From Halocatena pleomorpha (GTDB lineage Archaea > Halobacteriota > Halobacteria > Halobacteriales > Haloarculaceae), in the NCBI RefSeq assembly GCF_003862495.1, contig NZ_RRCH01000022.1, positions 1 to 64,000 on the forward strand: a DNA stretch of 64,000 nt, read 5' to 3'. Within the stretch, counting starts at the first letter, position 1. Each line of letters begins with the position of its first letter. Positions 1-64,000 of the stretch are shown here, piece after piece. The notes below the pieces were generated by a model. That model did no database searches. It was not told the DNA's origin and was given only the letters and a program-made list of their open reading frames with translations. The translations under genes were made by a program, and so were the position numbers.

Positions 1-23
1 TCTGTTCACGACGCTGTAGAAAA

Positions 24-97
24 TCCGCTCTCCCCGATTTGAACGGGGGGCAAGTCGATCTACAGTCGACTGCTCTGCCAGACTGAGCTAAGAGCGG
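24..97 (-). tRNA. tRNA-Tyr (anticodon GTA)
   Basis: Read on the minus strand, the sequence folds into a full cloverleaf: acceptor stem CCGCTCT with AGAGCGG, a D-arm containing TAGCTCAGTCTGGCAGAGCA, an anticodon stem GTCGA/TCGAC around the loop CTGTAGA (anticodon GTA, tyrosine), and a T-arm CCCCGTTCAAATCGGGG. The discriminator base is A. There is no intron and CCA is not encoded. It lies 130 bases before the divergent cell-division regulator gene. Confidence 0.95.
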
Positions 98-229
98 TCA
101 CTCTTTCGTATGGGCATTCATCATTTAACGCTTTCTGTTCAGAACAGCAGTTTCCTCATATCTCGCGTCTTCGGTGGTTGTCTGACGCTGCACGAACGTT
201 GATATGGGTTGGCAATCAACCCCTACCCG

Positions 230-781
230 ATGAGCAAGATCACGTTTCGCGCTGACGACGAATTGATCGCGCAACTGGAGGAATTCGAAGCCTCCAAAAG
301 CGCGATCATGCGCGAAGCGCTTCGCACCTATCTCAACACGCATATGAGCGGCTCCGAACCGTCGGATCTCCCATCGGAATTTGAAGATGAACGCTGGGTG
401 GACCACGTAATCCGAGATCGCGTCGACGAACTCATCGGTGAACGAGGAGATGAAGCGTTTACGCGGTCCAAACCCAAGGATATCAACGTGAACATCTCCG
501 TCGAAGGGGAGCCACAGACGGCTGTTACCGACGAATCCTCTGCTGATCCCGAGCAGTGTAAGACGCCCACCTCAACGACGACGGACTCTGCGACGGAACG
601 AACCCAGTGTTCCAACTGTGGCGAAACACACCCCGAAACACACGTGTACTGTCCGAATTGCGGCGAAAAATCCACGCAGAACCACGTGTGTGAGTGCGGT
701 GCCGATATCGACACAAAATGGTCGTTCTGTCCCGCTTGTGGCCGTCGTACACCGACTGAGACCGACCTTGAACGATCGTAG
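230..781 (+). CDS. cdrL: CdrL-like RHH regulator with C-terminal zinc ribbons
   Basis: This is a 183-residue protein. Residues 1-40 form a ribbon-helix-helix (MSKITFRADDELIAQLEE, then a helix with KSAIMREALRTYL), a polar acidic linker follows, and the C-terminus carries two zinc ribbons (CSNC/CPNC and CECG/CPAC). A short RHH gene and ftsZ2 follow it. That order matches the haloarchaeal cdrL-cdrS-ftsZ2 locus, where CdrL is known to act as a transcription factor on the cdrS-ftsZ2 promoter. I chose the ATG at 230. A TTG at 209 would add seven residues but precedes the RHH strand and sits in the TATA-like stretch (TTGATATGG). Assignment rests on architecture and synteny. Confidence 0.85.
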   Translation: MSKITFRADDELIAQLEEFEASKSAIMREALRTYLNTHMSGSEPSDLPSEFEDERWVDHVIRDRVDELIGERGDEAFTRSKPKDINVNISVEGEPQTAVTDESSADPEQCKTPTSTTTDSATERTQCSNCGETHPETHVYCPNCGEKSTQNHVCECGADIDTKWSFCPACGRRTPTETDLERS

Positions 782-880
782 CCACTGTCTGACGATCACT
801 GGCGACTGTATACGCCATGAATTCCCCTGACACGCCCCGAACGGTCCATTCATGGTGATTGTATCCACTAGTGTCATACA

Positions 881-1047
881 CGGGGCAAAGATTTATTACA
901 CCGGCGGGTATGAACACACCTGCGTAAGACGACCGTCTTACACGGTTGCGAATGCGCGATGATGCGGCCGCATTCATGCGGTTTTGCTGTGTAAGACGCA
1001 AGGCGGACCGCCGCCCATTCTCGTCTTACCGGACAAAGGGGAAAACC
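881..1047 (+). promoter_or_regulatory. cdrS-ftsZ2 promoter and putative RHH operator array
   Basis: A TATA-like TTTATTA lies at about 891-897. Downstream are four copies of the half-site GTAAGACG or its complement, arranged as two inverted pairs: 924-931 with 934-941 (2-bp gap) and 991-998 with 1022-1029 (23-bp gap). Between the pairs is the palindrome ATGCGGCCGCAT (962-973). Short inverted half-sites suit dimeric RHH proteins, so this is probably where CdrL and/or CdrS bind. The assignment of the binder is inference. Confidence 0.6.
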
Positions 1048-1227
1048 ATGGAGCGTGTGACACTACGGATTCCAAAACAACAGATCGAAGCGGTCGAACA
1101 ACTGGTTGAGACGGGTGAGTTTCCCAATCGGAGCGAAGCGATTCGATCGGCTGTTCGAGACATGATCAACGAAGAGAACACAGAGCGTCAGCGACGGGAG
1201 AGCAAGCGTCAGTGGGCGCGTGTCTGA
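1048..1227 (+). CDS. cdrS: CdrS, short RHH cell-division regulator
   Basis: This 59-residue protein is almost only a ribbon-helix-helix: strand ERVTLRIP, helix [11 protein letters not shown], the [16 protein letters not shown] motif, and a basic C-terminal tail. It ends two bases before the ftsZ2 start, so the two genes are surely co-transcribed. In Halobacterium and Haloferax, CdrS is a known regulator of ftsZ2 and cell division. The ATG at 1048 follows GGGGAAAACC and starts exactly at the RHH strand; the open frame extends further upstream, but only through the repeated operator sequence. Confidence 0.9.
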
Positions 1228-1229
1228 CG

Positions 1230-2393
1230 ATGCAAGATCTCGTCAACGACGCGCTTGAACACGCCGAAGACGAACAACGCAAGGCAGCTAACGCGGACAA
1301 CATTGACGAATTCGGCGATCCTCGTATCGTGGTCGTCGGTGCTGGTGGTGCCGGCAATAACACTGTCAATCGTCTTTACAATATCGGCGTCGATGGCGCT
1401 GACACGGTCGCGGTCAACACGGACAAACAACATCTCCAGATGATCGAGGCCGACACGAAAGTGCTCGTCGGGAAAACGCTTACACAGGGTCTCGGTGCCG
1501 GTGGTGATCCTTCGATGGGGGAGCGAGCAACCGAGATGGCCCGGGGAACAATCAAGGACGTGCTCTCGGGTGCTGATCTCGTGTTCGTTACGGCTGGCAT
1601 GGGTGGCGGAACGGGCACGGGTGCCGCACCTGTCATCTCGAAGATCGCAAAGGAGCTTGGGGCGATCGTTGTCGGTATGGTTTCGACCCCGTTCAACGTC
1701 GAACGGGCGCGTACTGTGAAAGCTGAAGAGGGACTTGAACAACTCCGCAACGAAGCGGATTCGATCATTGTTTTAGACAACAATCGATTGCTCGATTACG
1801 TCCCAAACCTTCCAATCGGCAAAGCGTTTTCCGTAATGGATCAGATCATCGCTGAGACGGTTAAGGGGATCTCCGAAACGATCACCCAACCGTCGCTCAT
1901 CAACCTCGATTACGCGGACATGACCGCCATCATGGGGCAAGGTGGGGTCGCGGTCATGCTCGTTGGGGAGACCCAAGACAAAAACAAAACTGAGGAAGTC
2001 GTTCGAGACGCGATGAGCCATCCTCTTCTCGATGTCGATTACCGAGGAGCGACGGGCGGATTGGTCCATATCACTGGCGGTCCTGATCTCACACTCAAAG
2101 AGGCCGAAGGGATCGCCCAGCGGATCACGGAACGACTTGAGGCCGATGCAAACGTCATTTGGGGTGCACGAATCCAACAGGAGTACAAGGGCAAAGTTCG
2201 CGTGATGGCGATCATGACGGGTGTACAGAGCGCACAGATTCTCGGTCCGACGACCCAAAAGCAGGCAGACGCTTCTCGCCGTGCAGCACTTGACCGGGTG
2301 GACACCGATTCGGAGACTAACTACGGGAGTGCACAGTCCGATGGTGGACAAGATTCTGTCGAAACTAACAACGGTCTCGACGTTATTCGATAA
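1230..2393 (+). CDS. ftsZ2: cell division protein FtsZ2
   Basis: A 387-residue tubulin-superfamily GTPase that assembles into the division ring at mid-cell. The GTP-binding signature GGGTGTG is at residues 125-131, an N-terminal nucleotide-binding GAGGAGNN at 37-44, and the synergy (T7) loop NLDYAD at 225-230. The haloarchaeal FtsZ2 type is indicated by the short acidic N-terminal extension, the cdrS-ftsZ2 linkage and the neighbouring ncsA gene. In Haloferax volcanii FtsZ2 is needed for constriction, while FtsZ1 organises the ring. Start ATG 1230 overlaps nothing and lies two bases after cdrS. The C-terminal tail after about residue 350 is polar and presumably disordered. Confidence 0.95.
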
Positions 2394-2508
2394 ACGATGA
2401 AATAATAACGAGTGAGACCGCCGTTTCCAACATTAATTTTCAACATACTCTAGATATATACTATATCCGAGACGGTATCATGGTATAAGACGCGTCGATT
2501 CCACCGCC

Positions 2509-3498
2509 TCAGGCAGCGTGAATCGATTCGACAAGCTGGCATTTTCGGCAGAGTCGGTTCGTTGTCGCCGCGCCACACCGCTCGCACTCAGTGATGTCGG
2601 GGAGCGAATCCTGCCGAGACTGTTCCGCAGCAATCCCGGCGAGATCTTCGTAGCCTGCCATGATGGAGTGGCGCGTGCCCGGATGATTCTCTTCGAGTTT
2701 GAGGAGGAGTTGCTGTATCTCCCCGCGATACGCCTCGCTCGCGTGAGGACACTCAGCCATGTGAACAGGGAGATCCGTGAGGTGTGCGAACAGTGCGATC
2801 TCCTTTTCAGGAATGTCTCGAAGCGGTTTCGCGCGCGGAACGAACGTCTCGCTTTCAGTGCGCGTCTGCCGGTCGTCGCCACTCGTTTCCTCGAACGGTC
2901 CGAGACTGGCGTCGAAATGTTTCGCTATCTGCGTGACATCACCTTCAAGGATGTTCATGAGCGCTGTTTGGGCCTCGTCATCAAGATTGTGCCCTGTGAG
3001 GAGTTTGTCCGCGTCGTATTCTTTCGCATACCGAGTGAGGATGTCCCGACGGAACACCCCACAGTACGCACACGGAGCCATGTTTTCCGGATCAGTGTCA
3101 GCTACCTCGTCCATTCTGAGATCGAACTCTTCCTCGTAGGCGACGACTTCGTGTCGGATGTCCATGTTCTCGGTCAACTCAAGACACGCGTCGACCGACG
3201 CGTCTCGGTATCCCTCGATGCCTTCGTGGATCGTGAGCGCGAGGAGTTCAATCCGTGGATCGTGAGCGAACGTTTCATAGAGCAGTTGTGTGAGAACGAC
3301 GCTGTCTTTCCCGCCGGAGAGACCGATCACCCACGTTTCGGGAGCGTCGGGAGACGCATCCGAACTGACGAGCGCGTCCTCTCGGATCCGCCGTTTGACG
3401 CGCTTTTCGACCGAGCGAATGAAATGATCCTCACAGAGATGCAGCCCGGAGTACTCGGCGTGTAGGACCGCCGGCTCTCCGCATTTATCGCACTCCAT
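2509..3498 (-). CDS. ncsA: tRNA 2-thiolation enzyme NcsA
   Basis: A 329-residue PP-loop ATPase of the TtuA/Ncs6 group. It adenylates U34 of tRNA, and sulfur is then transferred from a ubiquitin-like SAMP carrier to give 2-thiouridine. Visible features: an N-terminal zinc site (CDKC at 3-6, CEDH near 22), the PP-loop SGGKDS at 61-66, the PCAYCG cysteine motif near 153 expected to hold the catalytic or Fe-S cysteines, and a C-terminal zinc ribbon (CERC and CRKC within the last 25 residues). It converges on ftsZ2, as ncsA does in Haloferax. Confidence 0.92.
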   Translation of the reverse strand: MECDKCGEPAVLHAEYSGLHLCEDHFIRSVEKRVKRRIREDALVSSDASPDAPETWVIGLSGGKDSVVLTQLLYETFAHDPRIELLALTIHEGIEGYRDASVDACLELTENMDIRHEVVAYEEEFDLRMDEVADTDPENMAPCAYCGVFRRDILTRYAKEYDADKLLTGHNLDDEAQTALMNILEGDVTQIAKHFDASLGPFEETSGDDRQTRTESETFVPRAKPLRDIPEKEIALFAHLTDLPVHMAECPHASEAYRGEIQQLLLKLEENHPGTRHSIMAGYEDLAGIAAEQSRQDSLPDITECERCGAATTNRLCRKCQLVESIHAA

Positions 3499-3558
3499 GC
3501 GCGGACTTACGGGTTCGGAAAAATAACGCTGTTGTGACTGTCGCTCGGGCGGTAGAGA

Positions 3559-4518
3559 TCACCGTAGTCGGTCCGTTTGGTCGTTCGTGAACTGCGCCAG
3601 CTCGGAGCGGGTCGGCAGCCCTTCGATATCCCCGGTAACGGTGGTCGCAAGCGCTCCGACCGCAGCGGCGCGATCGGTCGCACGAGTCGGGGACAACTCA
3701 TCGAGCCGTCCGGAAAGATAGCCCGCGGCGAACCCATCGCCGGCACCGATAGGATCGATAACGCGGTCGACTTTGTAGGATTCAACCCGCTGTGCGACGG
3801 AATCCGACGCGACGAACGCCCCATCAGCACCGAGTTTAACGACCACTTCCGTCGCACCCAATGCCCGGAACTCTTCAGCGATGGTCTCCGGGTCGTCGGT
3901 ATCGAGCAACACTTCTCCTTCTTCGATGCCCGGAAGAACAATATCACACTTCTCAACGAGTGGGAGAAGCGTCTCGCGCATCTCTGCTGGATCCCACAGT
4001 TTGAACCGGAGGTTCGGATCGAACGAGACCGTCAGATCGTGCTGATTAGCTCGGTGGATGGCGTCCTGGACGAGCTTCCGACAGGAATCACTCAACGCTG
4101 GTGTGATCCCTGTCAGATGGAGGTATTTCGCATTGGCGAGGGCTTCGTCCGGTAAATCGTCCGGTGTCATCCGGCTCGCCGCGGAGCCGTCCCGGTAGTA
4201 GAAAACGCCGCTTTCGCCCAGCTCACGGCGTTCTTTGAACATGATTCCGGTTGGGGCGTCCGCGTCAAACGCGACGTACTGGGTGTCGACGCCTGCGCCC
4301 CGGATCGTATCACGGACGTACTGCCCGTGAGGATCCGCCCCGAGCCGGCTCACCCACGCCGTCTGATGCCCCAAGCGAGCGAGTCCGATCGCCATGTTGC
4401 TTTCTGCCCCACCGATCCGCTTTCTGAAATCCATGATGTGGCGCAGTGGACCGGATTCGTGTGGGTTTAACAGCACCATCGTCTCCCCGAGAGTAAGCAC
4501 GTCTGTTTGGGTCTCCAT
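3559..4518 (-). CDS. kdgK: 2-keto-3-deoxygluconate kinase (PfkB family)
   Basis: A 319-residue ribokinase-type sugar kinase. The N-terminal substrate-binding GGAESNMAIGLARLG and the C-terminal catalytic DPIGAGDGFAAGYL with its base aspartate are intact. It is expected to phosphorylate 2-keto-3-deoxygluconate in the cytosolic semi-phosphorylative Entner-Doudoroff pathway. Divergent trmB, a regulator of sugar metabolism, supports the sugar-acid assignment over adenosine or ribose kinase. A TATA-like AAATATTTA (minus strand, about 4560-4568) gives only a short leader. Substrate is inferred from family resemblance and context. Confidence 0.85.
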   Translation of the reverse strand: METQTDVLTLGETMVLLNPHESGPLRHIMDFRKRIGGAESNMAIGLARLGHQTAWVSRLGADPHGQYVRDTIRGAGVDTQYVAFDADAPTGIMFKERRELGESGVFYYRDGSAASRMTPDDLPDEALANAKYLHLTGITPALSDSCRKLVQDAIHRANQHDLTVSFDPNLRFKLWDPAEMRETLLPLVEKCDIVLPGIEEGEVLLDTDDPETIAEEFRALGATEVVVKLGADGAFVASDSVAQRVESYKVDRVIDPIGAGDGFAAGYLSGRLDELSPTRATDRAAAVGALATTVTGDIEGLPTRSELAQFTNDQTDRLR

Positions 4519-4691
4519 CGTGTTTCAGTCCGTTCCCTGAGATACCATTCATACAACAGTAAATATTTTCGTTTCAGCTGGCCACCGAACACGTTCGGAT
4601 TCGGTATCCACCAGTAGAGTAATGTTTCTACCCACGAACGATGTGATAGGCTCGGCCGATCTTCACAATTGACTTCCGAATTGTGATAGAT

Positions 4692-4708
4692 TACTTCATT
4701 ATTCAGTA
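4692..4708 (+). promoter_or_regulatory. TrmB-like binding site at the trmB promoter
   Basis: The sequence TACTTCATTATTCAGTA has the form TACT-N8-CAGTA. This is one base away from the TACT-N7/8-GAGTA element known for TrmB in Halobacterium. It abuts the TATA-like AAATATTTTA (4708-4717), which is about 27 bases before the trmB ATG. The position over the BRE/TATA suggests autoregulation; control of divergent kdgK is also possible. Confidence 0.55.
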
Positions 4709-4741
4709 AATATTTTATTCGTTGGTCGAAAACAGCCGGTA

Positions 4742-5791
4742 ATGGATTCGGACGACCTCCGTCACCGTATGGAGCGCGTCGGTGACCGGTTCGATTTCGG
4801 GGAATACGAGATCGAGGCGTATCTGGCGGTACTCGATCACGGTGAACTGACGGCGAGTGAGATCGCAGAACACACGTCGATTCCCCAGCCGCGGGTGTAC
4901 GATACAGTGCGGAAACTGAGTGACAGGGGAATGGTCGAGTTGCGCGAGTCCCGTCCGATGCGGGTCGTGGCGCTCGATCCCGGCGAGGTATTTCCGACGA
5001 TTCAGGCGTCGCTTGAGGAGATGGTTGAGGGGTTGGCTGACCGTTACACCACGCCGTCGCGCGAGACCGAAGCGGTATCACTAGTGAAGTCACGTCCGAG
5101 CATTCTCCGGTATTTAGAGACGGTGATCGAAAGCGCGGAGTACGAACTCGTGCTTTCGCTCACGCCGGAACTGCTGTCCCGGTACGAAGAGCTGTTGTCT
5201 GAGGTGTGTGAGACAGGCGTCACTGTAGAGTTGCTCGTAACGCCTGCGGCGTCAGCACCGTCGCCTGAGGAGTACGATTACACGCAGGTTTCAACGAGTG
5301 CGCGGGCACGACGAGGGATAACGACGCCAGTCATGGCTGTCGCGGACGGAACACGGTCGGTGTACGCAACCCAGAGCGCGCTCACGAGCGACACCGAACA
5401 TTACGGCGTCATCTTCAATCGATCAGCGCTGGGCTTTCTCGTCACTGGCTTTTACAACACGGTGTTGTGGACGACAGCCACGCCCCTCACCGAGGATGGT
5501 CATGAACGGCCGTTTCCGCGGCGGTACGCGTCTATTCGCCGCTGCCTGAAGGACCTCCGCGATTTAGACCGGGAGTTCTACGCTCACGTCGAGGGCCGAG
5601 ACGTAGAAACCGGCGACAGTCGGACCGTGTACGGCACTATTGCCGACGTTGCTGTCGAACCGACCGGCGAGGTCGCTACGCTCACCCTCGACACCGACGA
5701 CGGTTCGGTAACGGTGGGTGGGCGTGTCGCTGCGCTCGAAGACATCGAAGCCCACGAGATTCATATCGACACCAAACCGATTACGCGGTGA
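4742..5791 (+). CDS. trmB: TrmB family sugar-responsive transcriptional regulator
   Basis: 349 residues. An N-terminal winged helix-turn-helix of the TrmB type (residues about 15-75, LTASEIAEHTSIPQPRVYDT) is followed by a short coiled segment and a C-terminal effector domain (about 105-345) of the TrmB sugar-binding class. In Halobacterium TrmB controls glycolytic, gluconeogenic and cofactor genes according to sugar supply. Its position divergent from KDG kinase and the TACT-N8-CAGTA element in its promoter support that role here. The ATG lies about 27 bases after the TATA element, so the transcript is probably leaderless. Confidence 0.88.
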   Translation: MDSDDLRHRMERVGDRFDFGEYEIEAYLAVLDHGELTASEIAEHTSIPQPRVYDTVRKLSDRGMVELRESRPMRVVALDPGEVFPTIQASLEEMVEGLADRYTTPSRETEAVSLVKSRPSILRYLETVIESAEYELVLSLTPELLSRYEELLSEVCETGVTVELLVTPAASAPSPEEYDYTQVSTSARARRGITTPVMAVADGTRSVYATQSALTSDTEHYGVIFNRSALGFLVTGFYNTVLWTTATPLTEDGHERPFPRRYASIRRCLKDLRDLDREFYAHVEGRDVETGDSRTVYGTIADVAVEPTGEVATLTLDTDDGSVTVGGRVAALEDIEAHEIHIDTKPITR

Positions 5792-5851
5792 CACCGTCCA
5801 CACCGTCACCACGGCCCACATGCTTTACGTGCGCCAGCCAAGAAATCCATC

Positions 5852-7075
5852 ATGAATCGCTATAACAGCCTATACAAGCTGTATGACGAGTTCGATACTG
5901 CAACGCTTCGAGAGTATCAGACGCTCGTGGACCTTTTCCCGGCACTCGGGTCGCGTGTCGCGTTGGAACTCTGGCAGGAGACCAACGACGAACTCGACCA
6001 AAACCGCAATGCGATTCGTCGAATGTTCCCGGCTGGAGAGACGTTCGCTGACATCGCTGCTCACGCCTCGCGGGATGAGGCGTTTACGGCGTTGGATCTC
6101 AACACCAAGTACGGCCGGGCGGTGAACGTTCTCGTGTTAGATGTCGATGAAACGCTCCGGTCGGCTGGCCGCACTGACAACGAGATTCCCCGTGAAACAC
6201 TGTCTCTACTCACCCAACTCCACGAGGACGGACTTCCGATCGTCATCTGTACCGGCCAAACCTTAGAGAACGTCAAGGGGTTCATCACTCAGGGATTGGG
6301 TAACGAGCTCGTTCATTCAGGACGGCTGAGCGTTGTTTATGAAGCCGGTAACGGTGTGTTCTCCCCTGGTCATGGTGAAGACACGAAAACGTTGCTGTAC
6401 GAAGGGTTAGACGAAGAGATAAGAACCGTGTTCGACAGGGTGCGGTCACGCGTGGTTTCGGACGCCCCTGAACCGATCAAGCGCGGGTGTCACCTCCAGG
6501 GCAACGAGTTCAACATCACGCTCAAGCCGAACTTTCAGACAGGGAGTGACCGCGCGGTGTCGGTGATCGACGACGCGCTGTGTCACCTCCTTGATCTGCT
6601 CGCTGCCGCGGTTGATGGCGTCGATGCGGCGACAACGCGTGCGTACTACGCTGCCCGTGATCCCGAGATCCGTGGCGTGCTTGAACGCCATGGCGGTGTT
6701 CCGGAGGTCGATCTTGCGGACCTTCCCGAAACGGCCGAATCGCTCTTCGAACGGATCGATATCGCCTACTACAAGGGTGACGCCGCCGAAATGGGGAGCC
6801 TAGAGTTGGACAAGCCGACCGGTGTTCAAACGGCGTTCGACGTGCTCGGTCTCGATGATCCGTTCGCGCTCGTGATGGGAGATTCGAAAAGTGACCTCCG
6901 CGTCATGGAGTGGGTCGACGCCAACGACTGTGGGATCGCCGCCGCGCCGGATCATGCCTCTCGGGTCGTCTCCGAACACGTCTTCAACACTGATGAACTC
7001 GTCTTCGAGCGCAACGACAGCGCCTCCATGTTGCGGATCGTCTACGCTCTCAACCGGATCGCAGGGATCGATTAA
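5852..7075 (+). CDS. HAD superfamily hydrolase (Cof-like)
   Basis: 407 residues. A HAD core begins near residue 93, with motif I DVDET (97-101), motif II ICTGQT (about 133) and motif IV MGDSKSDLR (about 342). The mobile cap lies between, as in the IIB (Cof/sucrose-phosphatase) subgroup. The roughly 90-residue N-terminal helical extension is extra compared with plain Cof phosphatases. The substrate cannot be read from sequence; a sugar phosphate is plausible given the nearby kdgK/trmB, but this is only inference. The stop codon overlaps that of the convergent glyoxalase-fold gene by 4 bases. Confidence 0.75.
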   Translation: MNRYNSLYKLYDEFDTATLREYQTLVDLFPALGSRVALELWQETNDELDQNRNAIRRMFPAGETFADIAAHASRDEAFTALDLNTKYGRAVNVLVLDVDETLRSAGRTDNEIPRETLSLLTQLHEDGLPIVICTGQTLENVKGFITQGLGNELVHSGRLSVVYEAGNGVFSPGHGEDTKTLLYEGLDEEIRTVFDRVRSRVVSDAPEPIKRGCHLQGNEFNITLKPNFQTGSDRAVSVIDDALCHLLDLLAAAVDGVDAATTRAYYAARDPEIRGVLERHGGVPEVDLADLPETAESLFERIDIAYYKGDAAEMGSLELDKPTGVQTAFDVLGLDDPFALVMGDSKSDLRVMEWVDANDCGIAAAPDHASRVVSEHVFNTDELVFERNDSASMLRIVYALNRIAGID

Positions 7076-7824
7076 GGCTCCAAAATTTCGATTTCATGGT
7101 CGTCGTTCGTTTTCGTGAACGCGTACCGGTTGTCACAGCTTTCGGGATCTCGGTAGTCCTCGGCGTGACGCTCCATGAGTGTCTCCCACTCGTCTTGGAG
7201 ATCGTCAGTACGGACGGCGAGATGCCCCCACGCGTCGCCCAACTCGTAGCTGTCTCCGTCGTAGTTGTACGTGAGTTCGACCGACATCGCTTGTTCGGCG
7301 GCGTCGGGCTTCATGAAATACAGTGCGAAATCCTCGTTCTCCGAGCGACGAACCAGATCGTAATCGAGCTTTCGTGCATACCACCCGATTGCGGCGTCAG
7401 CGTCCTCAACGCGCACCATCGTGTGGTCTAATCCCCAGCGAGCGCCATGGTCGCGCTGGACGATCTCGATCTCGTGGCCGTCAGGATCTTTCACGAACGC
7501 GTACCGCCCGCCACAGGAGTCGGGATCCCGGTAGTCCTCGACGCCTTCGTCCAGCAACTGCTCGTAGGCGTCGTACACGTCATCAACGCGCACCGCAATG
7601 TGCCCCCACGCGTCGCCCATCTCATACGTTCGGTCGTCGTGGTTGTACGTGAGTTCCAGTTTCGCATCCTCTTCGTGGCGGTCGGGCGGTGCGAGATACA
7701 CGTTGGTGAACGTATCGGCCTCCCACCGGCTCGTTTCTTCGTACCCGAAGTGGGTAGTGTACCAGTCGAGGGAACTGTCCAGATCTTCGACGCGCAGCAT
7801 CACATGATCGAGTACGCCGGTCAT
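7072..7824 (-). CDS. tandem VOC (glyoxalase-fold) domain protein
   Basis: 250 residues made of two homologous vicinal-oxygen-chelate domains (about 1-125 and 130-250). Each begins with LDHxMxRVED, contains LELTYN or VELTYN, then GDAWGHxAVR, and ends with HEIEI. The metal-ligand His and Glu positions (LDH, HxE, GH, EIEI) are present in both halves. The closest named family is lactoylglutathione lyase (glyoxalase I). Haloarchaea use gamma-glutamylcysteine rather than glutathione, so the true thiol substrate is uncertain. The intragenic duplication is visible at protein level. Confidence 0.8.
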   Translation of the reverse strand: MTGVLDHVMLRVEDLDSSLDWYTTHFGYEETSRWEADTFTNVYLAPPDRHEEDAKLELTYNHDDRTYEMGDAWGHIAVRVDDVYDAYEQLLDEGVEDYRDPDSCGGRYAFVKDPDGHEIEIVQRDHGARWGLDHTMVRVEDADAAIGWYARKLDYDLVRRSENEDFALYFMKPDAAEQAMSVELTYNYDGDSYELGDAWGHLAVRTDDLQDEWETLMERHAEDYRDPESCDNRYAFTKTNDDHEIEILEP

Positions 7825-7919
7825 GGTTGGGAGAACTCGTGGGAGGAGTAAAAGCGTTATCAGCTAAGTAGTCCATGACGAATAGCAGGTGAATCTACTG
7901 GTACACGTTTCGGTCGGAC

Positions 7920-8351
7920 TCATCGATCTTCTGCTGCCCGCACGAGCGGCCAGTACGCCCACCACGCTACAGCACCCATGAGCACGATTCCAACGGGCAG
8001 CGCCAGATACCCCATTCGTCGGGAAAAGCCCGCGAGTACCGGAAGGTGGCTCACGGCCGTTGCGACCAACAATCCACCGGTCAACCGGGCGTCCTTGACT
8101 CCCAACGCACCACCGATGGCACTGCACAGTGATCCTGCGTACAGCACCGCGCCGATCGGCCACGCACGGAGAAACGGCGCGACCTGCCCGCCCGTGAACC
8201 GCAGATACTCGTGGATCAAAACCAGCTGTCCAGACTCCACTCCGACCAATCCGAACGGGAACAGGAGCGTGATGGTAGTGGGCGAAGTGATCACTGTCCA
8301 CGGAATCACACCCAGCGCCACCACCACGGCCAGCCGCCGGCGTGGGTTCAT
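7920..8351 (-). CDS. small haloarchaeal membrane protein (TIGR04206-like)
   Basis: 143 residues with four probable transmembrane helices (about 7-30, 60-85, 90-107 and 113-135), a basic N-terminus (MNPRRR) and a charged C-terminal end. No catalytic motif is visible. It overlaps the end of drg by the ATGA arrangement (8348-8351), so it is translationally coupled to drg. I think it belongs to the uncharacterised haloarchaeal family TIGR04206, from memory of length and topology. Function unknown. Confidence 0.65.
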   Translation of the reverse strand: MNPRRRLAVVVALGVIPWTVITSPTTITLLFPFGLVGVESGQLVLIHEYLRFTGGQVAPFLRAWPIGAVLYAGSLCSAIGGALGVKDARLTGGLLVATAVSHLPVLAGFSRRMGYLALPVGIVLMGAVAWWAYWPLVRAAEDR

Positions 8352-9457
8352 CGCCGGACGATGAGCCGCAACACGTCCTCGTCTTCGAGTTCGTGGTCCA
8401 GTCCGACCTGTTGCTCGTCGTGTTTTGCGCTCGGGCCGGACACGCGCGCGAACCGGAACCGTTCGCGGAAGTCGCCACCGAGTTTATTACACGCGTCCTC
8501 GATGGTGTCGCCCGATCGGAGGACGAGTGGCTCCTCATAATCGATACCGCGTCCGGGCTTGTCCATGTACACGCGGATCAGTCCGATCGTCTCGTAAATA
8601 GACTCCTTCAAGCTCTCAAGTCCTTTCTCTTCTTGTGCACTGATGAAAATGGTCTCCTCGGGATCGAGTCCGTGCTCGCGTAGTTCCTCGTTCACAGTAT
8701 CGAGGTAGCCACGATCGATGAGGTCAGCTTTGTTGACCGCGACGAGCGATGGGAGGTAGATCCGGTTGTCCAGCAACCCGTCGATGAGTTGGTCCACGGA
8801 AATCTCCTCGCGTAGCGTCACATCAGCGTTAACGTAGCCGTGTTCACGGAGCATCTCCGCAATTGTCGACTCGTCGAGTCCGACATCACCGCTCGTAGTC
8901 ACGTTGATACCGCCTTTGTGCTTTTTCGTGATACTCATGCTCGGTGGCTGCTGATCGAGACGGATCTTGTTCGCGTATAGCTCCTCGCTCAGACGAGCGT
9001 ACTGTTCGATCTCGAACACCGACAGCACGTACAACACCAGATCAGCGGTCCGAACGACTGACAACACCTCTTTGCCACCACCCCGACCGCCGGCTGCCCC
9101 TTCTATTAGCCCGGGAACATCGAGCAGTTGGATGTTAGCCCCCTTGTATTCGAGCATTCCGGGGTTCACGTTGAGCGTGGTGAATTCGTACGAGCCAGTC
9201 TCGCTGTCCGCGTTCGTGAGCGCGTTGAGCAGCGTTGATTTCCCCACGCTCGGAAACCCGACGAGTGCAACCGTTGCGTCGCCGGTTTTCTCGACGGCGT
9301 ATCCGTCGCCACCACCGGCTGACGACCGGTTTTCGAGCGTCTCCTTTTTTTGGGCGAGTTTCGATTTCAGACGGCCGATGTGGGCCTCGGTAGATTTGTT
9401 GTACGGAGTGTTGGCTATTTCTGCTTCAAGCTCCTCGATCTCCTCCTCAAGACCCAT
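8348..9457 (-). CDS. drg: DRG-type GTP-binding protein
   Basis: 369 residues, Obg-HflX superfamily. An N-terminal coiled segment (1-45) precedes the G domain: G1 GFPSVGKST at 67-75, G3 DVPGLIEGA near 113, G4 NKAD near 242 and G5 SAQE near 270. A TGS domain occupies roughly 290-369. The order and the insert after G3 are those of archaeal and eukaryotic developmentally regulated GTP-binding proteins, which associate with ribosomes. The first gene of a two-gene unit with the small membrane protein. Confidence 0.93.
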   Translation of the reverse strand: MGLEEEIEELEAEIANTPYNKSTEAHIGRLKSKLAQKKETLENRSSAGGGDGYAVEKTGDATVALVGFPSVGKSTLLNALTNADSETGSYEFTTLNVNPGMLEYKGANIQLLDVPGLIEGAAGGRGGGKEVLSVVRTADLVLYVLSVFEIEQYARLSEELYANKIRLDQQPPSMSITKKHKGGINVTTSGDVGLDESTIAEMLREHGYVNADVTLREEISVDQLIDGLLDNRIYLPSLVAVNKADLIDRGYLDTVNEELREHGLDPEETIFISAQEEKGLESLKESIYETIGLIRVYMDKPGRGIDYEEPLVLRSGDTIEDACNKLGGDFRERFRFARVSGPSAKHDEQQVGLDHELEDEDVLRLIVRR

Positions 9458-9599
9458 CAGCTACCGCTCCGAGATGAACGGCGAAAAAACTGTTCGTTGG
9501 CCCTGGTGTCGATCCGAACAACGAGTAGCTCCTGACCCCCTGTGATGATTGGTCCCACTATTCACGTTCACACGTTACGATCGACAAATAATTACACTA

Positions 9600-9624
9600 A
9601 TATATAGTTTGGCAAGCTATATAT
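9600..9624 (+). promoter_or_regulatory. twin-TATA inverted repeat before the DAACS transporter
   Basis: ATATATAG (9600-9607) and CTATATAT (9617-9624) form a perfect 8-bp inverted repeat with a 9-bp spacer. The left arm is about 40 bases before ATG 9641 and 46 before ATG 9650, so it could serve as TATA box. The right arm is only 17-24 bases before the first ATG. The arrangement looks like a promoter overlapped by an operator. Confidence 0.5.
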
Positions 9625-9640
9625 TTCGGATACTGTAATT

Positions 9641-10924
9641 ATGGTGTGTATGGCAACTACTATCTCACAGGCGTGGCAGCGGTATCGATCAGTGCAGCTC
9701 GTTTACCGGATCGCAGTCGCGTTCGTGTTGGGTTCGATCGTCGGGCTTCTCGTTGGCCAGCGAGCCACAGTATTACAACCGCTCGGTGACCTGTTCGTTC
9801 GACTGTTGAAGATGATCATCGTTCCGATCGTCGTGTTCACGATCGTGATGGCCTCTCGCCAGCTTTCGCCGTCGAACCTCGGAAAGATCGGGAGCCAAGT
9901 CGTCGTCGTGTATCTGTTGACGACAGCGATCGCCATCGGCGTGGGACTCCTCGTCAGCAATCTCTTGGATCCAGGCGTCGGATTGCAGCTCACCGATGGG
10001 TCCGTGTCTCCCGAGGATGCACCTCCATTGCTAGATGTGTTGTTGGGTGTCGTTCCTGAGAACCCCATCGGCGCGATGGCTGAAGGGAATATCCTCGGCG
10101 TGATCACCTTCTCGTTGGTGTTCGGCATCGGGATGACGACCGTCCGTGAGGAAGTTGAGGAAGGATCCGATGTCTACAACGGGATCGAGACGCTGTTCAA
10201 CGTCATCGAAGCGGGAGCTGAAGTCATGTTCAAAGTCGTGTGGGGTGTCATGGAGTACGGCGTCATCGGCGTATTCGCGCTGATGGCAGCGCTGTTCGGA
10301 CAGACTGGAGCGGGGGCGATCGTGGACCTGCTCATGCTCGTGGTGACGCTCACAGCGGCAGTCGGGATACAGATCGGAGTGGTGTACCTGCTGTTTATCG
10401 TGACCCTGTTGCTTGGTCAGTCGCCGCTCGCCTTCCTCCGTGGTTGTAAGGACGCGATGGTCACCGCGCTCAGCATCCGTTCATCAACGGGCACACTTCC
10501 GGTAACGATGTCTAACGCTGACGACAATCTGCAGATCAATGAAGGCATCTACAGCTTCTCGCTCCCGCTCGGAGCAACGATCAACATGGACGGAACGGCG
10601 ATGTACCTCGGTATCGCGGCCATCTTCACCGCCAATATTGTCGATGTGCATTTGACGATCGCGCAACAGCTGAGCATCCTGCTCACGGCCCTGTTGGCGA
10701 GCGTCGGAACGGCCGGCGTCCCTGGTGCGAGCCTTGTCATGATGTCTGTGGTGTTCTCCCAAGTCGGTCTCCCGCTGTCGGCGGTCGCAATGATCGCTGG
10801 AATCGATCCGCTGCTTGACCGACTCCGGACGATGAACAACATTACCGGCGATCTCGCCGTCACGGCGCTTGTGGCAAAGTGGAACGACGCGATCGATCTG
10901 TCGAGTGGGGCGTGGGATTCCTGA
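9641..10924 (+). CDS. dicarboxylate/amino acid:cation symporter (DAACS)
   Basis: 427 residues with the GltPh/DctA fold: about eight transmembrane helices, the serine-rich re-entrant loop SIRSSTGTLPVTM (near 284-296) and the TM7 signature NMDGTAMY (near 316), which binds sodium and substrate. The second hairpin contains ASVGTAGVPGASLVMM. The substrate may be glutamate, aspartate or a C4-dicarboxylate; the key arginine or other specificity residue in TM8 was not resolved. ATG 9641 and ATG 9650 (MATTISQAW) are both possible starts; the second suits a leaderless transcript better. Confidence 0.88.
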   Translation: MVCMATTISQAWQRYRSVQLVYRIAVAFVLGSIVGLLVGQRATVLQPLGDLFVRLLKMIIVPIVVFTIVMASRQLSPSNLGKIGSQVVVVYLLTTAIAIGVGLLVSNLLDPGVGLQLTDGSVSPEDAPPLLDVLLGVVPENPIGAMAEGNILGVITFSLVFGIGMTTVREEVEEGSDVYNGIETLFNVIEAGAEVMFKVVWGVMEYGVIGVFALMAALFGQTGAGAIVDLLMLVVTLTAAVGIQIGVVYLLFIVTLLLGQSPLAFLRGCKDAMVTALSIRSSTGTLPVTMSNADDNLQINEGIYSFSLPLGATINMDGTAMYLGIAAIFTANIVDVHLTIAQQLSILLTALLASVGTAGVPGASLVMMSVVFSQVGLPLSAVAMIAGIDPLLDRLRTMNNITGDLAVTALVAKWNDAIDLSSGAWDS

Positions 10925-11195
10925 TTCCTGTCACGAGCTAATGACGACACGGCGAACTATCGTACTCTGTCTCGAAGTGCTTTTATCGTGTGAACCTATA
11001 CCACCGATATTACATGATCTCATGCCGGCCGGAATATACACAGTAGGATTACCCACAAGATTAGTACCCGTAGCATTCGAAAGATTCACCTTAATGGATC
11101 CAGAAACGTCCTGATAGTGATTGCACCTCCCACAACCGACGACCGACCGAACGCTGTACGGATAGCCGTTCAACCAACGAGGATAGACCGGAACG

Positions 11196-11396
11196 ATGAT
11201 CGATATAGATAGCTTTCGTGACAGTACACAGATTATTCTTCCGACGGAGACGCTCGCGGGACTCCGTTCGGAACTCAATCGACGGTTCGTGCTTTCGTTC
11301 GTTGAGGAAGAGACGAAAACCCGGATCATCGGTAGCCCGGTAGAGATCCGGGAGGCGAGCAACTGGCTTACTCGGCAGGGCGTCGCGGTTGCGTGA
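11196..11396 (+). CDS. small conserved haloarchaeal protein (VNG_1110C-like)
   Basis: 66 residues, acidic, starting MIDIDSFRDSTQIILP. The pattern suggests a mixed alpha/beta fold: a central helix (TLAGLRSELNRRF), two strands (FVLSFV and TRIIGS) and a final helix. A protein of this size lies upstream of rpl11 in Halobacterium (VNG_1110C), and this is probably the same family; that match is from memory. Function unknown. Confidence 0.65.
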   Translation: MIDIDSFRDSTQIILPTETLAGLRSELNRRFVLSFVEEETKTRIIGSPVEIREASNWLTRQGVAVA

Positions 11397-11544
11397 ACAA
11401 TCCGTCGAGCAGACGCTGTCTTCGTGTTCGGTTCGCGTGCTTCGCTCGGTTCACAACTCGTTGTACCGTTGTCTGTCGACGCATCGATGGGCTGGAGAAT
11501 CCTCCTTGGCAAAGTTTAAACCGACCAAGGCGGTGATTCAGGGT

Positions 11545-12030
11545 ATGGCTGGAACGATCGAAGTACTCGTCGCCGGTGGGCAGGCAACGCCTGGTCAACC
11601 GCTTGGCCCGGAGCTTGGCCCGACGCCGGTCGACGTACAAGCAGTCGTCAACGACATCAACGACCAGACCGAGGCGTTCGACGGAACGGAAGTCCCCGTT
11701 ACTATCTCATATGAGGACGACGGGAGCTTCGAGATCGATGTCGGTGTCCCGCCCACGGCGGCGCTGATCAAAGACGAACTCGACTTCGAGACCGGGAGCG
11801 GCCGGCCACAAGCGGAGTTCGTCGCCGACATCTCTGTCGAGCAACTCACACAGATCGCAGAGCAAAAGCAGTCGGATCTGCTGGCATACGACACGAAAGG
11901 CGCAGCCAAGGAGATCGCAGGGACCTGCGTTTCACTCGGTGTTACCGTCGATGGAGAGAACGCTCGAACGTTCAAACAGCGACTCGATGACGGTGAGTAC
12001 GACGATCACTTCGAGACGGCCAGCGCGTAG
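11545..12030 (+). CDS. rpl11: 50S ribosomal protein L11
   Basis: 161 residues. Typical L11 N-terminal domain (AGTIEVLVAGGQATPGQPLGPELGP) and C-terminal RNA-binding domain that contacts the GTPase-associated centre of 23S rRNA. The glycine/proline-rich hinge and GTPPTAAL-type motif (VPPTAALIKDEL) are present. I placed the start at ATG 11545, 25 bases after the TATA-like TTTAAA (about 11515-11520), which makes the message leaderless. A longer open frame upstream has no L11 similarity. L11 has its own promoter, separate from L1-L10-L12, as reported in Halobacterium. Confidence 0.95.
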   Translation: MAGTIEVLVAGGQATPGQPLGPELGPTPVDVQAVVNDINDQTEAFDGTEVPVTISYEDDGSFEIDVGVPPTAALIKDELDFETGSGRPQAEFVADISVEQLTQIAEQKQSDLLAYDTKGAAKEIAGTCVSLGVTVDGENARTFKQRLDDGEYDDHFETASA

Positions 12031-12090
12031 TCGGATTCTTCTATCACTCCGCTTTGGTGGTCTGCGTCGTGGACATCCACTTCGACGTGC

Positions 12091-12177
12091 TTAAGTTCGT
12101 GATCGTAGTGGATTGAGGTGAGGCAGGTTACGCGCCTGTTTCACGCCGTAGCAGCCACTGGCGGACTACGGAGGTGA
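12091..12177 (+). promoter_or_regulatory. promoter and structured mRNA leader of the L1-L10-L12 operon
   Basis: A TATA-like CTTAAG at 12091-12096 would start transcription near 12118, leaving a leader of about 60 bases. The leader can form a hairpin CAGG/CCTG (12124-12137) and a second one, CCGTAG (12146-12151) paired with CTACGG (12166-12171), with an inner GCC/GGC stem and an unequal internal loop. The second stem takes in the first two bases of the Shine-Dalgarno GGAGGTGA (12170-12177). L1 is known to bind a 23S-like hairpin in archaeal L1 operon leaders, so this is a likely feedback site. Confidence 0.6.
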
Positions 12178-12180
12178 ACA

Positions 12181-12819
12181 ATGGCAAATCAGGAATTAGA
12201 GGACGCAGTTTCTCGCGCGATCGAGGAAGCGCCACCGCGGAATTTCCGTGAGTCGGTAGACCTCGCTATTAATCTGCGCGATCTGGATCTCAATAACCCG
12301 AACAACCGCGTCGATGAAGGCATCGTTCTTCCGCGCGGAACGGGACAGGAGACTCGTATCGTCGTGTTCGCTGAGGGCGAGACAGCCCTTCGTGCCGAAG
12401 ACGTTGCCGATGAAGTACTCGACAACGACGCGTTGTCGGATCTCGGTGACGACACTGACGCCGCGAAGGACCTCGCCAGCGAGACGGATTTCTTCGTCGC
12501 AGAGGCGAGCATGATGCAGGATATCGGTCGGTATCTCGGGACCGTGCTCGGTCCACGAGGGAAGATGCCGACGCCGCTTCAACCCGACGACGATGTCGTT
12601 GAAGTTGTGAACAGAATGAAAAATACTGTTCAGCTTCGCAGCGGCGAGCGGCGGACGTTCCACACCCTCGTCGGATCGGCAGAGATGGATCCCGAGGACA
12701 TCGCTGACAACATTGACGTGATCATCCGTCGGTTGGAGGCTGACTTGGAGAAAGGACCCCTCAACATCGACTCGATCTACGTGAAAACAACGATGGGACC
12801 TTCGATGGAGGTGGCCTGA
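12181..12819 (+). CDS. rpl1: 50S ribosomal protein L1
   Basis: 212 residues. L1 family two-domain protein of the mobile ribosomal stalk; it also acts as a translational repressor of its own operon in several archaea. Motifs include the KMPTP loop ([18 protein letters not shown]) and the C-terminal STMGPSM-type end ([12 protein letters not shown]). It has a strong Shine-Dalgarno sequence (GGAGGTGA) three bases before ATG, unlike the leaderless L11 gene. It is followed one base later by the L10 gene. Confidence 0.95.
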
Positions 12820-12820
12820 G

Positions 12821-13867
12821 ATGTCCGCTGAACCCGAACACCAGACGGACGTCATCCCGGAGTGGAAACGCGAAGAAGTCGACGCGCTCGCGGCGCTCAT
12901 CGAGCGGTATGAGAGCGTCGGCATCGTGAACATCGCGGGCATTCCGAGCAAGCAGCTCCAACAGATGCGCCGTGATCTCCACGGCAGTGCCGAACTCCGC
13001 GTTAGTCGGAACACGCTGATCAGTCGCGCGCTCGATGAGAGTGGGGATGGTTTCGATGAGCTGACCGAACTCGTGAGCGGACAAGTCGGTCTCATCGGTA
13101 CCAACGATAACCCGTTTGGACTGTACAAAGAACTTGAAGCGTCGAAAACGCCCGCACCGATCAATCCGGGCGAAGTCGCGCCCAATGACATCGTGATCCC
13201 CGAAGGGGATACGGGCATCGACCCGGGTCCGTTCGTGGGCGAGTTACAGCAAGTGGGTGCCAACGCGCGCATCGACAGCGGTTCCATTCAGGTACTCGAA
13301 GATTCGACGGTTCTCGATGCCGGCGACGAAGTGAGCGCCCAGCTCGCAAACGTACTGAACGAACTCGGCATCGAGCCCAAAGAGGTCGGTCTCGACCTGC
13401 AGGGCGTCTATTCTGAGGGCGTCTTCTTCGAGCCCGACGAATTGGCGATCGATATTGAGGAGTACCGCGCCGACGTGCAGTCGGCCGTCGCTGCCGGGCG
13501 CAACCTTTCGGTCAATGCCGTCTATCCGACGGCCAGAACCGCAGACGCGCTGGTCTCGAAAGCGAGCAACGAGGCGCGCAGCCTCGGCCTGTTCGCTGCG
13601 ATCGAAAGCCCGGACATCGCGGACGATCTCGTCTCGAAGGCCGACGCACAGATGCGTGCGCTTGCCGCAGCCATCGACGACGAGGAGGCGCTCCCAGAGG
13701 AGCTACGCGGTGTCGATGCGCCGACGGCTACCGAGCCGGAGGCGGCTGAATCCGACGAGGAATCCCAAGAGGAGACCGACGCTGACGCCGAGGACGAGAG
13801 CGATGCCGACGACACCGACGACGATGACGACGGCGGTGCCGAAGGTCTCGGCGCGATGTTTGGATAG
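12821..13867 (+). CDS. rplP0: 50S ribosomal protein L10 (acidic P0)
   Basis: 348 residues, archaeal P0 length. The N-terminal domain ([31 protein letters not shown]) binds 23S rRNA; the central insert follows; a helical spine near 250-300 is where L12 dimers dock; and a very acidic tail ends in EGLGAMFG. That tail nearly matches the end of L12 (EGLGQLFG), the known binding site for translation GTPases. One base separates it from L1 and 41 bases from L12. Confidence 0.95.
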
Positions 13868-13908
13868 TAAATCGAACCACGACCAACCAACTCATCAACC
13901 AACACACA

Positions 13909-14244
13909 ATGGAGTACATTTACGCAGCACTCATCTTGAACGAATCGGACGAAGAGATCACCGAAGACAACGTCACTGACGTACTCGAAGCCGCGAACGT
14001 GGATGTCGAAGAGTCCCGTGTCAAGGCGCTCATCGCCGCGCTTGAGGATGTCGACATCGAGGAGGCTGTCGAGCAGGCGGCCGCCGTCCCGGCAGGCGGT
14101 GCCGGTGCAACCGGTGGAGCCGAGGCGGAAGCCGAGGCAGCCGAAGAAGAGGAAGAAGAAGAGGAAGCTGAAGCAGCCGAAGAAGAGGAAGAAGAAGAGG
14201 ACGACGAGGCCAGCGGTGAGGGTCTCGGGCAACTGTTCGGCTGA
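13909..14244 (+). CDS. rpl12: 50S ribosomal protein L12 (P1)
   Basis: 111 residues. The N-terminal dimerisation domain (MEYIYAALILNESDEEITEDN) is followed by an Ala/Gly hinge and an extremely acidic run of glutamates, then the factor-binding end EGLGQLFG. Archaeal P1-type stalk protein, unrelated in fold to bacterial L7/L12. The 41-base spacer after L10 is A/C-rich (repeated ACCAAC) and so probably unstructured. Confidence 0.95.
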   Translation: MEYIYAALILNESDEEITEDNVTDVLEAANVDVEESRVKALIAALEDVDIEEAVEQAAAVPAGGAGATGGAEAEAEAAEEEEEEEEAEAAEEEEEEEDDEASGEGLGQLFG

Positions 14245-14327
14245 ATCAGCTCGACGACGCAGCGATCTTTTCATCACACTCGTGTAATACCGAACGTTTA
14301 GGTCCGAAACCGCACCGAGCGATCCTA

Positions 14328-15563
14328 ATGGTGGTAGAGACCGTAGTGGTCGCTCCGGAGCGAACGGTTGCGGTGCTCGCGTTCGTGGCAGCGGGGTGTC
14401 TGTTCGGAACAGTAAGTGGTCTTGTACCGGGATTACACGCGAACAACATGGCGTTTCTGTTGGCAGCGCTCGCGCCGTCGATACCTGGCTCTCCTCCACT
14501 CGTCGGGGCGGCGATGTTGGCAGCGGGCGTCGTTCACTCGTTTCTCGACATTGCACCGATGCTTGCACTCGGAGTACCGGATCCGGCAATGGCCGTGAGT
14601 GCGCTTCCGGGGCACCGGCTCGTACTGGAGGGTCGAGGAAGAGAGGCTCTGTGCCTATCGGCGCTAGGAAGCGGACTCGCTGTTGTGCTTTCGGTTCCGT
14701 TGGCGGTCCCGCTCACGGTCGTGATGGTGGGTGCAGAGCCGGTTATCAGCACCCATCAGCCGCTCGTTCTCGGAGCGATCGTGCTGGCGCTGCTTGGAAC
14801 CGAACCAACGCGCCGAGGGATCGGCGGTGGTGTGCTTGCGTTCGCTGCGAGCGCCGGTTTGGGGATTGTCGCGCTTGATCTGCCGACGAATCCGGCGTTG
14901 GCTGTCGGAAGCGTCCTCACTCCCCTGTTCACCGGCCTGTTTGGTGCGCCAGTGCTGATCGACGCCATGGAGGGAAACGGGATCCCCGAGCAACGCGGTG
15001 GGACCGTCACTCTCTCGGCACGATCGGTTTGTGGACTCGGCGGCGTTGGGTCGTTGTGTGGCGCGATCGTGGGATACATCCCCGGCGTCTCAAGCGCTAT
15101 CGCGGCAACGCTCGCGTTGGTAACTGTTCCTGGTCGGTACGGCGCGCGGGGGTTCGTCGTTGCCACGAGCGGTGTTAACACTGCCAATACGATTTTCGCC
15201 TTATTTGCCCTCGTTTCGCTGGGCGCGCCGAGAACCGGCGTATTGGTCGCACTCAAACGGGCGAACGTCCCGATCGATCTGCCGCTCTTGCTCGCCGCCG
15301 TCGTGATCGCGGCCGTTGTCGGATTTTGCGCCGTGCTCTCGTTGGGCGACCCGTACCTCCGACTCGTTGGGGCGATCGATTACACCACGCTCTCGATCGG
15401 TGTGCTCGGACTGTTGTGTCTCGTCTCGTATCTGTTCGCTGGTCTCATCGGAATCGGAGTGTTCGCCGCGAGTACCGTCGTCGGTCTCCTTCCGGTGCGA
15501 CTCGACGTTCAACGCGCGCACCTGATGGGTGTACTGCTGGGACCGCTGATACTCGGCCAGTAG
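14328..15563 (+). CDS. TctA-family (DUF112) permease
   Basis: 411 residues and about 10-11 hydrophobic helices. The two internally related halves each contain a glycine/proline-rich loop, FGTVSGLVPGLHANN (near 25) and GAIVGYIPGVSSAIAATLA (near 245), which is the hallmark of the tripartite tricarboxylate transporter permease TctA/DUF112. No TctB or TctC partner is adjacent, as is usual for archaeal members, so the transported substrate and energy source are unknown. Acts in the cytoplasmic membrane. Confidence 0.82.
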   Translation: MVVETVVVAPERTVAVLAFVAAGCLFGTVSGLVPGLHANNMAFLLAALAPSIPGSPPLVGAAMLAAGVVHSFLDIAPMLALGVPDPAMAVSALPGHRLVLEGRGREALCLSALGSGLAVVLSVPLAVPLTVVMVGAEPVISTHQPLVLGAIVLALLGTEPTRRGIGGGVLAFAASAGLGIVALDLPTNPALAVGSVLTPLFTGLFGAPVLIDAMEGNGIPEQRGGTVTLSARSVCGLGGVGSLCGAIVGYIPGVSSAIAATLALVTVPGRYGARGFVVATSGVNTANTIFALFALVSLGAPRTGVLVALKRANVPIDLPLLLAAVVIAAVVGFCAVLSLGDPYLRLVGAIDYTTLSIGVLGLLCLVSYLFAGLIGIGVFAASTVVGLLPVRLDVQRAHLMGVLLGPLILGQ

Positions 15564-16220
15564 TCACGCCGGGTGTTCGAGTCCCGTGAAAAGCCGATCG
15601 ATCCGCTGCCGTTCTTCGAGATCGTCCGGGTGAACAGCGATCACGGTGATGTAATCGTCTCCGTGAGCGAACGACGCAACGTGGATGGTTACCGGCACCG
15701 AGACATCTTCGACGACTTGCACGGTCGCCGTGTAGGTCGAAACCGTGCGCTTCTTGCCGAGTACCGACGCAGTGCGATTACTGTCGAATTCGGGCGTGTC
15801 GACGCCGTCGTAGGTCCCGATCAGCTCCTCAATGAGTTGTCTGTTGGACCACTCTCCGATCGGGTTCATGGACTGACCACCGATCTCCGCTTTCGGTGTC
15901 GACAGTGCTACGAACCGGGTGATCGCGACTTCTGTCGCAACGAGATCGGTGTTTCGCTCGTATCCACGCATGTGACTCGTGGCTTCGACCGACCGTTCCT
16001 GATCAGCGATGCTCACCGAACTGTTGAACGTGGGTGACTCGTTGTGAGTCATCTCGTATCCGGTCGAACTCAATGCCTCATCGCTCACGTTGATCGGCTC
16101 TGATTCGACTGAATACGGCTCTTCACCGGTAAGAACATTGAGACAGCCGCTCGTTGCGAGTAGGCAAACGAGGAGAATCGTGATCGTGGTTTTTGACCTC
16201 GGTATCGAATCTCGTATCAT
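15564..16220 (-). CDS. DUF6517-like haloarchaeal lipoprotein
   Basis: 218 residues. The N-terminus MIRDSIPRSKTTITILLV is a signal peptide with lipobox LLATSGC (Cys about 26), so it is probably a lipid-anchored outer-surface protein. The rest is a soluble alpha/beta domain with regularly spaced strands and many Asn/Ser/Thr residues. The size and pattern resemble the haloarchaeal DUF6517 family; function unknown. The chosen ATG at 16220 starts the signal peptide; the longer frame adds 18 residues that do not belong to one. Confidence 0.7.
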   Translation of the reverse strand: MIRDSIPRSKTTITILLVCLLATSGCLNVLTGEEPYSVESEPINVSDEALSSTGYEMTHNESPTFNSSVSIADQERSVEATSHMRGYERNTDLVATEVAITRFVALSTPKAEIGGQSMNPIGEWSNRQLIEELIGTYDGVDTPEFDSNRTASVLGKKRTVSTYTATVQVVEDVSVPVTIHVASFAHGDDYITVIAVHPDDLEERQRIDRLFTGLEHPA

Positions 16221-16390
16221 AATATGAATCAGGTTTCGATCATCCCTGACAGCTCGCTGTTGCGTGAGTCGCACGGAGCCACGACCGGGACGATCGAGAC
16301 GTTAGTCGGGGCTCATCTGGTGGTGAGTGTTATACTGATGTCGTTGAGCTGGCTAATAACTTGTGGCCGAACGATCCCATTCACAACGCA

Positions 16391-17881
16391 TCACGCATCC
16401 GGGAGCCGATACTCCGGGCCGTCGTCGGTGTCCTCGACTTCAACACCGAACTCCGTGAGCGAATCGCGGAGTGCATCAGCGCGTTCGTAGTTACCGTTGG
16501 CGCGTTCTTCCTCTCGGAGTTCGAGAACCAACTCGATCGCTTCGGTAGCGACGGTGACGGTTCCGCCGGTGTCGGTGTCGAACGCGAGTCCGAGCACGTC
16601 GCCTCCGAGGCGCTCGAACGCGTCGACTGCAGCTTTGAGACCCGTGTAGTCGTACTCGCTGTCTTCGGTGTGACGGTTGACGGCAGTGGCGATGTCGAGC
16701 AGCGCAGTCAGTGCTTCCCGAGTGTTGAAATCGTCGTCCATCGCCGCTTCGAACTCCGCGATCGCGTCAGCAACGGCAGTCCGGAGTCGCTCGTCGGTGA
16801 CAGTTGCTATGGCATCGGCGCTGTCGAGCGCGCCGACTGCACGGTTGTAGGATCGTTCGAGCCGATCCCACCGCTCGGTTGCTTCGTGCAACGTTGCGTC
16901 AGAAAACGTCTGTCGGCTGTTGTACGCCGTCGACAGGAGGAACGTACGAACGCTGTTCGTGCCGACCGATTCGATCGCTTCCTGAACAGTCGAGAAGTTT
17001 CCGAGGCTCGAACTCATCTTCTCCTCACCGGTGTCTAACAGCCGAACGTGGAGCCAGTAGCGCGCAAACTGCTCGCCGGTCGCCGCCTCGCTCTGGGCGA
17101 TCTCGTTTTCGTGGTGTGGGAACACGAGGTCCTGTCCGCCCATGTGAATATCGATGGTCTCATCGAGATGGGCCATCGACATCGCTGAGCACTCGATGTG
17201 CCACCCCGGTCGACCTTCCCCCCACGGTGACTCCCACGTGCAACTGGTTTGTGCCGCCGTTTCGGCGTCATGCGCGTCCTCGTGGCGGTGTGATTCAACC
17301 TCCTCGGGCGTGACACCCCCTGCCTTCCAGAGCGCGAAGTCCGTGGGATGGCGCTTTTCCGCTCGTTCGTCTTCAGGCCCTTGTGCTTGTAGCTCCTCGA
17401 TCGACTGGTTCGAGAGCGCTCCGTACGACTCAAACCGTGTCGTGTCGAAGTACACCGACCCGTTGGATTCGTAGGCGTACCCCCGCTCGATCAGCGTTTC
17501 GATCAGTTCGATGATCTCGGGAATATGCTCGCTCACCCGTGGATACACCTCTGCCCGCTTGAGATTGAGCGCCCGCATGTCTTCGATCGTGCGCTCGGTG
17601 TAGGTTTGGGCGACCGCTTGCTCTGTCTCACCGAGATCGTCAGCACCGACGCGGGCGACGATCTTCTCGTTCACGTCGGTGACGTTCTCAACGTGGCGCA
17701 CGTCGTACCCCCGGTGGGACAGCCACCGATCTATCACATCGGCGTGGACCCATAATCGCGCGTGTCCGAGATGGGCAGGGTCGGACGTGGTAAGCCCACA
17801 GACGTACAGGAGCACGCTGTCGTCTTCCGGCTCGAACGCCTCTTGCTCGCCCGTCAGTGTGTTCGACACACGTATCGTCAT
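16391..17881 (-). CDS. cysS: cysteinyl-tRNA synthetase
   Basis: 496 residues, class I synthetase. Zinc-binding Cys28 within LYVCGLTTSDPAHLGHAR, HIGH-type motif HLGH at 37-40, further zinc ligands CS in WHIECSAMS and HHENE, and the KMSSSLGN loop near 270. The C-terminal DALR anticodon-binding domain follows, with ADALRDSL near the end. The 'HIGH' loop reads TTSDPAHLGH rather than the common TVYDxxHIGH, a minor variant. Confidence 0.95.
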   Translation of the reverse strand: MTIRVSNTLTGEQEAFEPEDDSVLLYVCGLTTSDPAHLGHARLWVHADVIDRWLSHRGYDVRHVENVTDVNEKIVARVGADDLGETEQAVAQTYTERTIEDMRALNLKRAEVYPRVSEHIPEIIELIETLIERGYAYESNGSVYFDTTRFESYGALSNQSIEELQAQGPEDERAEKRHPTDFALWKAGGVTPEEVESHRHEDAHDAETAAQTSCTWESPWGEGRPGWHIECSAMSMAHLDETIDIHMGGQDLVFPHHENEIAQSEAATGEQFARYWLHVRLLDTGEEKMSSSLGNFSTVQEAIESVGTNSVRTFLLSTAYNSRQTFSDATLHEATERWDRLERSYNRAVGALDSADAIATVTDERLRTAVADAIAEFEAAMDDDFNTREALTALLDIATAVNRHTEDSEYDYTGLKAAVDAFERLGGDVLGLAFDTDTGGTVTVATEAIELVLELREEERANGNYERADALRDSLTEFGVEVEDTDDGPEYRLPDA

Positions 17882-17996
17882 TACATGCCGGTACCACAGG
17901 GTGGCCTTTCAAGTCGTCGGAGCCGTGGGACTGATTCGTATTCTCCGTACCGCCCAGAACGAAGGCGATAACCTTACTCCACTCATAGCCGGGTGT

Positions 17997-18914
17997 ATGT
18001 CTCGCGCCCACGCCCAATCCGGCACCGACACCAAGCAGGCGTTGGTCATCGTCGCCCACGGCTCGCATCTGAACCCGGATTCGAGCGCGCCGACGTTCGA
18101 TCACGCTGACACCATCCGGGAATCCGGTGCGTTCGACGTGGTTCGGGAGGCGTTCTGGAAGGAAGAGCCGTCGATTCGGGAGGTGCTCCGCATTGTTGAG
18201 GCAGATGAGGTCTTCGTGGTCCCGTTGTTCATCAGCGAAGGGTATTTCACTGAACAGGTGATCCCGCGTGAACTCCGCCTTGATGGCTGGGATGTCTCGA
18301 CGTGGGAGTCAGACGGCACCAGTGCCGACTACGCCACCTACGAGGCGGCGGACATCGGTTCAACGGTGCACTACTGTGGTCCCGTCGGTACGCACGATTC
18401 GATGGCTGATGTCATCATTCAGCGTGCCCGGAGTGTGACGGACGATCCGGCCGTCGGACCGGGCTTTGGGCTGGCTGTGGTTGGACACGGCACAGAACGT
18501 AACGAGAATAGCGCGAAAGCGATCCACTACCACGCCGATCGCATCCGCGAACAACACGATTTCGATGAAGTCAAGGCGTTGTTCATGGACGAGTCCCCAG
18601 AAGTCGACGATATCGCTGAACACTTCGACAGCGACGATGTCGTGGTCGTCCCCCTGTTCGTCGCTGACGGCTTTCACACACAGGAGGACATCCCGGCGGA
18701 TATGGGTCTCCCGACTGATGGGCCCGGTGAGTACCCCGTTCCAGGGACGGTCGAGGACACCCGCATTTGGTACTCCGGTGCCGTCGGGACAGAACCGCTG
18801 TTGGCCGACGCGATTCTCGAACGAGCGAGCGACGCCGGAGCGGAGATCAGCGACGCGATCGAGCGGGTACGGCGATCGACCCGTGACCGGGATGTCGTCG
18901 TCGGAAAGCCGTGA
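17997..18914 (+). CDS. cbiX: CbiX-type sirohydrochlorin cobaltochelatase
   Basis: 305 residues with two CbiX/SirB-like half domains. The first carries LVIVAHGSHLNPDS (near 20) and the second AVVGHGTERNENS (near 160); the histidines are the expected metal ligands for inserting cobalt into sirohydrochlorin in anaerobic-type cobalamin synthesis. The ATG at 17997 fits the family start; the frame runs further upstream across the cysS start region without similarity. A DR2241-family Fe-S gene follows, the usual haloarchaeal partner and, in Deinococcus, a fusion partner. Confidence 0.88.
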   Translation: MSRAHAQSGTDTKQALVIVAHGSHLNPDSSAPTFDHADTIRESGAFDVVREAFWKEEPSIREVLRIVEADEVFVVPLFISEGYFTEQVIPRELRLDGWDVSTWESDGTSADYATYEAADIGSTVHYCGPVGTHDSMADVIIQRARSVTDDPAVGPGFGLAVVGHGTERNENSAKAIHYHADRIREQHDFDEVKALFMDESPEVDDIAEHFDSDDVVVVPLFVADGFHTQEDIPADMGLPTDGPGEYPVPGTVEDTRIWYSGAVGTEPLLADAILERASDAGAEISDAIERVRRSTRDRDVVVGKP

Positions 18915-18961
18915 CCGGTCCGGACCGTGGCTATTTACCCCGCTTCGGACGGAGTAAACGT

Positions 18962-19039
18962 ATGGAACGATATCTGCGACGACGATCACGATGGGTGTGT
19001 CGAACGTGCCCTGACACCCCGAGGAGGTGGGCGCTGTGA
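18962..19039 (+). CDS. 25-residue CxxC peptide before the DR2241 gene
   Basis: The frame MERYLRRRSRWVCRTC... encodes 25 residues, very basic, with one CRTC motif. A TATA-like TATTTA at 18932-18937 is centred 27 bases before its ATG, the spacing of a leaderless gene, and the stop TGA overlaps the probable GTG start of the DR2241 gene (GTGA at 19036-19039). Those two points argue that it is translated. It may be a peptide or simply a coupling device. Not recognised as any family. Confidence 0.4.
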   Translation: MERYLRRRSRWVCRTCPDTPRRWAL

Positions 19040-20148
19040 CGATCCCTCAGTCCCACGTCGCGGCACTCCGGGACGCGGCCGAGTCCGGCGTCTCCTTCGA
19101 CGGTCTCTCGGTCACTGTCGATGACGAAACCTACACGTTTGCCACTCCTGACGAGCGTCATACCGGATTGAGTGCTGCCGACCTTGCCGACATCGCAGCG
19201 GCCAACGACGCGTACGTCACCAACTGGCATTACTGGACGCGGATCGATCGCACGGACAGCGAACAGGAGTTTCTTCGATGGCTCGAACACGCCGACGAGC
19301 TGGCTGTCCCAGAGCGGTACGACAGCTTATCAGAGGACGGACTCACCCGCCTGTGGGGAGAGCTTTCCATCACGACGACGCTCGATGCGGGTAAGAACGA
19401 GGATGGGGATGGAGACCAGCGCCGGTATTCGATCCGTCACGAGGACGATATAGGGGCGGATCACGCGGAGCTCGCGGTGTACCACGACCCGCTTGACGCG
19501 CGTGAGGTCGCAAAACACGACGACGATGGACGTTATCGGCCGCTCAAAACCGCACCCACGCTCCAGACAGGCTGGGCGTTCACTGACCTGAATGGCCGTG
19601 CGTTGCTCCGAACGATCGATTTCCTCTATCCGGCGACGGTTCACAACTGGTATCTCGAACGACACGAGAACCTCGACGTGTCGCACTGGCGAGAGACGGC
19701 ACAGCGACAGACAGGGATCTACGATCTCATCGAGGAACTCGACGGTGAACAGCTCGAATGGCTTACCGAAGCGTGTTGTGTGGATTCACAGTGTCTCAAG
19801 CGCCGCCAGTGGGACGAATCCGCTGACGAACCGCTTGACACACCCCGTGGTGATGGCGTGTTCCCGTGTCGGGAGCCGTGTTCGCTCGTCATTGCTGTCG
19901 CTCGAAAGCTGACGCTGCTCGAACGGGAACAGACGCACGAATACACGTTCGAACTCACCCCGAGCGAGAAAGAACAGCTCGAAACGCTCATCGACACCGT
20001 TGCGGACGGCCACACCGAGGAGATCCGGGAAGCCGACGCCGACAACGGTGCGAACAGATACCGCGCCAGATATCTCCGCGCAAAACGCTTCGACGAACAC
20101 GGACAGCTCTCGGGAGCACCGACACCGGACGCCGACACTGAAAACTGA
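19036..20148 (+). CDS. DR2241-family Fe-S protein of the CbiX locus
   Basis: 370 residues. The N-terminal part is a soluble alpha/beta region; the C-terminal third contains ACCVDSQC (near 250) and FPCREPC (near 280), a set of cysteines that matches the 4Fe-4S domain of the DR2241 family. The family is linked to CbiX cobalt chelatases by fusion and adjacency. Exact role is unproven; electron transfer or chelatase support is plausible. The start GTG 19036 lies 7 bases after GAGGAGGT; GTG 19027 is an alternative inside that Shine-Dalgarno sequence. Confidence 0.8.
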   Translation: MTIPQSHVAALRDAAESGVSFDGLSVTVDDETYTFATPDERHTGLSAADLADIAAANDAYVTNWHYWTRIDRTDSEQEFLRWLEHADELAVPERYDSLSEDGLTRLWGELSITTTLDAGKNEDGDGDQRRYSIRHEDDIGADHAELAVYHDPLDAREVAKHDDDGRYRPLKTAPTLQTGWAFTDLNGRALLRTIDFLYPATVHNWYLERHENLDVSHWRETAQRQTGIYDLIEELDGEQLEWLTEACCVDSQCLKRRQWDESADEPLDTPRGDGVFPCREPCSLVIAVARKLTLLEREQTHEYTFELTPSEKEQLETLIDTVADGHTEEIREADADNGANRYRARYLRAKRFDEHGQLSGAPTPDADTEN

Positions 20149-20189
20149 GACGCCTCGCTGCTACTTTCCTCCTCGCCGCGCTTCAATCG

Positions 20190-20291
20190 TTATTCATGCA
20201 TCACGGTGCCACAGTCGGCGCACATCCAGATGCCATCTGCGTGTGTTTCCTTTATGAGGCTGCTGCCACACTCCGCGCATTCGTGTATCAT
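20190..20291 (-). CDS. 33-residue zinc-ribbon micro-protein
   Basis: Encodes MIHECAECGSSLIKETH followed by a second knuckle MCADCG and a short tail. Two CxxC knuckles 19 residues apart make a compact zinc ribbon like other haloarchaeal zinc-finger micro-proteins. The ATG overlaps the stop of the 55-residue upstream frame (ATGA at 20288-20291), so it should be translationally coupled. Target unknown; nucleic-acid or protein contacts are typical of such ribbons. Confidence 0.6.
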   Translation of the reverse strand: MIHECAECGSSLIKETHADGIWMCADCGTVMHE

Positions 20292-20455
20292 TGTTCGTAG
20301 AGGTGCCGCTTTCGGAGCGGGTGAGGACTCCGAACTGTCTGTTTGAGGAGATCGTACTCCTCCTCTTTGATCTCTGTCAATAACGTTACGTCTCCAGTGT
20401 GAACGTGGATAAATAGCCGTTCATCTGGTCCTTGCAAGACCTCGGCGGTCGTCAT
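20288..20455 (-). CDS. 55-residue hypothetical protein
   Basis: Starts MTTAEVLQGPDERLFIHVHT, with two predicted strands (RLFIHVHT, DVTLLTEI) and a C-terminal helix (EEEYDLLKQTVRSP) ending in a basic tail LRKRHLYEQ. Both ends are coupled by ATGA overlaps: its start overlaps the stop of the 42-residue frame (20452-20455) and its stop overlaps the zinc-ribbon start (20288-20291). Such chaining is hard to explain by chance. Not recognised; no function proposed. Confidence 0.55.
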   Translation of the reverse strand: MTTAEVLQGPDERLFIHVHTGDVTLLTEIKEEEYDLLKQTVRSPHPLRKRHLYEQ

Positions 20456-20580
20456 CTCTCCCCCTCGATTGTCGATTCGTTGCTGTTGTGTTGTAAACTG
20501 GACTCACTGTCCATCATTGGTGTCTCGGTCACATCAGCAGTACTTTGGGTGACATGATCTGATCGGTTATCCAAACACAT
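20452..20580 (-). CDS. 42-residue polar micro-protein, head of the micro-operon
   Basis: Starts MCLDNRSDHVTQSTADVTET and continues as a polar, Ser/Asn/Glu-rich chain. An internal Met-Met (from 20517) could start a 21-residue version. Its stop overlaps the next start as ATGA. A TATA-like GATTTAAGATATTA lies on the minus strand at about 20615-20630. An 11-bp inverted repeat brackets its start. Coding status rests on frame overlap and position only. Confidence 0.4.
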   Translation of the reverse strand: MCLDNRSDHVTQSTADVTETPMMDSESSLQHNSNESTIEGER

Positions 20581-20591
20581 TGCTGATGTGA
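20529..20591. promoter_or_regulatory. 11-bp inverted repeat around the micro-operon start
   Basis: TCACATCAGCA (20529-20539) and TGCTGATGTGA (20581-20591) are perfect reverse complements separated by 41 bases. The right arm ends immediately before the ATG of the 42-residue frame (minus strand). The pair could be two operator half-sites or the stem of a leader hairpin. Confidence 0.5.
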
Positions 20592-20828
20592 TCTGCAACG
20601 ATGTGGTCTAATATCTTAAATCATACAGAAACAGCAATCTCTTCCGCAAAAACGTGTTCGTACCGGTGTTTTCGTCCCGATTGCACCATCGACTGTGGTG
20701 TCCTATCGTGGGAACTCCGTCTTTCACGCGTTGTTTGTTAGTGTTTTGTTACTAGTGGTTGGGTGTTTTTGTTTGTTTTGCTACTTGATCGGTGGTATTG
20801 GTTGAGTGTCGATCCCTGTTGGTAGATC
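20592..20828. other. intergenic, G+T-skewed on the plus strand
   Basis: Between the micro-operon promoter and the distal end of array 1. From about 20726 the plus strand is strongly G+T-rich with few A or C, so an RNA read through from the array on the minus strand would be A+C-rich and little structured. No gene, repeat or tRNA was recognised. Confidence 0.5.
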
Positions 20829-21302
20829 GTTTGGATGCCTTGGTGGGTGTTGGCGCAGTTGAAAGCACTGCTCAAACCCTATGAACGGAGAAACGAACGA
20901 GTTTCAATGCCTGAGTTGCCGCTGGCACAGTTGAAAGAACGCTTCATCCGACCCAAGCAGATAATCACGAATCGTTTCAATGCCTTCGTCGCCGCTGGCA
21001 CAGTTGAAAGGCGCGATCCGCCAGATAATGACGGCGTCCGGCCAATGTTTCAATGCCTTCGTCGCTGCTGGCACAGTTGAAAGAGAGTATTGCCTCGCGG
21101 TTCACCGAGACACCGACAAAGTTTCAATGCCTGAGTTGCCGCTGGCACAGTTGAAAGCCCTTCACAAGATTCGTGACATGAGGCAGGAGTCTCGGTTTCA
21201 ATGCCTGAGTTGCCGCTGGCACAGTTGAAAGGAAATTGAATGCCCCACCAATAGCATCTTGGAAGGTTTCAATGCCTGAGTTGCCGCTGGCACAGTTGAA
21301 AG
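20829..21302 (-). CRISPR. CRISPR array 1 (7 repeats, 6 spacers)
   Basis: 37-base repeats at 20829, 20901, 20974, 21047, 21121, 21195 and 21266; spacers are 34-37 bases. On the minus strand the repeats begin CTTTCAACTG and end ATTGAAAC, the canonical 8-base crRNA handle, so transcription is leftward from the leader at 21303-21411. This agrees with the repeat at 20829-20865 being degenerate, as terminal repeats often are. Two repeat cores alternate (GAGTTG in four, TTCGTCG in two). Predicted stem: TTTCAA/TTGAAA plus TGCC/GGCA. Confidence 0.96.
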
Positions 21303-21411
21303 AGGGGGTGAAAATCCGTGGAGCGATCCAATAAAGCTTTCTCCATCGGTCTCAGCGCCACCTCTCTTCGTGGACCCCCCCTGTACACGGACTTTATAAA
21401 GGTCCACGAAG
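21303..21411 (-). promoter_or_regulatory. CRISPR leader 1
   Basis: This 109-bp flank is almost identical to the one after array 2. Read on the minus strand it contains TATA box TTTATAAA (21393-21400), about 90 bases before the first repeat. A perfect 11-bp inverted repeat, CTTCGTGGACC (21366-21376) and GGTCCACGAAG (21401-21411), surrounds the core promoter. The repeat-proximal part (AGGGGGTGAAAATCCGTGG from 21303) is the most conserved. Confidence 0.85.
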
Positions 21412-21436
21412 GACCAGCAATACTGTCCGGATCCGG

Positions 21437-21676
21437 TCAGACGAGATCGAACTCGACGCCGTCGGTGACTGCTGTGACTACGGCATCGCACAGCTGGCAG
21501 TCCGGAGCACTCACGATCTCCTCGCCTGCCGTCTCGACGCCGATGCGAAGCGAGGTCTCACAGCCACACGCCGGACATTCGTCGGTTTTGGCCCAGCAGT
21601 AGCGCAGGATCGTCTCTTCGATGTCATTCTTGAGCACGTCGGTACCTTCAAGGTCGTTTGGATCAGAATCGAACAT
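21437..21676 (-). CDS. 79-residue zinc-ribbon protein between the CRISPR arrays
   Basis: The acidic N-terminal helix region (MFDSDPNDLEGTDVLKNDIE) is followed by CPACGC and CQLC, a four- or five-cysteine zinc ribbon, and a strand-rich end. ATG 21676 is chosen; the longer frame begins inside a hairpin-forming stretch. It is read in the same direction as the csm operon and both arrays. Not recognised; it may be a bystander or an accessory of the CRISPR locus. Confidence 0.6.
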   Translation of the reverse strand: MFDSDPNDLEGTDVLKNDIEETILRYCWAKTDECPACGCETSLRIGVETAGEEIVSAPDCQLCDAVVTAVTDGVEFDLV

Positions 21677-22023
21677 GGTCTTCTGGTTGCTATGGAGACC
21701 ATTGTCGGGTGGTTCCAGCACCCGGCACCCACACAATCCGTGTGGGGCTTATCTCGTGTTCGGCCTCCGATCTCATCGTTGCCCCGTTATGATATAAAAC
21801 TCTAGGCCATCGTGTCGATCGTGTCGTTGTATTGGTTCGTGTGCTCTGTGTGGGTGTGTCGGCTTTCGGTGGCGATGGATACGTGAGCGGTCAGGTCTCC
21901 GGTCGGGTGATGGTCGTGACCGCGTGTTGATGGAACTAACGGCTGTCGGGGTGGTGTGATGCTGTTAGGTTTGACTCAGTAGAATACGGAGTTCGTTCGC
22001 CAACGCGAGGATCCCGTTCTCAT
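21677..22023. other. intergenic region between the zinc-ribbon gene and array 2
   Basis: Contains a 7-bp hairpin CCCACAC/GTGTGGG (21728-21746) in the probable 5' leader of the zinc-ribbon gene. A TATA-like GTTTTATATC reads on the minus strand at 21791-21800. From about 21800 to 21960 the plus strand is G+T-rich. No intact repeat or gene is seen, and no degenerate terminal repeat could be identified left of 22024. Confidence 0.5.
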
Positions 22024-22204
22024 GTTTCAATGCCTTCGTCGCCGCTGGCACAGTTGAAAGATCCCGCTCATCGGGTGGTACTTCCGCGAAGAAGGGTTTC
22101 AATGCCTTCGTCACCGCTGGCACAGTTGAAAGCCACGAGTTGATGGCTCCTAACGGACTACATATCCGTTTCAATGCCTTCGTCACCGCTGGCACAGTTG
22201 AAAG
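22024..22204 (-). CRISPR. CRISPR array 2 (3 repeats, 2 spacers)
   Basis: Repeats of 37 bases at 22024, 22096 and 22168 with two 35-base spacers. Cores read TTCGTCGCC in the first and TTCGTCACC in the other two. The end sequences, handle and predicted stem equal those of array 1. Leader 2 lies at the right end, so it is also read on the minus strand, directly downstream of csm5. Confidence 0.95.
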
Positions 22205-22312
22205 AGGGGGTGAAAATCCGTGGAGCGATCCAATAAAGCTTTCTCCATCGGTCTCATCGACCGTCCTCTTCGTGGACCCCCCTGTACACGGACTTTATAA
22301 AGGTCCACGAAG
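22205..22312 (-). promoter_or_regulatory. CRISPR leader 2, overlapping the csm5 stop
   Basis: Nearly identical to leader 1 apart from a divergent block of about ten bases near 22256-22266. TATA box TTTATAAA at 22294-22301; inverted repeat CTTCGTGGACC (22268-22278) with GGTCCACGAAG (22302-22312). The csm5 stop codon (22295-22297) is part of this TATA box, so csm transcripts run into the leader and array. Confidence 0.85.
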
Positions 22313-23428
22313 CGAGGCCTCGATCCAGCCGAGGGGAGCGTAGGGTGAACCATTACGGAGAACGAATTCCCGCGTTTTCGGGAATCGAACGACATTCTCA
22401 AAATTCGGTACGATATCACCTTCAGAGCAACGTGAGCAGAACAGACGACTGGTAGATCGCCTATCCTTTCGCAGCGATCCTCCACAGTCAGCGTGTTTTA
22501 ATCCGGCCTCAATGTTCGCGTTGATCCGCTTCGTTTCCGAAAGCGCCAGTGAGACGGTTTTCGAGTGGTGGCCGGTCCCGAAGCCGATTCGGAAGAACGG
22601 GCCAGTGGTGGGAAGCGTCGAATAAAACTCTACGATACCCTCCGTGTCGATCAACCGCTGGTCTTCGCGTCTGACCACCGCCTGAAACTGTTCGAGAGCA
22701 GCCGAGATTGTCGCTAACATTCCCTCCTCCGAGAGGTCATCCCCGAACACTGCTCGGGCCGTGGCTGTTGCCGATTCCCTATCGACCAACCGGTTCAGCA
22801 GCGGGGCATCCACGAGGATTTCGGTCGTGAGTTCCGTACCATCAACGAGACACTCCGCGTAGTTCGACCAGTGTTTCTTTCGTAACGTTCCAGATCGCTG
22901 TAACGAGTACGTTTTGGTCTCACAGAGGGCCAGTCGGTCGGTTGAGACAGGCTCCGTGTCTCGAACGGTCACACACCGCAATAGATCGTGTCGTGGGCCT
23001 TCGTCACCCACTCGAAAGTGCTCCTCAACTGAATTCCCATCGGTCCGGTTGAGGTGACTTCCATTGGTGAGCAGCCGGTAGGCGAGCGCTGTTCTAATCC
23101 ATCCCTTGAGACTCGTGCCGGGAATGTACGGTGAACCAGTTCCATCTTTGATTGCGACTGAGACCTGACTGTTTCCGATTGAACCAGAGGAAACCCACGA
23201 GGAGAGTGTATACCGCGAATATTGACCCGTATGATCGAAAAACTCGCCTACTGGAGCGCCCCGCTCCATTGCGGCGACGAACGCCTGAATCTCGTCTGGA
23301 TGCTCCCTGAAGTACGCATCTAGGTCCGGAACAGATGCTTGATCCTCATCGAACAGATATTCGTGCTTGTTTAGGGTTGTACCGGATCCGATGTGTGTCG
23401 GGGACCGTATCTTCAGATCCACCTTCAT
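22295..23428 (-). CDS. csm5: type III-A CRISPR effector subunit Csm5
   Basis: 377-residue RAMP protein capping the 3'-crRNA end of the Csm complex. It starts with VDLKIRSPTHIGSGTTL, typical of Csm5, and contains PYIPGTSLKGWIRTALAY (near 98), the conserved RAMP glycine-rich loop. The C-terminal part has an unusual cysteine set (HADCGG then FCSRC, near 312-335) that may bind zinc. The start overlaps the csm4 stop by 4 bases (ATGA). The last codons overlap the outer inverted-repeat arm and TATA of leader 2. Confidence 0.92.
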   Translation of the reverse strand: MKVDLKIRSPTHIGSGTTLNKHEYLFDEDQASVPDLDAYFREHPDEIQAFVAAMERGAPVGEFFDHTGQYSRYTLSSWVSSGSIGNSQVSVAIKDGTGSPYIPGTSLKGWIRTALAYRLLTNGSHLNRTDGNSVEEHFRVGDEGPRHDLLRCVTVRDTEPVSTDRLALCETKTYSLQRSGTLRKKHWSNYAECLVDGTELTTEILVDAPLLNRLVDRESATATARAVFGDDLSEEGMLATISAALEQFQAVVRREDQRLIDTEGIVEFYSTLPTTGPFFRIGFGTGHHSKTVSLALSETKRINANIEAGLKHADCGGSLRKDRRSTSRLFCSRCSEGDIVPNFENVVRFPKTREFVLRNGSPYAPLGWIEASLRGPL

Positions 23429-24495
23429 TTCGTCTCACCGGCGGAAGGAGACGCTGTTTGTGGAGTGATTCCAACGGGGAGCGAGTACCCGTACTGTTGG
23501 ACTCCATGCTCGAAATGATCGGCAACGATGGGGTTGTAGCCATACGGTTCCTCGCGGTGTTCCCCGTCCGTTTTCTCGAATCTCCGGTCGACGGCCGTTT
23601 GTCGAGGTAAGATGGATCCCTCAGAAAGAGCAAGCACGCGCTTTTTCCAAATTGTGTCGGGGGATGCAAGTGAATTCTCGATGACGCCTTTCCGTGGCTC
23701 GATCTCATAATAACCGTTCGTCAAAAACGGTTCCAACTCCTCTGGGTGGGGTATACAGAGTGACAATGTACAAAAGAAGTCACCGTCCGGCTGTGGAAGA
23801 TCAAACGATCTGACCCCGTCGAGACGGAACTGACCGTGTCCCACCGACCGATCGCCACCAATCCCACGATCTTGGGCCACGGAGAGACCATCGAGGACGA
23901 GATCGATATCACCCTCGACACAGACATGCAGCCCAGCAACATCCGAGAAGAACACGGCGTCTCGGTGATAAAGGGAACTGTCCGTTGCCATTGTCAACCG
24001 GTTGACAGCGTTACGCGTCCGTTCTGTTCTCCAGATTGGTTTTCGGTCCGATTCAGCTGGCAGCAGAAAGCGCCGATCGTGGACGTACTGACGCCCTCCG
24101 ACTGTGATAGTTCCATTCTCATCAAAACCGGCCAGCAGCTCACTATCTGAGACCGTTCCAGCAGCGATCATCGAAAAGACCGATGCAGGAACGTATTCGA
24201 TCTGTTGCCACACGTCCAGCGCTTCGAGACGCTCATCGGTCATCTCCCCAACTCCGGCGGACAGCATGGGGAGTCGCGGTGTCGCCAGCAGATACTCACG
24301 GTCATCCCTATCGAGCAGCGGAAACGCGGACGAGATACGAAACGGCGGACGATCCGCTTGGAACTGCGCCAGAACGTCTTCGAGACACTCAGTCCCCCGT
24401 ACATCGCGGATCCCCCAGCAGATCGCCCCGAACAGCGTATCAGAGCGCGGTATCTCGCTGAATGGTCCGTCTGGTGAGAGCAATACCGATTCCAT
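23425..24495 (-). CDS. csm4: type III-A CRISPR effector subunit Csm4
   Basis: 356-residue RAMP (Cas5-like) protein that holds the crRNA 5' handle and contacts Cas10. N-terminal SDTLFGAICWGIRDV, central NAVNRLTMATDSSLYHRDAVFF and the glycine-rich GIGGDRSVGHGQFRL (near 235) are the standard Csm4 motifs. It starts three bases after the csm3 stop and overlaps csm5 by 4 bases. No truncation seen. Confidence 0.93.
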   Translation of the reverse strand: MESVLLSPDGPFSEIPRSDTLFGAICWGIRDVRGTECLEDVLAQFQADRPPFRISSAFPLLDRDDREYLLATPRLPMLSAGVGEMTDERLEALDVWQQIEYVPASVFSMIAAGTVSDSELLAGFDENGTITVGGRQYVHDRRFLLPAESDRKPIWRTERTRNAVNRLTMATDSSLYHRDAVFFSDVAGLHVCVEGDIDLVLDGLSVAQDRGIGGDRSVGHGQFRLDGVRSFDLPQPDGDFFCTLSLCIPHPEELEPFLTNGYYEIEPRKGVIENSLASPDTIWKKRVLALSEGSILPRQTAVDRRFEKTDGEHREEPYGYNPIVADHFEHGVQQYGYSLPVGITPQTASPSAGETK

Positions 24496-24498
24496 TGT

Positions 24499-25236
24499 TC
24501 ACTTGATCTCGAGGATCTCTCTCACTTCGTCGAGCGTGTCGACCGATCTACCTTCCTGGTTCCCTGTGCGGTACCCGTCGGTGGTCCGGACCACGTACTC
24601 ATCGTGGTGAAATGTGACCTTCCCGTAGCCACGCGAGCCGTTCCCCCCGAGTGATGAGCCTTCTAACAGGAACAATGCCCGCTCGATCGCGTTGAGATTG
24701 TCTGAATCATGGCGGCCACCATCATCGAGATCGTAGACGCCATAGACGAGCTCGTAGCTGAACTCGGACCCCCTTGGAACCCGCTCGTTGCTTCGAGGCT
24801 TCGCCTCTGTAGTCACTCGATTGATTGTGTTCTCCGTCTTAACTTCCGTGTACGGAAGTGCTGTATCCAACTGCCGCCATCGTTCGATCGTTTCCTCCGT
24901 GGGAAACGCGTCTCGAACCGAGAGACGACTCGGACCGGTTAGTGCCTCCGTCTCTGCAGTAGTACCAAATATTCGACAAATAGGGCATGTAACGGCATCT
25001 TCTCCCTCACAGACGTGTGGTTCGCCGTCATCCTCAATCATCCCTGCATCCCACTCCAACAGCGAACGCAGTTTTCCTTTGATCGACGATCCAGGTATGT
25101 AGGGATGTCCCGTGGTGGGACTTTTAACGATCGGTCCGTCAACCCCACCGATCTCCAAGGATCCTTCATCACCGATATGCAGTCCAGTCTGGCACTCAAG
25201 AACGCCATTGAATACCACGTGACCGAGCAGTTCCAT
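24499..25236 (-). CDS. csm3: type III-A backbone and target-RNA nuclease Csm3
   Basis: 245-residue Cas7-like RAMP that polymerises along the crRNA and cuts target RNA at 6-base intervals. The expected catalytic aspartate is present as Asp33 in LEIGGVDGP, followed by HPYIPGSSIKGKLRSLLE. A zinc-knuckle-like HVCEGEDAVTCPICRIFG lies near 74-91, and the glycine-rich GGNGSRGYGKV near 200. The csm2 stop and csm3 start share one base. Confidence 0.95.
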   Translation of the reverse strand: MELLGHVVFNGVLECQTGLHIGDEGSLEIGGVDGPIVKSPTTGHPYIPGSSIKGKLRSLLEWDAGMIEDDGEPHVCEGEDAVTCPICRIFGTTAETEALTGPSRLSVRDAFPTEETIERWRQLDTALPYTEVKTENTINRVTTEAKPRSNERVPRGSEFSYELVYGVYDLDDGGRHDSDNLNAIERALFLLEGSSLGGNGSRGYGKVTFHHDEYVVRTTDGYRTGNQEGRSVDTLDEVREILEIK

Positions 25237-25610
25237 CAGTTCTCCACCCCGACCTCAGTATAATACGAGTGATACGCGACTGTTGCTTCCATGATTCGAA
25301 AGAATATCTCCATATCTTCGTCACTACAATCTCCAACAACCAAATCCATGAATCTAGATATTTCATCCTTTACGTCTTGCATTTCTTCCTTCCGTGCAGC
25401 TGCATACGCTAGGTGTGGTTTGATGAGAAACAGTGTTTGCTTAGCCTGTTCTGTATCATCCTCAAACTTGAACTCGTTTTCTGCTCGTTTGATCTCTCCA
25501 AACACTTTTCGTAATTGGCTCGTGCTGACGTCGTTTTCAGCGAATCTTTTTCCGAGTCGCTCTCCTGTATTGTCTATCTTCCTGACTTGTTCTGGTGTTA
25601 GTGTTGTCAT
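25236..25610 (-). CDS. csm2: type III-A small subunit Csm2
   Basis: 124 residues, all-helical and charged, starting MTTLTPEQVRKID and containing SQLRKVFGEIKRAE and LIKPHLAYAAARK, which match the Csm2 pattern. It forms the inner filament of the complex, contacting target RNA. Six bases after the cas10 stop. Base composition here and in parts of cas10 and csx1 is more AT-rich than in the housekeeping genes. Confidence 0.9.
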   Translation of the reverse strand: MTTLTPEQVRKIDNTGERLGKRFAENDVSTSQLRKVFGEIKRAENEFKFEDDTEQAKQTLFLIKPHLAYAAARKEEMQDVKDEISRFMDLVVGDCSDEDMEIFFRIMEATVAYHSYYTEVGVEN

Positions 25611-25616
25611 AATGAA

Positions 25617-28052
25617 TCACCGTGTTGCAAGTGCTGTCCATGTCACTGGTACTGAAATCCACGGAAGCGCTGGTGGGATCTTCTCGTCCAACTCATTCAT
25701 CGCTTTTTTAGAAGCATTTCTAGATAGAAGATATTTTATCTCCCATTCCTTCTCTACGCCAATATGTGTCCTGTTTGACTCCGTGTTTTTGGCTCGTTGT
25801 TCGACACTATCGGCAATATTGATGAGGGAATACACGAAGGAATTTGATATTTGTTCGATATGAATAAGATATTCGAATTGACAACCGAGATCGATCAGAT
25901 CTAACATACTGGGATCGCCATCGCTGACCCAGCTCTGTGTCTCTCCGAACAGCCACGCGGCGTTTTTCTCCTGTGCGCCTTCCGAGAACGCCTTGGCGGC
26001 GTCGAGTCGCTCTTCTGCGTGTTCGATCGCCCGTCCGATCGGATATTTCGGTTTCATTCGGTAGAACCCCCCACTGATGGTGAGCGTCTCCGAGCAGTAC
26101 GCCGCTAACTGCGCTCGGATCTCGCGCCCGAAATCGACTGCCTCGTCCCACGGTCCGACGAAAAACAGATCGTCACCACCCGAGAAGCCGATGTAGATCG
26201 GTGGAATGCGCTCGACACACTCCTCGTGAGGCAACTTTTGTTTGTCGATCAATCGATAGTAGGACGCCTCATCTGGTTCGCATTCATGCCGGTGTTCGAC
26301 CGTCCGCTCGTCCAGCTCTTCGAGTTGTTCTTGACACGCCGAACACGCGTCATCAGCGTGCACGTAGGAACATTCCTTGGCGAGTGTATTGAGGTATCCC
26401 TCGAAGAACAGCGACAGCGTTCGCCCGATCGCACCGAGCCGGGCCGGGCCGTGATCCATCGCTGACGAGATCGTCCGCCCGAGATCGTCGATATCCATCT
26501 TCACTACGTGGTTGAACGCCTCCTCACCCCTGGCGAGTTGGGCTTGTTCAGGGAACGACCAGACGCGACTGATGCCACCATCATAGGGCACGGTCTTCCC
26601 GGTGAGGACGAACCCCCAAGGGTCGATTGAGTCAGGGCGCTCGGCCAAGTTCACCGAATACACCCGATCGGCCGTCCCGGCTGTAGAGGCGAACTGCCAG
26701 CAGACGGGACCATCAGACAGCTCCCGGCCGAACTGGAACTGATCGTCGTCCGTATCGTCCGGATCGGACTCGAATTCGAGTCGGAGAAACTTTGATTCGG
26801 GGAGCTTCTTGCCGATCGCTTCCTGTGTTTCACACTCCTGACACCGGTCTTCGCCGGGAGGTTTGTCGCCGCCACAGATCTGACACGGTTCGAATCGGGG
26901 TTCGTCGTTCCACTCGTCGATAATGGGTGTTTCATACTCCGACGCGATCGATTTCCCCTTTCTGAGCTTTCGCCTGTCGCTGTCGCGTGCCACGTGCTCG
27001 AACAGTCTCGAAAACGAGTCTGCCGAGCCGTCCGCGTGGGCGCAACCCACAACGAAGCTGAGTTCTCCTGCGAACCGTTCGAACAGTTCGGTATTGATTC
27101 CTCGCTCAAACTCTGCCAACCGCTCTGAGACGGTGCTGGTCCCTTCCGTCTCGATGGGTGGCACGACCGCGTAGAACTGCCCGCCGCCGCTCCAGACCAC
27201 GCTCGTGCTCGGAAGTCCCATCTGCTCCAGAAACAGCGTGCTGAGGCTCTCAGTGAGCAGCCACAGCTGGGTGCTCCGGCCGCGCATTCGCTTGGCGATG
27301 TTGTCCTGAGCGTCATCGGCGTTTTTCACCCGGTGGAGGAATGACTGGATTCCTGAGAGATCGCCTTTCACAAGCGTGAAACACGATCTCTTCTCGTCTC
27401 TGTTCGTACTCTCCGTTTCGTTCGCAATCGCTCGGATATCGCCGGTTTCGAGATCGGATCGGTGGAGTGCAACGCCGATAGCGGCCGTCGTGCGCAGGTG
27501 ATCGTACAGCGGGAGTGTGGGCGTATCGGGAAACGCCGGGACACACCATGTGTACTTTTCGAGGAGGTGTACGAGCGTCTCGTAGCTGTCCCCTTTCTCG
27601 ACCGCATCGGTGAGTCCGTTCCACAGCTGTTCGTACCCAGATTCGGCCGTCTGGGAGTGATCTCCAGCGTTTTTCGGAAACAGCGTCTCCCGATCGATGG
27701 CCAGCCCCGAGAGTGGATACGTGTCCCTGATCTCATCCTCAGAAACGGCGTTGAACACGCTCTGAAGCCGGATCGGCTCCTCGTCCGTGGCGGCTCTCCC
27801 ATGATCCGACGCGAGCTGACTCGCTGCCCGTACTACAAGCGCCTTCCGCCGAACCTCTGCAGAGATGTTCTGTGGGATCGAATCGGTGTGGTGCAGTTCA
27901 ACCAGCTCAGCTGCTCGTTCGTCACCGATCCGTTCTCGGAGGAACGTCACCGTCTGCTCAACGTGATCGAGACCGGGGGTAGTCCGGCTTCGAAGCCGCC
28001 CGATCTCACTGAACAAACACGCCAGCTGGTAGGAGGGTACCGACTCCGTCAT
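25617..28052 (-). CDS. cas10: Cas10/Csm1, type III-A signal-generating subunit
   Basis: 811 residues. Two palm domains: the first with KGDLSGIQSFL (near 229) and GGGQFYAVVP (near 289), the second with MDIDDLG (519-525) and the intact GGDD cyclase motif at 625-628, so cyclic oligoadenylate synthesis is expected on target binding. A zinc ribbon CQIC/CQEC lies at 390-407. An extra Cys-rich insert (C561, C570, C573, C591, C612) sits just before GGDD. The N-terminal HD nuclease motif is missing: the site reads LFSEIGRL where active homologues have LLHDIGK. DNase activity by that domain is therefore unlikely. Confidence 0.95.
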   Translation of the reverse strand: MTESVPSYQLACLFSEIGRLRSRTTPGLDHVEQTVTFLRERIGDERAAELVELHHTDSIPQNISAEVRRKALVVRAASQLASDHGRAATDEEPIRLQSVFNAVSEDEIRDTYPLSGLAIDRETLFPKNAGDHSQTAESGYEQLWNGLTDAVEKGDSYETLVHLLEKYTWCVPAFPDTPTLPLYDHLRTTAAIGVALHRSDLETGDIRAIANETESTNRDEKRSCFTLVKGDLSGIQSFLHRVKNADDAQDNIAKRMRGRSTQLWLLTESLSTLFLEQMGLPSTSVVWSGGGQFYAVVPPIETEGTSTVSERLAEFERGINTELFERFAGELSFVVGCAHADGSADSFSRLFEHVARDSDRRKLRKGKSIASEYETPIIDEWNDEPRFEPCQICGGDKPPGEDRCQECETQEAIGKKLPESKFLRLEFESDPDDTDDDQFQFGRELSDGPVCWQFASTAGTADRVYSVNLAERPDSIDPWGFVLTGKTVPYDGGISRVWSFPEQAQLARGEEAFNHVVKMDIDDLGRTISSAMDHGPARLGAIGRTLSLFFEGYLNTLAKECSYVHADDACSACQEQLEELDERTVEHRHECEPDEASYYRLIDKQKLPHEECVERIPPIYIGFSGGDDLFFVGPWDEAVDFGREIRAQLAAYCSETLTISGGFYRMKPKYPIGRAIEHAEERLDAAKAFSEGAQEKNAAWLFGETQSWVSDGDPSMLDLIDLGCQFEYLIHIEQISNSFVYSLINIADSVEQRAKNTESNRTHIGVEKEWEIKYLLSRNASKKAMNELDEKIPPALPWISVPVTWTALATR

Positions 28053-29269
28053 ATGATCTCCGACCAGTATTCGTCGTCATCGATCTTTTCGCAGAGTTCG
28101 AGAACAGTGTTGTAGATCATGTCCTCCGAACGAATATCATCCGCCTTAAATCCGGAATGCGCATACCAATTTCGATAATCCTTAATTTCTTGCCATAGAT
28201 TAATGGCGGCTATGTCGTCTATATTTTTCTCTTCTTGTTTCTTTGCCTTTGCATTGATCATCCTCGATGCGCACTCTCTGTTATTTCGATCAATCCACTC
28301 ATCGAGACCGATCCCTACTGTGAGCATGAAGCGGTTGATGAACAATTCCCTCGCGCAGCCGAGTGCGAGCCGGTACCGATCGTACTCTGCGTAAAACTCG
28401 ACGAGCTCCCGCTGTCGATCGATCTCGTCCATATCGAGTGCGATATCAGTATAATCATCGACAGCATCAACGGAAAATCGGTTAAGCCGCTCTGAAAGTG
28501 GATGCAAAAATCGTTCTTCAGGTCCGATAAGATCACTGTTGTCGATCTCTTGTATTGTGGCAAGAGCATCCTGAGCGGCTTTTCCTGCTCTGAGTGGTAT
28601 CCCAGAGTCAAAATATCGGCTCGTTCCGTTGAGCTTTTTTACTAACTCTTCGAGAGCCTTAGAATTATCTGCATCTTCATCACGACACAACGCCACCTTT
28701 CGCTCCTTGAGAAGTCCGTGGACTGATCGAAGCTCTCCCGTTCGTTCGAACGTATTGATTGCGTGATACCACTCCATGAGTGTATGCAGATGGGTCATAT
28801 CAATGACTGGCGTCACCTCACTTTCTGACTGAAATTCGCTGTAGTAGATTCCACCAATTTCAACGTTAGAAAGCGCATTCAGGTGGAGCACGGCGGCGAA
28901 AAATACCATCGGAAGCGAGCGAAAGCCGAATGTGATATCCAAAACAACCTGTTCATGATCGTGTTCCCGAATGAGTTCAATCAGTTCTCCAACTCGGGCA
29001 TCGATTTCGGTTCGATTTTCCGCGACTGCGATCGTCTCGAATTCACACGGAACATCGATTTTCTCAAATGCCTCATTGAGTGCGTCGTCGTTTTTGGACG
29101 CTTTCTCAGTCCTCGCGATGAGTGCACGATCGATCTCCACCAGTTCAGCGAGTGCGACCGGACTGAACTTCGTTTCATAACTCTCACCATCGAGCACGTA
29201 ACTCGTCTTCTTGTACCTGCTTTGATCTCCCGTCCCCATACTAGAGACGAGGAGTGTTTCTTCACGCAT
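28049..29269 (-). CDS. csx1: CARF-HEPN CRISPR ancillary RNase (Csx1/TM1812 family)
   Basis: 406 residues. The N-terminal CARF domain begins LLVSSMGTGD and carries DITFGFRSLP (111-120), the characteristic TM1812-family motif; a C-terminal HEPN domain has the RNase motif RNWYAH (R366 to H371, R-x4-H). Cyclic oligoadenylate made by Cas10 should bind CARF and activate RNA cleavage. First gene of the csm operon; its stop overlaps the cas10 start by 4 bases. The transcript is almost leaderless from the shared divergent promoter. Confidence 0.92.
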   Translation of the reverse strand: MREETLLVSSMGTGDQSRYKKTSYVLDGESYETKFSPVALAELVEIDRALIARTEKASKNDDALNEAFEKIDVPCEFETIAVAENRTEIDARVGELIELIREHDHEQVVLDITFGFRSLPMVFFAAVLHLNALSNVEIGGIYYSEFQSESEVTPVIDMTHLHTLMEWYHAINTFERTGELRSVHGLLKERKVALCRDEDADNSKALEELVKKLNGTSRYFDSGIPLRAGKAAQDALATIQEIDNSDLIGPEERFLHPLSERLNRFSVDAVDDYTDIALDMDEIDRQRELVEFYAEYDRYRLALGCARELFINRFMLTVGIGLDEWIDRNNRECASRMINAKAKKQEEKNIDDIAAINLWQEIKDYRNWYAHSGFKADDIRSEDMIYNTVLELCEKIDDDEYWSEII

Positions 29270-29293
29270 GAGTGACCGATCAAAGGTCGATAC

Positions 29294-29304
29294 AGTTAAT
29301 AAAT
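29294..29304. promoter_or_regulatory. shared AT-rich core promoter of csx1-csm and cas6
   Basis: A single AT element (TTAATAAAT at 29296-29304) is the only TATA-like stretch between the divergent starts. It is about 25 bases from the cas6 ATG and about 31 from the csx1 ATG, both right for TBP-directed starts at or just before the codon. One element may serve both directions. Confidence 0.55.
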
Positions 29305-29324
29305 CCTGTGACTCACGTTACGTC

Positions 29325-30056
29325 ATGCGTTGTCTCGTGAAGCTCCGATCGACCCAACGACAATCGTACACCTCTGCCTACCACATCAAGCTTCAAGGCC
29401 TTCTCTACCAGATTCTCGCTGAAGCGGGATACGAATTCGTCCACGAAGAGAATCCATTCAAATTCGTAACCTTTTCGAATATCTTCCCACCGACAGACAT
29501 GAACGAAGGTGATCGACGAACATGGCTTGTCGCCAGCCCCCATGAGCATCTCATCCAGAAGTTCTCGGAGACCATCGCGGACTACGACACCGTTTCGGTC
29601 GGTGAGCACCGGTACGCCGTCGAGTACACGTCGGAGTTCGAGCTCACGCCCGAGGAACACGCTGCCGTCGAAACCGGTACGCCGATCGTGGTACGGATCC
29701 CGGCAGCCCGGTGTGAATCGTACGGGATTGACGCGGAATACGACGACGTGTACTGGCGGTTGGAACATCCCACGGAGGCGTTCCAAGAAGAGATCGAGCA
29801 AAATCTCGCAACGAAATACCGACAGTACTACGACCGTGATCCTCCCGAGCGCCCGTACTTCACCGATCTAGCCCCGAAAAAGGAGGTGGCGATTCCGTTA
29901 CACTACGATGATGGGGTGGTGCAGACGATCGGTACGACGTGGGAGCTACAGTACGACTGTCACACCCGCGCCGAACACCGACTGATGCGTTTGGCGTACA
30001 GCGCCGGACTCGGTGAGTTGAACACGACCGGATTCGGATTCATCAACAACGCGTGA
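29325..30056 (+). CDS. cas6: Cas6 crRNA-processing endoribonuclease
   Basis: 243 residues with tandem ferredoxin-like folds. Candidate catalytic residues are Tyr28, His40 and Lys46 in the order seen in Pyrococcus Cas6, with FKFVTFS following. The C-terminal glycine-rich loop GLGELNTTGFGF (near 228-239) is typical. It should cut within repeats to leave the AUUGAAAC handle. ATG 29325 is chosen because the TATA element is 25 bases upstream; the frame continues upstream into the csx1 start. Divergent from csx1 and convergent with cdc48. Confidence 0.93.
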   Translation: MRCLVKLRSTQRQSYTSAYHIKLQGLLYQILAEAGYEFVHEENPFKFVTFSNIFPPTDMNEGDRRTWLVASPHEHLIQKFSETIADYDTVSVGEHRYAVEYTSEFELTPEEHAAVETGTPIVVRIPAARCESYGIDAEYDDVYWRLEHPTEAFQEEIEQNLATKYRQYYDRDPPERPYFTDLAPKKEVAIPLHYDDGVVQTIGTTWELQYDCHTRAEHRLMRLAYSAGLGELNTTGFGFINNA

Positions 30057-32276
30057 TCACTGGAAGCCGATCCGCTCGCCCTGTTGTTCGACCACGTCCT
30101 GACCGCCCCGGAACCGGTCTTCGATCTGTTCGTAATACCCGCGGATGTCGTCGGTGATCGTCGGCCGCACCGACTCCATCGCTTTGCGGAAGTGGCGCAT
30201 CTCGACTTCTTCAGTTTCCGGATCGTCCCGAAGCGCTTCGATGGCAGCCTCCCGACAGATACTTTCGATGTCGCTGCCGACGTACCCGTTTGTGAGTTCT
30301 GCGAGTTCTCTGAGGCTCACGTCGGGAGCGAGCGGCGTCTCTTCCGTGTGGATCTGGAAGATCTGTTTCCGGCCTTCGAGTTCTGGCTCACCGATGTAGA
30401 CCAGTCGATCGAACCGGCCCGAGCGGATGAGCGCGGGATCGATCATATCTGGTCGGTTGGTCGCAGCGATGACCATCACTTCTTCCATCTGTTCGAGTCC
30501 GTCGAGTTCGGTCAGCAGTTGGTTGACCACGCGCTCAGAGACGTTGGTGCCGACTTCTCCCCCGCGGTTGGGCGCGAGGCTGTCGAGTTCGTCGAAGAAG
30601 ATGACCGTTGGTGAGACCTGCCGTCCTTTCCGGAACGTTTGGCGGATCGCCTTCTCCGATTCACCGACCCACTTCGAGAGCAACTGTGGCCCACGAACGC
30701 TGATGAAGTTGGCGTTCGTCTCGTTTGCCACTGCCTTGGCCATGAGCGTTTTGCCGGTGCCGGGTGGCCCGTACAGCAACACCCCCGACGGCGGGGAAAT
30801 ACCCAGCCGTTCGAACCGTTCGGGGCTGTTCATGGGCCATTCGATCGACTCTTGGACCTGACTTTTCGGATCGTTCAGTCCGCCCACGTCGTCCCACGTG
30901 ATTTTCGGGAGTTCCACGAGCACCTCCCGCATCGCACTGGGATCGACTTCGTTGAGCGCGCCTTGGAAATCGCCGCGCTTGATGATCATCCGATCGATGA
31001 GACTCGGTGGGATGTCCTCCTCGTCAAGATCGATCTCGGGGAGATACCGCCGGAGCGCTTTCATCGCGGCCTCCTTGGTGAGCGATTCGATATCAGCACC
31101 GACGAACCCGTGGGTCTCGTCGGCGAGCGTGCTGAGGTTCACGTCGTCCGAAAGCGGCATCCCACGGGTGTGGATCTGTAGGATCTCCTCCCGTCCGGAT
31201 TCGTCGGGAACGCCGATTTCGATCTCCCGATCGAACCGACCGGGGCGGCGAAGCGCCGGATCAACGCTGTCGACGCGGTTGGTCGCACCGATGACGATGA
31301 CCTGACCACGCGATTCCAGTCCGTCCATCATCGTCAGCAGTTGGGCGACGACGCGGCGCTCGACTTCACCAGTAACGTCTTCCCGTTTAGGAGCGATCGA
31401 GTCGAGCTCGTCGATGAAGATGATTGCCGGAGACTCCTCGCTTGCGTCCTCGAAGATCTCTCGGAGTTGCTGTTCGGACTCGCCGTAATATTTCGAGATG
31501 ATCTCCGGGCCGGCGATGGAGAAGAAACTCGCGGAGGTCTCGTTCGCTACGGCCTTTGCAAGCAGCGTTTTCCCCGTTCCGGGCGGTCCGTGGAGAAGGA
31601 CGCCCTGTGGTGGCTCGATGCCGAGCTTCTTGAATATCTGGGGATGCTTCATCGGCAGTTCGACCATCTCTCGAACCCGCTGGATCTCGTTTTGGAGACC
31701 GCCGATGTCCTCGTACGTGATGCCAGCGCCACGGCTCTCGAACCCTGAAATCGGCTCCTCACGGAGTTCCACATCCGTATCTTCGGTGATGAGCACGACG
31801 CCCTCAGGCTCGGTTTCGACGGCAATCAACGGAATGGCCTGCCCCGGTGAGCGCATGAACGGATGATTCGTACTCGACATCACGGGTACGATGTCTCGTT
31901 GGGCGACCGGTCGCTTCATGATCTGGCGTTTCACCATCCCGGCCGCGTCGCTTCCGAACTGTACGCTCGCTTCCTCTGGGGGTGCGAGCACGAGCTGCTC
32001 GGCTTTGTTCGCTTCTGCTTTCCGGATCTTGACCCGCTCACCGATCCCAACATCAGCGTTCTGTCGGGTGAACCCGTCAATGCGAACCGTATCGGTGTTC
32101 CAGTCCTGCCGGTCTGCCCGCCATACCTTCGCGGCGGTCGTATCGCTGCCCTCTATTTCGATGATGTCGCCCGGACTCAGCTTCAAATGAAGCAGTGTGT
32201 CTGGGTCGAGACGAGCGATCCCACGTCCCGAATCGTTCGGGTACGCCTTTGCCACCTCCAGTTGGACTTCATTCAT
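30057..32276 (-). CDS. cdc48: AAA+ ATPase CDC48 (VAT)
   Basis: 739 residues. N-terminal CDC48_N/double-psi barrel domain (1-180), then two AAA modules, each with Walker A GPPGTGKT (near 229 and 502), Walker [10 protein letters not shown] or VIFFDELDS, and arginine fingers RRPGRFDRE / RSGRFDR. It unfolds substrates for the archaeal proteasome and remodels complexes. The tail ends with GERIGFQ, without an HbYX-type C-terminus. Stop lies directly after the cas6 stop. Confidence 0.95.
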
Positions 32277-32452
32277 GGTACTGCGCGGTTAGTAGAAATC
32301 GGCCCCCCTGAGTGATAGCCCTTTTGCTCGCGGTACGGACATGAATCGGATTAATGTCACGTTCGATTGGGATGAATCACGTCACGAGGACGGGTCATAC
32401 GAGATTGCGCGGCGATCATACGGCTTTTCGTAGCGGGTCACGATCGATCCGT

Positions 32453-33820
32453 ATGCAGACGCTCGCGTTCGACGGTCGGATGGGTGCCAGCGGCGATATG
32501 ATCTTGGGTGCTCTGTTGGCCGCAGGAGCCGATCCTGACCCGCTCACACGCATTGAACACGCGCTTGCGATCGAATACGACGTCGAATCGGTGACGAAAA
32601 ACGGGATCCGATCGACGCGCGTCGTCGTCCGACAGACGGACGCAAACACCGACCACGACGCTGGAGACGATCACAGCCATGACCATGATAACAGCCATGA
32701 CCATGACCACAGCCATGACCATGATCACAGCCATGACCATGATCACAGCCATGACCATGATCACAGCCATGACCATGATCACAGCCATGACCATGATCAC
32801 GATCACGCGGAGGGGAGCGGCCCATTGCGGACGTATCCGGAGGTGATCGAAATCGTCGAGTCGATGGGATTGTCGTCGTCGGTCGAGACGACTGCGACAG
32901 CGATCTTCCGGCGGCTTGGCGAAGCGGAGGCGTCGGTTCACGGCACATCGCTCGACGAGACGCATTTCCACGAAGTCGGTGCTGACGACGCAATCGCTGA
33001 CATCGTGGGTGGGGCCATCTTGCTCGACGATCTCGGCGCTGAGCGCGTCGTAACCACACCGCTGTCGACCGGCGGGGGTGATGTCTCGATGAGCCACGGC
33101 ACATATCCCGTTCCGACACCCGCAGTCGCAACCATCGCTGAACACGCCGACTGGGCGATTCGCGGCGGGCCTGTCGACAGCGAACTGCTCACGCCGACAG
33201 GGGCTGCCATCCTCGCGGAGATCGCTGACGGCGTCGAAACGCTTCCAACGCTTCAGGTCGAACGCTCAGGATACGGCGCGGGAAGCCACACGTTTTCCGA
33301 ATATCCAAACGTGCTTCGTGCGCTCGTCGGCCACTCACAAGGGGGACTGCTCCGAGACGACATCCGAGTGCTCGAAACGAACCTCGATGACGCCACGCCC
33401 GAACTGCTCGGCGGGCTCCAGGACGCGCTTGTGGACGCTGGCGCTCGGGACGTTTCGATCATCCCTGCCACGATGAAGAAATCCCGGCCCGGCCATCTCG
33501 TGAAAGTCATCACCAAGCCCGAAGACGCTGAGCGCGTCGCTCGACGGCTGGCCGAAGAGACGGGAACGCTCGGCGTTCGAGAAACGGGCGTCGATCACCG
33601 GTTTATCGCGGATCGGTCGTTCGAAACAGCGACTGTGGAGATCGAGGACGCGACGTACGACGTGTCGGTTAAGATCGCGCGCGACAGCGCCGGAATGGTG
33701 TACGACGTGAGCGCGGAGTACGACGACGCGGCGGCGGTTGCGTCGGAGACGGCCCATCCCACGCGGGAAATACTGCGCCGGGCGGAGAACGCGATCGAGA
33801 CGGATCTTCTCGACGAGTGA
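32453..33820 (+). CDS. larC: LarC-type nickel insertion protein with His-rich insert
   Basis: 455 residues. The N-terminal MQTLAFDGRMGASGDMILGALLAAG is the LarC signature. Residues 74-115 form a His/Asp-rich tract of seven HSHDHD-type units, then a linker and the conserved LarC core (ETHFHEVGADDAIADIVG, STGGGDVSMSHGTYPVPTPA, ETNLDDATPELL, TMKKSRPGHLVKVI). LarC installs nickel in the pyridinium-dithiocarboxylate cofactor of lactate racemase-type enzymes. larA, larB and larE are not in this window. ATG 32453 is the family start. Confidence 0.9.
   Translation: MQTLAFDGRMGASGDMILGALLAAGADPDPLTRIEHALAIEYDVESVTKNGIRSTRVVVRQTDANTDHDAGDDHSHDHDNSHDHDHSHDHDHSHDHDHSHDHDHSHDHDHSHDHDHDHAEGSGPLRTYPEVIEIVESMGLSSSVETTATAIFRRLGEAEASVHGTSLDETHFHEVGADDAIADIVGGAILLDDLGAERVVTTPLSTGGGDVSMSHGTYPVPTPAVATIAEHADWAIRGGPVDSELLTPTGAAILAEIADGVETLPTLQVERSGYGAGSHTFSEYPNVLRALVGHSQGGLLRDDIRVLETNLDDATPELLGGLQDALVDAGARDVSIIPATMKKSRPGHLVKVITKPEDAERVARRLAEETGTLGVRETGVDHRFIADRSFETATVEIEDATYDVSVKIARDSAGMVYDVSAEYDDAAAVASETAHPTREILRRAENAIETDLLDE
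32672..32797 (+). repeat. seven 18-bp tandem repeats in larC
   Basis: Seven in-frame copies of an 18-base unit (CACAGCCATGACCATGAT, with one copy starting AAC and ending GAC) encode the His/Asp-rich metal-binding tract. The five right-hand copies are identical, so recent slippage is likely and copy number may vary among strains. Confidence 0.95.
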
Positions 33821-33833
33821 GTGGCAATAGCGG

Positions 33834-34559
33834 TCAGTCACGGTGTCGTTCGAGCGCTTGCTCGATGCTTAGCTCTCCGAGCGCTACCCGTCGTGCGAGT
33901 GTTTTGTCGATGGTTCGATCTCCGTCGCTCTGCTCGCGTGAGCGCTGTTTGATCGCTTGAAGCTCCCCCGGCGTCGGTTCGACTTCCCGGCTGTGGATTG
34001 GCTCGCCAGCTATCTGAGCGATGTTCGCAGCCGCAAGCACGTCACCCATTCCCCGCGCACCGGTGCCGAGCGATGGTGTCGTGCCTGTTTCGTCGACCAG
34101 TTCGATCGGCACATCCGGAAGCTCGTCGATGATCCGTGTGCCCTTCAACCGCGCGCCATCACCGATGCGAACGACCGGATCGGCCGTCCCCTCGATCTCC
34201 GTGGCGACCGTTTCTGCCACGTCAGAGATCGGTACGTGAAACGCCGCCACGATCATCTCGCCAGAGAACACGGCAATGCCTGGCCGATCGCCGGGATCGA
34301 TACCAACGATCGTTCGTCCACTTCCTCGAAGCGCGGCCAGCGCGCGCTCGACGGCTGCTCGTGGCTCTACAGCGTCGGCGCGGACGATCTCGATCTCGGG
34401 ATCGTCAGACCAGTCGTCTTCGTTACCGGTGATGAGCACCTCAGCCGCGTCCGGAAGTGGGTCATCCGGTTCCCGAGTGGTAAACTGCACGCCGCGATCC
34501 CGGAGTTCGTTCACCACCCCGTGGTACACCTCGAAGTCCGATGTGGCGACGACGATCAC
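33834..34559 (-). CDS. RuvC/RNase H-fold haloarchaeal protein
   Basis: 241 residues. An N-terminal Rossmann-like half (MIVVATSDFEVYHGVV) is followed by TIVGIDPGDRPGIAVF (near 85), which resembles the first strand of YqgF/RuvC-type RNase H folds with its metal-binding Asp. RIGDGARLKG and the later acidic positions could complete such a site. A helical tail (LARRVALGELSIEQALERH) follows. Whether it is a nuclease is unknown. Its divergent neighbour is none; it shares direction with radB. Confidence 0.6.
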   Translation of the reverse strand: MIVVATSDFEVYHGVVNELRDRGVQFTTREPDDPLPDAAEVLITGNEDDWSDDPEIEIVRADAVEPRAAVERALAALRGSGRTIVGIDPGDRPGIAVFSGEMIVAAFHVPISDVAETVATEIEGTADPVVRIGDGARLKGTRIIDELPDVPIELVDETGTTPSLGTGARGMGDVLAAANIAQIAGEPIHSREVEPTPGELQAIKQRSREQSDGDRTIDKTLARRVALGELSIEQALERHRD

Positions 34560-34619
34560 ACGTCGGGTAGACTCTCGTTTGATTAAACCGTTACTGGCCT
34601 CCGGTTTCAGACATCTGCC

Positions 34620-35354
34620 TCATGGTGTGTCGGTAGTACTGATTCCCGTGTCAGTGATCTGAAACCGTGCGCGCTCGCCAGTGGGTTTCGATCGATGCTT
34701 TTCGAGCTGTGCTCGTCTGTTGCCTCCCCGAAACCGTTCGAGACGGAGGACGGTACCAGACCAATGCATGAGTGTGTGCCCGCCGAGCGGCTGTGCCCGC
34801 TCTGTATCGGGATCGGTGAACACCTGATTGGTGATGAGGACGGCGAGATCGTACCGACGAGCGAGCGACAACAGATGTGTGACCTGTCGGGCGACCGCCC
34901 GAAGCGCGTCGCCGTCGTCGCGCTCAGTGCGTTCTAAGCGGTAGTAGCCGGTAGCACTGTCGAGTACGATGAGATCGACCGTTTGGGCGATCTCTGCGGC
35001 GTCCTTGACGGCTTCCTCCTGTTCTTGAAAATCGAGTGCTTCGCTGATGATCACGCGTGACGTGAGATCGTTGATATCGGTCCGGTCCGCTTCCGTCTCC
35101 GCGTCCGTTTTGATTGGAGAGCGGTCCAGTTGTGCGTACGCCAACTGTTCGAACCGATCGATCGAAAGATCCTCAGTGTCGATGTACAGCACGCGTTCCC
35201 CCGCCGCTGCCGTTTCGATCGCCGCCGAAAGCGCGAGATTCGTCTTTCCCGAGGCAGGCGGTCCGTACAGCTGCGTGATCGCACCACGGTCGAAGCCGCC
35301 ACCGAGCAGGTCGTCGATGGCCGAGCAGCCGGTCGTGATGGGGGTAGAACTCAC
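34620..35354 (-). CDS. radB: RadB recombinase paralogue
   Basis: 244 residues, RecA-fold core without the N-terminal helix-hairpin-helix of RadA. Walker A GPPASGKTNL (near 29), Walker B DLIVLDSATGYY (near 130), NQVF motif (near 178). RadB is a recombination mediator that helps RadA in haloarchaea. I chose GTG 35354 (reading SSTPITTGC) because a TATA-like TTTTTATCC lies 21-29 bases upstream on the minus strand; an ATG at 35396 would lie upstream of that box. Confidence 0.9.
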   Translation of the reverse strand: MSSTPITTGCSAIDDLLGGGFDRGAITQLYGPPASGKTNLALSAAIETAAAGERVLYIDTEDLSIDRFEQLAYAQLDRSPIKTDAETEADRTDINDLTSRVIISEALDFQEQEEAVKDAAEIAQTVDLIVLDSATGYYRLERTERDDGDALRAVARQVTHLLSLARRYDLAVLITNQVFTDPDTERAQPLGGHTLMHWSGTVLRLERFRGGNRRAQLEKHRSKPTGERARFQITDTGISTTDTP

Positions 35355-35436
35355 ACGCCGGGTACGGGAGGACGGATAAAAACGTCCACGGTCCATCGGT
35401 CGTCATCCTTTTGGCTACTCGTTGCCCCGATTCACC

Positions 35437-36141
35437 ATGACTGATTCGCGTGCGGATCTGGCCCGCCGGATGGCCGGAGAGGTCGTCCTAAGCGACGATC
35501 CCGGAACCACGCTTCGCAAGTGGCGCGATGACTTCGGCGTCTCTCAAACCGCGCTTGCACAGCAGCTTGATGTCTCGCCGTCCGTCGTTTCCGATTACGA
35601 GAGCGGCCGTCGACAGAGCCCTGGCATCGCGGTGGTCCGACGCATTGTCGAGGCGTTGCTCGACATCGACGAGGCGAACGGCGGCGAACATATCCACCGG
35701 TACACGCGCGTGCTCTCGGCCGGCTTCGAAAGCGACGTGGTCCACGACCTGCGGGAGTATCCGACACCGACATCGATCGAGGAGTTTCACGACACCGTCG
35801 AGGCCACGGAACTGGTTGAAGGTGACAGAACGACGATCGCTGGTCACACTGTTATCGACTCCATCGAAGCCATTACGCGACTTTCTAGCGAGGGATTCTA
35901 CCGCCTGTACGGCCAATCAACTAATCGCGTACTCGTGTTTACTAACGTTACACGGGGTGAATCCCCACTCGTTGCGCTGCGCGTCGTCTCACCGACGCCG
36001 ACTGCCGTCGTTCTCCACGGACTCACCCCTGACAAGCTATGGGATCACGCGACCGCGCTGGCTGCTGTCGACGGCTACTCGCTCGCAGTGACAGCACTCG
36101 AATTAGACGAAATGCTCGAACGACTCCGACTATCGCCGTAG
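35437..36141 (+). CDS. XRE-type HTH transcriptional regulator
   Basis: 234 residues. A Cro/C1-like helix-turn-helix (about 25-75: WRDDFGVSQTALAQQLDVSPSVVSDYESGRRQSPG) is joined to a C-terminal alpha/beta domain of about 140 residues (EGFYRLYGQSTNRVLVFTNVTRGESPLVALRVVSP). The C-terminal region resembles a conserved archaeal regulator family whose ligand is unknown. The ATG at 35437 is taken as start; an upstream TTG is weaker. Divergent from radB. Confidence 0.78.
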   Translation: MTDSRADLARRMAGEVVLSDDPGTTLRKWRDDFGVSQTALAQQLDVSPSVVSDYESGRRQSPGIAVVRRIVEALLDIDEANGGEHIHRYTRVLSAGFESDVVHDLREYPTPTSIEEFHDTVEATELVEGDRTTIAGHTVIDSIEAITRLSSEGFYRLYGQSTNRVLVFTNVTRGESPLVALRVVSPTPTAVVLHGLTPDKLWDHATALAAVDGYSLAVTALELDEMLERLRLSP

Positions 36142-36218
36142 CTACGAAAATACACAAACAACAACAGAAAACACACAGAAGATTGAATCGATATATGTAG
36201 GAGTATTGGTGTGTAATG

Positions 36219-36268
36219 GACGGTCCCCCGTCTATCCCCCCGTCGTGAAACAGTAATGGATTTAATAC
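36219..36268 (+). promoter_or_regulatory. promoter with inverted repeat before the HFX_2341-like gene
   Basis: GACGG (36219-36223) and CCGTC (36228-36232) form a short inverted repeat; the TATA-like TTTAATA at about 36261-36267 is 26 bases before ATG 36291, giving a leaderless transcript. Possible autoregulatory operator upstream of the core promoter. Confidence 0.4.
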
Positions 36269-36290
36269 CACGTGCTCATTTCACCACAGT

Positions 36291-37031
36291 ATGAACACTA
36301 TCGATGAAGTACACATTGCACCGTTAGGATACGAGTACGATCGGGTGTTGGGACCTGCGTGTCAGTACGATATCGACGTTATCTATCTGCTCGAACACGA
36401 CGAGCCGACGGCAGAGAAGCCGGATTACCACGAGGCACTCAAAACGGAACTCGTCGAGACGGGCATCGAGACCCGTTCCCGGACGGTCGATCTCATGGAT
36501 GTGTACGACGTGTTGGGCGAAGTCACGACGCTAGTCTCCGAACACGTAGACGATATCGTTCGCGTCAACGTCTCAAGCGGGTCAAAACTCTCAGCGGTCG
36601 GTGCGACAATCGCGTGTATGGCGACGGACGCAACGGCGTACTACGTTCACCCCGAAGGCTACGCCCACGCCGACCGTGCTGAACGCCAGAGCTACGGCTA
36701 CGTCGACGACGAAGTGCTCCCAACCTACCCGATCGAGTCACCGACGAGGGATCAGGTGGCAGCGATGGATTTTCTCGCGTTAGAGACGACCGAGATGTAC
36801 ACACCGAAAAAGAAGGACATCATCGAATACGCAGAGGAGAACGAACTCTCATTCATTTCTGAAAACCAACCCGCGAACGATAAAGCGAAGTTCGCGTTGC
36901 TCAACGCTAACATCATCGATCCACTCAAAGAAAACCACTACATCGAGGTGAACACGGTTGGGCGTCAAAAACAGGTCACGCTCACTGATACCGGTCGGAA
37001 TGCGCTGCGAGCGTTCCGACACAAGATATGA
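36291..37031 (+). CDS. HFX_2341-family CARF-like wHTH regulator
   Basis: 246 residues. The N-terminal domain (about 1-140) has a Rossmann-like pattern with IAPLGYEYDRVLGPACQY and VNVSSGSKLSAVGATIACMA, a glycine/serine loop at the place where CARF domains bind nucleotide ligand. The C-terminal winged helix (about 160-246, with ALLNANIIDPLKENHYIEV and VTLTDTGRNAL) should bind DNA. It matches the haloarchaeal HFX_2341 regulator family, considered CARF-like. It lies about 6 kb from the csx1/cas10 genes, so a link to cyclic-nucleotide signalling is possible but unproven. Confidence 0.75.
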   Translation: MNTIDEVHIAPLGYEYDRVLGPACQYDIDVIYLLEHDEPTAEKPDYHEALKTELVETGIETRSRTVDLMDVYDVLGEVTTLVSEHVDDIVRVNVSSGSKLSAVGATIACMATDATAYYVHPEGYAHADRAERQSYGYVDDEVLPTYPIESPTRDQVAAMDFLALETTEMYTPKKKDIIEYAEENELSFISENQPANDKAKFALLNANIIDPLKENHYIEVNTVGRQKQVTLTDTGRNALRAFRHKI

Positions 37032-37601
37032 TTGCCCTCTGGAATGACTATGGCGCGCTTATAGCTGCTGTTCTCCATTGCTCGGCCTGTGTCCGCGTCT
37101 GGTCGCCTGAATCGACAGCCGAATCACGGCAGTCCTGAGCCTGATCGACGATAATGCAGATAGTATTGATAGTGTTCATGCTACCAATACCATTGATAGG
37201 ATGAATACATGTTCATGTCATACGATAGAATTGAATTAGTACTAGCTCTATCGGTTAGTTGATGGTGCCTCAGTCAACCACCGACCGATCGAACGCCCCG
37301 TTGTGGGGATCGGCTCGTGGTTTCACGAACATCCGTGCGATCGGATCGGTTGCGATCCCCGCTGCTCGCTTTGGCCTTCCATTCGTGCAATCACCGATCC
37401 CTCGTGCTCGGATCAGACTTGGGCATCATCGTCACCGGTCGTTCAGGAACGGTGTCACGTTCGATCGTGACGCCGAACGCGTGAAACTGAGCGTGTGAGA
37501 CAGAGCGCGTGAGCGATCGGCGGTCACCGTGCGCCGCCGTGCACGCCGGCTTTTTCAATAGAGTTCTGCCGTGATACTGTCGGCTCACCGATGAAAGTGC
37601 T
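37032..37601. other. 570-bp region without a convincing gene
   Basis: The part 37150-37260 is AT-rich and repetitive: TTGATAG at 37166-37172 and 37193-37199, GTTCATG at 37174-37180 and 37211-37217, and GTATTG/CAATAC (37163-37168, 37185-37190). It could be a regulatory region or remnant of a mobile element. Open frames in 37259-37675 have no recognisable protein pattern. Confidence 0.5.
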
Positions 37602-38288
37602 TTACGAGAGAAATGGGATGGGTCCAAGAACATCGAGAACGACCACTGAGAGGTACAGCTGTCCGAGACCGGCAAGAACCATCGTCGCTGCCGCGATCGT
37701 TTGGAAATGGTCGGTGAAATGACCGAGCTGTCGCCACACGTCGGTTCCGACCGTGGCCAGCAGCGTTACCCCCACGAGCGGGAGCGCGACGGATAGCGCG
37801 TACGCTCCAAAGATGATTGCGGCCTGGAAGGGCGGGAACGCGAGCGCTTGGGTCAGGACGCCAAGGAGGACGGGAACGACACACCCCGCTGCGGCGGCGG
37901 CGTACGCCGCGCCGAACAGACCGAATCCGAGTACGGACCCGGAGCGTTCGGGCAGCGGAATCCGGAGTTCAGGTGCGTGGCCACTGAGCAACAGCACACC
38001 GAACGCGATCAGCGCGAACCCAACGATCGGTTCGAGCAGTGGCAGATGTTGGAGCACCGCCCGCCCAAGCGTGAAGCCGACGGCACCGACCGCTCCAAGA
38101 ACAGCGAGCGCGCTCGTGGCGGCGAGACTGGCTGGAAGAACGATCCCTGTCCGTCCGGTGTCCTCGTGGTGGATGAAATAACCGACGTACCCCGGCAAAA
38201 GCGGGAACGCACACGGTGCGAAGAAGGTAGCCACGCCCCCTGTCACCGCGAACACGAATGCACCGGCAAATGTCGATGATCCGATCAT
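37602..38288 (-). CDS. ccdA: CcdA/DsbD-like membrane thiol reductant transporter
   Basis: 228 residues with six transmembrane helices. The first helix carries TFFAPCAFPLLPGY (Cys about 26) and the fourth AAAAGCVVPVLLG, the two conserved cysteines and prolines of CcdA. It moves reducing equivalents across the membrane to extracytoplasmic thioredoxin-like proteins. The TlpA-like gene lies 15 bases upstream and a Sco gene before that, forming a likely operon for redox or copper-site assembly. Confidence 0.9.
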   Translation of the reverse strand: MIGSSTFAGAFVFAVTGGVATFFAPCAFPLLPGYVGYFIHHEDTGRTGIVLPASLAATSALAVLGAVGAVGFTLGRAVLQHLPLLEPIVGFALIAFGVLLLSGHAPELRIPLPERSGSVLGFGLFGAAYAAAAAGCVVPVLLGVLTQALAFPPFQAAIIFGAYALSVALPLVGVTLLATVGTDVWRQLGHFTDHFQTIAAATMVLAGLGQLYLSVVVLDVLGPIPFLS

Positions 38289-38303
38289 TGCAACCGGTTG
38301 GGA

Positions 38304-38870
38304 TCACCCATCGTTTCCGAGCGCGGTTTCGATGTTCGACCGGAGCGTTTCCGCCGTCGCCACCCCGTCGTGTCGCCACGTGATCGTTCCGCTGGCGTCG
38401 CTGATAGCGACGTACGGCAATCGACTGGCATTGAGTGCTGTCATGAGGTCGCTGTTCGGATCGAGTCCGACTGTCCAGTCGCCGCCGTGTCGCTGCCACC
38501 ATTGACGGATGTCTGCCCGTGTGAGCGTCTCACCGATGTGCTCGTTCGTCACTGAGACGAACGTGACGGCCGGATCGTCACCATACTCCGTGGTGAGGGG
38601 TGTCAACGACTCCATCTGCTCGACGCAGGGCGTACACCACGTTGCGAACAGATCAATCACCGTCACGGTGTCGGTAGCCGGCAGTCGGGCTGTTCCCGAC
38701 GTGGAGCCACGGGCGTCGATCGTCTCGATCTCAAGCGGTAGTCCGTTGTCGGCGTCGGACGGCGTTCGGGTACTGAGCCACGCACTGGCTGAGAGGATTC
38801 CCACGCCACCGAGTCCGGCCAACAACTGCCGACGACTGACGGCTACTCCTGAGTCCGAATCCGAGTCCAT
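38304..38870 (-). CDS. TlpA-like extracytoplasmic thioredoxin
   Basis: 188 residues. The N-terminal SRRQLLAGLGGVGILSASAW is a twin-arginine signal, so it is exported folded. The thioredoxin domain has the active site FATWCTPC (near 73-80) and the cis-proline motif SRLPYVAI. It likely reduces cysteines of cytochrome c or Cu-site proteins and is re-reduced by the neighbouring CcdA. Five bases separate it from the Sco gene. Confidence 0.88.
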   Translation of the reverse strand: MDSDSDSGVAVSRRQLLAGLGGVGILSASAWLSTRTPSDADNGLPLEIETIDARGSTSGTARLPATDTVTVIDLFATWCTPCVEQMESLTPLTTEYGDDPAVTFVSVTNEHIGETLTRADIRQWWQRHGGDWTVGLDPNSDLMTALNASRLPYVAISDASGTITWRHDGVATAETLRSNIETALGNDG

Positions 38871-38875
38871 CCGTG

Positions 38876-39541
38876 TTACCGTACCTTTTTCAGATCGTTG
38901 ATGATCTGCTCTGGATCCGGAGACTTTTCACTGTACGCCCGCTCGACGTAGCCATCAGCGTTGGCGAGCACGACTACCATCGTATGCGTGAACATGTAAT
39001 TGTCGCTGTTTTTCATCGGATCCTTCACGAATCTCACGCCGAATTTCTTTTGGATGACTTCAGTGGCACGTTGTTCGGATTTCGGCCGAAGAAACTGCCA
39101 GTTATCCACGTCGGTGGCGATGTTCATTTTCTCGGTGTACGCTTTGAGCCGTTTGGCGTCATCGCGCGCCGGATCGAACGTCATTGGTACGAAGGTGACC
39201 GAATCGGTGTATCCGTTCTCGATCGAGTCCATTTGCACCTTCTGTAGCGCACCGATAAGCAACGGGCAGACGGTTCGACAGTGGCTGAAAAAGAACGTCG
39301 TGAGAACTGGCGTATCGATATTTCTGATCGACACCGACTTTCCGTCGATCGGTGCCGGAACCGTCACATCCGGAAGCTTATCGTTCCAATTCGGATATGA
39401 ATATTCATCGGAGTATTTTTCTGGCTGATTGAGCGTCACGTTCGGATTGGAATCCAACGCGCCGCCCAGACAACCAGCAAGCGCTCCCAACGTCCCTGTT
39501 CCGGTGACTGCGAGCGATTTGAGAACCCTCCGCCGCTTCAT
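38876..39541 (-). CDS. SCO1/SenC-type copper chaperone lipoprotein
   Basis: 221 residues. Tat-type start MKRRRVLKSLAV with a lipobox GALAGC, so it is exported and lipid-anchored. The thioredoxin-like domain has the copper-binding CxxxC (HCRTVCP, near 89-95) and the later His in FTHTMVV (near 186). Sco proteins deliver copper to the CuA site of terminal oxidases. First gene of the Sco-TlpA-CcdA set. Confidence 0.88.
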   Translation of the reverse strand: MKRRRVLKSLAVTGTGTLGALAGCLGGALDSNPNVTLNQPEKYSDEYSYPNWNDKLPDVTVPAPIDGKSVSIRNIDTPVLTTFFFSHCRTVCPLLIGALQKVQMDSIENGYTDSVTFVPMTFDPARDDAKRLKAYTEKMNIATDVDNWQFLRPKSEQRATEVIQKKFGVRFVKDPMKNSDNYMFTHTMVVVLANADGYVERAYSEKSPDPEQIINDLKKVR

Positions 39542-39617
39542 ATCTCCCTAAGCGGGACCGAGGGATAAGGCCTGTTTGGTTCGATTCACGAACAAGCGAG
39601 CAGTTCTTCGTCAACGA

Positions 39618-39965
39618 TCACTGGTAGGCCAAGCTCATGATCCACTGGGAGAAGGCGTCGCTGTTGGGTTCGACTTCGTCGTCAGCAACGAACGGCGACA
39701 GCATATCACCCGCCATGAGCAACGAGAAATCCAGATCTCGCGTTGCGGGCGTGAGATAGTAGGTGTTGTGTCCGTTGTACACCGCGTCTTCGCGCTGAAT
39801 GAGTCCTTGTTCGGCTAGCGATTCGACGATCCGGCTGCCGGTTCGAGAGGAGACATCGAGTTCCTTCCAGAAATCGCTCTGATGGATCCCGCCCGTCTCG
39901 CGGATGAGCGCAAGGCCCGCGCGTTCGTCATCCGAAAGGTCGTCCTCATCGGCTGCAACGCTCAT
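39618..39965 (-). CDS. winged-helix transcriptional regulator
   Basis: 115 residues. A wHTH region (about 10-75: RAGLALIRETGGIHQSDFWKELDVSSRTGSRIVESLAEQGLIQRE) followed by a wing with NGHNTYYLTPA. The pattern resembles MarR/Lrp-like archaeal regulators. I chose ATG 39965 because the TATA-like TTTAA in the palindrome at 39986-39998 is about 27 bases upstream. It lies just upstream of the Sco/TlpA/CcdA group in the same orientation and could control it. Confidence 0.75.
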   Translation of the reverse strand: MSVAADEDDLSDDERAGLALIRETGGIHQSDFWKELDVSSRTGSRIVESLAEQGLIQREDAVYNGHNTYYLTPATRDLDFSLLMAGDMLSPFVADDEVEPNSDAFSQWIMSLAYQ

Positions 39966-39985
39966 GGTGTACATTCGGGCTGTGG

Positions 39986-39998
39986 ACGGTTTAACCGT
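39986..39998 (-). promoter_or_regulatory. palindrome over the wHTH gene promoter
   Basis: ACGGTTTAACCGT is a perfect 13-base palindrome containing the TATA-like core of the adjacent regulator gene. A dimeric wHTH product binding here would shut its own promoter. Confidence 0.5.
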
Positions 39999-40191
39999 TT
40001 TGTCAACTACCGCTTTGGAGATGGCAACAAGCATTCCCAATCGATCATCTCCGTGTCACTGGTGTTCTCCGTTGGAGACGTTCACCGTGTAGGAATCGAT
40101 GGCTTCATGATATGTGACTGTCTCGTCGGTGTATGGTATCTATCGGTGCGAGATACATCACAGTCCGATCCACCACGATCAGTGAACCGTT

Positions 40192-41130
40192 GTGAGAGGC
40201 GAGCTAGATCCACAAGTTGACGTTATCCTCGAACTCGTAAACGACTACGACATCACGCTCTCGGGGGCAGACGTTTCCGAATCGAGACAGGAGCTCGAAA
40301 CGATGATCGACCTTGCTGGTGACGATCCGGTTTCGGTAGGCGAGGTGGCGGATTTCACCATCGACGCTGAAGACCGGGATCTACCGGCCCGAGCGTACGT
40401 CCCTGAGGGAGAGGGTCCGTTTCCCGTCGTCGCCTTTTTCCACGGCGGGGGGTTCGTTCTTGGAAGCGTCGATGCCTATGATAACCTGTGTCGCCTCCTC
40501 GCACGGGAATCGTCGTGTCTTGTGGTCTCGGTCGAGTACCGTCTCGCGCCGGAACATCCGTGGCCGGCAGCGCTCGAAGACTGTTATGCTGCGACTCGGT
40601 GGCTCTCACGCAACGCCGACCGGTTCGGAGGTGACAGCACGCGGCTCGCAGTTGCCGGCGATAGCGCGGGCGGGAACCTCTCAGCCACAGTGTCGCTGCT
40701 CGCCCGCGAGCGTGGTATGATCGATATCAATTGCCAGATCCTTCTCTACCCGTCGACCGCTTCGTTCGAACCCATGGATTCACGCGCTGCGAACGCGTCG
40801 GGATATTTCCTCACGGCCGAGGATCTCGTTTGGTTCGTCGGGCATTACATCGAAGACTCGTTCGACGCACACAATCCGCTCGCGTTCCCGCTTCAGGCGC
40901 GCGATCTCTCGGAACTGCCCCCCGCGTTCGTCCTCACGTGTGGATTCGATCCGCTCCGCGACGAGGGAATCGCGTACGCTGACCGACTCCGCGATGCTGG
41001 TGTCGATGTCGAGCACACCAACTACGAATCGATGATCCACGGCTTTCTCACCATGGAAGGAATCGTTGACCGCGCCCGCGAGGGTATCGACGAGGTCGCT
41101 ACCTACCTCCAGCGCGAGTTGCACCCATGA
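40192..41130 (+). CDS. alpha/beta hydrolase, hormone-sensitive-lipase family
   Basis: 312 residues, starting at GTG 40192. The oxyanion-hole motif HGGGFVLGS (near 84) and nucleophile elbow GDSAGGN (near 155) are typical of HSL-type esterases; the catalytic Asp is probably in CGFDPLRDE (near 250) and His in IHGF (near 281). It likely hydrolyses short acyl esters in the cytoplasm. It runs 32 bases into the 3' end of the convergent NRDE gene. Confidence 0.85.
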   Translation: MRGELDPQVDVILELVNDYDITLSGADVSESRQELETMIDLAGDDPVSVGEVADFTIDAEDRDLPARAYVPEGEGPFPVVAFFHGGGFVLGSVDAYDNLCRLLARESSCLVVSVEYRLAPEHPWPAALEDCYAATRWLSRNADRFGGDSTRLAVAGDSAGGNLSATVSLLARERGMIDINCQILLYPSTASFEPMDSRAANASGYFLTAEDLVWFVGHYIEDSFDAHNPLAFPLQARDLSELPPAFVLTCGFDPLRDEGIAYADRLRDAGVDVEHTNYESMIHGFLTMEGIVDRAREGIDEVATYLQRELHP

Positions 41131-41878
41131 GCTGTTCGTCGATCTGTTCGAAGTCGGTTCGACACGGGGGACCGTCTGCGAACGCGTACTGGTCTGAGAA
41201 GCGTTGCTCCTCGTTATCGACGCGGATGAGCGAAGACGACCGGGTGCCGAAGTCGTCGCCGTGGATGCAAACGCCGCATTCGTGATCTGACAGCGCGTTG
41301 GCGGCGCGCTCGTGCCATCCCTGTGCCGACTCGCTGGGTCGGGGCTGGAGATGTTCGTAGAGTCGGCGTCCGTTTTCGGCCTGCTGGCGGCTCGCCTCGG
41401 GACGGGCCGAGAGGATATCGTACTCCGTGTTGTATCCGGCGTTCATGATCACGTGGACGCCCGGTGATAGGGTGGACACTGATGGGTGTCCGTCGTATTC
41501 AATGAGGAGGGCACTGTTTTCGTCAGCGACGAGCAGGTTGAAAGCGTTGTACGACCGAGCGTCGAGCTCGCGCTCGATGGTGCGACAGGCAGCAGTCGCT
41601 TCCTGTTGTTCGAGCGCGTCACGGACGAGTAGCCCTCTGGACCGATCATCGTCGAGATCGGCGTCAACCCAGCCGTTGGTGATGGCGGCCACCACGCCAG
41701 CTTCGTTGTACCCGATCCATGTGCCACCGCTTTCGTCGTCGATCGGTGCGAGCACCTGCGGGTCACGGTCGATGATCCGCGGTGGGTGTGACGGACGGTC
41801 GTACAGTTCGTCTCGGTTCGCTCCGAGGAGGATCGGCGTCCCCTCGAAGACTTGCCACGCAATGATGAGGGTGCACAC
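41099..41878 (-). CDS. NRDE (TANGO2) family protein
   Basis: 259 residues beginning MCTLIIAWQ, with the family hallmark GANRDELYDRPSHPP (near 19) and GGTWIGYNEAGVVAAITN. The N-terminal Cys2 after Met removal suggests an Ntn-hydrolase-like nucleophile. Members are linked to haem and lipid metabolism in eukaryotes; the archaeal role is unknown. Overlaps the convergent esterase gene by 32 bases. Confidence 0.88.
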   Translation of the reverse strand: MCTLIIAWQVFEGTPILLGANRDELYDRPSHPPRIIDRDPQVLAPIDDESGGTWIGYNEAGVVAAITNGWVDADLDDDRSRGLLVRDALEQQEATAACRTIERELDARSYNAFNLLVADENSALLIEYDGHPSVSTLSPGVHVIMNAGYNTEYDILSARPEASRQQAENGRRLYEHLQPRPSESAQGWHERAANALSDHECGVCIHGDDFGTRSSSLIRVDNEEQRFSDQYAFADGPPCRTDFEQIDEQLMGATRAGGR

Positions 41879-41901
41879 GCCTTGACAGAGGTGACGCGGC
41901 G

Positions 41902-43368
41902 TTAAGTCGTACTCGCCGTCAAACGTTCACGGACCGCCTCACGGTCGATGGTTCCCGACGCGGTTCGCGGGATCGATCCGAACGCGACGATCCGAGGCCG
42001 CTTGTGGCTCGATAGCCGGGAACGACAGTGTGCGTCGATCGCCTGCTTCTCGACAGCGTCCGATCGTTCGAGCAACACGCCGATCCGTTCGCCCCACTCC
42101 TCGTCAGGGACGCCGACGACCGCCGCGTCGGTGATCGCGGGATGTTCACACACCACCTCGACGATTTCCGTGGGATCGACGGTTTCCCCGCCAGTGACGA
42201 TGCGGTCGTCCGCGCGTCCCTCGATCCAGAGCCGGTTGTCAGCGTCGAGATAACCGATGTCCCCGGTTCGAAATCCAAACTCACAGAACGCCGCCGCTGT
42301 CGCTTGCGGATCCTCGTAGTAGCCGGGCGTGACAGTTGGACCGGAGACGATGATCTCGCCGCGCTCACCGGCAGAAACCGGAGTGCCGCTGGAATCAACA
42401 ACGGTGACGGTCGTTAGAAATAGCGGTCGACCGACGGTTCCGGGGGTCGCCGTCGCCTCGCTCGGCCGGGCGGTGGCAATCTGCGAGGCGGCTTCAGTCA
42501 TCCCGTACGTCGGATAGACCGGGATCCCTCGGTCGTCACACCGTTCGATCAGTGCTTCAGACGCCGGTGCGCCACCGAGGAGAACGCTCCGGAGCGAGTC
42601 GGGAAGCGTCCCCGCATCGAGGAGTCGATCGAGCACGACGGGCACGAGCGAGACGCCCGTGGCTTCGTATTCCGTCAGCGCGTCGAGCAACGGTTTAGGA
42701 TCCGTCGAGGCGAGCAAGAGAGTAGTTCCATCGATCACTGCTCGGTAGATCGGTGCGAGTCCACCCATGTGATGAATCCCGAGCGGAGAACACCACCGAT
42801 CCGTCGGAAGCACACCGAGCCGGTCAGCCGAGGCGACGGCGCTCATACAGACGTTGCCGACCGTCAGTACGACGAGTTTGGGGTGGCCGGTTGTCCCCGA
42901 GGTGAACAGCATGACGAGCGGATCGTCGAACTGCCACTCAGGGGTGTCAACCGGTGCCCGTGGTTCCCCGGTAAGCGCCCTGACCTGACCGCCCGAATCG
43001 ACCGATCGGACGGGAACCGATGGATCGACGGCAGTGACGAGTCGCTCGGTCGCCTGCTCGCAGATGAGACAGTCGGGATCGGCGTGTTTGAGTTGCTCTG
43101 TGAACTCCGATTCGGTTCCATCTGGACCGAACGGGATCACGACGGCACCGACGCGCATCGCGGCATGAACGACCCGAACCGCGGCTGGTCGGGAGTGGAG
43201 CACGATCCCGAGAGTCCCGTTTGTGACACCCAGCGCTGTCAGCCGAGCAGCCAGATCTTCGACAGCCGCATCGAGCGCGGCGTACGTCTCGCTCGCGCCG
43301 GTCGTCGACGCGGTGAGCGCCGTCGTGTCTGGCGATACGACAGCCCGGTGGGAGAGCCAATCACGCAT
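41902..43368 (-). CDS. menE: o-succinylbenzoate-CoA ligase
   Basis: 488-residue adenylate-forming enzyme that activates o-succinylbenzoate in menaquinone synthesis. Motifs: LFTSGTTGHPKLV (near 163), GIPVYPTYGMTEAA (near 305), FRTGDIGYLD (near 388) and the C-terminal lysine in GTIDREAVRER-type ends (RTASGTIDR). Start ATG 43368 overlaps the menC stop by 8 bases; a longer open frame inside menC has no similarity. Last gene of menB-A-C-E. Confidence 0.93.
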   Translation of the reverse strand: MRDWLSHRAVVSPDTTALTASTTGASETYAALDAAVEDLAARLTALGVTNGTLGIVLHSRPAAVRVVHAAMRVGAVVIPFGPDGTESEFTEQLKHADPDCLICEQATERLVTAVDPSVPVRSVDSGGQVRALTGEPRAPVDTPEWQFDDPLVMLFTSGTTGHPKLVVLTVGNVCMSAVASADRLGVLPTDRWCSPLGIHHMGGLAPIYRAVIDGTTLLLASTDPKPLLDALTEYEATGVSLVPVVLDRLLDAGTLPDSLRSVLLGGAPASEALIERCDDRGIPVYPTYGMTEAASQIATARPSEATATPGTVGRPLFLTTVTVVDSSGTPVSAGERGEIIVSGPTVTPGYYEDPQATAAAFCEFGFRTGDIGYLDADNRLWIEGRADDRIVTGGETVDPTEIVEVVCEHPAITDAAVVGVPDEEWGERIGVLLERSDAVEKQAIDAHCRSRLSSHKRPRIVAFGSIPRTASGTIDREAVRERLTASTT

Positions 43369-44467
43369 CAGTTGTTTTTGAACGTCCAACGGGGTTGCCG
43401 GTTGCGGTTTCGCCACAGACGCCGACGCCAGCCGTCTGTGGAACGGCGATCTCTCCCCGTGTAACCGATGGGCCACAGGCGAGATCAGTGTCGAGCAACT
43501 CGCCGGTGGCTAGCCCACACGCGATCACAGTCGGAACAGAAGCCCCGACGTGGATCGCCCCCGCACGGGCGTACGCAGCGTCGATGGTTGTCGTCACGAC
43601 GGGAGTAACGTCGGTTTGCGCCGCGTGTGCCAGCCGGGCGGTGGCGCGTGCCCGATCGACGCCGCCCAGCACCATCGGTTTAATTATCAGTACGTCCGCC
43701 GCCTGATCAGCAAGCACCCGCGTGATCGGTGTGGTCCGCACGGTTTCATCCAGCGCCACGCCGATTTCGGTGTCCGCTCGCAGGGCGGCGTGGCCCTCGA
43801 TGTCAGTGGGTGAAAGTGGCTGTTCGACGTAGCTCACGCCCGCGTCTTCGAACGCCTCGAACGCAGCGGTGGCTTGCTCGCGGCCCCACGCTCCGTTCGC
43901 GTCACAGCGAAGCTCGACCGCCGAACCGACAGCTGAGCGGACGGCGCGCAGTCGGGCCGCGTCCTCCTCAACCGATCGCGCGCCGACCTTGCACTTCAGG
44001 CAGGAGTACCCCTGTTCAACCGCGTTTTCGGCGGCCGTCACCGTTTCGGCCACCGATCCGTCTCCGATCGTCGCGTTCACGGGCACCGATGTGACGCGTT
44101 CCCGTCCTCCGAGATACCGATACAGCGGCTGTCGCGCCCGCTTTGCTCGGAGATCCAGACACGCGAGCGTGAGTCCGTGACGCGCTGCCGGAGCCGAGCG
44201 GAGCACGTCCCCGAACGCCGCGTCGATGTCCTGTCCGGATGGACACGTCTCGAACGCCCAGCCGTCTTCGATCCGAGAAAGCGCGTCCCGACAGTCCGCA
44301 ATCGATTCAGTCCAGCCGGCAAGCGGCGTCGACTCCCCGATCCCACACCGCGTTTCGGTTTCGATCCAGACCAGAAATCCCTCGCGGCGTGTGATTGTCG
44401 TGCTCGCGGTCGTGAGTGGGTCGGACAGCGCCACCGAGAACCGTTCGAACCGCATTGTGCACGTCAT
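43361..44467 (-). CDS. menC: o-succinylbenzoate synthase
   Basis: 368-residue enolase-superfamily enzyme that dehydrates SHCHC to o-succinylbenzoate. Visible features: LKCKVGA with catalytic lysine (near 157), metal ligands in LRCDANGAW (near 186), YVEQPL (near 212) and ALDE (near 237), and a second lysine in IIKPMVLGG (near 262). ATG 44467 lies 4 bases after the menA stop; ATG 44455 is an alternative. Confidence 0.92.
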   Translation of the reverse strand: MTCTMRFERFSVALSDPLTTASTTITRREGFLVWIETETRCGIGESTPLAGWTESIADCRDALSRIEDGWAFETCPSGQDIDAAFGDVLRSAPAARHGLTLACLDLRAKRARQPLYRYLGGRERVTSVPVNATIGDGSVAETVTAAENAVEQGYSCLKCKVGARSVEEDAARLRAVRSAVGSAVELRCDANGAWGREQATAAFEAFEDAGVSYVEQPLSPTDIEGHAALRADTEIGVALDETVRTTPITRVLADQAADVLIIKPMVLGGVDRARATARLAHAAQTDVTPVVTTTIDAAYARAGAIHVGASVPTVIACGLATGELLDTDLACGPSVTRGEIAVPQTAGVGVCGETATGNPVGRSKTTDA

Positions 44468-44471
44468 GGTC

Positions 44472-45401
44472 TCACGCGAGCGCAAGCCCAATAGCGAACA
44501 GCACGGAATGGCTTGCGAGCAACTTTCCTGTCGTTTCGAGCGCGCGGTTGAGCGCGGGTCCACTCGTTTCGGTGAGCACCGTCGAGGAGAGTGATACGCC
44601 CAGTGGGACAGTAAGCAGCGGCAACAACACCACTGGATCAGTGCCAGAGAGGCCGAATCCGATCGGTACGGCGTAGGCCAATCCCGTCATCGCCAGAAAT
44701 TCTACGCGGCTCCACCGGTAGCCAAGCATGACGGCGAGCGTTCGCTTTCCAGTGGCGGCGTCGGTCTCACGGTCTCGGATGTTGTTCACCACGAGGATCG
44801 TGGTCGACAGTCCAGCGGCTGGGAGGCTTGCGGCGACCGCGACGGGCGGAACGGTGCCCTGTGGCACCCCGAGCGACAGCGGTGTGGCGAGCGTCGCGGC
44901 AGCCTGTACGTAGTACGTTCCGGTGACGGCTACCAGTCCGAAGAAGACGAACACGAAGAGATCACCCAGTCCACGGTAGCCGTATGGGTACGGCCCGCCG
45001 GTGTAGAGGATCCCTGCCACGATCGAGGACAGCCCCACAATGACGATCGGAACCCCACCGACGTAAACGAGATACACGCCGACGAGGATCGCGGCGACAA
45101 ACGTGAGATACATCGCACGCTTGACCGATCCCGGCTCGATGAGTCCCGATTGGGTGACTCGTGTGAACCCCTCGCGGTTGTCGGTGTCAGCGCCCTTCAC
45201 CGCGTCGTAGTAGTCGTTTGCGAAGTTCGTACCGATCTGTATGAGCAGCGCGCCGAGTAGCGCCATACACGCCGGCAGCGGGCTGAACACGTCGCGCTGG
45301 AGCGCCAGACCAGTTCCCACGATCACGGGTGACGCACCCGCGGGAAGCGTCTGGGGCCGTGCAGCCATCAACCACGCCTTCGTGTTCGACACCTCTGTCA
45401 T
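44472..45401 (-). CDS. menA: 1,4-dihydroxy-2-naphthoate polyprenyltransferase
   Basis: 309-residue UbiA-family membrane enzyme with about eight or nine helices. The two Asp-rich motifs that bind prenyl diphosphate are NFANDYYDAVKGAD (near 60) and NNIRDRETDAATGKRTL (near 204). It attaches the isoprenoid tail to DHNA. ATG 45401 follows the menB stop by one base and fits the family start. Confidence 0.93.
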   Translation of the reverse strand: MTEVSNTKAWLMAARPQTLPAGASPVIVGTGLALQRDVFSPLPACMALLGALLIQIGTNFANDYYDAVKGADTDNREGFTRVTQSGLIEPGSVKRAMYLTFVAAILVGVYLVYVGGVPIVIVGLSSIVAGILYTGGPYPYGYRGLGDLFVFVFFGLVAVTGTYYVQAAATLATPLSLGVPQGTVPPVAVAASLPAAGLSTTILVVNNIRDRETDAATGKRTLAVMLGYRWSRVEFLAMTGLAYAVPIGFGLSGTDPVVLLPLLTVPLGVSLSSTVLTETSGPALNRALETTGKLLASHSVLFAIGLALA

Positions 45402-45402
45402 C

Positions 45403-46290
45403 TTAGTAATGCCACGGCACGTCAGAGAAGTCCGGTTCCCGCCCGTCGACGAAGGCGTCCCGCCCTTCCTGTGCTTCATCAGTCATGTAGGCGAGGCGAG
45501 TCGCCTCACCGGCAAACACCTGTTGACCGACCATTCCATCGGTGTCGAGATTGAACGCGTATTTCAGCATCCGTATGGCCGTCGGTGATTTGTCGTTGAT
45601 GGTGTTCCCCCATTCAAGGGCGGTGTCTTCCAGTTGCTCGTGAGCGACGACTTCGTTAACCATCCCCATCTCGGCTGCGTCCTGTGCTGCGTACTCCTTC
45701 CCGAGGAAGAAGATCTCGCGGGCCTTTTTCTGCCCGACCTGATTCGCGAGATACGCAGAGCCAAAGCCGCCATCGAAGCTCGCTACGTCGGGATCGGTCT
45801 GCTTGAACCGTGCGTGCTCGTCGCTTGCGATCGTCAGGTCACAAACCACGTGGAGACTGTGGCCGCCACCGACCGCCCACCCCGGCACGACGGCGATCAC
45901 CGGCTTCGGAATGTGGCGGATGAGTCGTTGCACCTCCAGAATGTGGAGCCGTCCTGTCGATTCTCCCGCGTCCGCGTCGTCCGTGTACTGGTAGCCGTCC
46001 TCGCCCCTGATCGTCTGATCGCCGCCGGAACAGAACGCCCAGCCACCGTCTTTCGGTGATGGGCCGTTGCCCGTGAGCAACACACAACCCACGTCAGTCT
46101 GGCGCTTGGCGTGGTCGAGTGCCGTGTACAACTCATCGACCGTCCCTGGGCGGAACGCGTTGCGAACCGCAGGCCGATCGAACGCGATCCGAACCGTCCC
46201 CTGATCGAGTGCCCGATGATACGTGATGTCCCGAAAGTCGAAGGCGGTGATCTCTTCCCATACCTCCGGATCAAACAGCTCCGAAACCAT
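45403..46290 (-). CDS. menB: 1,4-dihydroxy-2-naphthoyl-CoA synthase
   Basis: 295-residue crotonase-fold enzyme. DRPAVRNAFRPGTVDEL, the oxyanion loop WAFCSGGDQTIRG (near 84), PGWAVGGGHSLHVVCDL (near 134) and DGGFGSAYLANQVGQKKAREI (near 170) are all MenB features. ATG 46290 is about 24 bases after a TATA-like TCTTTTTGC on the minus strand. Its first 15 codons and promoter are duplicated 693 bases away, on the far side of the toxin-antitoxin pair. It begins the menB-A-C-E unit. Confidence 0.94.
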   Translation of the reverse strand: MVSELFDPEVWEEITAFDFRDITYHRALDQGTVRIAFDRPAVRNAFRPGTVDELYTALDHAKRQTDVGCVLLTGNGPSPKDGGWAFCSGGDQTIRGEDGYQYTDDADAGESTGRLHILEVQRLIRHIPKPVIAVVPGWAVGGGHSLHVVCDLTIASDEHARFKQTDPDVASFDGGFGSAYLANQVGQKKAREIFFLGKEYAAQDAAEMGMVNEVVAHEQLEDTALEWGNTINDKSPTAIRMLKYAFNLDTDGMVGQQVFAGEATRLAYMTDEAQEGRDAFVDGREPDFSDVPWHY

Positions 46291-46334
46291 GGCGGAACTG
46301 GGACCGGACCGCGCAAAAAGATTCCTCGTTGCGG
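46247..46334. repeat. 88-bp direct repeat, left copy (menB promoter and 5' codons)
   Basis: Matches 46940-47027 at 86 of 88 positions. It spans the first 15 codons of menB and its core promoter. With the right copy it flanks the relBE-like pair exactly: the right copy begins inside the last codons of the toxin gene. Confidence 0.9.
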
Positions 46335-46386
46335 CTAGATACCCATGAACGAGCCCTGAAATCATCTGCCGGAGCGCAACATCTAT

Positions 46387-46408
46387 TTGTGATACAGCCG
46401 TATCACAA
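46387..46408 (+). promoter_or_regulatory. toxin-antitoxin operator
   Basis: TTGTGATAC (46387-46395) and GTATCACAA (46400-46408) are a perfect 9-bp inverted repeat with a 4-bp spacer, ending three bases before the antitoxin ATG. The TATA-like TCTATTT overlaps its left side 26 bases from the start. RHH antitoxins typically repress their own promoter through such sites. Confidence 0.7.
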
Positions 46409-46411
46409 CTC

Positions 46412-46687
46412 ATGAGTACTGACGCAGATCGTTCCACGAACGAGATGGAGAAGATCAACGTCCGCGTCCCGAAGGCGCTCCTCGCTCAGATCGATGAGGC
46501 ATGGGAGAAACGAGGCTACACAAGCAAATCAGAGTTCATCCGCGACGCCCTCCGTGATGCAGTCACTCCCTCGGTCACCCTTTCAGAGGAGGCACTAGGA
46601 CACCTCGCAGAGAGCCGTGAGCAGCGTGAACGCGGTGATACTATGTCCCACGACGAGTTGTTGGACCAACTGGATAGCGATGACTGA
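46412..46687 (+). CDS. RHH (CopG/ParD-like) antitoxin
   Basis: 91 residues. Residues 12-55 are a ribbon-helix-helix (EKINVRVPKALLAQIDEAWEKRGYTSKSEFIRDALRD); the acidic C-terminal tail (SREQRERGDTMSHDELLDQL) should wrap and neutralise the toxin. It overlaps the toxin start by 8 bases. Start ATG 46412 is 26 bases after a TATA-like element, and a perfect operator palindrome precedes it. The pair lies inside the men gene cluster and is probably acquired. Confidence 0.85.
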   Translation: MSTDADRSTNEMEKINVRVPKALLAQIDEAWEKRGYTSKSEFIRDALRDAVTPSVTLSEEALGHLAESREQRERGDTMSHDELLDQLDSDD

Positions 46688-46943
46688 TATTCAGTGGACT
46701 GGGAAAGCAATCGATCTTCTCAACGGGCTCGAACATGAGGACCGACAACGCCTTATCTCGAAACTGGAGGAGGCACAAGACTGGACCGCACACCGGCTTG
46801 ATAAGCTCTCTGGCTATCCTTATTACAAACTCCGAGCTGGCGATTACCGCGCGATCATTACTTGGGACCGAGAGCAAGATGTCTTGATCATCGAAGCGGT
46901 GGGTCATCGGCGCAACGTCTACGACCGCCATTTTCCCCCGTGA
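46680..46943 (+). CDS. relE: RelE/ParE-family toxin
   Basis: 87 residues with the RelE fold: WTGKAIDLLNGLEHEDRQRLISKLEE, then HRLDKLSGYPYYKLRAGDYRAIITWDREQDVLIIEAVGHRRNVY. The basic C-terminal GHRRNVYDR is the usual active-site region of ribosome-dependent RelE mRNA nucleases. The start overlaps the antitoxin by 8 bases. The stop TGA (46941-46943) belongs to the 88-bp duplication, so the reading frame ends in borrowed menB sequence. Confidence 0.85.
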   Translation: MTDIQWTGKAIDLLNGLEHEDRQRLISKLEEAQDWTAHRLDKLSGYPYYKLRAGDYRAIITWDREQDVLIIEAVGHRRNVYDRHFPP

Positions 46944-47027
46944 TCTCTTCCCATACCTCCGGATCAAACAGCTCCGAAACCATGGCGGATCTCGGACCGG
47001 ACCGCGCAAAAAGATTCCTCGTTGCGG
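46940..47027. repeat. 88-bp direct repeat, right copy
   Basis: Second copy of the menB promoter and first 15 codons, differing at two positions. On the minus strand it still has the TATA-like element and an ATG (46981-46983) and would be read as antisense into the toxin gene, giving a 31-residue frame. It also supplies the toxin stop codon. Confidence 0.9.
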
Positions 47028-47096
47028 ATGGTGTCACTCAACCACGACCAATAATTGTTTATTTGCTAACTTCTATCGATATCATATAGATACACA

Positions 47097-47336
47097 ATGA
47101 CAGACGAATGGATGTACATCGTGGCTGTCGTCGGCATTGGCGTCGCATTCCTCGTCGGATTGTTCCTCAATCAGGCGTTGTCGACACTCATCGTACTCGT
47201 ATCGCTGATAAGTTCGTTGGGCGCTCTGTATCTCGGATTGCGGTTCGTTCAAGCTGTCGAACGGATTGCTGATTCGCTGGAACGAGGGGAGCTGTCGACC
47301 GATCGTTCAGAACCGTCACCGGAGAACCGTTCATGA
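47097..47336 (+). CDS. small two-helix membrane protein
   Basis: 79 residues. Two hydrophobic helices (about 6-25 and 29-50), then an amphipathic charged helix and a polar tail ending SEPSPENRS. No motif to assign function. It is the only other plus-strand gene between menD and menB. Twelve bases separate it from the convergent menD stop. Confidence 0.65.
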   Translation: MTDEWMYIVAVVGIGVAFLVGLFLNQALSTLIVLVSLISSLGALYLGLRFVQAVERIADSLERGELSTDRSEPSPENRS

Positions 47337-47348
47337 AATCTCCGTGGA

Positions 47349-49088
47349 TCAATCACCGATCTGTGCTTTCACACGTTCGTGGAGTCGCTCGCGGTGGCGG
47401 TGGCTCTGTTCGCCGTCGATGGCGACTTCGATCACTTGCGTGCCATCACTGTTGAGCGATCGCTGGTACGCCGTTCGGAACGCCTCGCGCGAATCGACGC
47501 GCTCGAATTCCAGTCCGTACAGCTCACCGGTCGGCTCGAAATCCAACCCATGAGGTGTGTTGAAGAAGTCGGTGAACGGCGGATCGTACTCCTCGATCGG
47601 GAGGAGGTGGAAGATCCCGCCACCGTCGTTGTTCACGAGCACAATTGTCGCGTTCACGCCGCACCGATCGACCGCAAGCAGGCCGTTCATGTCGTGGTAG
47701 TACGCGAGATCGCCGGTGACGAGCACGAGCGGTTCGGTGCCGGCGCTTGCCGCGCCGAGTGCGCTGCTTGTGACGCCGTCGATCCCGCTGGCTCCACGGT
47801 TGCCGAGCGCCGCGATCGACGCCGACCGTGGTTTTCCGAATCGGTCGAGATCCCGAACCGGCATACTGTTCGAGACGAACAGTGTGCTCGGATCGGGCGC
47901 GAGCGCCGCAACGTCGTACAGCACACCGCCCTCGAAGTCGGTCGTTTCCGCACCGACAAACGACCAGTAGCGCGCTTCCATGTCGGTGAACCGATCGCGC
48001 CACGACTGACTGCTGGTCGTCCGGTCGAGTCGGTCGGTGATCGCGTCGACGAAGCGTGTGGGATCGGCAGTGAGGAGATCAGTCGCGGTAAACGTGGCTT
48101 CCGGCCACTCACCTGCTGAATCCACGACGATCTGTCTGGCCGGCGCGTCCCGAAGATACTGGCGCAGCGTTTTCGAGGTGGGTGACGCGCCGAACCGAAC
48201 GACAACGTCCGGAGCTGTTTCGAATGCGTCGAGATACGAGTCATACCCCCCATACACCGGGACACGATCGACGTGCGCACCGAATCGATGTCCCGACAGC
48301 GGATCGGCCAGCACGGGAAAGCCGGTCGCTTCCGTGAGTTGGGCTAGCTTCGCTCCGGACAGCGGGCTATCGGGTCCAGTGACGATCAGGCCGCGCAGGG
48401 CGGTTTCGATCGCGTCCGTGAGCGCGTCGATCTTCTCAGGATTGGGGTCTGGTGTAGCGGTCGACACGTCGATGAACGGTCCGTCTCGTCCGGACACCGC
48501 GAGCGGATGCTCTTCGATGAACGCCTCTGAAACGTCGTCAGTCGGAACGGGTTCGAGCGGTTTCTCGAACGGGACATTGAGATGCACCGGGCCTGGATCC
48601 GGCCCCATCGATGTGGCTACTGCCCGCGCAATGGTCGTTCGAAGCGATCTGAGCTTTCGGTCGTCAACAGCTGGTTCTGGCAGCGTTCGATCGGTCCGTA
48701 CCGCGTCCCCGTACAGTCGCTCCTGATCGACGGTCTGATTCGCCCCGCTGTCTTGAAGCACTCGCGGGCGATCGGCCGTCAGCACTACCATCGGAACGCG
48801 GGCCTCGTCGGCCTCGATCACAGCGGGGTGGAAGTTCGCCGCTGCCGTGCCCGAGGTACACACCACCGGCATCGGAACGCCCGTCTGTTTTGCTCGACCA
48901 AGTGCGAAAAAGGCCGCTGAGCGCTCATCGAGGTGTGAGTACGGGTCTATCCGCTCGTGGTCAGCGAACGCGACTGTCAGCGGCGTACACCGGCTGCCCG
49001 GCGCGAGCGACACGGCTCGCACCCCGGCATTATGAAGCTCATCTGCGATGACGGTCCCCCACAGCGTGTTTCGGTTTGCAAAGCGCAT
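47349..49088 (-). CDS. menD: SEPHCHC synthase (thiamine-diphosphate enzyme)
   Basis: 579 residues. The N-terminal SLAPGSRCTPLTVAFADHERI and HLDERSAAFFALGRAKQTG carry the conserved Glu; the TPP-binding motif GDLAYYHDMNGLLAV with NNDGGGIFHLLP lies near 450-485. It adds 2-oxoglutarate to isochorismate in menaquinone synthesis. Fifteen bases after the menF stop, so the two form a unit. Confidence 0.95.
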   Translation of the reverse strand: MRFANRNTLWGTVIADELHNAGVRAVSLAPGSRCTPLTVAFADHERIDPYSHLDERSAAFFALGRAKQTGVPMPVVCTSGTAAANFHPAVIEADEARVPMVVLTADRPRVLQDSGANQTVDQERLYGDAVRTDRTLPEPAVDDRKLRSLRTTIARAVATSMGPDPGPVHLNVPFEKPLEPVPTDDVSEAFIEEHPLAVSGRDGPFIDVSTATPDPNPEKIDALTDAIETALRGLIVTGPDSPLSGAKLAQLTEATGFPVLADPLSGHRFGAHVDRVPVYGGYDSYLDAFETAPDVVVRFGASPTSKTLRQYLRDAPARQIVVDSAGEWPEATFTATDLLTADPTRFVDAITDRLDRTTSSQSWRDRFTDMEARYWSFVGAETTDFEGGVLYDVAALAPDPSTLFVSNSMPVRDLDRFGKPRSASIAALGNRGASGIDGVTSSALGAASAGTEPLVLVTGDLAYYHDMNGLLAVDRCGVNATIVLVNNDGGGIFHLLPIEEYDPPFTDFFNTPHGLDFEPTGELYGLEFERVDSREAFRTAYQRSLNSDGTQVIEVAIDGEQSHRHRERLHERVKAQIGD

Positions 49089-49103
49089 ACTAGATATGTC
49101 TAC

Positions 49104-50465
49104 TCACTGCAACGCATCGAGCACAGGACGGTATTTCAGTTGGACTTCATCCCACTCATCGTCGGGATCGCTGTCCGAGACGATACCGACCCCTGCAAAC
49201 AACGTCGCCACGTCCTGTGTGGCGACGGCCGATCTGAGGGCGACCGCGAACGATCCGTTTCCTTCGGTGTCGAACCATCCGACAGGCGCGGCGTACCATC
49301 CTCGATCGAACGGCTCAGTCGTCCGGATGGTGGTGAGCGCCCGATCGGGCGGCAATCCACCGACAGCGGGCGTCGGATGGAGCGCCTCCACAAGTGACAG
49401 CACGTGTTCCTCGCGCGCGAGTTTGGCAGACATCGGGGTTTCGAGGTGTTGCACCGTCGCAAACCGTCGCACTCGACGGTCGTCGGTCGTGATCTGCCTC
49501 GTGAACGGAGCGAGTTGTTCCCTGATGGCGTTCACGACGAGATCGTGCTCGTGGGCGTTTTTCTCACTCTCCTGTAACTCACGGGCCAGCCGTTCGTCCT
49601 CCTCGGGGGTGTTGCCCCGTCCGATTGTTCCGGCGAGCGCACCGGTGTGGATAGATTGCCCTCGAAGGGAAACGAGACGTTCCGGTGTCGCTCCGAGGAA
49701 GTGTCGACCCTCTGTGGCGTCCACGAGAAACCCGAAACAGTCCGGATACGATTCACGAAGCCGACAGAGGGTATCGGCAGTCGATAGCTTTCCGTCCACG
49801 GTGGCTCGAAGCGCCTGAGCGAGAACGACTTTCCGGAGTTCCCCGGCACGGATCCGGTCGATCGATCGTGTAACCGCCGTTCGCCACGTCGCTCGATCGG
49901 TCAACCGCTCGCGGTGGTGTATCCCTGGCGGATCGGCTGTCGGCCCGGTTGCAGACAGTGATTCGACCCACCGGTGTGCCCGTTCGATCCTCGTTTCGAG
50001 TGCCGGGGAATCCCCGATAGCGTTGGTGGTGAGCCACGCCGTGTCGTCCTTCCACGTGATCTGAATCCGTGGGAGGACGAACTGCGCCCCCGAAAAGCCT
50101 GTCCATGGGGGTGTAGGATCGTGATCGTCGTGGAACGCAAATCCCCCGAACAGCCGTGGACGGGCCGGCCACGCGGTGTCCGTGTCAGCGTCAGTGACTA
50201 ATGCGTCTGCTTGGCTACGAATACGCTCGAATCGGGCCGGCCCATCAGCGCGTAACACAACTGCCGCGCCGCTCCCGATGACCGTCGGGTCTCGGTCGTT
50301 CTCAGTGGATTCGGTGTCGGTGTCGTCCGGTGCAGCCCACACCGTTCGTGGCGCGGGTGCCGCTTGAAGCACAGCCTGAAACGACGGCGGATCGATCGGT
50401 ATTGAGCGGCTCACTAAGGATCCTTCGAACGAAGCCACCGACTCTCCACCACGGAGTCGACTCAT
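49104..50465 (-). CDS. menF: isochorismate synthase
   Basis: 453 residues of the chorismate-utilising superfamily. Key motifs: KVVLAQALRA (near 213), FLGATPERLVS, the GALAGTIGRG loop (near 277), ELQESEKNAHEHDLVV, HPTPAVGGLPP and the final FAGVGIVSDSDPDDEWDE with metal-binding glutamates. Start uncertain: ATG 50465 gives SRLRGGESVAS, but a TATA-like TATATTTT at 50470-50477 is too close to it; GTG 50438 (reading ASFEGSLVSRS) would fit a short leader better. Confidence 0.92.
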   Translation of the reverse strand: MSRLRGGESVASFEGSLVSRSIPIDPPSFQAVLQAAPAPRTVWAAPDDTDTESTENDRDPTVIGSGAAVVLRADGPARFERIRSQADALVTDADTDTAWPARPRLFGGFAFHDDHDPTPPWTGFSGAQFVLPRIQITWKDDTAWLTTNAIGDSPALETRIERAHRWVESLSATGPTADPPGIHHRERLTDRATWRTAVTRSIDRIRAGELRKVVLAQALRATVDGKLSTADTLCRLRESYPDCFGFLVDATEGRHFLGATPERLVSLRGQSIHTGALAGTIGRGNTPEEDERLARELQESEKNAHEHDLVVNAIREQLAPFTRQITTDDRRVRRFATVQHLETPMSAKLAREEHVLSLVEALHPTPAVGGLPPDRALTTIRTTEPFDRGWYAAPVGWFDTEGNGSFAVALRSAVATQDVATLFAGVGIVSDSDPDDEWDEVQLKYRPVLDALQ

Positions 50466-50517
50466 TGGGCAAAATATACCCCCCGGAACAGTAATTGTAC
50501 CGTTGTCAGTTCCATCC

Positions 50518-51099
50518 CTAACTGTACCTGTTCTCATGCCACGGATTTGCGGCGTCCGAATACCCCCGTTTCTCCCAGTAGCCGCGTTCGTGATCGGTCA
50601 GAAATTCGACGCCGGTAACCCACTTTGCGCCTTTGTACGCGTACTTGTGTGGCGTCACCACCCGCAGTGGCCCACCGTGTTCCTCGGGAAGTGCTTTCCC
50701 ATCGAGCGCCCACGCGAACAACACATCGTCTCGCAAACAGTCGGACAACGGTAGCGATGTTGTATACCCATCGAGCGCGGTGAACATGACAGATTCGGCG
50801 GCGTCGGTGACACCGGCCTGTTCGGCAATCGTCGGGAACGTGACCCCCGTGAACGCACAGTCGAGTCGACTCCAACCGGTTACGCAGTGAAAGTCCTGCC
50901 GCTGGGTTTCGTGGGGAAGCGATCGAAATGCCGAGAGTGACAGCGATAGCTCGCGTTCGACCGCGCCGTCCGCGTGAAACTGCCACGTTTCAGGATCCCA
51001 GTCGGGAACGCCGTCCTTCGAAAGCACCGGAAACGCCTCCGTCTCGCGCTGCCCCGGAGGCAATCGGTCCCCACCGAACTCCTTATGAACCTCCGTCAT
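50518..51099 (-). CDS. sulfite oxidase-fold molybdopterin oxidoreductase
   Basis: 193 residues: an oxidoreductase molybdopterin-binding domain (like MsrP/YedY or the sulfite oxidase core) without the dimerisation domain. The molybdenum-ligand cysteine is in DFHCVTGWSRLDC (near 72), with TSLPLSDC and HGGPLRVVTPHKYAYKGAKWV (near 141) contacting the cofactor. No signal peptide is visible, so it is probably cytoplasmic. ATG 51099 starts MTEVHKEFGGDRLPPGQRE. Substrate unknown. Confidence 0.85.
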   Translation of the reverse strand: MTEVHKEFGGDRLPPGQRETEAFPVLSKDGVPDWDPETWQFHADGAVERELSLSLSAFRSLPHETQRQDFHCVTGWSRLDCAFTGVTFPTIAEQAGVTDAAESVMFTALDGYTTSLPLSDCLRDDVLFAWALDGKALPEEHGGPLRVVTPHKYAYKGAKWVTGVEFLTDHERGYWEKRGYSDAANPWHENRYS

Positions 51100-51313
51100 A
51101 TCCGTACACTCCATACCCTCGATACGTCTCGAACACGGGTAGCTGTACCGGATCTACGACAGTCCGGATAAAATATCCTCAAGCTATTATTATTTAATAA
51201 AATTATAAGCAAATAATAAAAATATATTTTTTCGAACTGCAGATGAGTTTTTGCAGTAGGAGGAATATTCCCCGTCAGAGTTATATAGTCGACTATCAAA
51301 CCGTCGAATATCT

Positions 51314-51526
51314 ATGCCAAAGATGGAGATCACGATACCGGAACATCTCGAAATGCAGATCACGCAGTTGGTTGATCAGGGTGAGTTCATCAACCGTGAA
51401 GAGGCGATCGAGGATCTGTTGGCAGCGGGCGTGCGGGCGTACAAGACGAGCGGTCCGATGGACGAAGACGATCAAGGCTTCGAAGATGACGGGATGATGG
51501 GACACGACGACGAATACGTGTTCTGA
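51314..51526 (+). CDS. small haloarchaeal RHH protein (DUF7120-like)
   Basis: 70 residues. An RHH-like segment (MEITIPEHLEMQITQLVDQGEFINREEAIEDLLAAGVRAY) joins a strongly acidic, Met/Gly-rich tail ending GMMGHDDEYVF. This tail is recognisable in a widespread haloarchaeal family, which I believe is DUF7120. A TATA-like GTTATATAG (about 51280-51288) about 30 bases before the ATG makes the message nearly leaderless. Probably a DNA-binding regulator, target unknown. Confidence 0.8.
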   Translation: MPKMEITIPEHLEMQITQLVDQGEFINREEAIEDLLAAGVRAYKTSGPMDEDDQGFEDDGMMGHDDEYVF

Positions 51527-51622
51527 AGCGGGATTTGCGGGACGGATCGATCGTTTCGACGGGTGATATCCCGGAGAAAATTCGAGGTAACGTTTAAGCC
51601 CACAACGCGATTTATTTCACCT

Positions 51623-51901
51623 ATGCATAAGGACGAGCTTCTCGAATTACACCAGCAGATGGTAATTATCATGGAGTATTTCCGGGGTCAGGAGGGCATC
51701 AACAGCGCGCTGTTCGATCCGTACGACGGTCTTGACGTGTCGCCCGATGACGTTCACAAATCGAAAAGCGAGCACAAACACGCTGTTTTCGTCCTCGGGA
51801 ACGCGCTCGCGACTGCGATGAGCGAAGACGAGTTTTCGAGCGCAGGGCGGATCGGTAAGCGGATGCAGGAACTCGCTGACGACGCCGAGCGGAAACTGTA
51901 G
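51623..51901 (+). CDS. UPF0058 family protein
   Basis: 92 residues, all-helical. MHKDELLELHQQMVIIMEYF and the conserved KSEHKHAVFVLGNALATAMSEDEFSSAGRIGKRM are the UPF0058 signature. It has been known only as a conserved archaeal helical protein. ATG 51623 is chosen at the family start; the frame upstream is unlike the family. No operon partner is obvious. Confidence 0.88.
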   Translation: MHKDELLELHQQMVIIMEYFRGQEGINSALFDPYDGLDVSPDDVHKSKSEHKHAVFVLGNALATAMSEDEFSSAGRIGKRMQELADDAERKL

Positions 51902-51964
51902 TCCAGCGCGTTTGATCACGATCGGCCGACAGGACTTTGGTAGCGTCAGGTGAGTGTTCCACTG

Positions 51965-52657
51965 ATGTATCACCGATATGACTCAGGGTTCTATCGAGAG
52001 ATCGATCGGTGGAAGCGAGGCGTGGGCTGGGTCGCTCATCCCGAGGAGGGCGGTGCACGAGCGAGTCACGCGGTTGTCGGAAACGACGGTGACGTATGGG
52101 TGGTCGATCCTCTCGACGCGCCGGGTGTAGACGCGTTGCTCAGTGAGTTCGGGACGGTCGCGGGCGTGGCTGTGTTGTCGAACTACCACGCTCGGGACGC
52201 CGGTGTCGTTGCCACTCGCCACGACGTACCGGTGTATCTCCCCCAATGGATGGACCGCGTGGCGGAGCGAGTTGACGCGCCCACCGAACGGTACGCCCAG
52301 ACGCTCGGCGGGTCGGGCTTTGTCGTCCACCGGTGCAGTCCGCTACCAGGGTGGCAGGAGGGGATCGCCTACCGCCAGTCCGACCGGACGCTGTACGTCC
52401 CCGACGTACTCGGAACGGGTGCTGACTGGACGGTAGGCAGTGAACGGATCGCGTTGTTTCTTCTCGCCCGGCTGTTTCCGCCGAGCGTGTTGGGGCAGTT
52501 CGCTCCTGATCGGATACTCGTCGGCCACGGCGAAGGGGTCTTCGAGAACGCGTCGGCTGCGCTGGACGCGGCGCTCACTGGGGCACGCCGTCGGTTCCCG
52601 GCTGCGCTTCGGTCCTCGGGCGTCGACCAACTCCGGGCGCTGGTCAGGGCGTTGTGA
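51965..52657 (+). CDS. metallo-beta-lactamase-fold-like haloarchaeal protein
   Basis: 230 residues. The order of strands and the segments VVDPLDAPGVDALLSEFG, VLSNYHARDAG and ILVGHGEGVFENASAAL resemble the MBL fold, but the usual HxHxDH is reduced to YHARDAG. It may bind one metal or none. The function cannot be assigned. ATG 51965 is preferred over the GTG at 51950. Confidence 0.6.
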   Translation: MYHRYDSGFYREIDRWKRGVGWVAHPEEGGARASHAVVGNDGDVWVVDPLDAPGVDALLSEFGTVAGVAVLSNYHARDAGVVATRHDVPVYLPQWMDRVAERVDAPTERYAQTLGGSGFVVHRCSPLPGWQEGIAYRQSDRTLYVPDVLGTGADWTVGSERIALFLLARLFPPSVLGQFAPDRILVGHGEGVFENASAALDAALTGARRRFPAALRSSGVDQLRALVRAL

Positions 52658-52709
52658 TATCCGATGGTTTGAGTGCGTGTAGCGAGTACGTCCGCTAAGA
52701 ACGATCGGT

Positions 52710-53117
52710 ATGGTTACAGAACGCATCACGGACGGTCGACGGATTGGAGAGCTGTTGTCGAGCGAACTGAGCGCCCGGAGTGACGGTCCGCTGTCGGCGC
52801 TATCCGTTACGGACGCTGACACGGACGCCGAGGCAAGCGAGGCAGGGACGTACGCCTACGCCGTCACCCGTGAAGACGACGCGACACGGCTCGCGGAAGC
52901 GTTCGTGCATCCCGACCGGCTTCGGCTCGAATTCCGAACCGAACTTGACGCCGTCTCGTCGGCCATCGCATCAACACCACTTCGCGCACGCCCGAAAGAC
53001 GATCCGCCACGGCTGCTCGTGTTCGTTCCCGACGGTGCTGGGGTCAAACACGTCCTCCCAGCCATGACCGCGACCGTACAACCGACAGCAGTGCCGTCCA
53101 AGACAGAAAGCCCCTAA
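52710..53117 (+). CDS. hypothetical haloarchaeal protein
   Basis: 135 residues, acidic at the N-terminus. The pattern alternates helices and strands (RIGELLSSELSAR, TYAYAVTRED, RLRLEFRTELDAVSSAI, RLLVFVPDGAGVKHVLPAM). It ends 23 bases before pyrF and is read in the same direction, so the two may be co-transcribed. Not recognised. Confidence 0.6.
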   Translation: MVTERITDGRRIGELLSSELSARSDGPLSALSVTDADTDAEASEAGTYAYAVTREDDATRLAEAFVHPDRLRLEFRTELDAVSSAIASTPLRARPKDDPPRLLVFVPDGAGVKHVLPAMTATVQPTAVPSKTESP

Positions 53118-53140
53118 CCACCACCGACGAAAGTTGGTGT

Positions 53141-53929
53141 ATGTTCTTCGACCGTCTCCGCAAGCGAATCGACACGATCGACAGTGTGGTCTGTGTCGGG
53201 TTGGATCCAGATCCCGGACGGCTCCCTGAGCAGTTGCGCGACCACGAGCTACCCCGGTGGGCGTTCAACCGCCGGATTATCGACGCTACCCACGAACACG
53301 CAGCCGCCTACAAGCCGAACGCGGCCTTCTATGAGGATTCCACGGGATGGCGAGCACTCCGTGAGACGATCGCATACGCCCACGGAAAGGGTGTTCCGGT
53401 CGTACTCGACGCCAAACGGGCGGATATCGGCAACACTGCGCGGCAGTACGCCACGCTGCTCGACCACGCCGACGCCATCACGGCGAACCCCTACATGGGC
53501 CGAGACTCCGTTGAGCCGTTCCTTTCACGGGCCGACAAAGGGGTATTCCTCCTCTGTCGGACGTCTAATACAGGTGGCGCGGATCTCCAAGCGCTGGAAC
53601 TCGACGGTGGTGAAACGGTGTATGAGCGGGTTGCAACGCTCGCAAGCGAGTGGAACGAACACGACAACGTTGGCTTGGTCGTCGGGGCGACCGCACCAGA
53701 AGAGTTAGCGGAGTTGCGCGCCCGCGTCCCGGCGCTTCCATTTCTCGTGCCCGGCGTCGGAGCGCAAGGCGGCGACGCACAAGCGGCCGTAGAATACGGA
53801 CTGGCTGACGGCGCAGGACTCGTCAACTCCTCGCGGGGCATCATCTTCGCCGGTGAGGGTGAAACGTTCGCAGACGCTGCCGGTGCGGCCGCGAAACGAC
53901 TCAAGCGTCGGCTGAATCAACACCGGTGA
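53141..53929 (+). CDS. pyrF: orotidine 5'-phosphate decarboxylase
   Basis: 262 residues, the longer OMPDC type. The substrate-binding CVGLDPDPGRLP (near 18), YKPNAAFYE (near 57) and the catalytic DAKRADIGNTA (near 91) with its Asp-Lys-Asp set are intact, as are VPGVGAQGGD and NSSRGIIFA at the phosphate end. Final step of UMP synthesis. Confidence 0.94.
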   Translation: MFFDRLRKRIDTIDSVVCVGLDPDPGRLPEQLRDHELPRWAFNRRIIDATHEHAAAYKPNAAFYEDSTGWRALRETIAYAHGKGVPVVLDAKRADIGNTARQYATLLDHADAITANPYMGRDSVEPFLSRADKGVFLLCRTSNTGGADLQALELDGGETVYERVATLASEWNEHDNVGLVVGATAPEELAELRARVPALPFLVPGVGAQGGDAQAAVEYGLADGAGLVNSSRGIIFAGEGETFADAAGAAAKRLKRRLNQHR

Positions 53930-53939
53930 GAACGCCGTC

Positions 53940-54131
53940 TCACACCCGGTACGTGTCAACGCCGTCAGGGCGGCGTGTGTCGTCACCGGTTGGCTCGACC
54001 TCTGTGAGACAGTCCGTACAGAGTCCTGACGCCTCGTCGTAATGGCGCTCGCAAACGAGCCGACCACACCGATCACAGCCGTCGACGATCTCGTTTTGGG
54101 TGCACAGCTCACACAGCCCGGACACGCTCAT
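53940..54131 (-). CDS. small cysteine-rich zinc-binding protein
   Basis: 63 residues. CELC, GCDRCG, CERHYD and CTDC form a cross-brace pattern that would bind two zinc ions, like small treble-clef or B-box folds. A polar tail (DDTRRPDGVDTYRV) follows. It converges on pyrF with a 10-base gap. Not recognised as a named family. Confidence 0.7.
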   Translation of the reverse strand: MSVSGLCELCTQNEIVDGCDRCGRLVCERHYDEASGLCTDCLTEVEPTGDDTRRPDGVDTYRV

Positions 54132-54247
54132 GCGACTAGGTAGCTGTTAGCACGATAAATACTCACCGCTGCCAGTTCGCTGTGCACCTGTCATGAAACT
54201 TGGAAAAACCGAAAGTGAGAACGGGTATCAGCGAATACGGAGCGGTA

Positions 54248-54787
54248 GTGGAGCGCAATCAGCTCGTCATGGGGCTTGCAATCGTGTTCGCGGGGCTAGC
54301 CGCGGTCGTAGCGGTGGCTGCGATCGCCCACGCACCGTTCGTCGTTATTCTCGCGTTGCTGTTCGGCGCGGTCGCGTATTTCATGTGGTATCAGGCGTCC
54401 GGGCGACTCACGCGGCGACTCTATCAGATGGTCGAGAACCGGGCGCGCTCTAACGACGGACGTGCAGAACGCGGGGGGTTCGGTGCTGGGCCGAGGGACA
54501 CCCGACGCGGACGAACTCGCAGGGGCGGTCGTCGAGGACGGCGACAGGCGTCAAACACCAATCGCAGACGCGACCCGTCGGGTGGGAACCGTGGCGACAT
54601 CGTGGATCAGTCGGGCCTGACGAACGCCCAAGCCTACGAAATCCTCGACATCGATCCCAACGTTGGAGAAACGGCGGTCAAGGAGGCTTACCGCGAGAAG
54701 GTGAAAGACGTTCATCCGGACACGGAAAACGGGTGTGAAGAAGCGTTTAAGCAGGTGAACGAAGCTTACGAACAACTCACGAACTGA
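54248..54787 (+). CDS. membrane-anchored J-domain protein
   Basis: 179 residues. Two N-terminal transmembrane helices (about 6-28 and 30-49), an Arg/Gly-rich basic linker (RDTRRGRTRRGGRRGRRQ), then a C-terminal J domain (about 120-179: AYEILDIDPNVGETAVKEAYREKVKDVHPD) with the HPD motif that stimulates DnaK. Start at GTG 54248 (reading ERNQLVMGLAIVF) agrees with related haloarchaeal proteins; a TTG at 54200 would add 16 residues. The linker could bind nucleic acid or lipid. Confidence 0.82.
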   Translation: MERNQLVMGLAIVFAGLAAVVAVAAIAHAPFVVILALLFGAVAYFMWYQASGRLTRRLYQMVENRARSNDGRAERGGFGAGPRDTRRGRTRRGGRRGRRQASNTNRRRDPSGGNRGDIVDQSGLTNAQAYEILDIDPNVGETAVKEAYREKVKDVHPDTENGCEEAFKQVNEAYEQLTN

Positions 54788-54849
54788 CCCGTCTCACAAC
54801 AGGCGACCGGTTTCAACGTCTTCTTCGGGAGCTACGAGCTACCGCCAGT

Positions 54850-55521
54850 ATGCACGCACTGGCGGTCGATATCGATGGCACTCTGACCCGTTCTGACGGC
54901 TCACTTGATCCACGGGTGATCGAGCCGCTCCGGACATGGCCCGCCCCGGTCGTTGTTGCGACCGGGAAATCACTCCCCTACCCAGTCGGTCTCTGTGAGT
55001 TTATCGGTATGCCTGTCCGCATAATCGCGGAAAACGGCGGGGCGGTGTATCTCGCTGACGACGACGTATTGGAATTCACCGGCGATCGAGATCGTGCCCA
55101 ACGAGTGGTCGAACAGTACACCGACGCAGGCCACTCGCTGGGGTGGGAATCAGTGGATTTCGTGAACCGGTGGCGGGAGACCGAACTCGCGGTGAACATC
55201 GATCAGCCGCTCGAACCGCTGCGCGAAATCGCCACTAGCGAGGGAATGCGGGTCTTCGACACCGGATACGCCTACCACGTTACCGCTCCCGATGTCGACA
55301 AAGGCACGGGTTTACGGACCGTGGCCACGCGATTAGACGTTAAGCCGTCGTCGTTTGCGGTGATCGGTGATTCGGAAAACGACGCCGCCATGTTCGAAGC
55401 CGCCGGTGTGTCCTACGCCGTGGCTAATGCCGACGACACGGCCACGGCGGCGGCCGATCACGTCACTGAAGCGTCATACGCTGACGGACTGCTCGAAGCG
55501 CTTGACGCGATTGGAGAGTGA
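54850..55521 (+). CDS. phosphoglycolate phosphatase
   Basis: 223-residue HAD-IIB enzyme. Motif I DIDGTLT (7-13), motif II ATGKS, GxxGAVY-like ENGGAVYL (near 61), Lys in DKGTGLR (near 153) and motif IV IGDSENDAAMF (near 176). The size and C2 cap fit the archaeal phosphoglycolate phosphatase family. Confidence 0.88.
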   Translation: MHALAVDIDGTLTRSDGSLDPRVIEPLRTWPAPVVVATGKSLPYPVGLCEFIGMPVRIIAENGGAVYLADDDVLEFTGDRDRAQRVVEQYTDAGHSLGWESVDFVNRWRETELAVNIDQPLEPLREIATSEGMRVFDTGYAYHVTAPDVDKGTGLRTVATRLDVKPSSFAVIGDSENDAAMFEAAGVSYAVANADDTATAAADHVTEASYADGLLEALDAIGE

Positions 55522-55583
55522 GTGTCGGTTTCGCACCACACAGTCGGGAAACCTTTTATTCGACCGACTGCTAGCAGCTATCA

Positions 55584-56753
55584 ATGACCTCTGAACGGGC
55601 CGTGCTCGATCGAGCACTCGAGCGCGGAGAGCAGGAGGGCGGCAGCATCGAGTTCAAAGAACGGCTTACACGGGAGGTACATCTCGCTGATGGTCGCCTT
55701 GAAAGCCTCGTTGCACAACTGCGCCATCGCGTTCTTTCCGGTGACGGGAAAGCAACGTACGTGGTCGGTGCGACCGACGACGGCGGTCTCGCCGGCATTG
55801 CTCCGGAGACGTTTTCCGAATCCATGGACGTGCTTTCGTTGCTCGCTGAGGAAGCCGGAGCGCACATCGAGGACGTACAGACGTGGGGTGTCGGTGAGGA
55901 GGGCCGGGTCGGCGTCGCTACGATTCGGGAAGGGGCGATGCTCGACACCGAGGACGAACACATCGTGGTTGGCACTGCGGGCCACGTCGACCACGGCAAG
56001 AGTACGCTCGTCGGCTCGCTCGTTACGGGCCGACCCGACGACGGCGACGGTGATACGCGGGGGTTCCTTGATGTCCAACCCCACGAAGTCGAGCGCGGGT
56101 TGTCAGCTGATCTCTCTTACGGCGTGTATGGATTCGACGAGAACGGGCCGATCCGGACGGATAACCCCCATCGGAAACAGGATCGCGCGCAGGTCGTCGG
56201 AACCGCAGATCGACTAGTGTCGTTCGTCGACACGGTGGGTCACGAGCCGTGGCTTCGGACGACGATCCGTGGTCTCGTCGGCCAGAAACTCGATTATGGG
56301 TTGTTGACGATCGCGGCCGACGACGGACCGACTAAAACGACGCGCGAACACCTTGGTATCTTACTTGCAACCGAGCTACCGACGATCGTCGCTATCACGA
56401 AGGCCGATATCGTCTCAGAGGACCGCGTTCGGGAGGTTGAGCGCTCAGTCGAACGGCTGTTGCGAGACGCCGACCGATCGCCGCTTTCGATCGAACGCCA
56501 CGGCGTTGAAGCCGCGATCGAAGAGATCTCCGAAACCGTGGTGCCTATCGTTACGACCAGCGCCGTCACGATGGACGGGCTATCCGTACTCGATGAGCTG
56601 TTCGAGCGATTGCCAAAAACGCCGGCGGGACTGGTGAATTCTCCATGTACGTCGACCGCACGTATAAGGTGGCAGGCGTCGGAGCCGTCGTCTCCGGAAC
56701 CGTCCGATCGGGAGCCGTCGCCGCAGGCGATGAACTTCAGATCGGACCGATGA
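55584..56753 (+). CDS. GTPBP1-family GTPase, N-terminal part (frameshifted)
   Basis: The first 350 residues are a normal GTPBP1-type elongation-factor-like GTPase: an N-terminal domain (1-125), G1 GTAGHVDHGKS (near 130), G3 DTVGHE (near 215) and G4 TKAD (near 272). After LPKTPAG (about 56627) the reading frame leaves the family and runs through SPCTSTARIRW to a stop at 56753. Domain II and III continue in the next frame from 56645. A single missing base in the GGG at 56627-56629 would explain it. Product, if made, lacks the C-terminal domains. Confidence 0.8.
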   Translation: MTSERAVLDRALERGEQEGGSIEFKERLTREVHLADGRLESLVAQLRHRVLSGDGKATYVVGATDDGGLAGIAPETFSESMDVLSLLAEEAGAHIEDVQTWGVGEEGRVGVATIREGAMLDTEDEHIVVGTAGHVDHGKSTLVGSLVTGRPDDGDGDTRGFLDVQPHEVERGLSADLSYGVYGFDENGPIRTDNPHRKQDRAQVVGTADRLVSFVDTVGHEPWLRTTIRGLVGQKLDYGLLTIAADDGPTKTTREHLGILLATELPTIVAITKADIVSEDRVREVERSVERLLRDADRSPLSIERHGVEAAIEEISETVVPIVTTSAVTMDGLSVLDELFERLPKTPAGLVNSPCTSTARIRWQASEPSSPEPSDREPSPQAMNFRSDR

Positions 56754-57184
56754 CCGACGGCTCGTTCCGAGATGTCGAGGTTCGATCGATCGAGATGCAT
56801 TATCACCGCGTTGACGAGGTCGACGCGGGGCGCATCGTCGGCATCGCGCTCAAGGGCATCGATGAAAGCGAGATCAAGCGTGGAATGATTCTGCTGCCAC
56901 GAACCGCCGATCCGACACCCGTTAGGGAGTTCGACGCCGAAGTGATGGTGTTGAACCACCCGACCCGCATCAACGACGGCTACGAACCCGTCGTTCATGT
57001 CGAAACGGTGAGTGAAGCGGCGGCCTTCTATCCCGCGAATCGCCAGTTGCTACCGGGCGACACCGGTCAAGCGCGCGTGCGCTTCAAATTCAGACCGTAC
57101 GTGATCGAGGAGGGACAGCGGTTCGTCTTCCGTGAAGGGCGGAGCAAAGGTGTGGGAACGATTACGGACGTATCCGAACACTGA
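56645..57184 (+). CDS. GTPBP1-family GTPase, C-terminal part (frameshifted)
   Basis: 179 residues from ATG 56645, in the frame shifted from the preceding gene. It starts MYVDRTYKVAGVGAVVSGTV, the beginning of EF-Tu-like domain II, and continues through domain III (RVRFKFRPYVIEEGQRFVFREGRSKGVGTI). Together with 55584-56630 it makes one intact-length GTPBP1 protein (55584-57184 overall). No Shine-Dalgarno sequence is visible before this ATG, so it is more likely a fragment than a gene of its own. Confidence 0.8.
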   Translation: MYVDRTYKVAGVGAVVSGTVRSGAVAAGDELQIGPMTDGSFRDVEVRSIEMHYHRVDEVDAGRIVGIALKGIDESEIKRGMILLPRTADPTPVREFDAEVMVLNHPTRINDGYEPVVHVETVSEAAAFYPANRQLLPGDTGQARVRFKFRPYVIEEGQRFVFREGRSKGVGTITDVSEH

Positions 57185-57353
57185 TTTATAGCAAGCGGTG
57201 GTGACTGGTGCCAAACAACGCCCTGTTTTATGAGTGATTCGAGCCTATCACATGCTGAGACGGTCGTACATAGCGACTTGATAGAATGGTGAGAACCGTT
57301 ATTCGCTTACAGCCATACCAGGGAATACAAGAGCACGCTCCGAATGCGATGCA

Positions 57354-57374
57354 CTCACGATACGGTGTCGTGAG
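57354..57374. promoter_or_regulatory. hairpin before the Bat-like regulator gene
   Basis: CTCACGA (57354-57360) and TCGTGAG (57368-57374) are a perfect 7-bp inverted repeat with a 7-base loop, about 85 bases before ATG 57457. Operator or terminator-like hairpin; no U-tract follows. Confidence 0.35.
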
Positions 57375-57456
57375 AGCGGCTGTGTAGTTGTTCAACGAAC
57401 CGCGTGCTGGGATTGCGTCACGTGTACCGTGTTCGGACTGATTGCCACACCAAATT

Positions 57457-58269
57457 ATGACTCAGAAATACCAACAGGACGACACGACACCGAACGAATC
57501 CAAAGAACGCGCAACCCTCGTCACGGCGCACCTCCCTGCTGAGGAGATTGCACTCCACGACACGTTTTCGGCCGTTCCGGACCTCTCATTCGAGTGTGTG
57601 CGGCTCGTTGCCTCGGGCACTCAAACAGTGTTGCCGTTGTTGTGGATTGTGACGGAGGACTATTCCGCTCTCGACACAGCCTTAGAATCAGATCCGAGCG
57701 TCACAGCCGCCACAGAACTGCTGCAAGCCGATGGGCGACGGCTGTACCGATTCAACTGGAGTGATGCGGTGACACTGACCTTCCGGGTTCTGCTCGACGC
57801 GGAGACAGTACTTCTCGGTGGATTCGGGGCCGATGATCAGTGGACGTTCGAACTGCTATTCCCGACGCGGGACGCGCTTGGGCGCATCTGTGATCGCTGC
57901 CAGTTGTACGATGTCGACTATTCGATCGATCGCATCCGGGGGATCGAGAACGACAAGGACAACACCCCCAAACCGACCAATCTCGGACTCACCGCCCAGC
58001 AGTACGAAGCGATTGCAACGGCGTACAAGCACGGTTATTTCACGGTTCCGAGACAGATAACGCTCGACGAACTCGCAGCCCACCTCGATATCTCACACCA
58101 GGCGCTGTCGGAGCGCCTCCGACGAGCGCACCACACACTCATCGGCGAAAGCCTCAGAAATCCCTGTCTCGGGTTCGGACTCTCCCCGGACACGACTCCC
58201 GACGCCAGTCACGAAGACTTCGAGCGTCATTCTAGATTTGACGCAGATTCTGCTACCGATTCGACGTGA
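57457..58269 (+). CDS. Bat-like HTH regulator (HTH_10 family)
   Basis: 270 residues. The N-terminal domain (about 15-160) resembles the sensory part of bacterio-opsin activator-type proteins (TLVTAHLPAEEIALHDTF, LLWIVTEDYSALDTAL). The C-terminal HTH_10 (about 175-240: LGLTAQQYEAIATAYKHGYFTVPRQITLDELAAHLDISHQALSERLRRAHHTLI) is diagnostic. The tail is acidic. Such proteins respond to redox or light signals in haloarchaea; target genes here are unknown. ATG 57457. Confidence 0.85.
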   Translation: MTQKYQQDDTTPNESKERATLVTAHLPAEEIALHDTFSAVPDLSFECVRLVASGTQTVLPLLWIVTEDYSALDTALESDPSVTAATELLQADGRRLYRFNWSDAVTLTFRVLLDAETVLLGGFGADDQWTFELLFPTRDALGRICDRCQLYDVDYSIDRIRGIENDKDNTPKPTNLGLTAQQYEAIATAYKHGYFTVPRQITLDELAAHLDISHQALSERLRRAHHTLIGESLRNPCLGFGLSPDTTPDASHEDFERHSRFDADSATDST

Positions 58270-58376
58270 TCGGACGCGACTTCTTCGGATCGCTTTTGGT
58301 CGCAGCGGTGTTGGCCGATTTTCCGGCCGATCCGCTCGCCAGATATCTGGCACCGAAGCAGGCGGTCCGCCACTGA
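58266..58376 (+). CDS. possible 36-residue peptide coupled to the Bat-like gene
   Basis: GTG 58266 overlaps the preceding stop (GTGA) and opens a frame MIGRDFFGSLLVAAVLADFP and on to a stop at 58376. A short hydrophobic helix is followed by a charged end. Coupling is the only support; it may not be a gene. Confidence 0.25.
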   Translation: MIGRDFFGSLLVAAVLADFPADPLARYLAPKQAVRH

Positions 58377-58451
58377 TCAGTCGTATAAACGAGAATAGTA
58401 TGGTTTTTCGTTTTAGCCGGGTATATACCGGCAGTGATGTAGATGGTGAAT

Positions 58452-60440
58452 ATGGATTCTACACCCGGTTGGCTCGCGGCAGAACAAGAGTACACTGACG
58501 AGGTTATCGGTGCGAACACTATTTCCCAACTGTTCGCAGAAAGCGCATCGCGTCACGCCGATCGGATCGCCCAGCAGTACAAGGGAGGGGTTTATAACCG
58601 ATCGCTCTGTGCTCGTGACATCATCGACGCTGCTCCGTCGGGTGAGTACAGCGATCTGACCTACCAAAAACTGCATTCGATCGTGATGAATCTCGCGGGG
58701 GGATTCCGTGACATCGGCGTCACTCCGGATGATCGGGTGGCAATCCTCGCAAACACACGCATGGAGTGGGCCCACACCGATCTCGCACTGTTGGCAGCCG
58801 GCGCAGTTGTGACGACGGTGTACACGGAATCCTCACCGTCGCAGGTGGAGTATCTGCTCGACGATCCCGATGCGAAAGGTGTCGTTGTCGAAAACGAGCG
58901 ACTGCTAGAGCGAGTCCTTGAGGTGGAATCGGAGTTGAATCTCGAGTTCATCGTCGTCATGGACACGATCACGGGGTACGACGACCGAGATGATATCCTC
59001 ACCCTCGGGGCGCTGTATGAGCGTGGCGTCGAAAACGGCGTCGAGGGGGATTATGAGGCGTGGATCATCGGTCGTCAACCCGACGATCTTGCGAGTCTCA
59101 TCTACACCTCGGGAACAACGAGTAAACCAAAGGGGGTTAAACTCACACACCGCAACTTCCGAGCGAACATCAATCAGATCAGAAAGCGGCTCGGTCCCCG
59201 CCCTGATCGAGGAGACGACGCTCTAACGCTCGGATCGGAGAGCACCGCGTTGTCTTTCCTTCCACTCGCTCACGTGTTTGAGCGGACCACCGGACATTTC
59301 CTGATCTTTGCTGTCGGTGGCACCGTCGCCTATGCCGAGTCCCCTGACACGGTAACGGAGGATATGTCGCTCGTCGAACCCACCTCCATGACGAGCGTCC
59401 CGCGGGTGTACGAACGCGTTTACGACACGATGCGCGAGGAAGTCCGTGGCTCAACCGTCAAAGAACGGATGTTCGACTGGGCGCTCGACATCGCTCAGAA
59501 GTACACTCAGGCGGACAGTCCGGGAAAGCGGCTCCGGATGAAACGAAAACTAGCTGATAACATGGTGTACAGCAGCGTCAAAGAGCAGATGGGCGGCAAT
59601 CTGGAGCTGCTGATCAGCGGCGGTGGAAGCCTCTCGAAGGATCTCTGTGAGGTATTCCTTGGGATGGGAATGACGATCATCGAGGGGTACGGACTCACAG
59701 AAACGGCTCCCGTGTTGTCCGTGAACCGGCCCGAAGACATCCAGCCGGGGACGCTTGGGCCACCGCTGCCTGAGATCGATGTGGCACTCGACGCGGGCGT
59801 TGTCGGTCCCGAGCAACGGGAGAAAGCCACCGGCGACATCGGTGAGCTACTTGTTCAGGGACCGAACGTTATGAGCGGCTACTGGAACAATGAAGAAGCG
59901 ACCGAGGACGCGTTCACGACGATCGATGAGTCCGAATCGGACGAAGAGTGGTTCCGGACCGGCGACATCGTCGAACAGACGCCGACGGGGAGTCTCATCT
60001 ATCACGACCGTCTCAAACAGTTGCTCGTGCTCGATACGGGCAAAAACGTCGCGCCGGGACCGATCGAGGAGTCGTTTGCCACCAGCGACCGCATCGAACA
60101 GGTGATGGTGCTCGGAGACGACCAGAAGTTCATCAGTGCGCTCGTTGTGCCGAGCTTCGAGGCGATCACGCGTTGGGCTGAGAAAAACAACGTCGATCTC
60201 CCCGACGACACGGAAGCGATCACCACCGACGATCGAGTCCGGGAGTGGATCGGTGACGAGATCGAACGCGTGAACGAGTCGTTTGCAAAACACGAGCGGA
60301 TCAAGGAGTTCGAACTGGTGCCCTTGGAGTGGACGCCGGAAAACGACATGCTCACCTCCTCGATGAAACTCAAACGACGGAACATCACCGACCGGTTCGA
60401 GGACCGCATCGAACGGATCTACGGCGAGACCGACGACTGA
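58452..60440 (+). CDS. long-chain acyl-CoA ligase (AMP-forming)
   Basis: 662 residues. ANL-superfamily motifs: LIYTSGTTSKPKGVKLTH (near 218), GYGLTETAPV (near 415), WFRTGDIV (near 498) and the conserved Lys in the final segment (DMLTSSMKLKRRNI). The length and SVP/ERV motif suggest the FadD15-like group of long-chain ligases. A TATATA core at 58422-58427 is 27 bases before ATG 58452, so that start is preferred to ATG 58443. Role: activation of fatty acids, substrate range unknown. Confidence 0.88.
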   Translation: MDSTPGWLAAEQEYTDEVIGANTISQLFAESASRHADRIAQQYKGGVYNRSLCARDIIDAAPSGEYSDLTYQKLHSIVMNLAGGFRDIGVTPDDRVAILANTRMEWAHTDLALLAAGAVVTTVYTESSPSQVEYLLDDPDAKGVVVENERLLERVLEVESELNLEFIVVMDTITGYDDRDDILTLGALYERGVENGVEGDYEAWIIGRQPDDLASLIYTSGTTSKPKGVKLTHRNFRANINQIRKRLGPRPDRGDDALTLGSESTALSFLPLAHVFERTTGHFLIFAVGGTVAYAESPDTVTEDMSLVEPTSMTSVPRVYERVYDTMREEVRGSTVKERMFDWALDIAQKYTQADSPGKRLRMKRKLADNMVYSSVKEQMGGNLELLISGGGSLSKDLCEVFLGMGMTIIEGYGLTETAPVLSVNRPEDIQPGTLGPPLPEIDVALDAGVVGPEQREKATGDIGELLVQGPNVMSGYWNNEEATEDAFTTIDESESDEEWFRTGDIVEQTPTGSLIYHDRLKQLLVLDTGKNVAPGPIEESFATSDRIEQVMVLGDDQKFISALVVPSFEAITRWAEKNNVDLPDDTEAITTDDRVREWIGDEIERVNESFAKHERIKEFELVPLEWTPENDMLTSSMKLKRRNITDRFEDRIERIYGETDD

Positions 60441-60474
60441 CAGTCGCGGCCGTTCTGCTGTAACGAATATACAC

Positions 60475-61143
60475 TCACAGCGTGTGGATGAGATCAGTCA
60501 GTGAATCGAGGACGTACTGGGGCTGTGGCGTCGGTGTGCCTTCCGCAGTTCGGAGCCATGCGGATCGCATCCCGGCCGCGTCCGCTCCTCGAATGTCGGC
60601 GTCGAGTGAGTTTCCGACGTGCACCGCGTGGGCGGGATCGACACCGAGCTGAGAGAGCGCGTCTACGAACGGGGCGGGATCAGGTTTTGATGGCGTATCA
60701 TACCCCGCGTACACCACGAGTTCGAACTCCGATCGGAGACCGAGCGCCGCTAGTTTTTCTGATTGTGTTCCTGGCGGCCCGTTCGTTATGAGCGCCAGCG
60801 GATAGTCCGCGAGCGCGTCGAGGGTCTCGTGCATCCCGTCGATCGGTTCAACGTTCCGGTGATCCCGTAGTTCCTCGAACGCGAGCGCAACCCGGTGGCC
60901 GTCCGAAGGAGCGTGGCCGTTTTCTGACGCGAGTGCAGCGAAACAGTGCTCTCGGAGCTCGGCCATTGTCTCACACTCATCGGTGTACTGATCCATCGAC
61001 TCCCGATACGCGGCCGCGGTGAACAGTGGCTCAAGATCAGTGCGCTCGAACGCGAGCGCGAGGACTTCGGCTGTGGACCGTCGGTAGCGACAGAGCGTAC
61101 CGTCGAGATCGAACGTGAACGCTTCGACCGGTGTTGTTGTCAC
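60475..61143 (-). CDS. HAD-family hydrolase
   Basis: 222 residues. Motif I DLDGTL (12-17), motif II ITNGPPGTQ (near 119), Lys in SKPDPAPF (near 152) and motif IV HVGNSLDADIRGA (near 175). A four-helix C1 cap occupies about 25-90. Phosphoglycolate phosphatase/beta-phosphoglucomutase-like class; substrate unassigned. Confidence 0.85.
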   Translation of the reverse strand: MTTTPVEAFTFDLDGTLCRYRRSTAEVLALAFERTDLEPLFTAAAYRESMDQYTDECETMAELREHCFAALASENGHAPSDGHRVALAFEELRDHRNVEPIDGMHETLDALADYPLALITNGPPGTQSEKLAALGLRSEFELVVYAGYDTPSKPDPAPFVDALSQLGVDPAHAVHVGNSLDADIRGADAAGMRSAWLRTAEGTPTPQPQYVLDSLTDLIHTL

Positions 61144-61171
61144 ATGTCAATTAACGATCAGGGAGAGGAAA

Positions 61172-61645
61172 TCAATTATGATAGCCGTCGGCAGTCCGTG
61201 CGATGAGATCGAATTCGACCGCCCATTCTAGGAGGCGACGCACGCGTTCGTGCCACACCTCCTCCCAGTCTTGACGGCGGTTGCGCTCCCATTGTGGGAT
61301 CTCCGTGCGCACGCGCTCGAACACGTCGGTTGCCGCCAGTGGCTCCTCGCTCTCCTCGACGGTTTGGAGCACTGTCTCGGTTGCGTACACCCGTTCTCGG
61401 AAGGCGACCGCAACGTCGTCAACGGGGGTCCGTCGCTGGTAATACTTCCCGTCGGTCTCTTTGACCTGTCCGAGCGCGCGCAGGAACGTGATCCATTCGC
61501 GGGCCACGTCACGGCTGTCGATGTCGGTGTCGGCCATGAGCAACCCACAGCAGTCGTCCTCGCTGCTCGGAACCAGCGGGAGCGTCCGTGTGGCCGTCTC
61601 GATGAACGACTGTGGCCGTGGCTCGGGAACGACTTTGAATCTCAC
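61172..61645 (-). CDS. conserved hypothetical protein coupled to mch
   Basis: 157 residues. It has CCGLLMADTDIDSRDVAREWITFLRALGQV near the start, then DDVAVAFRERVYATETVLQ and a helical C-terminal half (WERNRRQDWEEVWHERVRRLLEWAVEFDLIAR) that could be a winged helix. The start overlaps the mch stop by 4 bases (61642-61645), so it is translated with it. Not recognised beyond its haloarchaeal look. Confidence 0.65.
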   Translation of the reverse strand: MRFKVVPEPRPQSFIETATRTLPLVPSSEDDCCGLLMADTDIDSRDVAREWITFLRALGQVKETDGKYYQRRTPVDDVAVAFRERVYATETVLQTVEESEEPLAATDVFERVRTEIPQWERNRRQDWEEVWHERVRRLLEWAVEFDLIARTADGYHN

Positions 61646-62610
61646 AGTCCGAATGACTCCAGTAGGATTTCCTCGTTCACGCCGCCGAACGACCGGGTGG
61701 GTCCTCCAACGACATCGACGGTCACCTGTGCCGGTGCGAACACCGACGCCGGAAGCTCTTCAAACGCCCAATCGACCCCATCGAACACGGTTTCGAGAGG
61801 GGTGCCGTACTCTTCGGGCGCGCTCGAAACCAGCTTCGAGAACAGTTCTGATCCGGCGTCGGATTCGACGGTGAGATGCACCTGCCCGCCGTACACGATC
61901 GCGTCGTTCGTTCGAGCGATCGCTTGCCCTTCGTTCTCTGCGACGGGCGCAACCGGTGCACGCGCCGACACCGACAGGATGTCGAGCGGATCATACCCCA
62001 ACTCGAACGCCCGAAACGCCGCAAGTTCTCCTGCCCGCGCGGCCATTGTCACGCTTCCCGCTATGCTCGCAGTCGAAGCGGTCGGGAGAAACACCTGTCC
62101 CGCCTCCGTGTCACACATGGTTGCCACGTGGGCCGCGACCTCTGACGTTGGCAGCGAATCTGATTCGATCGCCAGCACCGCAAAGTCGAACGCGTCAGCG
62201 TACTCCAACTGTCGAAACTCCTCCTCTGTGGCGACGAGCGCACGGGCGGGACCGCTCCCGAGTCCCTCATAAACAGGCTCGTCAGCGTCAGACGCCGATT
62301 CACCACCGATCGACAACTCCCATCCAGCCTTCTGTGAGCAGAGCAACGAGAACGCTGGGTGGTCCGTCGAGAGATCGACAACGGGCCGCGGCGTTCCACC
62401 GATTTCGGTCAGCGACGAACTCACGGTTGCTAATCCGGCGGTTTGGATCTCGGCAAGCAACAGTCCGGCTTCGGTCCCCCCGATCGCTTCGACGCCGAAA
62501 TCGAGCACTGTCGTCCCCGATTCGAGTTCGTAGGCGTCGATCGCCAACTCCTCGGTGAAGTCGAGGGCTTCGTCTACGAGTTCGGTCGCCATCCGATTGA
62601 GACTCTCCAT
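61642..62610 (-). CDS. mch: methenyltetrahydromethanopterin/folate cyclohydrolase
   Basis: 322 residues of the Mch family. Motifs ESLNRMATELVDEAL at the start, VCDTEAGQVFLPTASTASIAGSVTMAARAGELA (near 190) and SARAPVAPVAENEGQAIARTNDAIVYGGQ (near 235) are conserved in methanogens and haloarchaea. In haloarchaea it should act on one-carbon units carried by a folate rather than methanopterin. ATG 62610 is 22-29 bases after a TATA-like GATTTATC on the minus strand. Confidence 0.93.
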   Translation of the reverse strand: MESLNRMATELVDEALDFTEELAIDAYELESGTTVLDFGVEAIGGTEAGLLLAEIQTAGLATVSSSLTEIGGTPRPVVDLSTDHPAFSLLCSQKAGWELSIGGESASDADEPVYEGLGSGPARALVATEEEFRQLEYADAFDFAVLAIESDSLPTSEVAAHVATMCDTEAGQVFLPTASTASIAGSVTMAARAGELAAFRAFELGYDPLDILSVSARAPVAPVAENEGQAIARTNDAIVYGGQVHLTVESDAGSELFSKLVSSAPEEYGTPLETVFDGVDWAFEELPASVFAPAQVTVDVVGGPTRSFGGVNEEILLESFGL

Positions 62611-62661
62611 GTGCACACCTTCGGTGGGGAAGATAAATCGGTTGTTGGTCACGAGGACGCC

Positions 62662-62973
62662 CTACCGTTCGCTCGACGCTTCCCGTCCTAAATGGCGCTC
62701 GACGCTTTCGACCTTCTCGCTTGCCGATTGGTCGATCGTCCGTTTGTCGTCGATCTTTAACACTGTGCTCACCCGATCCCCTTCAACGGCCGTGTGGGCC
62801 GCCTCGACCGCCGCGAACAGTTCGCTCACATCTGCCGCCTCGATCACGGTGCCCATCGGGTTCGTCTCGTACGACACGTCGAACCCTTCGAGTGCTTCCA
62901 CTGCGTTGGCTACCTCCTCGCTCATGCTCTCCTCCTGTACCGGCGCGACGCTCAACAGCGCGATCACGGACAT
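62662..62973 (-). CDS. MTH1187/UPF0045 thiamine-binding-family protein
   Basis: 103 residues with a ferredoxin-like fold pattern: MSVIALLSVAPVQ, VSYETNPMGTVIEA and the C-terminal strand VSTVLKIDDKR. Homologues bind thiamine or HMP. ATG 62973 is chosen because it matches the family start. The tail (HLGREASSER) is basic. Confidence 0.88.
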   Translation of the reverse strand: MSVIALLSVAPVQEESMSEEVANAVEALEGFDVSYETNPMGTVIEAADVSELFAAVEAAHTAVEGDRVSTVLKIDDKRTIDQSASEKVESVERHLGREASSER

Positions 62974-63121
62974 AGTACCACGATACTCCCCCAACGGCCG
63001 TAAACGTGCTGCGTCGTGACGACTGTCTGTTCTGGGCGGCCGCAGTGTCGGAGACGATCAGGCGTGTGATCACTAACCACAAAATACTTGCACTATGTTA
63101 TTTTATGTTTTCTGAACAATA

Positions 63122-63991
63122 ATGGATGGCTATGATGTCCGTATGCGCGTCGCGATTGTCTGTGTAGTAGTACTCGTCGCGTTGGCTGGCTGTTTTGGCA
63201 CTGAACTCACGGCGAGTGATAGTGATGTCGGTAATATGGGTCCCGCAAATCCAGCTGACGCCGGGGCTGGGCAAGCGCAGGTGTCGGGAGAACCGAGCGG
63301 TTTGAACGCGTCGGCCCAGCGGTCGGTGGTCCGGACCGGGATCGTTCACAGTCAGGTCCCCGATTTCGATGCCGCACGAGAAAATCTCACGACGACGATC
63401 CGCACGCAGGGCGGCTACGTGAGTGATTCGACCGAGCGGACGGTCGGCTCGACCGAGACCCGACACACCAACGGTCGGGTCGTGTACCGCGTTCCTGCAG
63501 AGAACTTCACGGCTGCGCTCGACCGCGTCAAGCGAGAAGGTACGGTGATCCGATCGCGCACGAACACGTCGGACGTGACCGGACAGGTCGCTGATCTCAA
63601 CGCCCGGTTGCAGAATCTGCGTGCCCAGCGCAACCGCACCCGAACGCTGTACGAACAAGCCAACGACACGGAGGACGTGCTTGCGATCGGTGAACGACTC
63701 TCCTCAGTACAAGAACGGATCGAACGGCTCGAAGCCCGCCGGCAGGCGCTCACAGAGCGAGTCAGCTACGCGACCCTGACTGTCAGGCTCGAAGAGCCGA
63801 CGCCGACGAACGATAGGCCGCGTGCGTGGTATGAGACCGGTGTAGTAAACGCGTTTCTCGACGCCGCCAGCGGCGTTGTGGTCGCGGCGCGCGCCACTGT
63901 TGTTGGAACGGCGTACGCCCTCCCGTATCTCATCGCGTTCGGGCTTCCGCTGCTCGGTCTCGGTGCTCTACTCCGGCGATGGCGGGACTAA
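63122..63991 (+). CDS. DUF4349 lipoprotein
   Basis: 289 residues. The signal peptide ends at lipobox LVALAGC; a polar linker follows, then the DUF4349 region (about 65-245) with VRTGIVHSQVPDFDAARENLTTTIRTQGGYV and a long heptad-rich coiled coil (ADLNARLQNLRAQRNRTRTLYEQAN, LSSVQERIERLEARRQALTERVSYATLTV). One or two C-terminal helices and a basic RRWRD end give a second membrane anchor. ATG 63143 (MRVAIVCVVVL) is an alternative start. Function unknown. Confidence 0.85.
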   Translation: MDGYDVRMRVAIVCVVVLVALAGCFGTELTASDSDVGNMGPANPADAGAGQAQVSGEPSGLNASAQRSVVRTGIVHSQVPDFDAARENLTTTIRTQGGYVSDSTERTVGSTETRHTNGRVVYRVPAENFTAALDRVKREGTVIRSRTNTSDVTGQVADLNARLQNLRAQRNRTRTLYEQANDTEDVLAIGERLSSVQERIERLEARRQALTERVSYATLTVRLEEPTPTNDRPRAWYETGVVNAFLDAASGVVVAARATVVGTAYALPYLIAFGLPLLGLGALLRRWRD

Positions 63992-64000
63992 CGCTCTACT

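Follow-up and report, generated by a model that had tools for sequence, protein, structure and literature searches.

A conserved pair of micro-genes, a predicted beta protein and a zinc ribbon joined by an ATGA overlap, beside a CRISPR array of Halocatena pleomorpha

At the edge of a type III-A CRISPR region in Halocatena pleomorpha, three very short open reading frames follow each other on the minus strand, each joined to the next by an ATGA overlap, and the question arises whether such frames are genes at all and, if so, whether they serve the neighbouring defence system. The stretch of DNA analysed here, called the window throughout, comprises 64,000 nucleotides; an earlier note, made from its letters alone, had described frames of 42, 55 and 33 amino acids (aa), and all three were found where that note had placed them (Table 1). 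The overlaps lie at 20455-20452 (frame 1 and the second frame, ORF2) and at 20291-20288 (ORF2 and the third frame, ORF3), and ORF2 is preceded by a purine-rich, Shine-Dalgarno-like stretch (20456-20466). The motif of ORF3 is CxxC-x15-CxxC, present as CAEC and CADC with a Gly after each.

Table 1. Features of the window around the micro-gene pair, followed by the six kinds of locus (A-F) of the ORF2 family
Feature	Position or loci	Strand	Basis or remark
DR2241/DUF7348 gene, convergent, adjoins CbiX gene	19027-20148	+	Pfam PF18069 2.5e-40, PF18009, PF24039; CbiX PF01903
ORF3, 33-aa stand-alone zinc ribbon, ATGA-coupled to ORF2	20190-20291	-	motif, orthologues, dN/dS, model
ORF2, 55-aa microprotein	20288-20455	-	orthologues, dN/dS, AlphaFold model
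Possible leader frame, 21 codons (ATGATG...TGA), its end overlapping the start of ORF2	20452-20517	-	dN/dS on ~60 nt
Frame 1, 42 aa, not conserved as such	20452-20580	-	ATG TGT TGA in G003, G004, G001
Perfect 11-bp inverted repeat around the frame-1 start, gap 41 nt	arms 20581-20591, 20529-20539	-	sequence
Putative TATA-like box TTTAAGATAT	20611-20620	-	sequence
CRISPR array, 7 repeats, 34-37 nt spacers	20829-21302	-	last (degenerate) repeat 20829-20865; leader 21303-21439
79-aa zinc protein, abuts CRISPR leader	21437-21676	-	separate genus-restricted family
Second CRISPR array	22024-22204		
Type III-A effector genes: csm5, csm4, csm3, csm2, cas10/csm1, CARF (Csx1-like)	22295-29269	-	
cas6 gene	29268-30056	+	
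Group A	5 loci		beta protein and zinc ribbon at ATGA
Group B	G000:C8, G003, G005		70-72 aa, then 31-34 aa zinc ribbon; GTGA or 2-3 nt gap
Group C	G002		tandem pair of beta domains (111-117 aa), followed by 33-aa ribbon at ATGA
Group D	G001:C4, one locus, 85-kb contig		upstream 106-aa frame overlaps; without zinc partner
Group E	G002		reversed order: preceding 81-aa frame, two CxxC motifs, ATGA-joined
Group F	G003		C-like, decayed, ATGA

The ATGA chain by itself does not make these frames genes. With ATGA links between frames of at least 33 aa as the counting rule, the window contains three three-frame chains including this one, in comparison with 1.8 on average and at most 5 among 40 simulated first-order Markov sequences; the chain alone is not beyond chance, and homology decides gene status. 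Orthologues of ORF2 and ORF3 (locus A in the following) were found together in five of the six independent genomes of the genus, namely that of the window (G000), G003, G005, G004 and G001. Seven genomes are counted as six independent ones, because G002 and G006 share contig C1 with the same hit coordinates, and entries of G006 were merged with those of G002 in all counts; G006 is listed at 9% contamination, and the assembly of G002 or G006 may be composite, given the identical C1. Reading frame, gene order and ATGA overlap are kept in all five copies of locus A. In nine of the ten pairs of copies dN/dS amounts to 0.02-0.19 for ORF2 and to 0.11-0.29 for ORF3 (for the latter, the pairs with non-zero dN), and the tenth pair, G004 and G001, differs by two synonymous and no non-synonymous changes in each gene. 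Between the window and G003, ORF2 has acquired 12 synonymous changes and a single non-synonymous one (1, 1 and 11 differences at codon positions 1, 2 and 3), and the ORF3 orthologues are 82-97% identical. Because the frames are conserved and change is mostly synonymous, ORF2 and ORF3 are, on comparison of their sequences, to be regarded as real micro-genes under purifying selection that belong to one unit. That both might be chance open reading frames would agree with the commonness of such chains in this window, but in view of the pattern of substitution we consider it hardly credible.

Of the three micro-genes proposed in the earlier note as short enough to be missed by gene finders, ORF2 and ORF3 thus stand as both short and real (dN/dS below 0.3 wherever defined), whereas frame 1 has to be given up: its aligned start runs into a stop at codon 3 (ATG TGT TGA) in G003, G004 and G001, the other genomes with an intact leader, and over its first 21 codons the differences between the window and G003 are spread evenly across the codon positions (4, 5, 5). 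A two-codon upstream frame was rejected as well, as the window itself reads ATG TGT TTG. All five orthologous loci have an open leader frame from ATGATG (20517) onward, 20-21 codons long with one 3-nt length difference; its substitution rates (dN 0.039 and dS 0.53 between the window and G003, over only 63 nt; dN 0.22 and dS 0.67 between the window and G005) are too noisy, and the frame may encode a leader peptide. In G005 an insertion-sequence-like element, containing a 225-aa frame that we take by eye to be transposase-like, replaces the promoter side of the leader, and both genes are intact (L003 / L022).

The inverted repeat and the TATA-like stretch mentioned in the earlier note are both present. 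The latter is AT-rich and has the counterpart TTTAATATAT in G004 and G001. Ten of the 11 pairs of the inverted repeat are kept in G003, the remaining one as G-U, and only a 6-bp core is left in G004 and G001. Folding of the leader RNA was hardly better than that of shuffled sequences (z -1.2 in the window, -2.0 in G001, -0.7 in G003). A stable leader hairpin was discarded, with window and G003 no better than shuffles and the long stem not predicted in G001; the repeat may be a putative operator or leader hairpin.

For ORF2 a beta-beta-beta-alpha fold is predicted (AlphaFold, mean pLDDT 74.8, pTM 0.56, alignment of 4), with residues 2-40 well predicted and a low-confidence tail. Foldseek searches of the PDB with this model gave nothing at E 0.001 (best E 0.18), while VIA-align reached at best Z 5.5, mostly with small chains of the large ribosomal subunit, presumably eL38, a value within the range of common arrangements. 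The ORF2 profile matched PDB sequences at E 0.08 or worse, and ORF1 and ORF2 had no Pfam, PHROG or NCBIfam match at E 10. A match to the Rfam Ocean-VII RNA inside ORF2 (20341-20383, minus strand; 28 bits, gathering 53.5, E 2.4e-5) was taken as chance, because its GAGGAG...CTCCTC stem, judged by eye, is absent in G004.

That the last frame encodes a zinc ribbon, as had been read from its letters, agrees with the motif and with its best Pfam match, the TFIIB zinc ribbon PF08271 (Zn_Ribbon_TF; E 3.4e-5, 23.8 bits, below the gathering value of 29); in the G004 orthologue this family ranks third only. The ORF3 model (mean pLDDT 80.7) resembles the zinc ribbons of eL43, of an RNA polymerase III subunit and of LysW, none of them significantly (Foldseek best E 0.51), and many eL43 entries are found among its PDB sequence matches. 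In a search of 140 genomes, no ORF3 match outside the genus was stronger than E 1.8e-5; most lay in frames of 320-350 aa or ~95-110 aa, which we read as TFB and eL43. ORF3 shares with the TFB ribbon the CxxC-x15-CxxCG arrangement; unlike TFB, it stays below the gathering value and is without cyclin folds.

How far does the family extend? ORF2 was searched in 145 genomes, in 391 Halobacteria genomes by profile, in the seven genomes of the genus and in 146 genomes of the family. All seven genomes of the genus contain homologues. The profile search of the class matched four of the 391 genomes, all within the genus (one of 86 genera), and in the search of the 146 family genomes the copies of the genus scored E 3e-13 or better, pieces of the decayed copy and some chance matches aside; no convincing match appeared there outside the genus, the best (E 0.004) lying inside an unrelated 393-aa frame. 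A locus in G037 (E 9.7e-4) was dismissed as chance: it is part of an open frame of 388 aa, its listing shows no zinc frame, and it is unmatched in the profile search. The relatives named by a contig scan of 84,980 species are Halobacteriales archaeon YIM A00010, YIM A00013 and Actinarchaeum halophilum YIM 93972. The publication on the latter describes hyphae and spores in YIM 93972 and mycelia in close strains, and reports 61 clade-specific genes (PMC10067837). Judged by these searches, the family is restricted to the genus, which includes filament-forming haloarchaea.

Within the genus the family comprises 12 loci of six kinds (Table 1), and in 11 of the 12 the beta protein is coupled with a zinc-finger frame. 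Upstream of groups B, C and F (L016, L017, L035, L015, L021) a common element, TTTTTGATA, can be found, which is read as a putative basal promoter, or as a common promoter/operator; group B in G000 and group F in G003 have an identical stretch of 16 bp, ATTTTTGATACATCAA.

The surroundings of locus A bear on the question of defence. In the window the order is type III-A set, array, 79-aa zinc protein, leader, array, pair, DR2241 and cbiX, with ~210 bp between the degenerate last repeat and the TATA-like box of the pair, and G003 has the same order. In G004 csm lies upstream of the pair with other genes between them, and no CRISPR-like array was found within 20 kb; near the pair in G005 and G001 there is neither a csm gene nor an array, and matches to the Cas10 profile were short and below cut-off. 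G005 and G001 contain a Cas1 gene elsewhere in the genome and therefore are not CRISPR-free. No Cas10 or Cas1 match was obtained in G002, where locus A is absent beside DR2241 and the latter has other neighbours; in all five copies of locus A, DR2241 adjoins the pair. A full Cas10 accompanies the locus A pair in G000, G003 and G004, and G006 contains Cas10 without locus A, with a csm cluster and arrays at G006:C3 that lack the pair. The locus A pair consequently does not track Cas10/Csm. With at most one mismatch allowed, the 15-base core of the repeat was counted 22 times in G000 and 36 times in G003, grouped at a few sites in either genome; G001 and G004 contain no copy. Since G000, G003 and G004 agree in the side on which csm lies, the order csm-CRISPR-pair is probably ancestral; the simplest history, drawn without a tree, would be an ancestral csm-pair neighbourhood from which csm was lost twice and in which the pair was retained.

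An accessory role in defence, which the earlier note had thought possible, finds no support in this distribution. A factor of the type III-A system modulating crRNA production, expression or interference would be in line with the possibly ancestral neighbourhood, with the short distance between array end and TATA-like box and with the decayed paralogue F inside a CRISPR array of G003, but G001 and G005 carry the pair without Cas10 above cut-off, the repeat core has no hit in G001 and G004, the csm cluster at G006:C3 does without the pair, the constant neighbour is DR2241, and groups B, C, D and E are without CRISPR-like arrays in their 18-20 kb, so that we regard such a factor as very improbable. 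The CRISPR adjacency of the pair is probably incidental; the link is only weakened, because the order probably is ancestral and paralogue F sits inside an array. Copy F (L026, G003:C1 ~2292560-2293140), made up of two beta domains and a zinc ribbon with a frameshift, is flanked by repeats that lie 529 bp from each other, and a tRNA-T-arm-like stretch adjoins it; with locus A of the window near an array, two of the six kinds thus touch arrays. The better CRISPR-linked candidate is the 79-aa zinc protein. Its family matches six of 96 family genomes at E 1e-4, all within the genus; a CRISPR repeat lies within 1.5 kb at eight of 17 loci (one G006 duplicate left out), and the CRISPR leader starts at the stop codon in four of the 17 (loci noted: that of the window, L128, L129, L134, L135, L138, L140, L143 and L130). 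It is conceivable, if rather doubtful, that the genus has tied small zinc-finger proteins to its CRISPR loci, and that the 79-aa family as well as the pair act on leader/array transcription or array maintenance, the pair being freed where csm was lost.

Among known systems, the C(P)XCG microproteins of haloarchaea, such as HVO_0758 and HVO_2753, are the class closest to ORF3. They share with it a size below 70 aa, two CxxC motifs and a probable regulatory role, and ORF3 conforms to the class in size and motif (33 aa, two CxxCG) as well as in coding potential and conservation, with zinc binding predicted; in contrast to them, ORF3 has a coupled beta partner and scores 17.4 bits against the HVO_0758 family NF041912, far below the curated cut-off of 70. 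Zinc-finger microproteins of Haloferax volcanii gave phenotypes in 12 of 16 deletion mutants (PMC6562870), and five of 14 C(P)XCG microproteins were zinc-free (PMC11241148). By analogy, Brz of Halobacterium salinarum provides the closest working model for the pair: compared by description, both are cases of a small zinc-finger protein beside other genes with plausible local control of transcription. Brz regulates its neighbour bop, directly upstream of which it lies in the same orientation (PMC2253796), whereas DR2241, the constant neighbour of the pair, is convergent. The 4-nt ATGA overlap also resembles that of coupled overlapping pairs (termination-reinitiation) in H. volcanii; short overlaps there are described as tightly coupled, and as especially frequent between genes for subunits of heteromeric complexes (PMC10666635), whereas for ORF2/ORF3 coupling is predicted from the overlap.

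We tentatively favour, with a confidence somewhat short of even, the reading that ORF2 and ORF3 are a translationally coupled micro-gene unit whose products form a hetero-complex acting as a small regulator, with an incidental CRISPR adjacency. Beta protein and zinc finger are coupled in 11 of 12 loci, and a hetero-complex is therefore the most plausible reading rather than an established fact; the beta protein of group D, which is without a zinc partner, speaks against it. Both genes would be co-transcribed from a promoter near 20611-20620, and ORF3 would be translated by reinitiation at the overlap, as its sequence and the Haloferax work suggest, so that the two products may arise in a fixed ratio and assemble. 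The zinc ribbon, by family resemblance to those of TFB, RNA polymerase subunits and eL43, might contact nucleic acid or the surface of RNA polymerase or the ribosome, and the beta-beta-beta-alpha partner might contribute dimerisation or specificity. A regulatory function, in the manner of Brz, is suggested by analogy; at locus A, expression may be further controlled through the long leader, the short upstream frame and the inverted repeat.

Two other readings have to be weighed against a coupled regulator. The pair could bind the ribosome or RNA polymerase, for instance as a hibernation or initiation factor, with a ribbon like those of eL43, TFB or Rpb12 and a partner like eL38; the ORF3 matches outside the genus, in frames read as TFB and eL43, its best Pfam family, the many eL43 entries and the alignment of the ORF2 model with chains read as eL38 all point that way, but every one of these scores is below significance or common to zinc ribbons at large, and the other zinc partners tested have different best Pfam families, which leaves this reading unlikely. 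Distinctly less probable still appears a mini-module of toxin-antitoxin-like or selfish nature, one that would multiply as paralogues and settle where insertion is tolerated, for instance in CRISPR arrays. The 12 loci with their six kinds, the scattered paralogues and the decayed copy inside an array would be expected of such a module, as would the coupled two-gene layout and the location of group D on an 85-kb contig; on the other hand, loci A and B keep their synteny from species to species, the flanks of the different kinds share no gene family, and no phage match better than E 0.3 was found. That match, in a tail connector protein, was taken as chance, and a viral or plasmid origin was rejected, with no relatives of ORF2 and three paralogues in four scans of viral contigs and none in plasmids.

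In the open-access literature searched, no description of the pair was found; zinc-finger microproteins themselves are already known, and new here is such a protein with a coupled beta partner. The locus illustrates how, with synteny and co-occurrence as criteria, a micro-gene that adjoins a CRISPR array can be told apart from the defence system. To the class of zinc-finger microproteins, the functions of which are nearly all unknown, it adds a conserved family of microproteins, putatively with two subunits, that is restricted to a genus with hyphae- and spore-forming haloarchaea.

Follow-up and report, generated by a model that had tools for sequence, protein, structure and literature searches.

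The closest described counterpart of the element reported here comes from the type I-A system of Sulfolobus islandicus, where a motif in the distal leader (–143 to –94) is bound by Csa3a, an activator of CRISPR transcription that efficient adaptation requires (PMC9456107). Csa3a sites in Sulfolobus can cover both the BRE and the TATA box yet still activate (PMC4333418). In type I-E and I-F leaders, IHF sites place a protein in constant phase with the integration point, upstream of it (PMC9456107). Cyanobacterial type I-D leaders, which are 202–220 bp long and are associated with a WYL-protein regulator, contain conserved motifs I–III that affect spacer uptake (PMC10212523). Little is known of how haloarchaeal CRISPR arrays are regulated.

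Here we describe a conserved 46-bp leader element of Halobacteria, a putative control site, which is not local to the stretch of DNA in which it was noticed. Like the S. islandicus motif, it is of the order of 50 bp, occupies the distal leader and lies upstream of the array promoter, and most genomes that carry it also encode a Csa3. The two differ in position (–143 to –94 versus –109 to –64). The Csa3a motif has an established role in array transcription and adaptation (PMC9456107), and the haloarchaeal element would have a comparable one. The element is found on euryarchaeal type I-D and III-A arrays, unlike the Sulfolobus I-A motif, and, apart from the outer TTC/GAA, its arms (TTCrTsGACC) bear no resemblance to TTCNTAACTAAANANGGNNNGAAA, the csa1-promoter palindrome of Csa3a (PMC4333418). 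It can be likened by description to the cyanobacterial motifs and, in its phasing, to IHF sites; IHF is bacterial, however, and the haloarchaeal element has the form of a long dyad whose arms measure 11 bp each. We found no description of the element in the literature searched, although one may exist outside that literature, and we file it as a putative new variant of leader-distal regulator site, with Csa3 as the candidate binder.

Inverted repeats in two array leaders

The window (that is, the whole 64-kb stretch of DNA analysed) contains two CRISPR arrays, both on the minus strand. Array 1 (20829–21302; first repeat 21302–21266) has class A repeats (CTTTCAACTGTGCCAGCGG...GCATTGAAAC), and array 2 (22024–22204) consists of three class A repeats. 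An initial annotation reported a perfect 11-bp inverted repeat in the leader of each, and its arms and coordinates proved exact. In leader 1, CTTCGTGGACC (21366–21376) and GGTCCACGAAG (21401–21411) are separated by 24 bp; in leader 2, the arms (22268–22278 and 22302–22312) are separated by 23 bp. No other perfect 11-bp inverted repeat with a gap of 3–40 bp occurs in the window. When one mismatch is allowed, CTTCGTGGACC occurs 8 times, compared to 2.2 expected.

Read on the array strand, each leader has the order CTTCGTGGACC–TTTATAAAGTCCGTGTACAGGGGG(G)–GGTCCACGAAG, 63 bp, first repeat. Arm 1 of leader 1, the distal one (21401–21411), is CTTCGTGGACC on this strand; it spans –99 to –109 relative to the first repeat and forms the 5' limit of conservation. 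The core (21377–21400) comprises an AT box, which might serve as a BRE-less promoter (P1), and a conserved TGTACAG, while the array-proximal arm 2 (GGTCCACGAAG; 21366–21376) spans –64 to –74. The initial annotation had the arms surrounding TTTATAAA, which is correct but incomplete, as the conserved TGTACAG lies inside too. The next 63 bp (21303–21365) hold a linker, a BRE (GAGAAA), a TATA box (TTTATT; P2, the likely array promoter) and CACCCCCT at the leader–repeat junction. Leader 2 is built the same way, with arm 1 at 22302–22312, arm 2 at 22268–22278, a core (22279–22301) that is shorter by one G and a 63-bp stretch (22205–22267) containing the P2 BRE/TATA and the junction. Rfam models identified one tRNA in the window and no other known RNA. 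A sequence resembling arm 2 (CGGCCACGAAG or CGGCGACGAAG) is present in the class A repeats of both arrays, possibly by coincidence.

Conservation in Halocatena and across Halobacteria

A search of the window's genome for further arm pairs, as the initial annotation had suggested, returned six exact pairs (three on contig C15 and one each on C25, C28 and C30), all of them in CRISPR leaders, and no match to a reversed control pattern. Further degenerate copies were recovered by profile search. Five of the six leaders precede class A repeats (CTTTCAACTG...GCATTGAAAC), and the repeat behind the C30 leader (GTCACAGTACCCTAGAAACCCA...CGGGATTGAAAC) is of class B, which is unrelated to class A. In the 148 family genomes searched, a single genus has the exact pair; when as many as three mismatches are tolerated, 6 of the 7 genomes of that genus carry it. 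Named members of this genus are Halocatena halophila YIM 93972, isolate YIM A00013, Halocatena salina and H. marina. A chance repeat is ruled out by the uniqueness of the two copies in the window, the genome-wide pairs with zero control matches and the recurrence throughout the genus.

Distinct Halocatena leaders carrying the element number 33 and belong to two unrelated repeat types. Arm 2 lies 63 bp from the first repeat in 32 of them, the exception having a broken repeat, and the gap between the arms varies solely via the G run. Between classes A and B, identity is 88% in the element, 53% in the next 63 bp and 26% in the 25 bp upstream. The last value is that of random sequence, and hence arm 1 is the outer edge of the element. 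Several solitary leader remnants (L166, L168, L007:9805–9849, L211 and L212) have behind them a single repeat, a broken one or no repeat at all. Another locus (G000:C28:16328–16373, in L007) is a deletion scar, in which the leader AT box is fused to a lone repeat and arm 2 and P2 are gone.

Across the class, we searched with a sequence-only profile of the 46-bp element. Matches, a few of them weak, were found in 36 of 394 Halobacteria genomes, representing 26 genera; as the profile was trained on Halocatena and loses sensitivity with distance, this count is roughly a lower bound. We read the stronger and many of the weaker matches, and nearly all are CRISPR leaders or remnants with one repeat or none. 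Those plasmid matches that were inspected are leaders of cas clusters. The inverted repeat is thus kept in related leaders, both within the genus and in the other genera, contrary to the loss that the initial annotation had named as refuting its proposal. Type I-B-like arrays examined (repeats ending TTGAAGC) lack the element, and a transposon or virus origin was rejected, phage records and viral contigs giving no match. Two weak matches with no repeat behind them (G148, E = 0.02; G405, E = 0.001) were taken as chance, and a Catellatospora match from a genome scan (L010), in which the core is absent, also looks like chance. Conservation in many genera, including described and named species, makes binding and function directly testable.

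Typically, matches come as outward-facing pairs of leaders about 10 kb apart, placed around csa3 and cas6-(cas10d-like)-csc2-csc1-cas3'-cas4-cas1, with the csa3 gene abutting one of the two leaders. RefSeq annotates such clusters as type I-D with Csa3, Cas1 and Cas2. Genes for csa3 are present in 29 of the 36 element genomes, compared to 37 of the 358 others (odds ratio 36, P = 2.5e-19, uncorrected for shared ancestry); the window's own genome encodes csa3, intact. When clusters were fetched by csa3 alone and examined blind, the element was seen in L186, L188, L195, L203 and L205, and was not seen in csa3 cluster L206, which has different repeats, or at array L204. Outside such clusters, csa3 genes have almost no arrays nearby. 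No csa3 was found in element genomes G039 and G043 and in some drafts; the arrays of G039 are short, with degenerate repeats. In a second cluster variant (e.g. L131, L133, L135 and L138), cas1, cas4, cas6 and csa3 are type-I-D-like and the effector genes are strongly diverged.

Promoter position and arm symmetry

The 46-bp consensus is nTTCrTsGACC-TTTwTnAA-n6-TGTAcrG-n5-GTCsACGAAn. Over 74 leaders from the whole class, the arms read nTTCrTsGACC and GGTCsAYGAAn, with the AT box TTTwTnAA and then TGTAcrG between them. Conservation in these leaders rises from 0.16 bits per base upstream to 1.51 in arm 1, 1.10 in the core and 1.36 in arm 2, and downstream it amounts to 0.25 in the linker, 0.78 in the BRE/TATA region and 1.23 at the junction. 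The linker, the 19 bp 3' of arm 2, is near-random in sequence and fixed in length. Downstream of it lie GAGAAA (BRE) and TTTAT (TATA), then AT-rich sequence, with CACCCCCT at the junction itself, and the distance from arm 2 to the repeat is the same 63 bp class-wide, within alignment shift.

Haloarchaeal promoters have the consensus CGAAA for the BRE and TTWT for the TATA box (PMC4983044). Nearly every leader has a BRE plus TATA site (P2, about –41 to –28) in the interval that separates arm 2 from the repeat. TATA-like matches were counted in 78 class-wide leaders; 24 have one at the AT box inside the inverted repeat, compared to 58 at the downstream site. In many genera the AT box reads TTTTTCAAA or TTTTTGAAG, and beyond Halocatena it mostly does not resemble a TATA box; inside the arms there is no BRE, the GACC of arm 1 preceding the box in practically all leaders. 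By these motifs, P2 is the better haloarchaeal promoter of the two, with a predicted start near the repeat junction; a second promoter at the AT box, which fits TTWT, is possible but unneeded. These data argue against the earlier view that the arms bracket the core promoter. What survives of that view is a symmetric site, most likely bound by protein, that serves the leader.

The same data bear on the mechanism originally proposed, in which a dimeric repressor would cover the BRE side of P1 and the start, blocking TBP/TFB. In its favour, the arms in the window do enclose TTTATAAA, the class consensus TTTwT agrees with the haloarchaeal TTWT, and the start predicted from it would fall in arm 2. 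Given that the AT box lacks a BRE, follows GACC, departs from TATA in many genera and is outdone by a promoter outside the arms, we regard such a repressor as improbable. Repression would also be opposite in direction to the action of the closest studied factor, Csa3a, which activates.

The initial annotation also offered a hairpin of the arms used in spacer integration, and we weighed this as a hairpin or cruciform, in DNA or RNA, acting in integration or termination. The single strand does fold more stably than shuffled sequences (z = –3.8 and –4.0), and changes on both sides of the arms are more frequent than in shuffles (40 versus 26). Class-wide, 81.9% of arm cells pair, compared to 22–45% when the arms are slid against each other; this nonetheless leaves ∼18% unpaired. 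Within Halocatena, the arms are perfect in 18 of 33 leaders, and the other 15 have uncompensated mismatches, so that the arms often change on one side alone. Moreover, the non-pairing core is conserved nearly as well as the arms, and with P2 as the promoter the inverted repeat would be left untranscribed. A hairpin role is thus very unlikely. Invariant columns are placed symmetrically (C4 with G43, A9 with T38), and the symmetry appears better suited to two half-sites read by the same protein than to a stem.

Candidate readers of the element

We give an even chance to the reading in which a dimeric CRISPR factor, with Csa3 the most likely one, uses the element as its operator in the distal leader and so tunes transcription and possibly adaptation. 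The two arms would be the half-sites of the 46-bp operator, bound by a dimeric or paired-dimer CRISPR-associated factor, for which the CARF–winged-helix protein Csa3 is the prime candidate. Sitting at –109 to –64, ∼20 bp upstream of the P2 BRE/TATA, the factor would set the level of array transcription, with activation more likely than repression. Like Csa3a in Sulfolobus, it would probably also mark the leader as a target of spacer integration, and it may be tuned by cyclic oligoadenylate from the type III Cas10. The defined border of the element, its fixed phase to the integration site and the neighbouring candidate regulator make it a tractable case.

The Csa3 of the window's genome (L008, 4244–4924) adjoins the C30 leader. 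It scores 73.6 bits against TIGR01884 (cut-off 60.2), also exceeds the cut-off for PF22662, and consists of a CARF domain and a winged-helix domain. Its predicted structure (pLDDT 93) best matches the Csa3 entries 2WTE and 6WXQ; a phmmer search of the PDB with the single protein gave no match, whereas a profile search did. The Csa3 recognition helix has invariant S, R and H. Several observations count against Csa3. None of 42 csa3–cas6 intergenic regions contains an arm-like site; instead, this divergent promoter has a different dyad, CGTTGCA-N6-TGCAATC, in many clusters (e.g. L144, L145 and L195), at a fixed offset about 9 nt from the csa3 start. This dyad is possibly an autoregulatory site, which Csa3 may prefer. 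Owing to the missing arm-like site, we class the leader element as one that would work like a Csa3 operator and not as a proven member. Element leaders also persist in G039 and G043 without csa3, and a single winged-helix dimer would have to span a wide gap (24 bp, with 35 bp between the arm centres). The statistical link to csa3 extends to the I-D cluster as a whole, cas1 included. In partial Mantel tests (Csa3 HTH, Cas1, Cas4 and Cas6), the arms covary weakly with the Csa3 HTH, and not more clearly than they do with Cas1.

For a regulator, the initial annotation had pointed to the CARF protein encoded at 36291–37031 (plus strand). By family match, this is a CARF–wHTH protein of the HFX_2341 family, a global haloarchaeal regulator that is found also in species without CRISPR (PMC11434293), and the csa3 next to the C30 leader is the better candidate. 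The idea that the element is a site for a general haloarchaeal factor of this kind draws on the Csa3a-like character of HFX_2341 and its repression of cas genes in Haloferax mediterranei (PMC11434293), and it could account for elements in genomes that lack csa3. Yet HFX_2341 is conserved in CRISPR-less species, whereas roughly one genome in ten has the element, and practically in leaders alone, and the type I-B-like array leaders examined in the same set are without it. We consider a general factor very improbable.

A more serious rival, owing to the exact phase to the junction, is that the Cas1-Cas2(-Cas4) integrase or a leader-bending host factor reads the element and places spacers, with transcription not the target. 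The 63-bp distance to the integration site is kept despite the non-conserved linker, and CACCCCCT is conserved at the junction. The element is confined to leaders, with none at the cas promoter, and cas1 and cas4 accompany it even where effector genes have been replaced; the cyanobacterial type I-D motifs provide a precedent (PMC10212523). The spacing to P2 is equally fixed, however, so the phasing does not single out integration. In addition, the window's genome keeps intact elements, csa3 and cas6, although its type I-D cas1 is reduced to the last 52 residues (G000:C30:429–584; L209). On balance, this reading is possible but the less probable one.

The window's arrays adjoin a type III-A cluster (22295–29269, minus strand), which encodes, toward the arrays, a Csx/TIGR02221 CARF protein, cas10, csm2, csm3, csm4 and csm5, with a cas6 on the plus strand (29268–30056); no cas1 was found near this cluster. 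From this and the I-D cas1 remnant, it follows that III-A arrays here use a I-D-type leader. Two CRISPR types sharing one leader would be a simple route for a type III system without Cas1 to gain control, and perhaps new spacers. Cas10 (25617–28052) keeps its GGDD cyclase motif, which makes cyclic oligoadenylate signalling plausible, and we infer a possible link from this signal via Csa3 to the arrays. In a more speculative extension, which we think doubtful, I-D leaders would carry a Csa3 (CARF) switch connecting type III cyclic oligoadenylate signalling to array transcription or memory formation, and III-A arrays lacking cas1 would have taken over the leader for the same control and adaptation machinery; in that case the AT box would act as an additional promoter dependent on Csa3. 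The csm5 gene shares its 3' end with leader 2, whose arm 1 provides the last codons of the gene: CTT CGT GGA CCT TTA TAA (LRGPL and stop; 22295–22312) spans arm 1 and the AT box. In Halocatena marina, csm5 likewise extends into the leader.
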